34,383 nucleotides of DNA from Acidobacteriota bacterium (lineage in GTDB: Bacteria > Acidobacteriota > Terriglobia > Acidiferrales > UBA7541). The notes beneath the pieces are model-generated. The model was not told the origin of the DNA, did no database searches, and saw nothing but the letters and a program-made list of their open reading frames with translations. The stretch's first letter is position 1, and every line of letters starts with the position of its first letter. The stretch covers positions 1-34,383 of the forward strand of contig QHYU01000135.1 in assembly GCA_003224235.1 (NCBI GenBank). Reading direction: 5' to 3'. The position numbers and the translations under genes were made by a program. Positions 1 to 34,383 of the stretch are shown one piece after another.

Positions 1-31
1 CTGTGAATCATAAGTGATGTCATGAGACACG

Positions 32-96
32 CGCCTCCTGGGCGAGAGTTGGTACTCTCGCCCTGAACCGTTCGGCTTCGGCTTGAACAGGAGGCG
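32..96 (+). promoter_or_regulatory. Folded IS leader that can sequester the transposase RBS
   Basis: CGCCTCCTG (32-40) is perfectly complementary to CAGGAGGCG (88-96), so the outer stem contains the transposase Shine-Dalgarno AGGAGG (89-94). Directly stacked inside is a perfect 9-bp hairpin, GGCGAGAGT (41-49), loop TGGT, ACTCTCGCC (54-62). A weaker GTTC/GAAC pairing (70-73 with 85-88) could close a third arm. IS elements often hide their transposase start in readthrough transcripts, and the IS110 family also carries guide (bridge) RNAs in its non-coding ends. Which role applies here is inference. Confidence 0.5.
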
Positions 97-99
97 TGA

Positions 100-201
100 A
101 TGGCAGTGTACATCGGAGTTGACTTGCATGTCCGCACCCAGACCGTCTGCTGGATGAATACAGCCGACGGAGAGATCCACCAACACACGCCGTCCTCATG
201 A
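100..201 (+). pseudogene. IS110-family transposase, N-terminal fragment
   Basis: The frame opens with ATG at 100 behind AGGAGG (89-94) and runs 33 codons to TGA at 199-201. The peptide begins MAVYIGVDLHVRTQTVCW and continues with ADGEI. That is the opening of the DEDD (RuvC-like) catalytic domain of IS110-family transposases; the Asp of the GVDLH motif is the first acidic residue. Full-length members have roughly 300-450 residues, so more than 90% is missing, including the other acidic residues and the C-terminal Ser-containing domain. The fragment cannot be active. The ribosome-binding site is intact. Confidence 0.7.
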
Positions 202-424
202 GCCACCGTGCTCGTATAGATGAGTGATCGCGACCCGGGCCACCGGAGTCGTCGGTCGATCCCCAGGGTAGGACGAATCTCGAACCGAGCTGATGCCGAA
301 CGGCGCTGTTCAACCTCGTCCTCTCCGGCGGCCTCCTGCCGCCTCCGAGGAGGTGTGCCCGAAATGAGAAAAAAGACAAAAGATCCCTAGTAGAAAAAGA
401 AATTGACACCGGTGCGTGTCTCAT

Positions 425-607
425 AGATGACCATGGGGCGCCGAAAGGTAGCATATCGTGGCGCTGAACGCATCAGGTATGTAGTCGTGGCAGCCGAGTC
501 TCGCAGGCCCATTGCTAATCGCCCGGGCATCGAACGGGAGGAACAGTTGGCCGAGAGGGAAACACGTGGCAGCCCTGCCCGTTTGCGCTGGCTGCACCGA
601 TTGGCGC
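425..607. other. Intergenic stretch without recognisable features
   Basis: Between the IS remnant and the phosphodiesterase stop codon I see no gene with a supported start, no RNA gene and no convincing terminator. Short frames exist on both strands but none resembles a known family. Confidence 0.5.
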
Positions 608-2113
608 TCAGTGTGTGGTGACGCGCCCTGTATCCGACGACGCTTGTGCGTGGTGTATGGGGACCTCGAGGGGTTTTCCTTCGGCTTTCTCAAGTTTCAA
701 TCCCAGCCAGCGCGCCACGGTGGGCGCAACATCAATTAGCCGTGCCCCTTCTATCTTGCCGTGGCCGATGGCCGGGCCGTACACGAGCATAGAAGGCCGC
801 ATCTCCGGCCGCTCGGGCAGATAACCGTGTTCGGCAGCCTGGGTGGCCGGCGAAATTGCATCCCCTTTCGTTTCGCCGACAATGGCCCAGCCCTCCGCAG
901 CCTCCAGGGCCAAGAACGCTTCCGGGTCGCCGCCCATGGCCACGATTTGCTCATGGGTGAACACCTGGCGGATACCGGTTCCCGGCTTACTCGCAGCTTG
1001 CTGGAACATTTCGACCAGGATCTTTCGCGTCTCCAGGTCTTCTTTCTCCTTCACGTATATGTAGGCTGAACCGCTGCTGGCCAGCACGTACGCTTTCCAG
1101 TCGGTGATTTTGCCGTTTTCATCCAACTTCACAAGGCCCTTTTCGCACAGCCATACTCCCGGCCGGACGCGCTGTGAGGTCCGCGCGTGGCCATGGTCAG
1201 ATACAATCATCAGTACGGTTTGGTCCCACGTGCCGGCTTTCTTCGCTGCGGCAATTACGCGAGCGATCTGCTTGTCGGCGTTTTCCAGCGCCGGCAGCGC
1301 TCGCCCCGCGAACGGCCCGTCCTCGTGCTGCCAGTGGTCCACGTCGGCGAGGTGCAGGAGCAGCAGATTGGGCTGCACGGTTTCGATCACGTACACGCCC
1401 ACGTCGGTCAGCGCTTCATCCTCCGCTCGTGGCGGCAGAAACTTTGCGCGGAAATCCGGGAAGCGCTTGGCCACGGCGTCGAGAAGGCCGGGCGTCGAAA
1501 TCGCGAAGTTGAGTTTGGCATCCTCCGCTGTGCCCGTTGGTTCTCGCCAGAATTCCGGCACAACCACAGTTCCACGAGCCCCTACGGTTACTGGCCAGAA
1601 GATTAGGGCGGTCTTGAGTCCTCTGGCTCGCGCCAAATCCCACAGCGTGGGCACGCGGATCTCCTGGGCGTACCAGCGCCAGGCGCCCGCGGGAACCCCC
1701 AGCGGCGCCCACGCGCCGTTGGTGACGATGCCGTGGGTGCCTGGGTTCGCTCCTGTCACCATCGCGGTGTGCGACGGATAGGTCACTGTGGGGAAGACGC
1801 CGCGAACTCCTTCGCTGTACGCTCCCTGGCGCACGATCTCCCGCAGTGTCGGCACTTTCAAGCCGTGCGCGTCGGGGTTGAGGTACGTCTGCGGCATCAT
1901 CCCGTCCACCGAAACGACGATGACGTGTTCGATTGGCCCAGCCGCCGGGCGCTGCGTGAACAGGCGGCTGTGCGCAGTTTGCGGAGATGGCGGACGGGTG
2001 TCCCATCCTCGCCGCGCGGCCGGGCGTTGCGCGGTGAGGTTTGCGCCACAGAGCAGCGCCACGCACAATACGGCGCCGCCGCGAATAGCGGTCTTGGCCC
2101 GAACTCGATGCAT
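608..2113 (-). CDS. Secreted alkaline phosphatase-superfamily phosphodiesterase (NPP type)
   Basis: A protein of about 501 residues of the type I phosphodiesterase/nucleotide pyrophosphatase family, which hydrolyses phosphodiester or pyrophosphate bonds with two metal ions. Visible motifs are VVSVDG (first metal Asp, about residue 70), PTVTYPSH (about 108-115, with the nucleophilic Thr), a HLADVDHWQH metal site, SDHGH, and a late EHGY histidine. A hydrophobic signal peptide (about residues 12-29) ends near TAQ, so the protein is exported. I start at ATG 2113 because GGAG lies 6-7 nt upstream; an in-frame GTG at 2131 has no such site. Substrate is not deducible. It is followed by the IS remnant and preceded by a 0.2 kb gap before the VWFA gene. 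Confidence 0.85.
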   Translation of the reverse strand: MHRVRAKTAIRGGAVLCVALLCGANLTAQRPAARRGWDTRPPSPQTAHSRLFTQRPAAGPIEHVIVVSVDGMMPQTYLNPDAHGLKVPTLREIVRQGAYSEGVRGVFPTVTYPSHTAMVTGANPGTHGIVTNGAWAPLGVPAGAWRWYAQEIRVPTLWDLARARGLKTALIFWPVTVGARGTVVVPEFWREPTGTAEDAKLNFAISTPGLLDAVAKRFPDFRAKFLPPRAEDEALTDVGVYVIETVQPNLLLLHLADVDHWQHEDGPFAGRALPALENADKQIARVIAAAKKAGTWDQTVLMIVSDHGHARTSQRVRPGVWLCEKGLVKLDENGKITDWKAYVLASSGSAYIYVKEKEDLETRKILVEMFQQAASKPGTGIRQVFTHEQIVAMGGDPEAFLALEAAEGWAIVGETKGDAISPATQAAEHGYLPERPEMRPSMLVYGPAIGHGKIEGARLIDVAPTVARWLGLKLEKAEGKPLEVPIHHAQASSDTGRVTTH

Positions 2114-2327
2114 GGTTTCTCCGACTGGCACTCGCCCCCAGCCAGGAGCAATCCTCTGCCAGTACCAGGATTCCCGGATATGTGTCCACTCTATCTTGCC
2201 TTAGCGTCGCCCTACAAGTTAAAAGTATGCTGTGCCCTTTTTTGCCACAGTCCTCCAACCAATTGTGCAGACGCACGGGGAAGAACAACGGTGAGATTTT
2301 GGAAATCCACCGGTGCACTGCTTTGCT

Positions 2328-4580
2328 TTACTGTCTTGGTTTTGAGGGTGTGCTGGCGGCGACTTGCGCGGGAGGCGGCCGCAGCGCGAAGTAGGAGCGG
2401 GCAAAGACCGCCTGTTCGCCGCCGGCTTCGACTACCACCGCCTGCACTGTATACCGGCCGGGCGGGAGCTGCTCCAGAGGCACGCTGATGCGAAACGCCG
2501 CCGCGCGCGTCTTCGCTTCCACCTCAGCCGGTTCGACCATCGGCGTGGCGCTGACCCGTTCGCCATTACGGAAGAAGATCAGGCCGGCGCGCAGCTTCAT
2601 ATCGTCCGACTTTGGCGGCAGATAAGCCTGGAAGAAAACGTAAAGCTTCTGCTGCGTCGTGAAAACCCGCGTAACACTGGGAATGATCTGTTCGCCCCCC
2701 ATTTCGAGCGGCGAAGCCTTGAGCCTCGCGTCCTTCGCCAGAGCTTTTTTTTCCACTTCTTTTCCGACTTCGGACGGTTTGCGCACGGTTTCCAACTGGC
2801 TCGAAAGCAACACGGAACTAAGCTCCAGTCGCTCCGGCTGCGGCGCCGGCAGCAGGAGCTCCTGCTCAAACGTGCCGATGCGGCCGGTTTCATTCTCGCG
2901 CGCGAGGAATTTCAGCCGGTAGCTGCCCGGCCCGAGGATCATTCCGCCCTGATACACCAGCGCGTGCTGGCCGATCTGCTGAAAGCGCTCAGCGCCGAGT
3001 TTCACCTTGACCGTATCGCGCAGCGCCCCCGCAACGCGGCCCGACTTCTCCTCGCGCACCTCGGCAGCGAAGTCAAACTCTGCTTCGTGCCGGCCGCGCT
3101 TTTCGGCCCACTGGAGCGCGCTGGAGGCCAGCTTGGCGGCGATCGGCACGAAGATCTCGTCCTGGCCCAGGCGGAAGTGAGCTGTCTCGAGCGCCACAGG
3201 CAACTCGACACGCGGCGTCTCGGCGCGCATGGCCTCTTCGAGCTGGCGTTCGCGATCCTCGGTGGTGAAGATCCCGTAGTCTTTCGGCGCGTAGTAACCT
3301 TCGCGGTGCCGCACGCGCAAGCCGGTGGCATCCACGCGCACTTTCACGCGCCGCCAGCGGCCATCGGGCTTGGGATTCGCGCTGTAGAAACCCAGCAGGT
3401 AGTAGCCCCCTGCATCGGCCAGCACCTTCTGGAAAACTTCCCGGAAATCGCCCGTATCGAAAAACGCGCGGCCACCTGTATCGTTCGCCAGCGTCGCCAG
3501 CGTCTCGCGCGAATCCTGGCGCGATTGCACCTGGTGGAACACCGCCGCGCCGGAGAACATGGTCGTGCCCGTGGCCGCGCCCGTGTTAGGGTCGCCGCCG
3601 GGAATCGTCGCCAGCAGCCCGCGGGAGTCTACTGTGTAAAACGAGACGTTGGCGCGGTTTGCCGCATCGGTCGCCGCGCGAAGCTGCGAGCGGTTTTCCT
3701 CGCCCGTCTGTGTGATTCCGCCGGTGAAGTGAATCACCGACTTTTTTCCCGGGATGTCGCGCAGCAGGTCGGCTAGGGCTTCCACCGCTGCGAGCTTGCG
3801 ATCGGTATTAAAAATATTGAACTCCGTCTCATCCGCGGTGAAGGTGGCGCCGGTATCTTCGTTCACAGCTTCTTCGCCCGGAGCCGGGGCCGCGTCCGCC
3901 ATCCCCGCGAGCTGCGATTCGGCGCCCGGCACCAGGCGCGCCACCGCCCGCTGGAGCAGGCCGCGGTTGTTGGTGAAGTTGGATACCACGCGGAGCTGGT
4001 TGCTAAATGCCACCACCGCCACCAGATCGGCCGGGGTCATCTGCTCGCGCAGGAAGCGTTGGGCTGCGGCGGTCGAGCGCAGCAACTGATCCGGGTCAAG
4101 TGAGGTCATGTCAAAAAAGAGCAGCAGCATGCGGCGATCATGCACCGCTTCGCGCACTTTCTCCGGCGCGGATACGCCTCCCAGCGTGACCACCACCGGC
4201 TCCGCATCTTCGGCTGCGGCGGCTTCAATCGCTTCGATGTCGTAGTAATCGAACGAAGAAATCCTCTGCAACTTATCATCCTCAAGCAAAGTGAACTGTT
4301 CAGGCTTGAGCCCCTTCACGGGTTTTCCGCTGCGGTCGGTCACCTGCACGTCGATCAGCACCAGGTCGGCGGAGGCGCGGATAACTCCCTTGCCTGGTCG
4401 TTGCTGTGCCGGCGCCGGTTCGGGCGGGGGAGGTTGCTGGCGGGGGTCAACGGGCTGCGAGTTCTGGGAGAGCGCAGTCGCCGCGAGCAGAGCGATCACG
4501 ACGACAGCGAGGAGCCGCTGTGCTGAAAGCAGAAAAGGTACGCGCGATTCTCGCTGCGCAAAATCGTTTGGGGCAAGCAT
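2328..4580 (-). CDS. VWFA-related secreted protein (Acidobacterial type)
   Basis: A 750-residue protein with a long N-region and hydrophobic export segment (about 22-38), then a Pro/Gln-rich stretch (about 43-62). Next is the module typical of VWFA-related Acidobacterial proteins: VLIDVQVTDRSGKPVKGL (about 74-91) followed by FTLLEDDKLQ. The von Willebrand-type domain starts at LLLFFDMTSLD (about 152-162) and includes KSVIHFTGG. The long C-terminal region looks like beta-rich repeats of no known function. The start ATG overlaps the stop of the upstream TonB-like gene as TGATG, and the local Shine-Dalgarno is poor, so translation is probably coupled. A role with the outer-membrane protein, such as adhesion or surface assembly, is inference. 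Confidence 0.85.
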   Translation of the reverse strand: MLAPNDFAQRESRVPFLLSAQRLLAVVVIALLAATALSQNSQPVDPRQQPPPPEPAPAQQRPGKGVIRASADLVLIDVQVTDRSGKPVKGLKPEQFTLLEDDKLQRISSFDYYDIEAIEAAAAEDAEPVVVTLGGVSAPEKVREAVHDRRMLLLFFDMTSLDPDQLLRSTAAAQRFLREQMTPADLVAVVAFSNQLRVVSNFTNNRGLLQRAVARLVPGAESQLAGMADAAPAPGEEAVNEDTGATFTADETEFNIFNTDRKLAAVEALADLLRDIPGKKSVIHFTGGITQTGEENRSQLRAATDAANRANVSFYTVDSRGLLATIPGGDPNTGAATGTTMFSGAAVFHQVQSRQDSRETLATLANDTGGRAFFDTGDFREVFQKVLADAGGYYLLGFYSANPKPDGRWRRVKVRVDATGLRVRHREGYYAPKDYGIFTTEDRERQLEEAMRAETPRVELPVALETAHFRLGQDEIFVPIAAKLASSALQWAEKRGRHEAEFDFAAEVREEKSGRVAGALRDTVKVKLGAERFQQIGQHALVYQGGMILGPGSYRLKFLARENETGRIGTFEQELLLPAPQPERLELSSVLLSSQLETVRKPSEVGKEVEKKALAKDARLKASPLEMGGEQIIPSVTRVFTTQQKLYVFFQAYLPPKSDDMKLRAGLIFFRNGERVSATPMVEPAEVEAKTRAAAFRISVPLEQLPPGRYTVQAVVVEAGGEQAVFARSYFALRPPPAQVAASTPSKPRQ

Positions 4581-7500
4581 CAGAAGTTAACCCGCATCAC
4601 GAAATCCATCGTGCGCATGGCCCGCGCTCCCAGCACGCGCCCGTAGGTCTGGGAGTCCACCACCGTCGAGAGGCCGGTGAAGTTCGGAGTGTTGGTAAGG
4701 TTTTGCACTTCCCAGCGCAGGTTGATGCGGTCGCGTTTGTCTTTGCCGAAATTCACCCGCCGGGCGAGCGCAAAGTTGAAGCTAAGGTTGCCGGGGCCGG
4801 GAATGGTGTTGCGCGCAGCATCGCCGAAGCGTCCCGGGGGCGGGAGCACGAAGGCTGCGGTGTTGAAGAAGTGCAGCGGCGTCCGCTGGTCGCCCGGCAG
4901 CGAGGGGTCGCCCACCTGGTCGGCGCGCGTCGAAAAGGTCGCACCTACTCCGCCGTTGTTCCCCACGCCGCCGAGCACGCGGGCGGTAAAGGGCGTACCG
5001 GTCTGCACGATAGTATTGCCGCTGAGCGTCCAGTTGCCGAATGCCGCGGCCTCCCAGCCTTTGCGCGCCCAGCGCTTGCGCTCGCCGAAGGGCAGCTCAT
5101 AGACGTAGTTGGCGCGAAACTGGTGGCGGATGTCGAACGACGATAGCCCGCGTTCCAGGGCAAAATGCGTGTCGTCCTGCACTACGACCGGAGCGCCGCC
5201 GCCGATCGAACTGGCGTTGTCGATCGATTTCCCAAAGGTGTAAAGGCCCTGGAGCATGAAGCCGCGCGAGAATCGCCGTTGCAGGCGCAGTTGTAGCGCG
5301 TGGTACGTGGAAGACGCTCCATAGGTGTCGAAGGTATATCCCAGCGCATTCGAGGAGCCGCGGTTCGGCGCGCGCAGCAGGTCCAGGTGCGTGCCCTTCG
5401 TACCTGTGTAAGTCGCTTCAGAGGTCAAGCTTGGCGCGAGCTGCGTCTCAATCGTCAAATTCCAGATCTGCGCGTACCCTGGGCGGTAGTTTGGGTCTAC
5501 TGCGGCGGTGTTCGTCGTGGTCTTGTCCGGTGCGGACGGGAAGCCTTTCTCGAGCGTCAGTACCTGGGTGGCGCTGGTCAGCCGCGTCTGCGCGACGGCC
5601 CACGGAGGCTGGTTGGCCATCGATGCGGCGAGCTGGTTGTAAATCGAGGTGTTGTAAAAAACGCCGTAACCGGCGCGCACAATCACCGGATGTTTGGCCG
5701 ACCACTTGAATGGGGGCTTCCAGGCGATGCCCGCGCGCGGCGACCAGTTGTTGTAATGCCCGCGCACCAGCGACCGCGGCAGTGTCCCGCTAAACGGCGC
5801 CAGTTGCCCGGGCACGACAGTTGCCGCGGCAGTGAAGTCGGCGTTCACGTCCAAGTTGGCGATGTGATCGAACAGTTCGACCGGCGGCGTGACCGCCTCG
5901 TAGCGCAGGCCCCAGTTCAGCGAGAAGAGCGGGTGCATGCGCCAGTCGTCCTGGAAATAGCCGACGAAACCCCAGCTGCGGAAATAAGTGCCGGAAGTGC
6001 CGAAACGCTGTGAGGTGGACTGCGGCAGGCCGAGTAAGAAGTCGGCAAAATCGAAACCTGTGCCGGGGATGGGTCGGCCGTTCGAGTCGAGCTGGCTCGT
6101 CATCAGCCCGGTGAAGCTGAAGGCGCCGCGCGGGGTGGGGTCAGTGCGGGTGTTGATCTGCATGCGGCGGATTTCCATGCCGGCGCGCAAGGTGTGCTTG
6201 GTCAACGCGTAAGACACGTTATCGAGGAAGCGCAGCGTCTGGTTCCGCCGCAGCGCCGGCACAGGGTCGTTCAGGTCGGTGAAGTTGGTCAGGCTCACCT
6301 GCGGAACCCCGAAATTGATCGGGGCAGAGGAGATTCCGGTGATGCCCAGCTCCGCGCCGATGTCTTCACCGAAGGCAAAGCGGTTGAGCAACTCGGTGCG
6401 GCTGCGGTTCCAGAACACGCGCGTATCGTGGATGAATCGTTTCGTCCAGTTCTGGGTGAGCCCGAGCATCAGGTTTTGCCCACGTGTGCTGGTGTTGCTT
6501 TCGAGATCCTGGAAGTTCTGGAACGCGTGCGTGTGTGTCTGGTTGAAGTTGTAGTTCACTTGAGCATTGAGTTTCGGCGAGATCGTGTGGATCACGCGCA
6601 TATTGAAGCTGTCGCTGGCCGTGGGTACACGCGTCTGCAAATGGAAGTTCTGCACCAAGCCGGGCAGATTGGGCAGCGGGATGAAACGCAGCAGCCCCAG
6701 TGCCGCCGGGTCCAGAGGCAGTTTGTCGGTCGGAATCTTGCTGCCGAGAGGCGCGCGTGAGCGCGGGTCGAATAGTTGCACGCCGCGATCGGAGAAGTCG
6801 CCGCCCCGCTCAGGTGCCGTGGGGACGGTGGCGAAGGAATCCACAGGGTCGCGCGTGCGGGCCAGGTTGTAGTTGATGAAGAAGAAGGTCTTTTCGCGGC
6901 CGTCATAGACATGCGGAATCAGCAAGGGCCCGCCCACATTCACGCCGAAGCGTTCGCGCCAGGTTGGGATTTTCGCGGGGTTGGTTTCGGTTAGCGAGTA
7001 GGGTCGCGCATCGAGCGCTGAATTGCCATAGCGTTCATGGAAGCTCACGCGGATGCGGTTCACTTGCTGCCGCAACACGCGTTGCATTCCCCACAGGGCT
7101 TCTTGTCCCTGACCAAAGCCTCCGGTTTGATTCGCGGGGCCGCCTTCCTGCGAGCGCTGGCCGCCCCTCGCGCCGCGCTTGCTCTGTTGCCCCTGCCGGC
7201 CTTGGCCCTGGCCGCGGCCGCCTTCGGGCTGTGGCTGACCCGGCGCGCCAGGCAGTTGAAACGTGCCCGGGCCACCGAATCCGCCGGGTTGGCCAGGGAA
7301 TCCCGCACCGTCGCCGGAGCCGGGGACAATTCCAGGTCCCCCGAAACCCCCGAATTGCAGCAAACCCCCGAAGGGCCCGAAGCCTCCCTCCCCGCTTGCT
7401 GTTGCGCCGCGGCCTACCGTTCCGCTGATCAGAAATGCGTCGGAGGAAGATGCCTCGCCGAGCGGCCCAGTGTCGGCCGAAGTGGTTGCCTCCTGGCCTG

Positions 7501-8224
7501 CGCCGACCTGGCCGCTGAGGTCCACCTCTTGGAATCCGCCTTGTCGCATCCTCTGCCGGATCATTTCTGGTACGCTCGGCGGCAGCTGTTGTCCCGGCCT
7601 TTTTGCCCCGCCGCGTTGGCCCGTACGCATCTTTGCGGAGCCCGGTTCAGGTGCTTTCGATGGGCCATTTGCCGAAGCAACTGAGGGCTCGGCCTGCGCT
7701 CCCGGTGCAGGCGGCTGATTAGCCGCTCCGGACTTTGTTGCGGCAGGCTCGGTGGCCTTTGTGCTTTCATTCTTGCCGCTGCCGGCGGGCGCAGCGGGCG
7801 CTGAGGCTGGCGCCGACTGGGCTCTCGCATTTGCGTTGAGTGCGCCGAGCGACGCGATGCGAAGCGTCAGCTCAATGGTGGGTGTTGCCTGAGCGCTGAG
7901 TTCGATTTCTTTTGACGCCGACTCGAAGCCAATCTGTTCCGCTTCAATCCGATAGCGCCCTGTGGGCAGTCCTGGAATGTCAAATTTGCCGTTTTCGTCT
8001 GTCCAGGTCATCCAGGAGCGGCCTGAAGCGCCGGGACCGGCGCCCTCCACAAGCGCCACTAGACGCAACGTCGCCCCGGGAATCGCGATGCCTTGCGTCG
8101 TTCGTAGCGCACCAGTAGTTCGCGCGGAAACGTTTGGCGCCTCTTGAGCGCCGAGCGAGATGCTCAAGACCACCAGCGCTCCCGCAAGACATATAAGATG
8201 TGGGGCAAACTTTTTGGCGTACAC
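4580..8224 (-). CDS. Oar-like TonB-dependent receptor with carboxypeptidase-regulatory domain
   Basis: A 1214-residue outer-membrane protein starting at GTG 8224, with CAGGA shortly upstream. Signal peptide about 1-27; a carboxypeptidase-regulatory-like (Ig-like) domain at about 35-125 with the SWMTWTDENGKFDIPGLPTG core. An Ala/Pro-rich linker (about 130-220) follows, then a conserved-looking piece (FQEVDLSGQ to DAFLISGTVGRG, about 231-273), a Gly/Pro/Gln-rich tract (about 275-375), and a long beta-barrel region containing GGPLLIPHVYDGREKTFFFINY and SPRAGIAWKPP. It ends in ...VMRVNF, an aromatic C-terminus typical of barrel proteins. A normal plug sequence is hard to see between the linker and the barrel. 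Such proteins are abundant in Acidobacteria; cargo is unknown. It precedes and overlaps the VWFA gene. Confidence 0.88.
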   Translation of the reverse strand: MYAKKFAPHLICLAGALVVLSISLGAQEAPNVSARTTGALRTTQGIAIPGATLRLVALVEGAGPGASGRSWMTWTDENGKFDIPGLPTGRYRIEAEQIGFESASKEIELSAQATPTIELTLRIASLGALNANARAQSAPASAPAAPAGSGKNESTKATEPAATKSGAANQPPAPGAQAEPSVASANGPSKAPEPGSAKMRTGQRGGAKRPGQQLPPSVPEMIRQRMRQGGFQEVDLSGQVGAGQEATTSADTGPLGEASSSDAFLISGTVGRGATASGEGGFGPFGGLLQFGGFGGPGIVPGSGDGAGFPGQPGGFGGPGTFQLPGAPGQPQPEGGRGQGQGRQGQQSKRGARGGQRSQEGGPANQTGGFGQGQEALWGMQRVLRQQVNRIRVSFHERYGNSALDARPYSLTETNPAKIPTWRERFGVNVGGPLLIPHVYDGREKTFFFINYNLARTRDPVDSFATVPTAPERGGDFSDRGVQLFDPRSRAPLGSKIPTDKLPLDPAALGLLRFIPLPNLPGLVQNFHLQTRVPTASDSFNMRVIHTISPKLNAQVNYNFNQTHTHAFQNFQDLESNTSTRGQNLMLGLTQNWTKRFIHDTRVFWNRSRTELLNRFAFGEDIGAELGITGISSAPINFGVPQVSLTNFTDLNDPVPALRRNQTLRFLDNVSYALTKHTLRAGMEIRRMQINTRTDPTPRGAFSFTGLMTSQLDSNGRPIPGTGFDFADFLLGLPQSTSQRFGTSGTYFRSWGFVGYFQDDWRMHPLFSLNWGLRYEAVTPPVELFDHIANLDVNADFTAAATVVPGQLAPFSGTLPRSLVRGHYNNWSPRAGIAWKPPFKWSAKHPVIVRAGYGVFYNTSIYNQLAASMANQPPWAVAQTRLTSATQVLTLEKGFPSAPDKTTTNTAAVDPNYRPGYAQIWNLTIETQLAPSLTSEATYTGTKGTHLDLLRAPNRGSSNALGYTFDTYGASSTYHALQLRLQRRFSRGFMLQGLYTFGKSIDNASSIGGGAPVVVQDDTHFALERGLSSFDIRHQFRANYVYELPFGERKRWARKGWEAAAFGNWTLSGNTIVQTGTPFTARVLGGVGNNGGVGATFSTRADQVGDPSLPGDQRTPLHFFNTAAFVLPPPGRFGDAARNTIPGPGNLSFNFALARRVNFGKDKRDRINLRWEVQNLTNTPNFTGLSTVVDSQTYGRVLGARAMRTMDFVMRVNF

Positions 8225-8631
8225 CCAGTCCTGCCCTTCTGACCTGAAGCGCCCCGCGGCTCGCTATCACTCGTGCCCCGCTCCGGATCGGGAGCTGAGA
8301 GCCGCTGGGCTATTCAATGCCCATTTAGACGTGATCCGGCCCAACCGGGTTACCTTTGTCGGCGGAAGGAAACCTGAAGACGTTGAGAAGCTTCGCCGTA
8401 AACTAAGCTTCGTTGATTCTGACCCATCGTGGATTGAGACAAGTCTCAGTAATGCTCCACTTGTCAGTCAGTTTGCAGGTGTGGTCCATCGAAAGCGCAA
8501 AGCGCATCCTGATGGAGGGATTCCCAGTTGGAGCCGAGCTTCCACTTTGGATACACGGGCACGCTCTCTCTCTTGAGGCCGAAAAAGGCTCGCGATAAAG
8601 TACCGCAACACGCAGAGTCAGGGGGGCTTGG
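8225..8631. other. Divergent intergenic region between TonB-like gene and pilZ gene
   Basis: About 0.4 kb separating divergently transcribed genes, so it should contain both promoters. I see a short dyad TGAGAC-AA-GTCTCA at 8436-8449 but no promoter pair I would defend. The overlapping reading frames here lack supported starts and resemble nothing known. Confidence 0.45.
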
Positions 8632-8979
8632 ATGGGCAAACCTGAGGGGCTTCCAACGGCGGCATCAGCTGCAGTGACTTCGCTTCGCGGAGGCGAACGC
8701 CGGCGCCAGCTTCGCCTGAAGTTCTCAAGGCCAGTGCGCGTGGGCTCCGAAGCCAAGTACGGCCACGTGGAGGAAGTACGAACCACGCTGAACGTCTCGC
8801 GCGACGGCCTCTATTTCACCACCTCGCTGGAACACTATCGTGTTGGGATGTTGACGGCGGTGACTTTTCCCTATTCGCCGGCTGACCCGGTCAAGATGGA
8901 AGAAATCGGCGAGGTGGTACGTGTGGAACGGCTGGGTGATGGCCGCAAGGGCATAGCCGTTCGGTTTCTCTTGCGGTGA
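8632..8979 (+). CDS. PilZ-domain protein
   Basis: A 115-residue cytoplasmic protein with a single PilZ domain, the classical cyclic-di-GMP receptor fold. The binding signature is complete: an arginine-rich start (RRRQLR, R24xxxR28) and NVSRDG (N54xSxxG59), followed by the strands LYFTTSLEHYRVG and the C-terminal GIAVRF. The start ATG is preceded by a purine-rich AGGGGGG. It stands alone on the plus strand, with a minus-strand operon downstream, so its target cannot be read from context. With both motifs intact it probably binds c-di-GMP, although many Acidobacterial PilZ proteins are uncharacterised. Confidence 0.82.
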   Translation: MGKPEGLPTAASAAVTSLRGGERRRQLRLKFSRPVRVGSEAKYGHVEEVRTTLNVSRDGLYFTTSLEHYRVGMLTAVTFPYSPADPVKMEEIGEVVRVERLGDGRKGIAVRFLLR

Positions 8980-9058
8980 ACGAACTACCCTTCCGCACCT
9001 AACCCCTAGCTATTCAAATGCGGCGGAACGGAAGAACCCACACCCGGCCATTTCTTGA

Positions 9059-9907
9059 TTAGCTTGGAATGCTGAACAGCGCGTGTGCCGCGCGCATCAG
9101 CTGTTCCCGCAGCCGCACGCGGATCACTCCCAACCGGCGCTTGCCATACCAGCTTAGGGCGAAGCGGCCCGCCAGGAAGACACCCATGAGCAACGCCGCC
9201 GCAAATGTGAGCGCCATCGATGTGCGCTCAGTAATTCCGGACCAGTTCCACTCTTCCCAACCGAAGAGCAGGGCGTTCAGGATTTTTCGCAACAGCCCGC
9301 CGAGAAATGGAATGCGTTCCAGCCGGACCTGCGCGGTCCGATCAAACGTGCATGCCGGAGGATAGCCTTTCAGCTTCTGCGTCGCTTCTCGGAACACGTG
9401 CGGGTCGCGGAGTTGCGAACGGGTGAGGGGCTGGCCTTGCGCATCACGGAAGACAGCGCGGAAAGCCGGGTCGATCACCACCCAGCGATGGGCCAGGCGG
9501 ACCTCCGCCACGACGTGCAGGGTTCTGTTGTTTTGGTTGAGCAGGAGCAGCCGCCGGGCTTCCAGACCGCTGCTGGAGGCCAGGTTCACGAAGGCGTTGG
9601 TGGCCGACCCGCAGATCTGCAACAGCCGCTGATAATTGAGGGTAGTCTGGGGATCCCGTATGTCCAGGGACTCTACGTCCACCGCGTTCCGGCGCGCCGG
9701 CGCTTGGTTCATCCAGGTCAGAATTGCTTCCACTTTCTGCTCGGGGGCAGTGGAGAGCGGCACAACTGAATCGGCAAACCCCTTCAGATACCTCTCGGTC
9801 GAAATCTCCCAGCCGATTCCGTACACCAAGAGAACGGCGGAGGCGACGAGCAAGACGTTGAGGACACACCAAGAGAACTGAAAGAGGGGATGCCGCCTCA
9901 GATGCAT
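9059..9907 (-). CDS. Membrane-anchored transglutaminase-like protein
   Basis: A 282-residue protein with a membrane segment near the N-terminus (about 14-33) and another at about 231-252, flanking an extracytoplasmic domain. The middle carries a transglutaminase-like (papain-fold) signature: ICGSATNAFVNLASSSG with Cys99, then RTLHVVAEV with His131, then WVVIDPAF with Asp146, in the right order and spacing for a Cys-His-Asp triad. Family members are amidases, proteases or cross-linking enzymes, so the reaction is open. The start ATG has GGAGGA just upstream. It lies 113 bp downstream of the ATP-grasp gene on the same strand, so an operon and shared pathway are plausible. Confidence 0.75.
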   Translation of the reverse strand: MHLRRHPLFQFSWCVLNVLLVASAVLLVYGIGWEISTERYLKGFADSVVPLSTAPEQKVEAILTWMNQAPARRNAVDVESLDIRDPQTTLNYQRLLQICGSATNAFVNLASSSGLEARRLLLLNQNNRTLHVVAEVRLAHRWVVIDPAFRAVFRDAQGQPLTRSQLRDPHVFREATQKLKGYPPACTFDRTAQVRLERIPFLGGLLRKILNALLFGWEEWNWSGITERTSMALTFAAALLMGVFLAGRFALSWYGKRRLGVIRVRLREQLMRAAHALFSIPS

Positions 9908-10020
9908 CTGTCCTCCAGGCCAGGTCTCAGTAGAGCGAAACTGATGATGTCGAAGCTAAGGCGGCAGAGCAAACCCTCGCCAACCATCGCCAGCAGCGGA
10001 AACTTGAGTTGGCGCTTCAT

Positions 10021-10950
10021 CTATATCGTGGGTGTCGCGGGCTTGTGGAGCCGGTGCTCAGTCAGCACTCTTGCCGGATCGGATGAACACGCTTGCTGGT
10101 CGGCAGTGTGGGTCGCTGTGCCATTCGGCACAACCATTTCCGGCGGCTGGAGGGAGCACCACCGGGTGGCGAAGCGCTCGATGTAATCAGCCACCGCAAC
10201 CGCGGCGTCGGGCACGCCTTTGTAGCCGGGGAAATCGTTCACATCCACCACCTTGGGGCCGTCGGGAGTTCCAATCACATCTATGCTGTACAGGCCCAGG
10301 CCAAACGCCCGGCCGCAGCGCAAGGCGATGTCGCGGAGTTCCGAACTGACCGCACACGGCCGCCCAGGCTCTGCAAAGCTGGCGGAGGAGAAACGCTTGC
10401 GCGCGGCGAAGACTTGATCGCCGGCGATATACATCCGCAAGTCCTCACCGGCGCCCTGGAGACATTCCTGGATTAACAGGGGTGTCTGAGGTTGCGGAAT
10501 GGCGGCGAGTTCCCGCCGGTTACGCACGATGTGAATTCCCTCACCGCGCCAGCCCATGTGAGGCTTAACGATGAGCGGAGTTTCCTCGACGATCGGGTCC
10601 AACAGCTTCAGGTCCGCCGTGACCCAGCAGCGGGGCGCCGGAATCCCGGCGGTGTGGAGAAGTTTGGAAGCAAGAATCTTATCTCGCGAAGCCAGGCACC
10701 CCGGATAGGGATTGAGCAATCGCGCGCCCTCGGCGTGCAACACGCCCGCGAGGCTGAGCGATAACGCGGTGTAGGACTTGAGCAGGTAGAGATCATGTGT
10801 CGAAGCCAGTCGGTCGGGGGACACCAGCATCTCCTCGGCGATGCCGCTCTCAACCCGGAAGCCGCGACACCTCAGGATCTCAGAGACTTCCAGCACGATT
10901 TGGCTCGGGACCGGCGGCACGCGACGCGCCAACAGGAAGTAGAGCTTCAC
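10021..10950 (-). CDS. RimK-like ATP-grasp ligase
   Basis: A 309-residue ATP-grasp enzyme; such proteins join a carboxylate, via an acyl-phosphate, to an amine or thiol. Visible features are an N-terminal alpha/beta domain (about 1-85), the entry motif RDKILASKLLHTAGIP (about 89-104), the ATP-binding LIVKPHMGWRGEGI (K129 and a Gly-rich loop), the LIQECLQGAGEDLRMYI strand (E162), and the metal-binding end VVDVNDFPGYKGV (D236, N238). The last motif resembles RimK, LysX and inositol-phosphate-kinase-like members. The start is GTG 10950 with GAGGTG upstream. The C-terminal 35 residues look disordered. Substrate is unknown; the following transglutaminase-like gene suggests peptide or cell-envelope chemistry, which is inference. 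Confidence 0.78.
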   Translation of the reverse strand: MKLYFLLARRVPPVPSQIVLEVSEILRCRGFRVESGIAEEMLVSPDRLASTHDLYLLKSYTALSLSLAGVLHAEGARLLNPYPGCLASRDKILASKLLHTAGIPAPRCWVTADLKLLDPIVEETPLIVKPHMGWRGEGIHIVRNRRELAAIPQPQTPLLIQECLQGAGEDLRMYIAGDQVFAARKRFSSASFAEPGRPCAVSSELRDIALRCGRAFGLGLYSIDVIGTPDGPKVVDVNDFPGYKGVPDAAVAVADYIERFATRWCSLQPPEMVVPNGTATHTADQQACSSDPARVLTEHRLHKPATPTI

Positions 10951-11252
10951 GATTCACCTCAGCGCAGCAACGACACACCGACTACTAGAGTCCGCCAAAG
11001 AGTATCTAGTGAGGCCGAGCGCCTGCTATTCTGCATGAGATAGGAGTTTCCATAGATAAAGAGGCCACCAATGCCCTATAACTTTCGATATAGGGCAGAC
11101 CCGATAACGGTCCCATTGTGAAACAGGCTAGGAAGTCCTTTTGTATTCGATCGATTACTAACTGGCGACTCCATGCCATTTTCAAGGTAGAAAATCGCAG
11201 GGGGTTGTTGTATTCGTCCTGCGAGCCGCCCCGATGAGGATTCTTGGCTGAG
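10951..11252. other. Divergent promoter region of ATP-grasp and kinase genes
   Basis: A 0.3 kb AT-richer gap between divergent genes. It holds the perfect inverted repeat listed at 11072-11097. No promoter hexamer pair stands out, and no small gene is supported. Confidence 0.5.
11072..11097. promoter_or_regulatory. Perfect 9+9 bp inverted repeat, candidate operator
   Basis: TGCCCTATA (11072-11080) and TATAGGGCA (11089-11097) are exact reverse complements separated by 8 bp. Half-site centres are about 17 bp apart, not far from one and a half helical turns. The repeat lies about 155 bp upstream of the sensor-kinase start and about 120 bp from the divergent ATP-grasp start. A dimeric regulator such as the NarL-type protein encoded just downstream could bind here; that assignment is inference. 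Confidence 0.5.
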
Positions 11253-13019
11253 ATGAAGAGTTTCCCCAAAAGAACAATATTGGCCCTCGGATTCGGACTG
11301 GCGTTGGGAATTCAACTGATGATCGGTGCGTTATCCTACCGGAATACTACCAGGTTGATTGCGGCGTCCGATCAGGTGCGTCACTCGCAGGAGGTTCTTC
11401 ACAGACTCGAAGATGTGCTCGGAGACTTGACTGGCGACATAGCTGAGACCCACCGCAAGATGGAGAACCTCCGCAAATTGACCGCGGACAATCCCGAGCA
11501 GCAGAGATGGCTCGATGCTCTCGAGCCAAAAGTGAAGGCCCAGCTGACTCGGATGCAGCGATTAATTGAGTCGTATGGTGGTGCGCCATCCGACATCGCA
11601 AGAGAGATTGCCCTTGCCGATCAGCGCAAGGAGGACCTGCTTGAGATCCGCAGGTTGATGTCAGAAATGGACAAAGAAGAAAAGTGGCTGCTCAGCCAGC
11701 GGGATGAAGCGGCAAGAGCGAGCACTCAAAAGACCTTTATCAGTCTGTTCGTCGGCCATGCCGTTAGCTTCGCTCTTCTGATAATGGTTTTCAATTTCCT
11801 CAGCCGAGAGGTCACCGAGCGCCAGCGAGCAGAGCAGGTATCCCATGGGCAGACGGAAACATTGGTGAAAACGCTGAATGCTTTGGCCGCCGAACCAACA
11901 TTGGACATCTTTTCCAAGCAGGTATTGATGGCGATCGCGGAGCAACTTGGCGCTCATTCGGCTTCCCTTTGGTTTTGCGACAGATCTCGGCACGTCCTTT
12001 GGGCCCACGTGCTGTATGAAAGAGAACGGTTCAAGCCTGCCGCAGAGTTCCCGCAGCTCAAGCGAGAATACACAGTTGAGGAATTCTTAGGGTGGGAGGA
12101 ATTTGTGCGAGGGCAGCGTCCCGTCGTTGTCCACGATATCGAAACGAATCGGATTCTCGCGCCGATCCGGGATTGTTTGGTGGGCCTGGACGTTAAGACG
12201 ATGCTGTGTGTGCCGCTCAGGACGTCAGACGACATCATCGGCTGCATCGCCCTCAGCAACACCCAGCGCAGGGACTACCAGCCTCAGGAGCTCGAACTGG
12301 TCCAAGCACTGGCCCGGCAGTTGAGCCTGGCGATCCAACTAACGCGTCTCGCCGAACAAGGAAAACAATCGGCTGTACTCGAGGAGCGCAATCGGATGGC
12401 ACGGGATATTCACGATACCCTTGCGCAGGGTTTTACCGGTATCATTGTGCAATTGGAGGCGGCTGAGGATATTTTTCGCGAGAACGCCGACGGGGCGTCT
12501 GCACATATACTGCGCGCCAAAAGCCTGGCGCGTGAAAGCCTCGCCGAAGCGCGGCGCTCCGTGTGGGCCTTACGTCCCAGAGTATTGGAAGCCAGCGACC
12601 TTGCCGGGGCGCTAAGACATCTCGCCAACGAACTCATCAAAGGCACGCGGATGCAAGTAAAGTTCTCCGCGTGGGGTGCGGCTCGCCGGCTGCCACCCGA
12701 AACAGAGAATAATCTCCTGCGTATCGGACAGGAAGCGCTAACCAACGTCTTGAAACACGCTCAGGCGAGTATGGTTGGGGTTGAACTGGCATTCGAGGAA
12801 GAAAGCGTGCAACTCAGCATCCTCGACGACGGTCAGGGCTTCGATCCAGAGGTCAAGACCACCGGACGCGGGTTCGGATTGGTCAGCATGCGTGAGCGAG
12901 CCCGCGCCATCGGTGGAGAACTGACCCTATTGAGTCGAGCCGGCGGAGGAACTCAGGTGCTGGTGGCAGTCCCGCTTGCTCCTCAACATTCCGAGCTGGT
13001 TTCCCAGGGCCTGGTCTAA
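11253..13019 (+). CDS. Membrane sensor histidine kinase (CHASE3-like, GAF, HisKA_3)
   Basis: A 588-residue NarX/DegS-type kinase. Two transmembrane segments (about 9-28 and 162-183) enclose a helical, coiled-coil-rich extracytoplasmic sensor that resembles CHASE3. Then come a GAF domain (about 210-360), the HisKA_3 dimerisation helix with LEERNRMARDIHDTLAQG, whose His387 is the phosphorylation site, and a HATPase_c domain with N-box LLRIGQEALTNVLKHAQ and G-boxes DDGQGFD and GFGLVSMRERA. The ATG at 11253 is chosen; a TTG at 11244 lies only 3 nt behind GAGGA and remains possible. The stop is one base before the response-regulator start, so the two are a cognate pair. Signal unknown. Confidence 0.9.
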   Translation: MKSFPKRTILALGFGLALGIQLMIGALSYRNTTRLIAASDQVRHSQEVLHRLEDVLGDLTGDIAETHRKMENLRKLTADNPEQQRWLDALEPKVKAQLTRMQRLIESYGGAPSDIAREIALADQRKEDLLEIRRLMSEMDKEEKWLLSQRDEAARASTQKTFISLFVGHAVSFALLIMVFNFLSREVTERQRAEQVSHGQTETLVKTLNALAAEPTLDIFSKQVLMAIAEQLGAHSASLWFCDRSRHVLWAHVLYERERFKPAAEFPQLKREYTVEEFLGWEEFVRGQRPVVVHDIETNRILAPIRDCLVGLDVKTMLCVPLRTSDDIIGCIALSNTQRRDYQPQELELVQALARQLSLAIQLTRLAEQGKQSAVLEERNRMARDIHDTLAQGFTGIIVQLEAAEDIFRENADGASAHILRAKSLARESLAEARRSVWALRPRVLEASDLAGALRHLANELIKGTRMQVKFSAWGAARRLPPETENNLLRIGQEALTNVLKHAQASMVGVELAFEEESVQLSILDDGQGFDPEVKTTGRGFGLVSMRERARAIGGELTLLSRAGGGTQVLVAVPLAPQHSELVSQGLV

Positions 13020-13020
13020 A

Positions 13021-13638
13021 GTGATTCGTGTATTGATAGCCGACGATCACCCGGTCGTGCGTGAAGGGTTGGCGGCGTTGATCGGCCGGCCGACGGACAT
13101 GGAAGTAATTGCAGAGGTGAGCAACGGGCGCGAGGCCTTTGAACAGTTTCTGATTCACCGTCCCGATATCGCTTTAATGGATCTCCGCATGCCCGAGCTG
13201 GACGGAGTTGACGCCATCCTAGCCATTCGCGAGCAAGTGCCGGCAGCTCGAATCATCGTACTCACTACGTTTGATGGTGATGAGGACATCTACCGGGGTT
13301 TGCGGGCTGGCGCAAAGGGCTACCTGCTGAAAGACGCTTGCCGAGAAGAGCTGCTCGAATGTATTCGAGCAGTGTATGACGGAAGAACCTGGATTCCACC
13401 CGCGGTGGCCGCTAAGTTGGCAATCCGGATAGGCGGCCCTGATTTGACTTCTCGCGAGTTGGAAGTACTCAACCTTATGGTCGCGGGAAACAGTAACAAG
13501 GAGATCGGAACCGCCCTCGGCGTCAGCGAGGGCACCATAAAGGCCCACGTTAATCGGGTTCTGGAAAAACTAGGCGTGAGTGGGCGGACGGAAGCCACGG
13601 CGGTAGCTTTGAAACGTGGCATCGTTCGCCTGGAGTGA
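13021..13638 (+). CDS. NarL/FixJ-family response regulator
   Basis: A 205-residue two-domain regulator. The receiver has the acidic pair in IADDHP, the phosphoacceptor Asp54 in LMDLRMPE, the switch Thr in IIVLTTFDG, and the Lys in GYLLKDA. A linker leads to a LuxR-type helix-turn-helix (LTSRELEVLNLMVAGNSNKEI and SEGTIKAHVNRVLEKL). An upstream ATG (12976) would add 15 residues inside the kinase gene and lacks homology to receivers, so GTG 13021 is chosen, translated by coupling to the kinase stop at 13017-13019. Phosphorylated by the neighbouring kinase, it should bind DNA as a dimer; the inverted repeat at 11072-11097 is a candidate target. Confidence 0.92.
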   Translation: MIRVLIADDHPVVREGLAALIGRPTDMEVIAEVSNGREAFEQFLIHRPDIALMDLRMPELDGVDAILAIREQVPAARIIVLTTFDGDEDIYRGLRAGAKGYLLKDACREELLECIRAVYDGRTWIPPAVAAKLAIRIGGPDLTSRELEVLNLMVAGNSNKEIGTALGVSEGTIKAHVNRVLEKLGVSGRTEATAVALKRGIVRLE

Positions 13639-13683
13639 GGCAGGCTAAGAGGAAATTCGAGCAATGAGGAAAGCGGACAAGGA

Positions 13684-14169
13684 TTACGCCACTCTTCCGG
13701 AATAGGCTGCTTGCTTAAGCGGCTGAGAGCGCTTCAGCAGGGCCGCCCGAAAAGCGCCAGTGGCGACCTCGGCAGCTTTCGGCAGCTCAGAAATGACATC
13801 GAGGACGTCAAATGCCCCGTCCTTCAGTGCCTCTGCCCACTCGTTGAGGTCAAAGTTGCGCGCTAAAAGAACGACCTCAAAGCTTAAATCATAGTGGTCC
13901 GCAACCTCGATCAAGCGCCTCCACGATCCGTCGCTCAATAGGGGTGGGCAGACAACTAGCTGAAACCGACCGGATTTCGCGGACTCGCAACCCTCCGTCA
14001 TATTTTTTGCGGTTTTCCAGCTAAACCCGGCTTCTCGGAAGACGGTCTTCAGGCATTCCGTGATAGGGTCGTCGTCACACACGATCAGGATTCGAGTGTC
14101 ATCAACGACTCCTGAAGTCAAGCCGACACGGGGTTTAGTCTTTTCGGTTGTTTCTCGGGCTCGCGTCAT
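13684..14169 (-). CDS. Degenerate receiver-domain protein
   Basis: A 161-residue stand-alone protein with the outline of a response-regulator receiver: RILIVCDDDP (about 26-35), a predicted third strand FQLVVCPPLLSDG (about 69-81), VVLLARNFD, and GAFDVLDVI. Aligned by eye with normal receivers, the phosphoacceptor Asp is Pro75, the switch Thr/Ser is Ala103 and the conserved Lys is replaced near Val125. It is therefore probably a pseudo-receiver working by protein contact rather than phosphorylation. The start ATG has GGGAG about 8 nt upstream. It converges with the two-component operon, ending 45 bp from the regulator stop, so a regulatory link is possible but unproven. Confidence 0.7.
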   Translation of the reverse strand: MTRARETTEKTKPRVGLTSGVVDDTRILIVCDDDPITECLKTVFREAGFSWKTAKNMTEGCESAKSGRFQLVVCPPLLSDGSWRRLIEVADHYDLSFEVVLLARNFDLNEWAEALKDGAFDVLDVISELPKAAEVATGAFRAALLKRSQPLKQAAYSGRVA

Positions 14170-14281
14170 AAGACGTACTCCCTTCCGCCTTCACTCGTGC
14201 TGCTATTCTCCGCCAGAAATTGGCTCGGTCACCCAATCCTTTCCACATACTCCCGGCGCACAGCGAGCCCTCCGCCTCGGT

Positions 14282-14470
14282 TCAGGCGGCGGCCGATTGG
14301 GCTCGTTCCGCGGTTTCCAGAAACTCAAGCTGAAATTCGTAGCCCTCTTGCTTCAGCCTGGGGTTGATCCGCTGTTCCACCTTGGCTAGAGCTTCTCCTT
14401 GCGACTGGGCGCTAACGGTGACAGTTCCACTGATCAGATTCGTTGCTATGACCCTGATCGTGTAATCCAT
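14282..14470 (-). CDS. Hypothetical 62-aa protein
   Basis: A small protein beginning MDYTIRVIATNL, with a middle predicted to alternate strand and helix and a C-terminus rich in Glu/Ala. The ATG is preceded by GGGGAGAAG, a convincing ribosome-binding site, which is the main support for a real gene. No signal peptide, membrane segment or metal motif is visible. It lies 112 bp upstream of the degenerate receiver gene on the same strand and may be co-transcribed with it. I do not recognise the family. Confidence 0.5.
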   Translation of the reverse strand: MDYTIRVIATNLISGTVTVSAQSQGEALAKVEQRINPRLKQEGYEFQLEFLETAERAQSAAA

Positions 14471-15261
14471 GGTTTCTTCTCCCCTTGCCTGCGCATACTG
14501 CCTGCCACTCCGCTGTTCTTCTTCAGCGGGACCGGCTAGGGGCGGGTTCGGTCACACCTACTGAGGGAAAGGGCCTGTCAGCTTCAGGCTGCCGCACGAG
14601 CGGCGATCTTGTGAAAGGTTGAGTTGGAAACCTCATAGGCTTCGAACCTGAGGACTCCCTTCCATTACTCACGCCAGCAGGAGCTACACGTGTGGATTAG
14701 GTGTTCTGCTTCTGATGCCGCAAACCGATTGCGACCGCTTCCGTTCCGCCCGGCCCCTCTTGCAGTCGTGCGTGATGGATTCCTCCTAACTCGCGTGAAT
14801 TCAGAGAGATAAGCCTCCCCCTCGCCCAATAGCATTTGGCCTTCAATTGGCCATAATTGTCAAAGGCTTATTCGGCGGCTGTGTCCAAAGCAGCAACACC
14901 CATACCAGGAATAGTGAGTTCAATCTGAATCGCGCGGCATATGGGGTTATCCTTCTGAGGAATTCGCGCGCTGTACATCCGCTGCGTGGTTGCCATTAGA
15001 GCTTCCGAGCAAACATTACCTGAGGCGAAACAAGGTCAGACCCGGCAAACGTGAAGACCGCCAAGCGGCGTTCAGGCAGAATTCGTCCAGGATCACCTGC
15101 TTCAACCTGGCCAGCTTTGCGGTAGCGCTCATAGATCGCACGGAAGTATTCCCATTTCGCCTGATGGCCCCCTCTCCCCATCCTCAAAACTTCATTTGCA
15201 TCTTGAATGGCGCGATGACACCCTCTTTAATAGAACATTTTAGATGGCTCGATACGGGCGC
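14471..15261. other. Long gene-poor region
   Basis: Nearly 0.8 kb without an intact gene. Apart from the transposase relic at 15016-15187 I see only scattered short dyads. The sequence is less GC-rich than the coding regions and its frames lack supported starts. The promoter of the 62-aa gene should lie in the first hundred bases, but no clear hexamer pair is visible. Confidence 0.5.
15016..15187 (-). pseudogene. Transposase N-terminal relic (integrase-type), frameshifted
   Basis: The minus strand first encodes KWEYFRAIYERYRKAGQVE, then in another frame KQVILDEFCLNA. Restoring two bases at the GTTGAA/GCAGG junction would fuse them into a continuous YRKAGQVEKQVILDEFC. That matches, from memory, the N-terminal helix-turn-helix of a family of DDE integrase-type transposases (…IYxRYRxAxxxxKxxILDEFC…). 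The rest of the gene, including the catalytic core, is absent, so this is a dead fragment. The family recognition is from memory and was not searched. Confidence 0.5.
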
Positions 15262-15291
15262 TTGACCTTGGTTGGGCAGAGCGCCTAGAAT
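15262..15291 (+). promoter_or_regulatory. Sigma-70-type promoter of guaB
   Basis: TTGACC at 15262-15267 and TAGAAT at 15286-15291 are separated by 18 bp, each one or two bases from consensus. Transcription would begin near 15298, leaving a leader of about 110 nt before the guaB ATG at 15410. Confidence 0.55.
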
Positions 15292-15344
15292 GGGATTTGA
15301 TTTATTCTAAAGTGCTACAGCTCAACTGGACATTCGATGACCGC

Positions 15345-15365
15345 GGGCCGACGATGAGTCGGCCC
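15345..15365 (+). promoter_or_regulatory. Perfect 8-bp hairpin in the guaB leader
   Basis: GGGCCGAC (15345-15352), loop GATGA, GTCGGCCC (15358-15365), with a TTTT about 7 nt downstream. It sits between the predicted promoter and the guaB start and could be an attenuator, a stabilising leader hairpin or a protein site. The T-run is too short and too far for a confident terminator. Confidence 0.5.
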
Positions 15366-15409
15366 TGCGACGTTTTAGAAGCAATCTTTTGTCATCCCGC
15401 GAGGACACG

Positions 15410-16870
15410 ATGATTGACGGGGCCATCCCTGAGGGGCTGACGTTTGACGATGTGTTGCTGTTGCCGGGGAAGTCTTCGGTACTGCCGAGCGAGGTGGATA
15501 CGCGCACCTGCCTGACGCGCAAGATCGCGATCAACGTGCCGATGGTTTCTGCGGCCATGGACACAGTGACTGAATCGCGCCTGGCCATCGCTATGGCGCG
15601 GCAGGGCGGGGTCGGGCTGATCCACCGAAACATGCCGGTGGATCGGCAGGCCGAGGAAGTGGATAAGGTGAAGCGCTCGGAGAGCGGGATGATCGTGGAC
15701 CCGGTCACGATTCCCCCGGACCTTTCGGTGCGCCAGGCACTCGAGATCATGACCAAGTACCGCGTCTCCGGGCTCCCGGTGACGTGCGGCACCCGCCTGG
15801 TGGGCATCTTGACCAACCGCGATCTGCGCTTTGAAAAGCATCTAGACCAACCTGTTAGCGACGTAATGACCAAGGAAAACCTGGTCACGGTTTCCGTTGG
15901 CACTACGCTCGAGGAGGCTGAGCGCATCCTGCAGAAACACCGGATCGAAAAGCTGCTGGTGGTGGACAAGGATTTCCACCTCAAGGGTTTGATCACTGTC
16001 AAAGACATCCAGAAAAAGCTAGAGTTTCCCAACTCCGCAAAGGACGAACACGGCCGGCTTCGTGTGGGCGCTGCCATCGGCGCCACCGGCGATTTCCTGG
16101 AACGCGCGGAGGAGCTGGCGCGGGCCAAGGTGGATCTGCTCGCGATTGATACTGCACACGGTCACTCGACCCGGGTGATGGAAGCGATCCGCGCCGTCAA
16201 GCATCAGCTGCCGGAGATGCAATTGATCGCCGGCAACGTGGGCACCTACGAGGGCGCGAGGGACTTGATCGCGTTGGGCATCGATGGCCTTAAGGTGGGC
16301 ATCGGGCCGGGCTCCATCTGCACGACGCGCATCGTCACGGGTGCGGGCGTGCCGCAGCTCACCGCTATCGCCGAAGCGGCGCGCGCCGCCAAGGACGCCG
16401 GCGTGCCAGTGATTGCCGATGGCGGGATCAAGTACTCAGGCGACATCACCAAAGCCATCGCCGCCGGCGCGTCGGTGGTGATGGTTGGAGGACTGTTTGC
16501 CGGCACCGAGGAATCTCCCGGCGAAACGATTCTCTACCAGGGCCGCACCTTTAAAGCCTACCGGGGGATGGGCTCACTCGGCGCGATGGAGGCCGGTTCA
16601 GCCGACCGCTATGCCCAGGAGGCCGCCGACAGCGGGAAGTCCATCCCGGAGGGCGTAGAAGGTCGCGTGCCGTACAAAGGGCTGCTGGCGGCGCTGGTGG
16701 AGCAACTGGTGGGTGGGCTGCGCAGCGGCATGGGCTACTGCGGTGTCTGTAATCTGAAAGAGCTGCAGGAACGCGGCCGCTTTGTGCGCATCACCTCGGC
16801 CGGACTCCGTGAAAGCCACGTACACGACGTGGTCATCACGCGCGAGGCGCCGAACTATCGTGCGGAATAA
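15410..16870 (+). CDS. guaB: Inosine-5'-monophosphate dehydrogenase
   Basis: A 486-residue cytoplasmic enzyme that oxidises IMP to XMP with NAD+, the committed step to guanine nucleotides. Features in order are the N-terminal [13 protein letters not shown], a pair of CBS domains (about 95-205; VRQALEIM…YRVSGLPV and [19 protein letters not shown]), the DTAHGHS substrate strand, the catalytic loop [11 protein letters not shown] with Cys304, the [10 protein letters not shown] phosphate site, the RGMGSLGAM segment and the mobile-flap EGRVPYKG. Length is typical. ATG 15410 is preceded by GAGG at 15401-15404; an upstream in-frame TTG is less likely. A VanZ-family gene follows on the same strand. 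Confidence 0.97.
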
Positions 16871-16988
16871 TCCCTCGGTGGACCGAGCAGCGCGTCGAAT
16901 CCGGGGGACAGAAACAACCTCTGGCGCCCAAGCACAATGCAACACCAGATGCAGCTCCCAACCGCGCGCATGAGGCCGCTCCGCTAAC

Positions 16989-17462
16989 ATGCGCTGGCTG
17001 CGCCAATGGGGTCCGGCAATGGCCTGGGCGGTGGTGATCTTTGCCCTTTCCACGCAGGCCCTCTCCGCGCAGGCCACCGGGCGCATCATCATTCCGTTGC
17101 TCCACTGGCTGTTTCCCCAAGCGTCCCTGGAGACGCTGGCGTGGCTGCACTTCGCGCTGCGCAAGTCCGGCCACTTCGTCGAATACTTCATCTTCAGTTT
17201 TCTGGTGCTGCGCGGCATCCGCGGCGAGCGCAAGGCCTGGGAGCTTCGGTGGGCGCTCGCGACGGTGGCAATCGCGGCTTGCTATGCCGTGCTCGACGAG
17301 GTTCACCAGGCGTTCGTGCCGCAACGCACTGCCTCGCCACTCGATTCCCTGCTCGACACTTCGGGTGCCGTAGCCGCACAGCTCTTCGCGTGGGCCTACG
17401 TGCGGTGGTGGTCACGGCGGCTGGGGCACAGCGCGGCGAACCGAGTGCCGGCGAAACCCTAA
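16989..17462 (+). CDS. VanZ-family membrane protein
   Basis: A 157-residue integral membrane protein with about four hydrophobic segments (about 8-24, 58-75, 86-103, 125-142). The VanZ-like signature is present: LRKSGHFVEYFIFSFLVLRG, then LDEVHQAFVPQRTASPLDSLLDTSGA, which corresponds to the usual DExHQ…R..s..D…n..G pattern. The namesake gives low-level teicoplanin resistance, but most chromosomal members have unknown roles. No strong Shine-Dalgarno precedes ATG 16989. It follows guaB by 118 bp and converges with the ribosomal array. Function beyond the family is not claimed. Confidence 0.82.
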   Translation: MRWLRQWGPAMAWAVVIFALSTQALSAQATGRIIIPLLHWLFPQASLETLAWLHFALRKSGHFVEYFIFSFLVLRGIRGERKAWELRWALATVAIAACYAVLDEVHQAFVPQRTASPLDSLLDTSGAVAAQLFAWAYVRWWSRRLGHSAANRVPAKP

Positions 17463-17594
17463 ACACAGTCCCGCGGGCGTCCACAGCGAGAATGATTGTA
17501 ATGATTGTACTGGTGGCGTCACCCGCCGTTCCACATGGAAAGTTGTTGTTGGAACGGGCTCGGTCAGACAGGTTCGCGTTTTGGCGCGGGCCAG

Positions 17595-18032
17595 CTAGCC
17601 GCCGGCCTTTTTTTCCTCAGGCTCTGCGGGCGCTTCCTTCCTGGCGGCCTTATCCTTCTTTTCTTTCTTTTTGAGCTCGGAACCGATCAGCTCCAGGATG
17701 GCGAGCCTGGCTCCGTCGCCAATCCGCCGGCCAGCCTGGACAATTCGCGTATAGCCGCCCGCGCGCTCGGCAAAGCGCGGAGCGACATCGTTGAATAGTT
17801 TCTGTGTGGCCAGTGCAGTCATCAGGAATGCGGCTGCCTGGCGGCGCGAATGGAGCGTGTCGCGCTTGCCGAGCGTGATCATGTGCTCGGCAAGCGGCCG
17901 CGCAGCCTTCGCGCGGGTGAGCGTGGTAGTGATGCGCTCCCGCTCGATGAGGTTGGTGACCAGATTGCGCAGGGTGGCCCGGCGATGAGCGGGTTTGCGT
18001 CCGAGTTTGAATCCTGCATTGAGGTGTCGCAT
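17595..18032 (-). CDS. rplQ: Ribosomal protein L17
   Basis: A 145-residue large-subunit protein near the exit-tunnel rim, last gene of the alpha-operon segment. [24 protein letters not shown] is the diagnostic N-terminus (only its first residues are needed), and [17 protein letters not shown] is the central signature. ATG 18032 has GGGAG upstream; an earlier in-frame start would reach into rpoA and lacks homology. The C-terminal 30 residues are a Lys/Glu/Ala-rich tail ([18 protein letters not shown]…), longer than in compact L17 proteins. It starts 14 bp after rpoA ends. Confidence 0.96.
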
Positions 18033-18046
18033 GGCTTCTCCCGGGC

Positions 18047-19075
18047 TTACAAGCCCGCAGTTTCCTCCGGGGTAGGCGGCGCAGTCTGGCTGGGCAGTGG
18101 CGGCCAAATGATGTGGCCGCGCTCGTCGAACTTCATACCCAGGCTGAGGCCCATCTTGTGCAGGATCTCCTTGATCTCATTGAGCGATTTCCGGCCGAAG
18201 TTTTTGGTCTTCAGCATCTCGTTTTCACTCTTCTGCACGAGCTCGCGGATACTCTGAATATTCGCGTTTTTCAGGCAATTGTAGGAGCGGACAGAAAGTT
18301 CGAGCTCTTCGACCGAGCGGTCCAGGTGTTCCAGCCGCGGGTCGTTGTAAGCCTCGGACGGCTCCTCAGGCAACTCGGGCTGCTCTTCAAAGTTAATGAA
18401 GATGCTCATGTGGTCCTTGATGAGCTTCGAGGCCAGGCCGATGGCGTCCTGCGGGGTGATGGCTCCGTTGGTCCACACCTCGAGCGCCAACTTCTCATAG
18501 TCGGTCATCTGGCCCAGCCGAGCCGCTTCGACTGAGTAGTTCACCTTGCGCACCGGCGAGTGCACCGAGTCCACGGGGATGTAACCGAGGGGCAGGTCCT
18601 CGTCGAAGTTGCGGTCGGCAGAGACGTACCCGCGGCCGTTCTTCACCCGCATCTCCAGTGGCAGCTTCCCGCCCTCACTCACGGTGGCGATATAGACGGT
18701 CTTGTCGAGCACGGCGAAGTCGGCATCCTCCTCGATCATCGCGGAGGTAACCACGCCGGGGTTTTCAACGTTAAGATAGATCGTCTTCGGCTGGTCGCTA
18801 TTGAGTTTGAGCGGCACCTGTTTCAGGTTAAGGATGATATCGGTGGCATCCTCGACCACGCCGGGGATGGACGAGAATTCGTGCAGCACGCCCTCGATCT
18901 TTACGGCGGTGATGGCCGCGCCCTCGATCGAGCTGAGGAGCGCCCGCCGCAGTGCGTTGCCAACGGTGGTGGCCCAGCCGCGCTCAAACGGCTGCGCGGA
19001 GAAGGCCCCGTATTTATCGGTTAGCGTCTCCAGCTCGGCCGCCAACCGCTTCGGCTTCTGAAAACCTTTCCACAT
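18047..19075 (-). CDS. rpoA: RNA polymerase alpha subunit
   Basis: A 342-residue subunit that nucleates RNA polymerase assembly. The N-terminal domain (about 1-235) has [20 protein letters not shown], the dimerisation signature, and [24 protein letters not shown] Glu/Pro linker (about 235-262) leads to the C-terminal domain with [16 protein letters not shown] and [15 protein letters not shown], the helix-hairpin-helix that touches UP elements and activators. Length is typical or slightly long. GGAGG lies upstream of ATG 19075. It sits between rpsD and rplQ as in most bacteria. Confidence 0.98.
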
Positions 19076-19131
19076 CTTCGTGTTCCCTCCTCCCCGGCCT
19101 GGCCGGGGACAATTCGAATCTCCTTGCGCGC

Positions 19132-19767
19132 CTACTTCGAGTACAACTCGACGATGAGCTGTTCGGTGATGGGCGGCGTCTGCACGTCAACGCGCTTGGG
19201 CAGCGCAACGACACGGGCCTTGAAGTGCTCGCGGTCGATCTCCAGCCACGGCACCGTGTTCTGGCTCTGGGCGACATTGCGCGCTTCGAGTACCATCGGG
19301 TTCTGGTGCATATTTTCCTTCAGGTTGATCTCTTCGCCCACGTCCACCAGGTAGGACGGGATATTCACCTTACGCCCGCGGACGCGGATGTGGCCATGCA
19401 GGATGAACTGCCGCGCTTGCGCCCGCGACGACGCCAGGCCCATGCGGCAGACCACGCTATCCAGGCGCCGCTCGAGCATCACGATCAGGTTTTCGCCCGT
19501 GGGGCCCTTGGCCCGCTCGGCCTTCTCAACATAGGTGCGGAATTGCCGCTCGAGCAACCCGTAAGTGCGTTTCACCTTCTGCTTCTCGCGTAATTGCAAA
19601 CCGTAGCCAGCGAGCTTCTTGGCGCGGCGCGACTGGCCGTGCTGGCCGGGCACGAAGTTGCGCTTTTCGATGGCACACTTCTCAGTAAAACACCGCAGGC
19701 CTTTCAGGAAGAGCTTCTGGCCTTCCCGACGGCACAGCCGGCATACTGCTTCACGATGTCTTGCCAA
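19132..19767 (-). CDS. rpsD: Ribosomal protein S4
   Basis: A 211-residue primary 16S rRNA-binding protein. Cys9, Cys12, Cys26 and Cys31 form the zinc-binding N-terminal site of the C+ type of S4. The S4 RNA-binding fold follows ([28 protein letters not shown] as a region; key motif SRAQARQ). The C-terminus ends LIVELYSK, as usual. The start codon is TTG (19765-19767), supported by AAAGGAG about 8 nt upstream; no ATG lies nearby. In many bacteria S4 represses this operon by binding the leader, but no pseudoknot was identified here. Confidence 0.96.
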
Positions 19768-19806
19768 TTGCTCTTCTCCTTTGCTGCAAGGCAGCCGCAG
19801 CAGCCG

Positions 19807-20262
19807 TCAGACGCGGCGGCGCTTCGGCGGCCGACAACCGTTATGCGGAATGGGGGTCACGTCTTTGATCTGAACAATATGCAGCCCGGACGAGGCCAGC
19901 GCGCGGATTGCCGATTCGCGCCCTGAGCCAGGCCCCTTAACGCGTACCTCCACCGATTTCATGCCGAATTGGTCGCGCGCCGCGCCGGCGGCAGCCATCG
20001 AAGCTTGCTGCGCGGCGTAGGGCGTGCCTTTGCGCGAGCCCTTAAAGCCGATCGAGCCAGCCGACGACCAGCAGACCGCGCGGCCGTCGGGGTCAGTGAT
20101 GGTGACCATAGTGTTGTTGAAGGTGGCCTGAATGCACACCACTCCGTGCGGCACAATGCGCCGCTCGCGCTTTTTCTTGAACTCTTTCTTGCGCTTGCTA
20201 GGCTTGGCCGCAGCCGGTGCCCCTGCGGCTTCCTGCGGTTCTTTTGCCAAGTTCTGCTCCAT
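19807..20262 (-). CDS. rpsK: Ribosomal protein S11
   Basis: A 151-residue platform protein of the small subunit. The core starts at [21 protein letters not shown] and includes [14 protein letters not shown] and the C-terminal [16 protein letters not shown]. Ahead of it is a roughly 35-residue extension rich in Ala, Lys and Glu ([15 protein letters not shown]), making it longer than the usual 125-130 residues. No strong Shine-Dalgarno precedes ATG 20262, so a slightly later start cannot be ruled out, but none with a better site is evident. It lies between rpsM and rpsD. Confidence 0.95.
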
Positions 20263-20308
20263 TTCGAGAGCGCAACCCCAAGGGGGTGGTCTCTCGGAGT
20301 TCAGCTTA

Positions 20309-20695
20309 CTACTTGCGGGCCATCACTTTCTTCTTGGCCGCAACTGCGCCCTTGCGCGGGCCCTTGCGGGTGCGCGCATTGGTGTGCGTCCGCTGGCCGC
20401 GGACCGGGAGGTTCCGCCGGTGGCGCAGCCCGCGATAACACTGAATTTCAATCAGCCGGCGAATGTTCATCTGCATCTCTTTGCGAAGATCGCCCTCGAC
20501 GCGGCCCTCAGACTCAATCGCCTGGCGCAGGCGGTTAATCTCCTCCTCCGTGAGATCCTTGACCTTCTTTGTGCAATCGACCTGGGCCTTTTCGCAGAGC
20601 GAACGCGCGCGCGCCTGCCCGATCCCGTAAATCGAGGTCAGGCCGACCCACAGGCGCTTCTGCGGCGGCAGATCTACACCAGCAATGCGTGCCAT
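20309..20695 (-). CDS. rpsM: Ribosomal protein S13
   Basis: A 128-residue head protein that contacts the P-site tRNA and bridges to the large subunit. [19 protein letters not shown] is the family N-terminus, ILxL-type helix-turn motif [15 protein letters not shown] follows, and the C-terminal region has [23 protein letters not shown]-type sequence (key core [14 protein letters not shown]). The tail ends in Lys-rich VMARK. GGAGGAG precedes ATG 20695. It follows rpmJ by 22 bp. Confidence 0.97.
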
Positions 20696-20717
20696 GTGTG
20701 CTTCTCCTCCGTGGGTC

Positions 20718-20831
20718 CTAACCCTGGCGCTGCTTGTGCTTCGGGTTGATGCAGATCACTCGCACCACGCCTCGCCGATGGATTATCTTGCACTTGTCGC
20801 AAATCTTCTTGACGGACGACCGGACTTTCAT
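20718..20831 (-). CDS. rpmJ: Ribosomal protein L36
   Basis: A 37-residue protein, the smallest of the array and easily missed. It begins [16 protein letters not shown] and contains the complete zinc site Cys11, Cys14, Cys27 and His32 (C-x2-C-x12-C-x4-H), the C+ type of L36. It ends KHKQRQG and a TAG stop at 20718-20720. An AGGGAG lies directly before the ATG. Position between infA and rpsM is the conserved one. Confidence 0.96.
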
Positions 20832-20889
20832 CTCCCTGTCCTCGCTTCCCCAGCCCTGGGGCTTCCCGCTGCCGGCGACCGCCGCGCTG

Positions 20890-21153
20890 CTACTTATACC
20901 GGTAGACGATGCGTCCCCGGGTCAGATCATACGGCGAAAGCTCGACGGCGACCTTGTCTCCAGCCAGAATGCGGATGAAGTTCTTGCGCATCTTTCCGGA
21001 AATGTGTGCGAGCACCTGGTGCTTGTTCTCCAGCTCGACACGAAACATGGCGTTGGGCAGCGGCTCAATCACCGTGGCCATGACCTCGATAGCATCCTCT
21101 TTGGGATTGCCTGGGTCGGCCCTCTTTTTCTCTCGATCCGGCTTCTTCGCCAT
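20890..21153 (-). CDS. infA: Translation initiation factor IF-1
   Basis: An 87-residue OB-fold protein that occupies the ribosomal A site during initiation. The core reads [20 protein letters not shown], then [14 protein letters not shown] and [15 protein letters not shown], as in all IF-1 proteins. The first 17 residues ([17 protein letters not shown]) are a charged extension beyond the usual 72-residue length. GAGGG lies about 13 nt before ATG 21153, so spacing is long. An internal start would cut into the first strand, so this start is kept. It follows map by 15 bp. Confidence 0.94.
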
Positions 21154-21168
21154 ACGCTCGCAGTTCCC

Positions 21169-21945
21169 TCACCAGGACGGCCCGGTGATCTCGCGCGGCC
21201 GGGTCAACACCCGGGGCCCGTTGGCGGTTACGGCGACGGTATGCTCGAAGTGGGCGGAATAGCTGCTGTCGGCGGTCACCGCCGTCCACTTGTCGTCGAG
21301 CATCTTCACCTCGGGCCGGCCGGCATTCACCATTGGCTCGATGGCCAGCACCAAGCCTTCCAGTAGGCGCGGCCCGTGACCAGGGCTGCCGTAGTTCGGT
21401 AGTTGCAGATCCTCATGCATCTTGGTGCCAATCGCATGACCCACAAACTCACGCACCACCGAAAAGCCGTGCTGCTCCACCCAGGTTTGTACCGCGGCCG
21501 AGACGTCGCTCAGCCGATTGCCCTGGCGCATCTTCTCAATCGCATGATCGAGTGATTCGCGCGTCACGCGCAGCAGCTTCTCCAGCTCCGGCCGAATCGC
21601 TCCTACCGGGACCGTCACGGCCGCGTCGGCGTAGTAACCTTCGGCCTCGACACCGAAATCGAGCGAAATAATGTCGCCTTCGCGCAGCTTCCGCGTGGCC
21701 GACGGGATGCCGTGAATCACCTCCTGATTGATCGAGGTGCATAGCACGCAGGGGTAACCCCGGTAGCCCTTAAACGCCGGCCGGGCACTATGTTCGGCAG
21801 TGCGCCGCTCAGCGAACCGTTCCAGGTCCATGGTCGTCATACCCGGCCGGATCATATCTCGCAGTGCGGTGAGCACGTCCCAGACAATCAACCCGGCGCG
21901 GTGAATTTTTTCCAGTTCCGCTTGCGACCTCAGAATGATCCCCAT
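21169..21945 (-). CDS. map: Methionine aminopeptidase, type I
   Basis: A 258-residue dimetal enzyme that removes the N-terminal Met from nascent proteins. The five metal ligands are all visible and nearly numbered as in E. coli: Asp96 (SLDFG), Asp107 (YADAA), His170 (VGHAIG), Glu203 (AIEPM) and Glu234 (HFEHT); His78 (VIHGIP) is the substrate-contacting His. No N-terminal zinc-finger or SH3-type extension is present. It lies between adk and infA, 15 bp from each, and is probably translated from the common mRNA. Confidence 0.97.
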   Translation of the reverse strand: MGIILRSQAELEKIHRAGLIVWDVLTALRDMIRPGMTTMDLERFAERRTAEHSARPAFKGYRGYPCVLCTSINQEVIHGIPSATRKLREGDIISLDFGVEAEGYYADAAVTVPVGAIRPELEKLLRVTRESLDHAIEKMRQGNRLSDVSAAVQTWVEQHGFSVVREFVGHAIGTKMHEDLQLPNYGSPGHGPRLLEGLVLAIEPMVNAGRPEVKMLDDKWTAVTADSSYSAHFEHTVAVTANGPRVLTRPREITGPSW

Positions 21946-21960
21946 CGTTTTCCAGGAGTC

Positions 21961-22650
21961 TCACTGAACTCGCCTCAGGATTCCCATAATCGAATGGGTC
22001 ACGGCATCCACATCCGGTCTGCCGTCCACGGTTTCGAGCACGCCCTGGCTGCGGTAGTAATCCACCAGCGGCTTGGTTTGCCGCTCGTATGCCACCAACC
22101 GCTCCTGGATCACCTCCTCGCGGTCGTCGGGCCGCTGGATCAGCTCGCCACCGTCGTTATCGCATCGGCCAGGCACCTTCGGCGGGCGGTCGTAGATGTT
22201 GTAGATTTCGCCCCCGACTTTGCACATGCGCCGCCCGGTCAGCCGCTTCAGCACCTGATCGTAATCAACCACAATGTACAGCACCAACGGGCGGTTGAAA
22301 CCCAGTCGGCGGAGCATTTCGTTCAACTTCTCGGCCTGCGGCAAGGTGCGCGGGAAGCCATCAAAGACGAACCCATTGGCGCAGTCGGGCTGTGAAATGC
22401 GCTCCTCGACCATGCCCAGCACAATTTCGTCTGGCACCAACTCGCCCCGCTCCATGATCGGCTTGGCCAGCAGGCCCAACGGGGTGCCACGGGCGACGTG
22501 GTCGCGCAACATGTCGCCGGTCGAGAGGTGCGGGATCCGGTACAGGCGCGCAACCTCCTGCGCCTGTGTGCCCTTTCCGGCGCCCGGCGGCCCCAGAAAA
22601 ATCACCGCTCGCTTCAGGCCGGCCGCCGGCGTGGGACCCAAACTAGCCAC
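21961..22650 (-). CDS. adk: Adenylate kinase
   Basis: A 229-residue enzyme interconverting ATP + AMP and 2 ADP. The P-loop is GPPGAGKGT (20-28), followed by STGDMLR, the AMP-site FDGFPRT (96-102), and a long LID domain. The LID positions that bind zinc in the Bacillus enzyme are here Cys143, Gly146, Cys163 and Asp166, so the second ligand is missing. The start is GTG 22650, which overlaps the secY stop by 8 bp (GTGGCTAG), so initiation is probably coupled. The first 13 residues extend beyond the usual N-terminus. Gene order secY-adk-map is standard. Confidence 0.96.
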   Translation of the reverse strand: MASLGPTPAAGLKRAVIFLGPPGAGKGTQAQEVARLYRIPHLSTGDMLRDHVARGTPLGLLAKPIMERGELVPDEIVLGMVEERISQPDCANGFVFDGFPRTLPQAEKLNEMLRRLGFNRPLVLYIVVDYDQVLKRLTGRRMCKVGGEIYNIYDRPPKVPGRCDNDGGELIQRPDDREEVIQERLVAYERQTKPLVDYYRSQGVLETVDGRPDVDAVTHSIMGILRRVQ

Positions 22651-24049
22651 GGCGGCTGCGCAGCCTTCCTTTCCTCACAAACCCTTCGTAGTGGCGCATC
22701 ACCAGTTGCGCCTCGAGCTGCTGCACGGTGTCCATCGCCACGCCGACTACAATCAACAGTGAAGTGCCGCCGAAATAGAACGTCACGCCAAGACCTTCCA
22801 GGACGAAGCGCCACGCGTGGGCATCAAACCAAGCCCCCAGAGCGCCGGGCAAGTGATGCAGTTTGATGCCGGCAATCATCCATTCCGGGATCAGGCAGAC
22901 CAGGGCGAGATAAACGCCGCCAACGAAAGTCAGCCGCCGGAGAATCTTGTTGATGTGTTCGGACGTGTTCCGCCCAGGTCGGATGCCGGGAATGAACCCG
23001 CCGTACTTGCGCATGTTGTCAGCGAGCTCCGTCGGATTGAACACGATGCCTACGTAGAAGAACGCGAACAGAATGATCAGCGTGACGTAGATCAGCGTGT
23101 ACAGCGGCTCGCCCCAAGAGAGCGCCTTGGCGAATTCGTCGAGAAACTTGAACTTCCTTTGGAAGAACAGGGCCAGCGTTCCCGGGAACGTGAGCAGGGA
23201 ACTGGCGAAAATCGGCGGGATCACCCCGCCGGAGTTCACCCGTAGAGGCAGATAGGTCATCTGCCCGCCCATGACGCGGCGGCCAACCACGCGCTTGGCG
23301 TATTGCACCGGGATGCGCCGCTGGCCTCCCTCAACCAGAACGATAAAGCCGACCACTGCCACCATCAGAACGACGAGTAAAATCAGAGCCAGACCGGTGA
23401 ACGGGCCCCACTGGTTGGTGCGGGCTTTTTCCCAGAGGTCGATGATGGCGCGCGGCAGGCCGACGACGATGCCTGTAAAAATAATGAGCGACATTCCGTT
23501 GCCGATGCCCCGGTCACTGATCTGCTCGCCCAACCACATGATGAAGGCCGTGCCGGTGGTGAGGGTCAGCATGGTCATCAGGATGAACCCGGCACCGGGG
23601 TTATAGACCAGCGACTCGCCTCCCTGGCCCGAGCGCTGCAGCGTGATGGCAATCGAGAACGACTGGAACGCGCTCAGCACGACGGTGAGATAGCGAGTGT
23701 ACTGCGTGATCTTGCGCCGCCCGAGCTCTCCTTCCTTTTGCAGCCGCTCGAGGTAGGGCCATACCACGGTCATTAACTGCAGAATGATCGAGGCAGTGAT
23801 GTACGGCATGATGCCCAGGGCAAAAATGGTCAAGCGGCGGAAGTTGCCTCCGCTGAACAGATCCAGGATGCCTAGAACCGAGCCCCGACCCTGCTCAAAG
23901 AGCTGCTGAAGCAGGTCGGCATTGATGCCCGGCGTGGGGATGTGCGCGCCAATGCGGTACACCGCCAGCATCGCCAGGGTGAACAGAACCCGCTTGCGCA
24001 GATCCGGAATCCGGAACAGGTTGGCCAGGGCCTGAAAGAAGCGGTTCAT
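22643..24049 (-). CDS. secY: Protein translocase subunit SecY
   Basis: A 468-residue channel of the Sec translocon with ten transmembrane segments. Recognisable features are [32 protein letters not shown] at the start (key part [11 protein letters not shown]), [17 protein letters not shown], the cytoplasmic [11 protein letters not shown] loop that binds the ribosome or SecA, and [21 protein letters not shown]. The ATG at 24049 overlaps the rplO stop as ATGA; an upstream in-frame start would lie inside rplO. It ends in a basic tail overlapping adk. Confidence 0.97.
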
Positions 24050-24495
24050 GACAAGAGCTCGACTTTCCCTCCGGCGCCGGTGATCTTCTCCTGCGCCGAT
24101 TTGCTGAAGGCGTGCGCGCACACGGTCAGCGCCACCTTCAAGTTGCCGTCCCCCAGGATCTTCAGGGCATCGCGCTCGCGGCGCATCAGCCCGCGCGCGA
24201 CGAGTGCGTCGGGTGTGACGGTTTCGCCTGCCGCAAAGCCGTTCAACATCTCCACGTTGACCACCGTGAAGTTGCGGTCAAACGGGTTGTGAAAGCCGCG
24301 CTTGGGAATGCGGCGGTGCAGCGGCATCTGGCCGCCCTCGAAGCCGGCGCGGCGCGAATAGCCCTTGCGCGATTTCTGTCCCTTGTTGCCTTTGCCCGCG
24401 GTCTTTCCCAGCTTCGACCCTATGCCGCGACCGACGCGCACCTTGCGGTGCCGCGAGCCACGCGGAGGCCGCAGATTGGATAGATTCACAGCCAT
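24046..24495 (-). CDS. rplO: Ribosomal protein L15
   Basis: A 149-residue late-assembly large-subunit protein. The glycine- and arginine-rich N-terminal part ([53 protein letters not shown]) is the family hallmark and threads into 23S rRNA. The C-terminal globular part has [22 protein letters not shown]. The stop overlaps the secY start by 4 bp, and the gene begins 7 bp after rpmD ends, indicating tight coupling in the spc segment. Confidence 0.96.
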
Positions 24496-24502
24496 GTTCG
24501 CC

Positions 24503-24709
24503 TCAATCCCCTCTACTCTCTTGCACTTCGACCAGGTGACGCACCTTGTCGATCATCCCGCGAATCGCGGGTGTATCGGGCCGCTCGACCACCTGCTGCA
24601 TGCGACGGAAACCCAGGCCGCGGATGGTCTGCCGCATATCCTGCGGGCAGCCGATGAAGCTGCGCACCCACTTGATTCGCAGCGTACCTGATTTATTTTT
24701 GGTCGTCAT
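24503..24709 (-). CDS. rpmD: Ribosomal protein L30
   Basis: A 68-residue protein with the L30 pattern: [41 protein letters not shown] and KVRHLVEV. The family is about 60 residues; the extra length is at both ends. It contacts 23S rRNA domains II and V. It lies between rpsE (19 bp) and rplO (7 bp), the standard position. Confidence 0.95.
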
Positions 24710-24727
24710 TCCCGCCCCATGCCATTC

Positions 24728-25264
24728 TTACCTGGTGAGTTCTTCCACCGGTTTCGAGCGCATTTCGGCTACCTTAGCGATGTCCTTGAGGCGCAGCAGC
24801 GCATCAAACGTGGCCTTGACGACGTTGTGAGGATTCGAGGTGCCGATTGATTTCGTCAGCACATTGTGAATCCCCGCCACCTCCATTACCGCGCGGACCG
24901 GCCCGCCAGCGATGATGCCGGTGCCTTCCGGCGCGGGCTTGAGCAGCACCTGGCCCGAGCCGTAGTGACCAATGACCTGATGTGGAATCGTGCTGCCTTT
25001 CAGATTCAGCTTCACCAGATTCTTCTTCGCCTGCTCGATGGCCTTGCGGATGGCCATGGGCACTTCGCGAGCCTTGCCCATGCCGAACCCGGCGTGGCCT
25101 TGCTGGTCGCCGACGACCACGAGCGCCGAAAAACTCAGGTTCTTGCCTCCCTTCACCACTTTGGTGACCCGGTTGATGGCCACCACCTGGTCCTTCAAAC
25201 TGTTCGCGCTGACCTCCACCGGCCGGCGCACTGCAAGAGTCTCTCTGAGAATGTGTTTGGACAT
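24728..25264 (-). CDS. rpsE: Ribosomal protein S5
   Basis: A 178-residue protein of the decoding region that helps maintain fidelity. The double-stranded-RNA-like N-terminal domain contains [20 protein letters not shown] and [17 protein letters not shown]; the C-terminal domain contains [20 protein letters not shown] and [20 protein letters not shown]. Length is in the normal range. It starts 5 bp after the rplR stop and is the usual neighbour of rplR and rpmD. Confidence 0.97.
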
Positions 25265-25269
25265 GGGTG

Positions 25270-25650
25270 TCAGAACTTCAATCCTGCTTCGCGGGCTGCT
25301 TCGGCCAGCGCCTGGACGCGGCCATGGTACTTGTACCCCCCGCGGTCGAACACTACTCGCTCGATGCCTGCGGCCTTGGCTCGCTCGGCAATCGCCTTAC
25401 CGATCAATTTGGCGGCCGCGACATTGCTACCGCCCTTGATCTGCGCGTGCGTGGTTTTGTCCAGTGAACTGGCCGCGACCAGGGTGCGGCCGCTGTGATC
25501 GTCGATCACCTGCGCGTAGATGTGGTTCAGTGAACGAAAGACGCACAGCCGCGGGCGTTCAGGTGTCCCTGCGACCTTCGTCCGCACCCGCAAGTGAACC
25601 CGCTGGCGGTGCGCGTTGCGCGCTAGCTTCCGTACCGGTACGGTTGCCAC
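25270..25650 (-). CDS. rplR: Ribosomal protein L18
   Basis: A 126-residue 5S rRNA-binding protein of the central protuberance. The basic start [20 protein letters not shown] is followed by the core [27 protein letters not shown] and [32 protein letters not shown]-type sequence (key core [14 protein letters not shown]). The start codon is GTG 25650, supported by AAGGAG about 7 nt upstream. It follows rplF by 11 bp. Confidence 0.96.
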
Positions 25651-25661
25651 GATGTTTCTCC

Positions 25662-26207
25662 TTACCCCGCGGTCTTGGCTGCGCCGGCCTTCCCAGCCTT
25701 CTTCTTCAGTCGCTCGCCGGTCAGGCGAATGCCCTTCTGCTTATAGGGGTCCGGCGGGCGCAGGCTGCGGAGGTCGGCAGCCACCTGGCCCACCAGGGCC
25801 TTGTCGGCACCGGTGACGGTCAGGTGGGTCTGCTTCTCGACGGTGATTTGGATTCCGTCGGGAATGGGGAACACGATCGGGTGTGAATAGCCCAGGCTGC
25901 AGTTGAGGGTCTTGCCTTTGACTTCGGCACGATACCCAACACCGACGATGTCGAGTTCCTTCTTGAAACCCTGCGTGATGCCTTGGACGGCGTTGGCTAC
26001 CAGCGCGCGCGCCAGGCCGTGCATCGCGCGATACTCTTCGCTCTGGCGGACAGCGATCAACACGCCATCGTTCTGCTCGAAGTGGATGCCCGGCGGCAGC
26101 TGCACACTCAGCTTAACCTTTGGCCCCTGCACCTCGACCGAGCCAGCGGTGATTTGCACTTTCACGCCCGGCGGTACCAGGATCGGTTTCCGTCCAATTC
26201 GCGACAT
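25662..26207 (-). CDS. rplF: Ribosomal protein L6
   Basis: A 181-residue two-domain protein near the GTPase-associated centre. [17 protein letters not shown] opens domain 1, and the second domain has the signature [24 protein letters not shown], the usual P-[DE]-x-YKGKGI-type motif. Length is typical, with a short Lys/Ala tail. It lies between rpsH (35 bp) and rplR (11 bp). Confidence 0.97.
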
Positions 26208-26242
26208 ATTTATCTTTCGTACCTCTCTCCGGCTCTGCCGGC

Positions 26243-26641
26243 TTACCAGACTTCGCAGAGCACTTCGCCGCCGACGCGGGCCTTGCGCGCCGAGCGCCCG
26301 GTCATCACGCCTCGCGGCGTGGTCAGGATGTTGATGCCGAGGCCGCCCATAATCGGCCGGATCTCCAAGACAGCGACGTAGCGCCGGCTGCCGGGCTTCG
26401 AGACGCGGCGCAGGCCGGTGATCGCGCTGCGCTTGTCCGGGGTGTACTTCAAGAAGACACGAAGGGTCTTGCGCACCTTGCTCTCATCCACCAGCTTAAA
26501 GGTGGAGATGTAGCCTTCCTCCTTGAGGATGCGGGCGATCTCGGTCTTGAGCTTCGACGCCGGCACGTCCACGCGCGCGTGCTTGGCGCGGGCGGCGTTG
26601 CGGATGCGCGTCAGCAAATCCGAAATGGGATCTGTCTGCAT
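26243..26641 (-). CDS. rpsH: Ribosomal protein S8
   Basis: A 132-residue primary 16S rRNA-binding protein. It begins with [29 protein letters not shown] and ends with the diagnostic [30 protein letters not shown] (key motif [14 protein letters not shown]). In Escherichia coli S8 represses the spc operon by binding the rplE leader region; no mimic was sought successfully here. It follows rpsN by 15 bp. Confidence 0.97.
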
Positions 26642-26656
26642 TTTCTTTCTCGTCCT

Positions 26657-26842
26657 TTACCAGCTAGCCTTAAGCACGCCCGGGATTTCGCCCCGCAGCG
26701 CCAAGCCGCGGAAGCAGATGCGGCACATCTGGAACTTGCGCAGGTACCCGCGCGGCCGGCCGCATATGCGGCAGCGGTTGCGCACGCGGATCTTGTACTT
26801 CGGCTTCCTGCGCATCTTGGCGAATTGACAGGTTCGCGCCAT
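26657..26842 (-). CDS. rpsN: Ribosomal protein S14, zinc-binding type
   Basis: A 61-residue short-form S14 with a complete zinc knuckle: Cys24, Cys27, Cys40 and Cys43 in [24 protein letters not shown]. The long zinc-free form is about 100 residues, so this genome uses the zinc type at this locus. It helps assemble the 30S head. GAGGAGAAGCG precedes ATG 26842. The gene sits between rplE and rpsH, as usual; it is often named rpsZ. Confidence 0.96.
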
Positions 26843-26869
26843 CGCTTCTCCTCTCGGCCTTCTCTCCCG

Positions 26870-27412
26870 TTATACGCGGAGCGGCACGCCCAGCAGCTTG
26901 AGCAACTCGCGTCCTTCCTCGTCGTTGCGCGCCGTGGTGGTCAGGGTGATATTCATGCCCTTGATCTTGTCCACCCGCGTGTAGTCAATTTCCGGGAAGA
27001 CGAGTTGGTCGCGCAGGCCCAGGGTATAGTTGCCGCGACCGTCGAAGGCGTTGGTCGGCAGACCCTTGAAGTCGCGCACGCGCGGCAGCACCACGTTGCA
27101 GAGCCGGTCCATGAACTCGTACATACGGTCGCCACGCAGGGTCACGCAGCAGCCAATCGGCATCCCCTTGCGGATCTTGAAGTTCGCAATCGACTTCTTC
27201 GCGCGGGTGATGATCGGCTTCTGCCCGGTGATCTGCGCCAGCTCTGCCGCCGCCACGTCGAGCAGTTTGACGTTTTGGCTGGCTTCGCCGAGTCCGATGT
27301 TGACGACGACCTTGGCAAGCTTGGGTACGGCCATCGGATTCTTGTATCCGAAGCGCTTCATCAGCGCCGGGACGACATCGTTGCGGTAACGTTCGCGTAG
27401 TCGGCTGATCAT
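26870..27412 (-). CDS. rplE: Ribosomal protein L5
   Basis: A 180-residue 5S rRNA-binding protein that forms an intersubunit bridge. It has [33 protein letters not shown], the signature [20 protein letters not shown] and [21 protein letters not shown] longer reading frame upstream lacks family homology, and ATG 27412 is preceded by a purine-rich GGGGAA, so the shorter protein is chosen; its length matches the family. It starts 17 bp after rplX ends. Confidence 0.96.
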
Positions 27413-27429
27413 GTATTTCGTTCCCCGAA

Positions 27430-27792
27430 CTATTTCTCCAGCGACGCGCCGCAGCGGGTGCAAGTGCGTATCCGCTTGGGCTTGCTGCCTTCCGGTAGCG
27501 GCTTGTGGCCCACACGCGTGGGCTTGCCGCATCCCGGGCAGATCACCAGCACGTTCGAGATCGCCAGCGCGCCCTCCCGCTCGACGATTCCACCCTTGAT
27601 GTTCTTCGACGGGTTGGGGCGGGTGTGGCGCTTGATCATGGCCGCATGCTCGACCGTGACCGTGCGCTTATAGGCGTCCACCGAGAGCACGCGACCCTCT
27701 TTGCCTTTGTCGCGCCCCGTCATCACCCGGACCTGGTCGCCCTTGCGAATGCTCACGTTGTGCCGAATCGAATCTTCTGGGTTAGTTTTCAT
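27430..27792 (-). CDS. rplX: Ribosomal protein L24
   Basis: A 120-residue assembly-initiating large-subunit protein. The KOW motif is [44 protein letters not shown] follows. The C-terminus carries a CPGCG…CTRCG pair, a four-Cys zinc ribbon (C-x2-C…C-x2-C) found in some bacterial L24 proteins. I choose ATG 27792; an in-frame GTG at 27801, overlapping the rplN stop codon, is an alternative. Confidence 0.95.
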
Positions 27793-27794
27793 CG

Positions 27795-28163
27795 CTACCA
27801 CACTTCCGGCGCGAGCGAGATGATTTTGGCGAATTTCTTCTCGCGCAGCTCGCGCGCCACCGGTCCAAACACGCGCGTGCCCACCGGTTCGTTGGCCTCG
27901 TTGATCAGCACCGCGGCGTTATCGTCAAACCGGATATAGGTGCCGTCTTTGCGCCGGTGCTCCTTGCGCGTGCGCACTACCACCGCGCGCACCACTTTGC
28001 CTTGTTTGATCTGGCTATCCGGGGCCGCTTCTTTTACTGATGCGGTGATGACGTCGCCCAGTCCAGCCTTCAGCCCGGCATCGCCGCCCAGTGGCAGGAT
28101 GCACATCAGCCGACGGGCGCCAGAGTTATCAGCCACCGTCAGCCAGGTCCGCATCATAATCAT
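27795..28163 (-). CDS. rplN: Ribosomal protein L14
   Basis: A 122-residue beta-barrel protein at the subunit interface. Key sequence: [15 protein letters not shown], the [33 protein letters not shown] region (key motif [12 protein letters not shown]), [10 protein letters not shown] and [28 protein letters not shown] at the end. Length is exactly that of the family. It follows rpsQ by 59 bp and abuts rplX, the classical order. Confidence 0.97.
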
Positions 28164-28222
28164 CGCAGTGCTCCGTGCTCCAGAATATCCGTGGGGCTTC
28201 CCGTCCGCGCCCCTGTCGCGTG

Positions 28223-28522
28223 CTAATGCAGGCTGGTGCGGCGCGAAACTACTTCGGCCAGGCGCCAGCGCTTGAGTTTCGAGACGGGCCGGGATTCGAC
28301 GATACGCACCGTATCGCCCGGGCGCGCTTCGCCCTGCTCGTCGTGCGCGTAGAACTTCTTGCTGACGCGCACGACGCGCTGGTATCGCCGGTGCTGCACC
28401 ATCCGCGTCACCTTCACTACGATCGTCTTCTGCATCTTGGCGCTGGTGACCACGCCCACTTTCTCCTGGCGCGGTCGCCGTACGGCCGTTTCCGCCTGCG
28501 TCTTTTCGGCTTCAGTTGCCAT
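28223..28522 (-). CDS. rpsQ: Ribosomal protein S17
   Basis: A 99-residue OB-fold primary 16S rRNA-binding protein. Core motifs are [20 protein letters not shown] and the signature [21 protein letters not shown] charged 18-residue N-terminal extension and a short tail make it longer than the usual 80-90. The start overlaps the rpmC stop by 11 bp, an unusually long overlap that suggests coupled translation. Confidence 0.96.
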
Positions 28523-28724
28523 GGTCCTTCCTCACCGTACGCTCGCGCAGCAGCGTCTTGACGCGCGCCAGGTCCTTGCGGGCTTCACGCAGGCGCTTAA
28601 GCGCCTCGGCCTGACCGGTTGAGAGCTGAAAGCGCAGCCGGAAAATTTGCTCGCTCAGTTCCCGCTGCTGGACTTCTAGTTCTTTAGTATCCACCTCGCG
28701 GAGCTTTTGGATTCGGCGCGGCAT
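28512..28724 (-). CDS. rpmC: Ribosomal protein L29
   Basis: A 70-residue helical hairpin protein near the exit tunnel, which helps form the docking site for SRP and trigger factor. Signature: KLREVDTKELEVQQRELSEQIFRLRFQL and LREARKDLARVKTLLRER (key motif KDLARVKTLLRER). The ATG shares one base with the rplP stop (TGATG) and the 3' end overlaps rpsQ by 11 bp. Confidence 0.95.
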   Translation of the reverse strand: MPRRIQKLREVDTKELEVQQRELSEQIFRLRFQLSTGQAEALKRLREARKDLARVKTLLRERTVRKDHGN

Positions 28725-29140
28725 CAGAAGCTCTCCGCCCGGCTGACGAATTTGGTGTGGATCGGCAGTTTGTGAGCCGCCAGCTCCATGGCCTCCTTCG
28801 CCGTAGCCGCATCTACGCCGGCCATTTCAAATAGCACCCGGCCAGGCTTGACCACCGCCACCCAGCGTTCCGGCGCGCCCTTGCCTTTGCCCATGCGCGT
28901 CTCGGCAGGTTTCTTTGTAAACGGTTTGTCGGGAAAGATACGGATCCACAGCTTACCGCCGCGTTTGATAAACCGCGTGATCGCCACGCGCGACGCCTCG
29001 ATCTGGCGGTCAGTGATCCAGGCGGGCTCCAGTGCCTTCAGCCCGTACTCGCCGAAGGAGAGCTCGCCGCCGCGCCAGGCCTTGCCGCGGCGCCGGCCGC
29101 GCTGCTGCTTGCGGTATTTCACTTTTTTCGGCATCAACAT
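28724..29140 (-). CDS. rplP: Ribosomal protein L16
   Basis: A 138-residue protein of the large subunit near the A-site tRNA elbow. [19 protein letters not shown] at the start, then [27 protein letters not shown] (key motif FGEYGLKAL), [23 protein letters not shown] and VLFEMAGV. Met1 at 29140 and Met3 at 29134 are both possible. The [13 protein letters not shown] start aligns with the family from Met3. Stop overlaps rpmC. Confidence 0.97.
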
Positions 29141-29146
29141 GATTGC

Positions 29147-29818
29147 TTACTCGGCGCCTAACCCAGGCTGTTTCGTGACCGCCAGGCCGCGTTCGGGAAT
29201 CTTTTCGCCTTGATAGATCCAGCATTTGACGCCGATCACGCCGTAGGTGGTGTAAGCCTGCGCGAAACCGAAATCGATGTCGGCGCGAAGCGTCTGCAGC
29301 GGCAGCCGCCCTTGCAGGTACCACTCCTTGCGCGCGATTTCCGCGCCGTTCAGCCGGCCCGCGACGCGCACCTTGATTCCCTTGCAGCCGAAGCGCAGCG
29401 CTGAGTCCACCGCCTTGCGCATCGCGCGGCGGAAGGCCACGCGCTTTTCGAGTTGCAGAGCAATCGATTCACCCACCAGTTGCGCGTCGAGCTCCGGCCG
29501 GTGAACTTCCTGGATATCGATGTGCACCTCGCGGTGGGTGCGCTTCTGCACTTCGTTCTTCAGCTTGTCGATCTCAGCTCCCTTGCGCCCAATGATGATC
29601 CCCGGCCGGGCCGTGTAAATGCGGATCACCAGCTTGTTCGCGGCACGCTCGATGTCGATCGCGCTGACCCCGGCCGAACGCAGTCGGTCTTTCAATTGCC
29701 GCCGTAGCTCGACGTCTTCGTGCAGCAGGTCGGCGTAGTCGCGGTGGGCGAACCAGCGCGACCTCCAGACCTTGTTGTAGCCCAGCCGGAACCCGTATGG
29801 ATGCGTTTTCTGGCCCAA
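29147..29818 (-). CDS. rpsC: Ribosomal protein S3
   Basis: A 223-residue mRNA-entry protein with helicase-assisting function. [16 protein letters not shown] opens it; a type II KH domain has [18 protein letters not shown]; the C-terminal signature is [40 protein letters not shown] (key core [14 protein letters not shown]). The start codon is TTG 29818, supported by a strong GTAGGAGGAG 5 nt upstream and by the absence of a nearby ATG. It follows rplV by 9 bp. Confidence 0.97.
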
Positions 29819-29827
29819 GTGCTCCTC

Positions 29828-30340
29828 CTACGTTTTCTTTGGCTTGCCGGCTGGGCGCTTCTGCCCTGCCAGAGCCTTGCGAGCCTTCTTCACTGCGCCC
29901 TTGACTCCCTTGTGCGCTTCGGCCTCCGCGGCAGCCGCCGCGACGCGCTCCTTGGCGGCAACGTGGTGCTCGGCCACGGCCACGACAATGTGGCTGGTGC
30001 GCTTTTGATATCGGAACGCACGGCCCATCGGCGCCGGGCGCAGCCGCTTCCACCGCGGCCCTTCGTTCACAAAGCAACGCGAGATGAACAGTTGATCGAC
30101 ATCCAGCGACGCCCCAGCGTCCTCCGCCTTACGCTCGGCATTGGCGATCGCGCTGCGCAGCACTTTTTCGATGTCGCGCGCCGCGCGCTTTGGGGTGTAC
30201 CGCAGGACCTGCAGCGCCTTCTCGGCGCGCAGGCCGCGGATCAGGTCAATCACCAGCCTCGCCTTCTGCGGCGACATGCGAATGTACCGCGCCATGGCGT
30301 GGGCCTCGATTGTTGGTGCAATAGCGGTTTGCGTGGCCAT
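29828..30340 (-). CDS. rplV: Ribosomal protein L22 with C-terminal extension
   Basis: A 170-residue exit-tunnel protein; the family is about 110. The core has RYIRMSPQKARLVIDLIRG, DIEKVLRSAIANAE and the tunnel hairpin region followed by PMGRAFRYQKRTSHIVVAV, the diagnostic C-terminal motif. After it come about 45 extra residues rich in Ala and Lys (VAAKERVAAAAAEAEAH…RPAGKPKKT). It lies between rpsS (3 bp) and rpsC (9 bp). The extension is probably surface-exposed. Confidence 0.96.
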   Translation of the reverse strand: MATQTAIAPTIEAHAMARYIRMSPQKARLVIDLIRGLRAEKALQVLRYTPKRAARDIEKVLRSAIANAERKAEDAGASLDVDQLFISRCFVNEGPRWKRLRPAPMGRAFRYQKRTSHIVVAVAEHHVAAKERVAAAAAEAEAHKGVKGAVKKARKALAGQKRPAGKPKKT

Positions 30341-30343
30341 GGT

Positions 30344-30709
30344 TTATGCCTTCGGCCCTGTCGGCGGAGCGCCGCCTGCGGCAGGCGCTGCGGGCCCTGC
30401 CCCGGGAGTTGCTGGAGCGCCGGCGGCGCCCGCTGCCCTCTCCAGCGCGGCTTTGACCGCGTGACCCTTGAACGTGCGAGTGGGCGCGAACTCACCCAGT
30501 TTGTGTCCCACCATCTGCTCAGTGACGTACACCGGAATAAACTTTTTGCCGTTGTGCACGGCAATGGTGTGTCCCACCATCTCCGGCAGGATGGTTGAGC
30601 GGCGCGACCAGGTCTTGATGACCCTTTTCTCGTTCCGCGCGTTGAGCGCTTCCACCTTCTCGCGTAGGTGGCTATCGATGAAGGGACCCTTCTTGAGCGA
30701 CCGTGCCAT
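30344..30709 (-). CDS. rpsS: Ribosomal protein S19 with C-terminal extension
   Basis: A 121-residue head protein contacting S13 and the A site. [15 protein letters not shown] is the family start and [23 protein letters not shown] the central signature. The typical length is about 92; here a tail of about 28 residues rich in Ala, Pro and Gly follows. ATG 30709 is chosen because the longer upstream frame runs through the preceding small gene and lacks homology. The ribosome-binding purines lie in that gene's 3' end (8-bp gap). Confidence 0.96.
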
Positions 30710-30717
30710 CGGCTTCT

Positions 30718-31062
30718 CTACTCCTCGACCCGGCGGAGCTTGATCCATTGCGCGCGGCGCATCTTGCGGAAGCCCCGCACGGGCCCCGGCACGCGATGCG
30801 ACAGCGGGCAGAACGGGCAGACGAAGCGCGTCCCTTGCATGTTGGGCATCTTCTCGACCGTCACTACCCAGCCGGGCTTGCACAGCCGGTAGAGAACCAG
30901 TCGCGGCGGTGCTGGCGGAGTCTTCGGCGCCGGCTTGACGGCCTTCGCCAATCGCGCGGCCGCGGCGGACTTGCGCGAACGACTTGCGCGCCGAGCCGTT
31001 GCTCCTGTTGATCTCGATGCTCTCATGGGTGTGCTCTCAAATACCCGCCGCGCCGGGTTCAT
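30718..31062 (-). CDS. Unrecognised small basic Cys/His protein within the S10 operon
   Basis: About 114 residues between rplB and rpsS, where these two are normally adjacent. The N-terminal half is an Arg/Ala/Ser/Pro-rich tail; the C-terminal half is compact: [48 protein letters not shown]. Cys61, Cys82, Cys85 and His89 (C-x20-C-x2-C-x3-H) could bind zinc. Third codon positions are GC-rich in this half, supporting coding. Possible starts are ATG 31062 (behind AAGGGG), ATG 31026 and GTG 31095; I chose 31062. The stop is 8 bp from the rpsS start. I do not recognise the family; a ribosome-associated or RNA-binding role is inference from location and charge. Confidence 0.65.
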
Positions 31063-31137
31063 TTTTGCTACCCCTTCTGAAACCTTCACGTCCACTCTGA
31101 CAAAGACAGTTGCAGGGACGCGCTACAAATTCATGCG

Positions 31138-31959
31138 TCAGGGCTTGCGCCGCTCCACAATCATCTTGCCCGTGCGCCGATTCCTGCGCGTCTTGGCGCC
31201 CAGGGTCGGGAAACCCCACGGTGTCTGCGGGTGATTGCCCTTGACGCGGCCCTCGCCACCACCGTGAGGGTGGTCGACCGGGTTCATTGCCACGCCGCGG
31301 ACCGTCGGACGGCGACCGTGCCAGCGCGTGCGGCCCGCCTTACCGTAAGTGACGTTCTCGTGATCGAGGTTGCCCACCTGCCCGATCGTAGCCATGCAAT
31401 CGAGCGGGAACTTGCGCACCTCGCCCGAGGGCAGCTTCACCAGCGCGATGTCGCCTTCCTTGCTCAGCAATTGCGCGGCACCGCCCGCCGACCGCACAAC
31501 CTGGCCACCCTTGCCGGGAAGCATCTCCAGGTTGTGTACCTGTGTACCGGGCGGGATGTGCCGTATGGGCAAAGCATTGCCAGGGAGGATATCGGCGTTG
31601 CCGCCGGTTTGCACCGTCATGCCGACTTCCAGGCCGACAGGGTGCAGGATGTAGCGCTTCTCCCCGTCGGCGTAGTGCAGCAGAGCCAGCCGCGCCGAGC
31701 GGTTCGGGTCATATTCGATGGCCACCACGCGCGCGGGGATGCCGGTTTTATCGCGGCGGAAATCGACGACGCGGTACTTGCGCTTGTGACCGCCACCGCG
31801 ATGCCATACGGTGATTTCACCATGGGCGTTGCGCCCGCCGGAGCGTTTCTTGGGTTCAGTCAGCGACTTTTCTGGGCGGTCCTTGGTCAGCTCGCTCTTG
31901 TCGAGCATGGTGATGAAGCGCCGCGACGCCGTGTACGAGTTGAAACTTTTCAGTGCCAT
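31138..31959 (-). CDS. rplB: Ribosomal protein L2
   Basis: A 273-residue protein essential for peptidyl transferase and subunit joining. It has [43 protein letters not shown], and the diagnostic [20 protein letters not shown] with the conserved histidine near the peptidyl-transferase centre. Length is typical. It begins 27 bp after rplW and ends 75 bp before the small unrecognised gene's chosen start. Confidence 0.97.
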
Positions 31960-31986
31960 AGTTGCCTCTTGCGCCGATCGCCCGGG

Positions 31987-32283
31987 CTACAGATTCTCCG
32001 CGTACTCGATCATCTTCTCGCCCGCCGCCAGCTTGACGTAAGCCTTTTTCCAGTCACGCCGGTACCCTTCGGCGCGACCGCGGCGGCGAAACTTGCCGTG
32101 AAAATTCGCTGTGCGCACATCGGCGACCTTCACCTTGAAAATCTTCTGCACGGCTTCCTTGATCTGCGTCTTGGTGGCCGCCGCACCGACTTCAAACACC
32201 ACGGTGTGCTGCGTTTCTTTTACCCCGAGACCTTTCTCGGTGATGATCGGCCGGCGAATGATGTGATAGACGGTGGCGGCCAT
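31987..32283 (-). CDS. rplW: Ribosomal protein L23
   Basis: A 98-residue exit-tunnel protein that docks trigger factor and SRP. Family sequence: YHIIRRPIITEKGLG, VVFEVGAAATKTQIKEAVQKIFKVKVADVRTANFHGK (key part KTQIKEAVQKIFKV), and KKAYVKLAAGEKM at the end. Length is typical. It starts 3 bp after rplD ends. Confidence 0.96.
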   Translation of the reverse strand: MAATVYHIIRRPIITEKGLGVKETQHTVVFEVGAAATKTQIKEAVQKIFKVKVADVRTANFHGKFRRRGRAEGYRRDWKKAYVKLAAGEKMIEYAENL

Positions 32284-32286
32284 GGC

Positions 32287-33075
32287 CTATCTCTTCCCTT
32301 TGCCCTTCGGGGCAGGTTTCCGCGTCTTCGGTCCGATCGCCCTCGAAGCCGTGGTCGTGGCTGCTGCCTCCGGCCCGGCGGCGACCGCGGCCAGTTGAAT
32401 GGTTACCGGAGCGTCTTGCGTGTCCGCGACAGCCGCGGCCTCTTTCTTGGGGGCAAGTGCCGTACCGAGCTTGACCGCAGCGTCTTTGGAAATCATCAGC
32501 CGGTCATGACGCAGCAGGTCATAAGGTTGCAGCGCGGCCGGCCGGACCAGCTTGACGCCTGCGAGGTTGCGGCTGGCGAGCTCGAGGTTAAGGTTGACCT
32601 CCTGCTCCACCAGCAGAATCGTGCGGGTCTGACCATCCAGACGATCGAGTGCCTCACGGAATGCCTTGGCCTTGTGCGATTCGAGTTTCCAGGCATCCAC
32701 CACGGTCAACTTCTGCTCGGCCAGCTTGGCTGAGAGCGCTGAGCGCAGAGCCCCCAATAACACCTTGCGCGGCAGCCGATAGGCGTAGCTGCGCGGTTGT
32801 GGGCCGTGCACCGTGCCGCCTTTGCGCCAAATCGATGAGCGGATCGAGCCCACGCGTGCCCGGCCGGTGCCCTTCTGCCTCCAGAGCTTGCGGCCTGAGC
32901 CCGACACCTCGCCGCGGCCCTTGGTCTTGTGCGTGCCGGCGCGCTGGCTGGCCAAGTACCACCGCACGGTCTCATGCAGCAGGTGCGGATTCACCTTCGC
33001 GGCAAACACCGCGTCAGCGAGCGCCACCTCGCCCACCTTCTTGCCTTCCAAATTCATCACGTCCACGACGGCCAT
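32287..33075 (-). CDS. rplD: Ribosomal protein L4 with C-terminal extension
   Basis: A 262-residue protein; the family averages about 205. The tunnel-lining loop KTKGRGEVSGSGRKLWRQKGTGRARVGSIRS (key core WRQKGTGRARVGS) and the domain end YDLLRHDRLMISKDAAVKL are standard. A tail of about 55 residues rich in Ala, Thr and Pro, ending PAPKGKGKR, follows. In E. coli L4 represses the S10 operon; whether that applies here cannot be judged because the leader is outside the window. Confidence 0.96.
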   Translation of the reverse strand: MAVVDVMNLEGKKVGEVALADAVFAAKVNPHLLHETVRWYLASQRAGTHKTKGRGEVSGSGRKLWRQKGTGRARVGSIRSSIWRKGGTVHGPQPRSYAYRLPRKVLLGALRSALSAKLAEQKLTVVDAWKLESHKAKAFREALDRLDGQTRTILLVEQEVNLNLELASRNLAGVKLVRPAALQPYDLLRHDRLMISKDAAVKLGTALAPKKEAAAVADTQDAPVTIQLAAVAAGPEAAATTTASRAIGPKTRKPAPKGKGKR

Positions 33076-33096
33076 GGTTTTGGCATCCTTCGCCGG

Positions 33097-33738
33097 TTAT
33101 TTGGCTTTCTGCGCCTTGCGGATCAGGATGTAGCTGCCATTGGGGCCCGGCACCGCGCCCCGCACCAACAAAAGATTCTCTTCCGTATCCACTTTAACCA
33201 CGCGCAAGTTTTTCACCGTGACGCGCTGATTGCCCATGTGCCCGGGGAAATGCTGCCCCGGCCAGACGCGCGAAGGGAACGAGCTCGCGCCGATACCGCC
33301 CGGCGCGCGGTGAAACATGGAACCATGCGTGGAGTCGCCGCCGCGGTAGTGCCACCGCTTGACTCCGCCTTGAAAACCTTTGCCCTTGCTTACGCCAGTG
33401 ATGTCCACATATTCACCGGGCTCGAAGCGGTCAACCAAAACGCGGTCGCCGACTTTCGTTTCTTCGGCTGAATCTTCCAACCGCACCTCACCCAGCAGGC
33501 GCATCGGAGCCGCATTCGCTTTCTTGAAGTGGCCGGCCATGGGCTTGGTAATGCGCTGCGGCTTGATGAACTCCACCAGGCCCAACTGCACCGCTTCGTA
33601 GCCATCCTTCTGCGCGGTGCGGCGCTGCACCACCACACACGGGCCAGCCTGCAGCACCGTGCAGGGCACCGCGGTGCCATCGTCGGCAAACACCTGCGCC
33701 ATCCCCAGCTTGATTCCGAGTATCCCGTTGACAGCCAT
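33097..33738 (-). CDS. rplC: Ribosomal protein L3
   Basis: A 213-residue early-assembly protein whose loop reaches the peptidyl-transferase centre. [17 protein letters not shown] opens it, and [39 protein letters not shown] and [26 protein letters not shown] follow. In E. coli this loop reads GSIGQNQTPG and has a methylated Gln; here neither Gln is present. It follows rpsJ by 24 bp. Confidence 0.97.
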
Positions 33739-33762
33739 TGGCTCGCTCAGCTCCTCGCTGGA

Positions 33763-34098
33763 CTACTTGGCCGCGTGCTCGCGCCCGAAGGCCTTGATCT
33801 CCACATCCACGCCGGGTGGCAGGTCAAGCTTCATCAGCGCGTCCACGGTATCCGGCGTGGGTTCGAGGATGTCGATCAGGCGCTTGTGCGTGCGCATCTC
33901 GAACTGCTCGCGCGATTTCTTGTCCACGTGCGGCGAGCGGAGCACGGTCCACCGGTTGATCGTGGTGGGCAGGGGAATCGGCCCGGCCACTTCGGCGCCG
34001 GTGCGCTTGGCCGTCTCGACGATCTCTCGCGTGGACTGGTCGAGGATGCGGTGGTCGTAAGCCTTCAGGCGGATGCGAATTTTTTCTCCGGCTGGCAT
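33763..34098 (-). CDS. rpsJ: Ribosomal protein S10
   Basis: A 111-residue head protein that in many bacteria also acts as NusE in antitermination. [27 protein letters not shown] and the signature [26 protein letters not shown]-type sequence (key core [18 protein letters not shown]) are clear; the tail AFGREHAAK is slightly longer than usual. The ATG is 2 bp after the tuf stop, with GGAG in the last tuf codons serving as ribosome-binding site. Confidence 0.97.
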
Positions 34099-34100
34099 GG

Positions 34101-34383
34101 CTACTCCAGAATGTCGGTAACGGCGCCGGCACCGACGGTGTGGCCACCTTCGCGGATGGCAAACCGCAGCCCCTTCTCCAGCGCCACGGGCGTGATCAAC
34201 TGAATCTCTGCCGACACGTTGTCTCCCGGCATCACCATCTCCACCCCCGACGGCAGCTTCACGTCTCCGGTCACGTCCGTGGTCCGAAAGTAGAACTGCG
34301 GCCGGTACCCGGTGAAGAACGGCGTGTGTCGCCCGCCCTCTTCCTTGGTGAGAACGTACGCCTCGGCCTTGAACTTGGTGTGC
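34101..34383 (-). CDS. tuf: Elongation factor Tu, C-terminal part (runs off the window)
   Basis: The last 93 codons of EF-Tu up to the window edge; the 5' part is beyond 34383. It covers domain 3: [62 protein letters not shown] and VTDILE before the TAG stop at 34101-34103. EF-Tu delivers aminoacyl-tRNA to the ribosome. A tuf gene immediately before rpsJ is the usual end of the str operon, so transcription probably enters from outside. Confidence 0.97.

Follow-up and report, generated by a model that had tools for sequence, protein, structure and literature searches.

A conserved Cys/His protein gene between rplB and rpsS as a candidate lineage-specific ribosome component in one family of Acidobacteriota

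The window, a stretch of 34,383 nucleotides from the genome of a member of the Acidobacteriota, carries the S10 operon on the minus strand in the order rpsJ-rplC-rplD-rplW-rplB-X-rpsS-rplV-rpsC-rplP and onwards, preceded by a fragment at the window end. The order rplB-rpsS is nearly unvarying across bacteria. The initial annotation had noticed an extra frame with three possible starts (102-125 aa) between these two genes, and such a frame is indeed present on the minus strand. It belongs to a real gene, here called gene X, located between rplB (uL2; 31138-31959, minus strand) upstream and rpsS (uS19; 30344-30709, minus strand) downstream. The stop codon of X lies at 30718-30720 and the ATG of rpsS at 30709, leaving the gap of 8 bp (30710-30717) that had been described.

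The frame at 30718-31095 offers GTG 31095 (125 aa), ATG 31062 (114 aa), and ATG 31026 (102 aa) as starts. The whole of this frame had been assigned to the gene at first; its stop and reading frame stand, and its longer starts are disfavoured. Several relatives lack GTG 31095 and ATG 31062 or have them in another frame, while M-[RST]-[AV]-[TSI] at the ATG 31026 start is found in most of them; therefore, X is best taken as 30718-31026 (minus strand, stop included), and ATG 31026 is the best-supported start. ATG 31062 was considered as the main start and is disfavoured, since the block CCGGCGCGGCGGG is kept as nucleotides with the frame lost in two loci (L017 and L030), and the ATG itself is lost in further relatives. 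In one genus (g13), the start of X falls in what corresponds to the upstream region (M-x-L-A-R-R).

The 102-aa product is strongly basic, with a pI of 12.0 and a charge of +21.6, and it consists of two parts. The N-terminal tail of 42 aa (30901-31026, minus strand) is rich in Arg, Ala, Lys, and Pro, varies in both length and sequence, and is probably disordered. The C-terminal domain of 60 aa (30721-30900, minus strand) carries the motif C-x20-C-x2-C-x3-H, a putative zinc site, and ends in a basic C-terminus, both of which had been read correctly, as had the GC-rich third codon positions of this half (GC3 of 0.92 vs 0.62 in the tail). Low-complexity extensions of similar style, located at the C-terminus, are seen in uS19 (Ala/Pro/Gly-rich) and in uL22 (29828-30340, minus strand; Ala/Lys-rich). 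A zinc-ribbon-like C-terminal extension with a Cys4 stretch (CPGC...CTRC) is found in uL24 (27430-27801, minus strand).

A conserved nucleotide block (31043-31058, minus strand) lies between rplB and X, with CCCGGCGCGGCGGG at 31044-31057 and a possible ACCCG/CGGGT hairpin. It is followed by a GAGAG box (31034-31038, minus strand), which is Shine-Dalgarno-like, stands 7 nt before the ATG, and very often recurs there in relatives. In most genomes, a possible hairpin between rplB and X ends right before the GAGAG box, approximately 7-10 nt from the ATG; in the window it falls within 31034-31058 (minus strand), and it is seen at loci L021 and L096-L129 as well. The window and most other genera have the near-invariant block CC[CT]GGCGCGGCGGG, in which a stem of 4-5 bp is possible and which varies too little for a covariation analysis. 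This block is lost in three loci (L031, L038, and L045) and absent in genus g13. In genus g6, it is replaced by a 9-bp stem (ACCGGGC-N-GG / CC-N-GCCCGGT) in which both sides have changed at 5/9 pairs. The g6 stem has 90.7% of its cells paired, as compared to 25-46% in slid controls, which are the safer comparison. Its covariation score is 0.372 vs 0.201 for shuffled alignments (0/500), a significance that the shuffles overstate because the sequences are related, the leaders were excised by eye, and seven of them were left out (four dissimilar and three of differing length). Folding energies of the leaders are overall unremarkable (mean z of -0.6), and Rfam gave no match for the X leader. A role of CCCGGCGCGGCGGG as a genome-wide element was rejected, as its four other genomic copies have no common context. 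Overall, the leader hairpin is at most a candidate translational operator.

The distribution of X has a sharp boundary. With a 62-aa query, X was detected in 33 of the 60 relatives searched at a domain identity of 67-87%, chance-level matches being left out, including the only match in one further genome; all 33 are members of the GTDB family to which the window belongs (f1; Ca. Acidiferrales/Acidiferrum, 13 genera). The same query also matched 27 public metagenome-assembled genome (MAG) contigs with labels such as Ca. Acidiferrales, Ca. Acidiferrum, Acidobacteria gp2, and Terriglobia. One X-carrying MAG (L048) is labelled Acidipila sp., which is probably a misclassification, and two MAGs have two X loci each on separate contigs (G086 on C33 and C35; G102 on C34 and C63), probably as a result of strain mixture or contamination. 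A profile search covering the order (95 genomes) recovered X in 77 of the 89 genomes of f1 and in 0/6 genomes of the order's other two families, f2 and f3, a match in G014 (E of 0.004) being discounted. Eleven of the 12 f1 genomes without X have no rplB in an rplB search, and the remaining one has an rplB cut at a contig end. As no intact rplB-rpsS junction is assembled in these 12 genomes, X is present in 100% of the genomes in which the locus can be read.

The spacing of the flanking genes agrees with this boundary. The rplB-rpsS interval is 330-673 bp (median 406) in f1; in all six genomes of f2 and f3 it is 0-23 bp, and the two genes adjoin without X. In nine genomes from other families of the class, which also lack X, it ranges from -4 to 37 bp, with one interval of 130 bp. 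In a phylum-wide sample of 396 genomes, only the window itself scored above 24 bits and no convincing relative of X appeared; weaker matches in other Acidobacteriota (up to 24 bits), none of which has rplB nearby, were taken as chance. The suggestion in the initial annotation that the gene is restricted to a lineage is borne out by these results, and so is its expectation that the family would be conserved at this locus and retain the Cys/His residues. The order is rplB-X-rpsS at every locus read, X is never found away from this pair of genes, and the gap between X and rpsS has a median of 7 nt (0-10 nt in 58/72 loci). Distances between X sequences correlate with those between uL2 sequences (Spearman 0.76, 66 loci), as would be expected from vertical descent. 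No relative of X was found in viral contigs, and phage and plasmid records gave only weak matches (E of at least 0.2, covering at most 66% of the domain); a mobile origin from phages or plasmids thus shows no sign in these collections. The simplest reading is a single gain of X at the base of f1.

The domain of X is under strong purifying selection. Each of the 72 distinct loci retains the complete C-x20-C-x2-C-x3-H motif, so that the Cys/His ligands, including the CxxC knuckle, are strictly conserved, zinc binding itself being putative; further invariant stretches are GW, TR-VCPFC, and GPVRGF. The dN/dS ratio of the domain (Nei-Gojobori method) is 0.16 when pooled over 879 pairs with dS of 0.15-1, well below the value of 1 named beforehand as a sign against the gene; the 25 closest pairs among them have ratios of 0-0.19. 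Entropies at codon positions 1, 2, and 3 are 0.40, 0.33, and 1.19, respectively. The tail evolves faster than the domain, yet dN is lower than dS in the pairs compared. With a mean pairwise identity of 0.82, the domain is conserved at the level of its ribosomal neighbours throughout the lineage: similar to uL22 (0.81), uL23 (0.83), and uL3 (0.81), and above uL4 (0.71), with uL2 and uS19 at 0.86 and 0.87, respectively.

Searches of Pfam and NCBIfam gave no match to X above cut-off, those of PHROGs nothing significant, and those of PDB chains, by sequence and by profile, no significant relative. Some members weakly match Zn_ribbon_FGT1_1, DUF7836, DUF7560, and Zn_ribbon_Elf1 (best E of 0.003-0.06); these matches concern a minority of members, fall short of the one cut-off displayed, and are in no case full-length. 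By hhalign, X gave a probability of at most 4% against 20 operon proteins, and paralogy with another protein of the operon was rejected on this basis. Two AlphaFold models are beta-rich and of low confidence (pLDDT of 63 and 69); their comparison yielded Foldseek E values of at least 2, no VIA match, and no fold match at Z of 2 or above. The suggestion of a zinc ribbon accordingly draws on the invariant ligands and the weak profile resemblances. No paper on gene X or on an insertion between rplB and rpsS was found in the literature. None of the libraries searched contains the family; its proposed kind, that of a lineage-specific ribosomal protein, is already known.

Several known proteins may be compared with X. 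In Borrelia, bS22 and bL38 are previously unannotated ribosomal proteins that were found on ribosomes by cryo-EM and mass spectrometry; they are restricted to certain lineages (Borrelia, Flavobacterium), and bS22 and bL37 also occur in mycobacteria (PMC10618245). Similar to X, bS22 and bL38 are small, basic, limited to some phyla, and overlooked by annotation (PMC10618245). They differ in that they have no detectable sequence similarity to X in the PDB chain searches, and X, known here from its sequence, has the CCCH motif, a long tail, and a location in the S10 gene string. Zinc-type ribosomal proteins such as bL36, bL31, bL33, bL32, and uS14 are also short and basic, with Cys/His ligands, and are encoded in ribosomal protein operons or found on the ribosome. 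However, the ligand spacing of bL36 is unlike that of X, and profile comparison of X with bL36, uS14, and uL24 gave probabilities of only 1-4%. The best PDB profile match is eL43 (L37a), a eukaryotic/archaeal zinc-ribbon ribosomal protein, and it spans the VCPFC stretch of X; however, it covers 20 residues with a non-significant E of 0.09, and the remaining Cys pattern differs. The microsporidian msL1/msL2 provide a model case of how the ribosome of one lineage can capture a new protein that is small and basic (PMC10764239), although they are eukaryotic and fold-switching, whereas X retains one strongly conserved domain.

Taken together, operon position, a conservation rate like that of ribosomal proteins, and extreme basicity favour the role suggested at the outset, that of a ribosomal or assembly protein. 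Operon position by itself is no proof of ribosome membership, as secY, adk, and map lie in the same gene string. We consider it rather probable that X is a lineage-specific ribosome component, i.e. a new or permanently associated ribosomal protein, acquired in a single event at the base of f1. The genome encodes all of bL31, bL32, bL33, bL28, bS18, bL36, and uS14, so X is an addition to these proteins and not a replacement, and the idea of X as a substitute for a missing zinc protein among these seven was rejected. A fuller proposal is that X is a new zinc-dependent core ribosomal protein, fixed throughout the family through its insertion into the S10 operon after a single gain, with the hairpin as its own translational operator; for this proposal as a whole we regard the case as evenly balanced. 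A possible mechanism can be described as follows. The three Cys and one His would bind one zinc ion in a small, beta-rich, zinc-ribbon-like fold, and this domain would dock on rRNA, with the basic surface and the Arg/Ala/Pro-rich tail contributing to rRNA binding. The tail may thread into the subunit in the manner of extensions of other ribosomal proteins. Co-transcription and near-coupling with rpsS would keep X stoichiometric, and the hairpin before the GAGAG box may allow X, or another ribosomal protein, to tune the translation of X.

Alternatively, X may not be a stable subunit but an assembly or translation factor that associates transiently with pre-ribosomal particles or the uL2/uS19 region. 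Its place in the same operon, its basicity, its zinc-finger-like motif, and its low-complexity tail would all suit such a factor. However, most assembly factors are encoded outside the S10 gene string, and the conservation rate and universally fixed position of X resemble those of structural ribosomal proteins, so that this explanation seems unlikely. It is less likely again that X primarily regulates the S10 operon as an RNA-binding protein, acting on its own leader hairpin to control downstream translation and binding the ribosome only secondarily. Such a function is in line with the conserved hairpin that immediately precedes the GAGAG box and covaries in g6; however, the hairpin's sequence and size vary between genera and it is missing in the loci and the genus mentioned above, whereas the domain is near-constant. 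Autoregulation by a ribosomal protein would moreover look identical, and the two readings are not exclusive. Slightly less credence still is given to a nucleoid or general nucleic-acid-binding protein placed in the operon for high expression: the tail is Histone-H1-like (Ala/Lys/Pro/Arg) and the pI is 12, but conservation resides in the compact Cys/His domain and not in the tail, and X never occurs apart from rplB-rpsS. A spurious frame, non-coding or decaying, which the lack of any matching database family might suggest, is refuted by the third-position-biased substitutions, the low dN/dS, the intact motif, and the occurrence throughout f1.

Gene X is thus a good candidate for a part of the ribosome that is absent from databases, and its case indicates that S10-operon context together with conservation can reveal candidate ribosomal proteins overlooked by annotation. 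How ribosomes acquire new proteins has been described as unknown (PMC10764239). If X is a true ribosomal protein, it would be a clean and phylogenetically bounded case of a bacterial ribosome acquiring a subunit, with a sharp boundary towards the sister families, an insertion into one of the most highly conserved gene strings of bacteria, and preserved neighbours that make a before/after comparison possible. For the family itself, a soil lineage that is mostly uncultured, X provides a marker gene.
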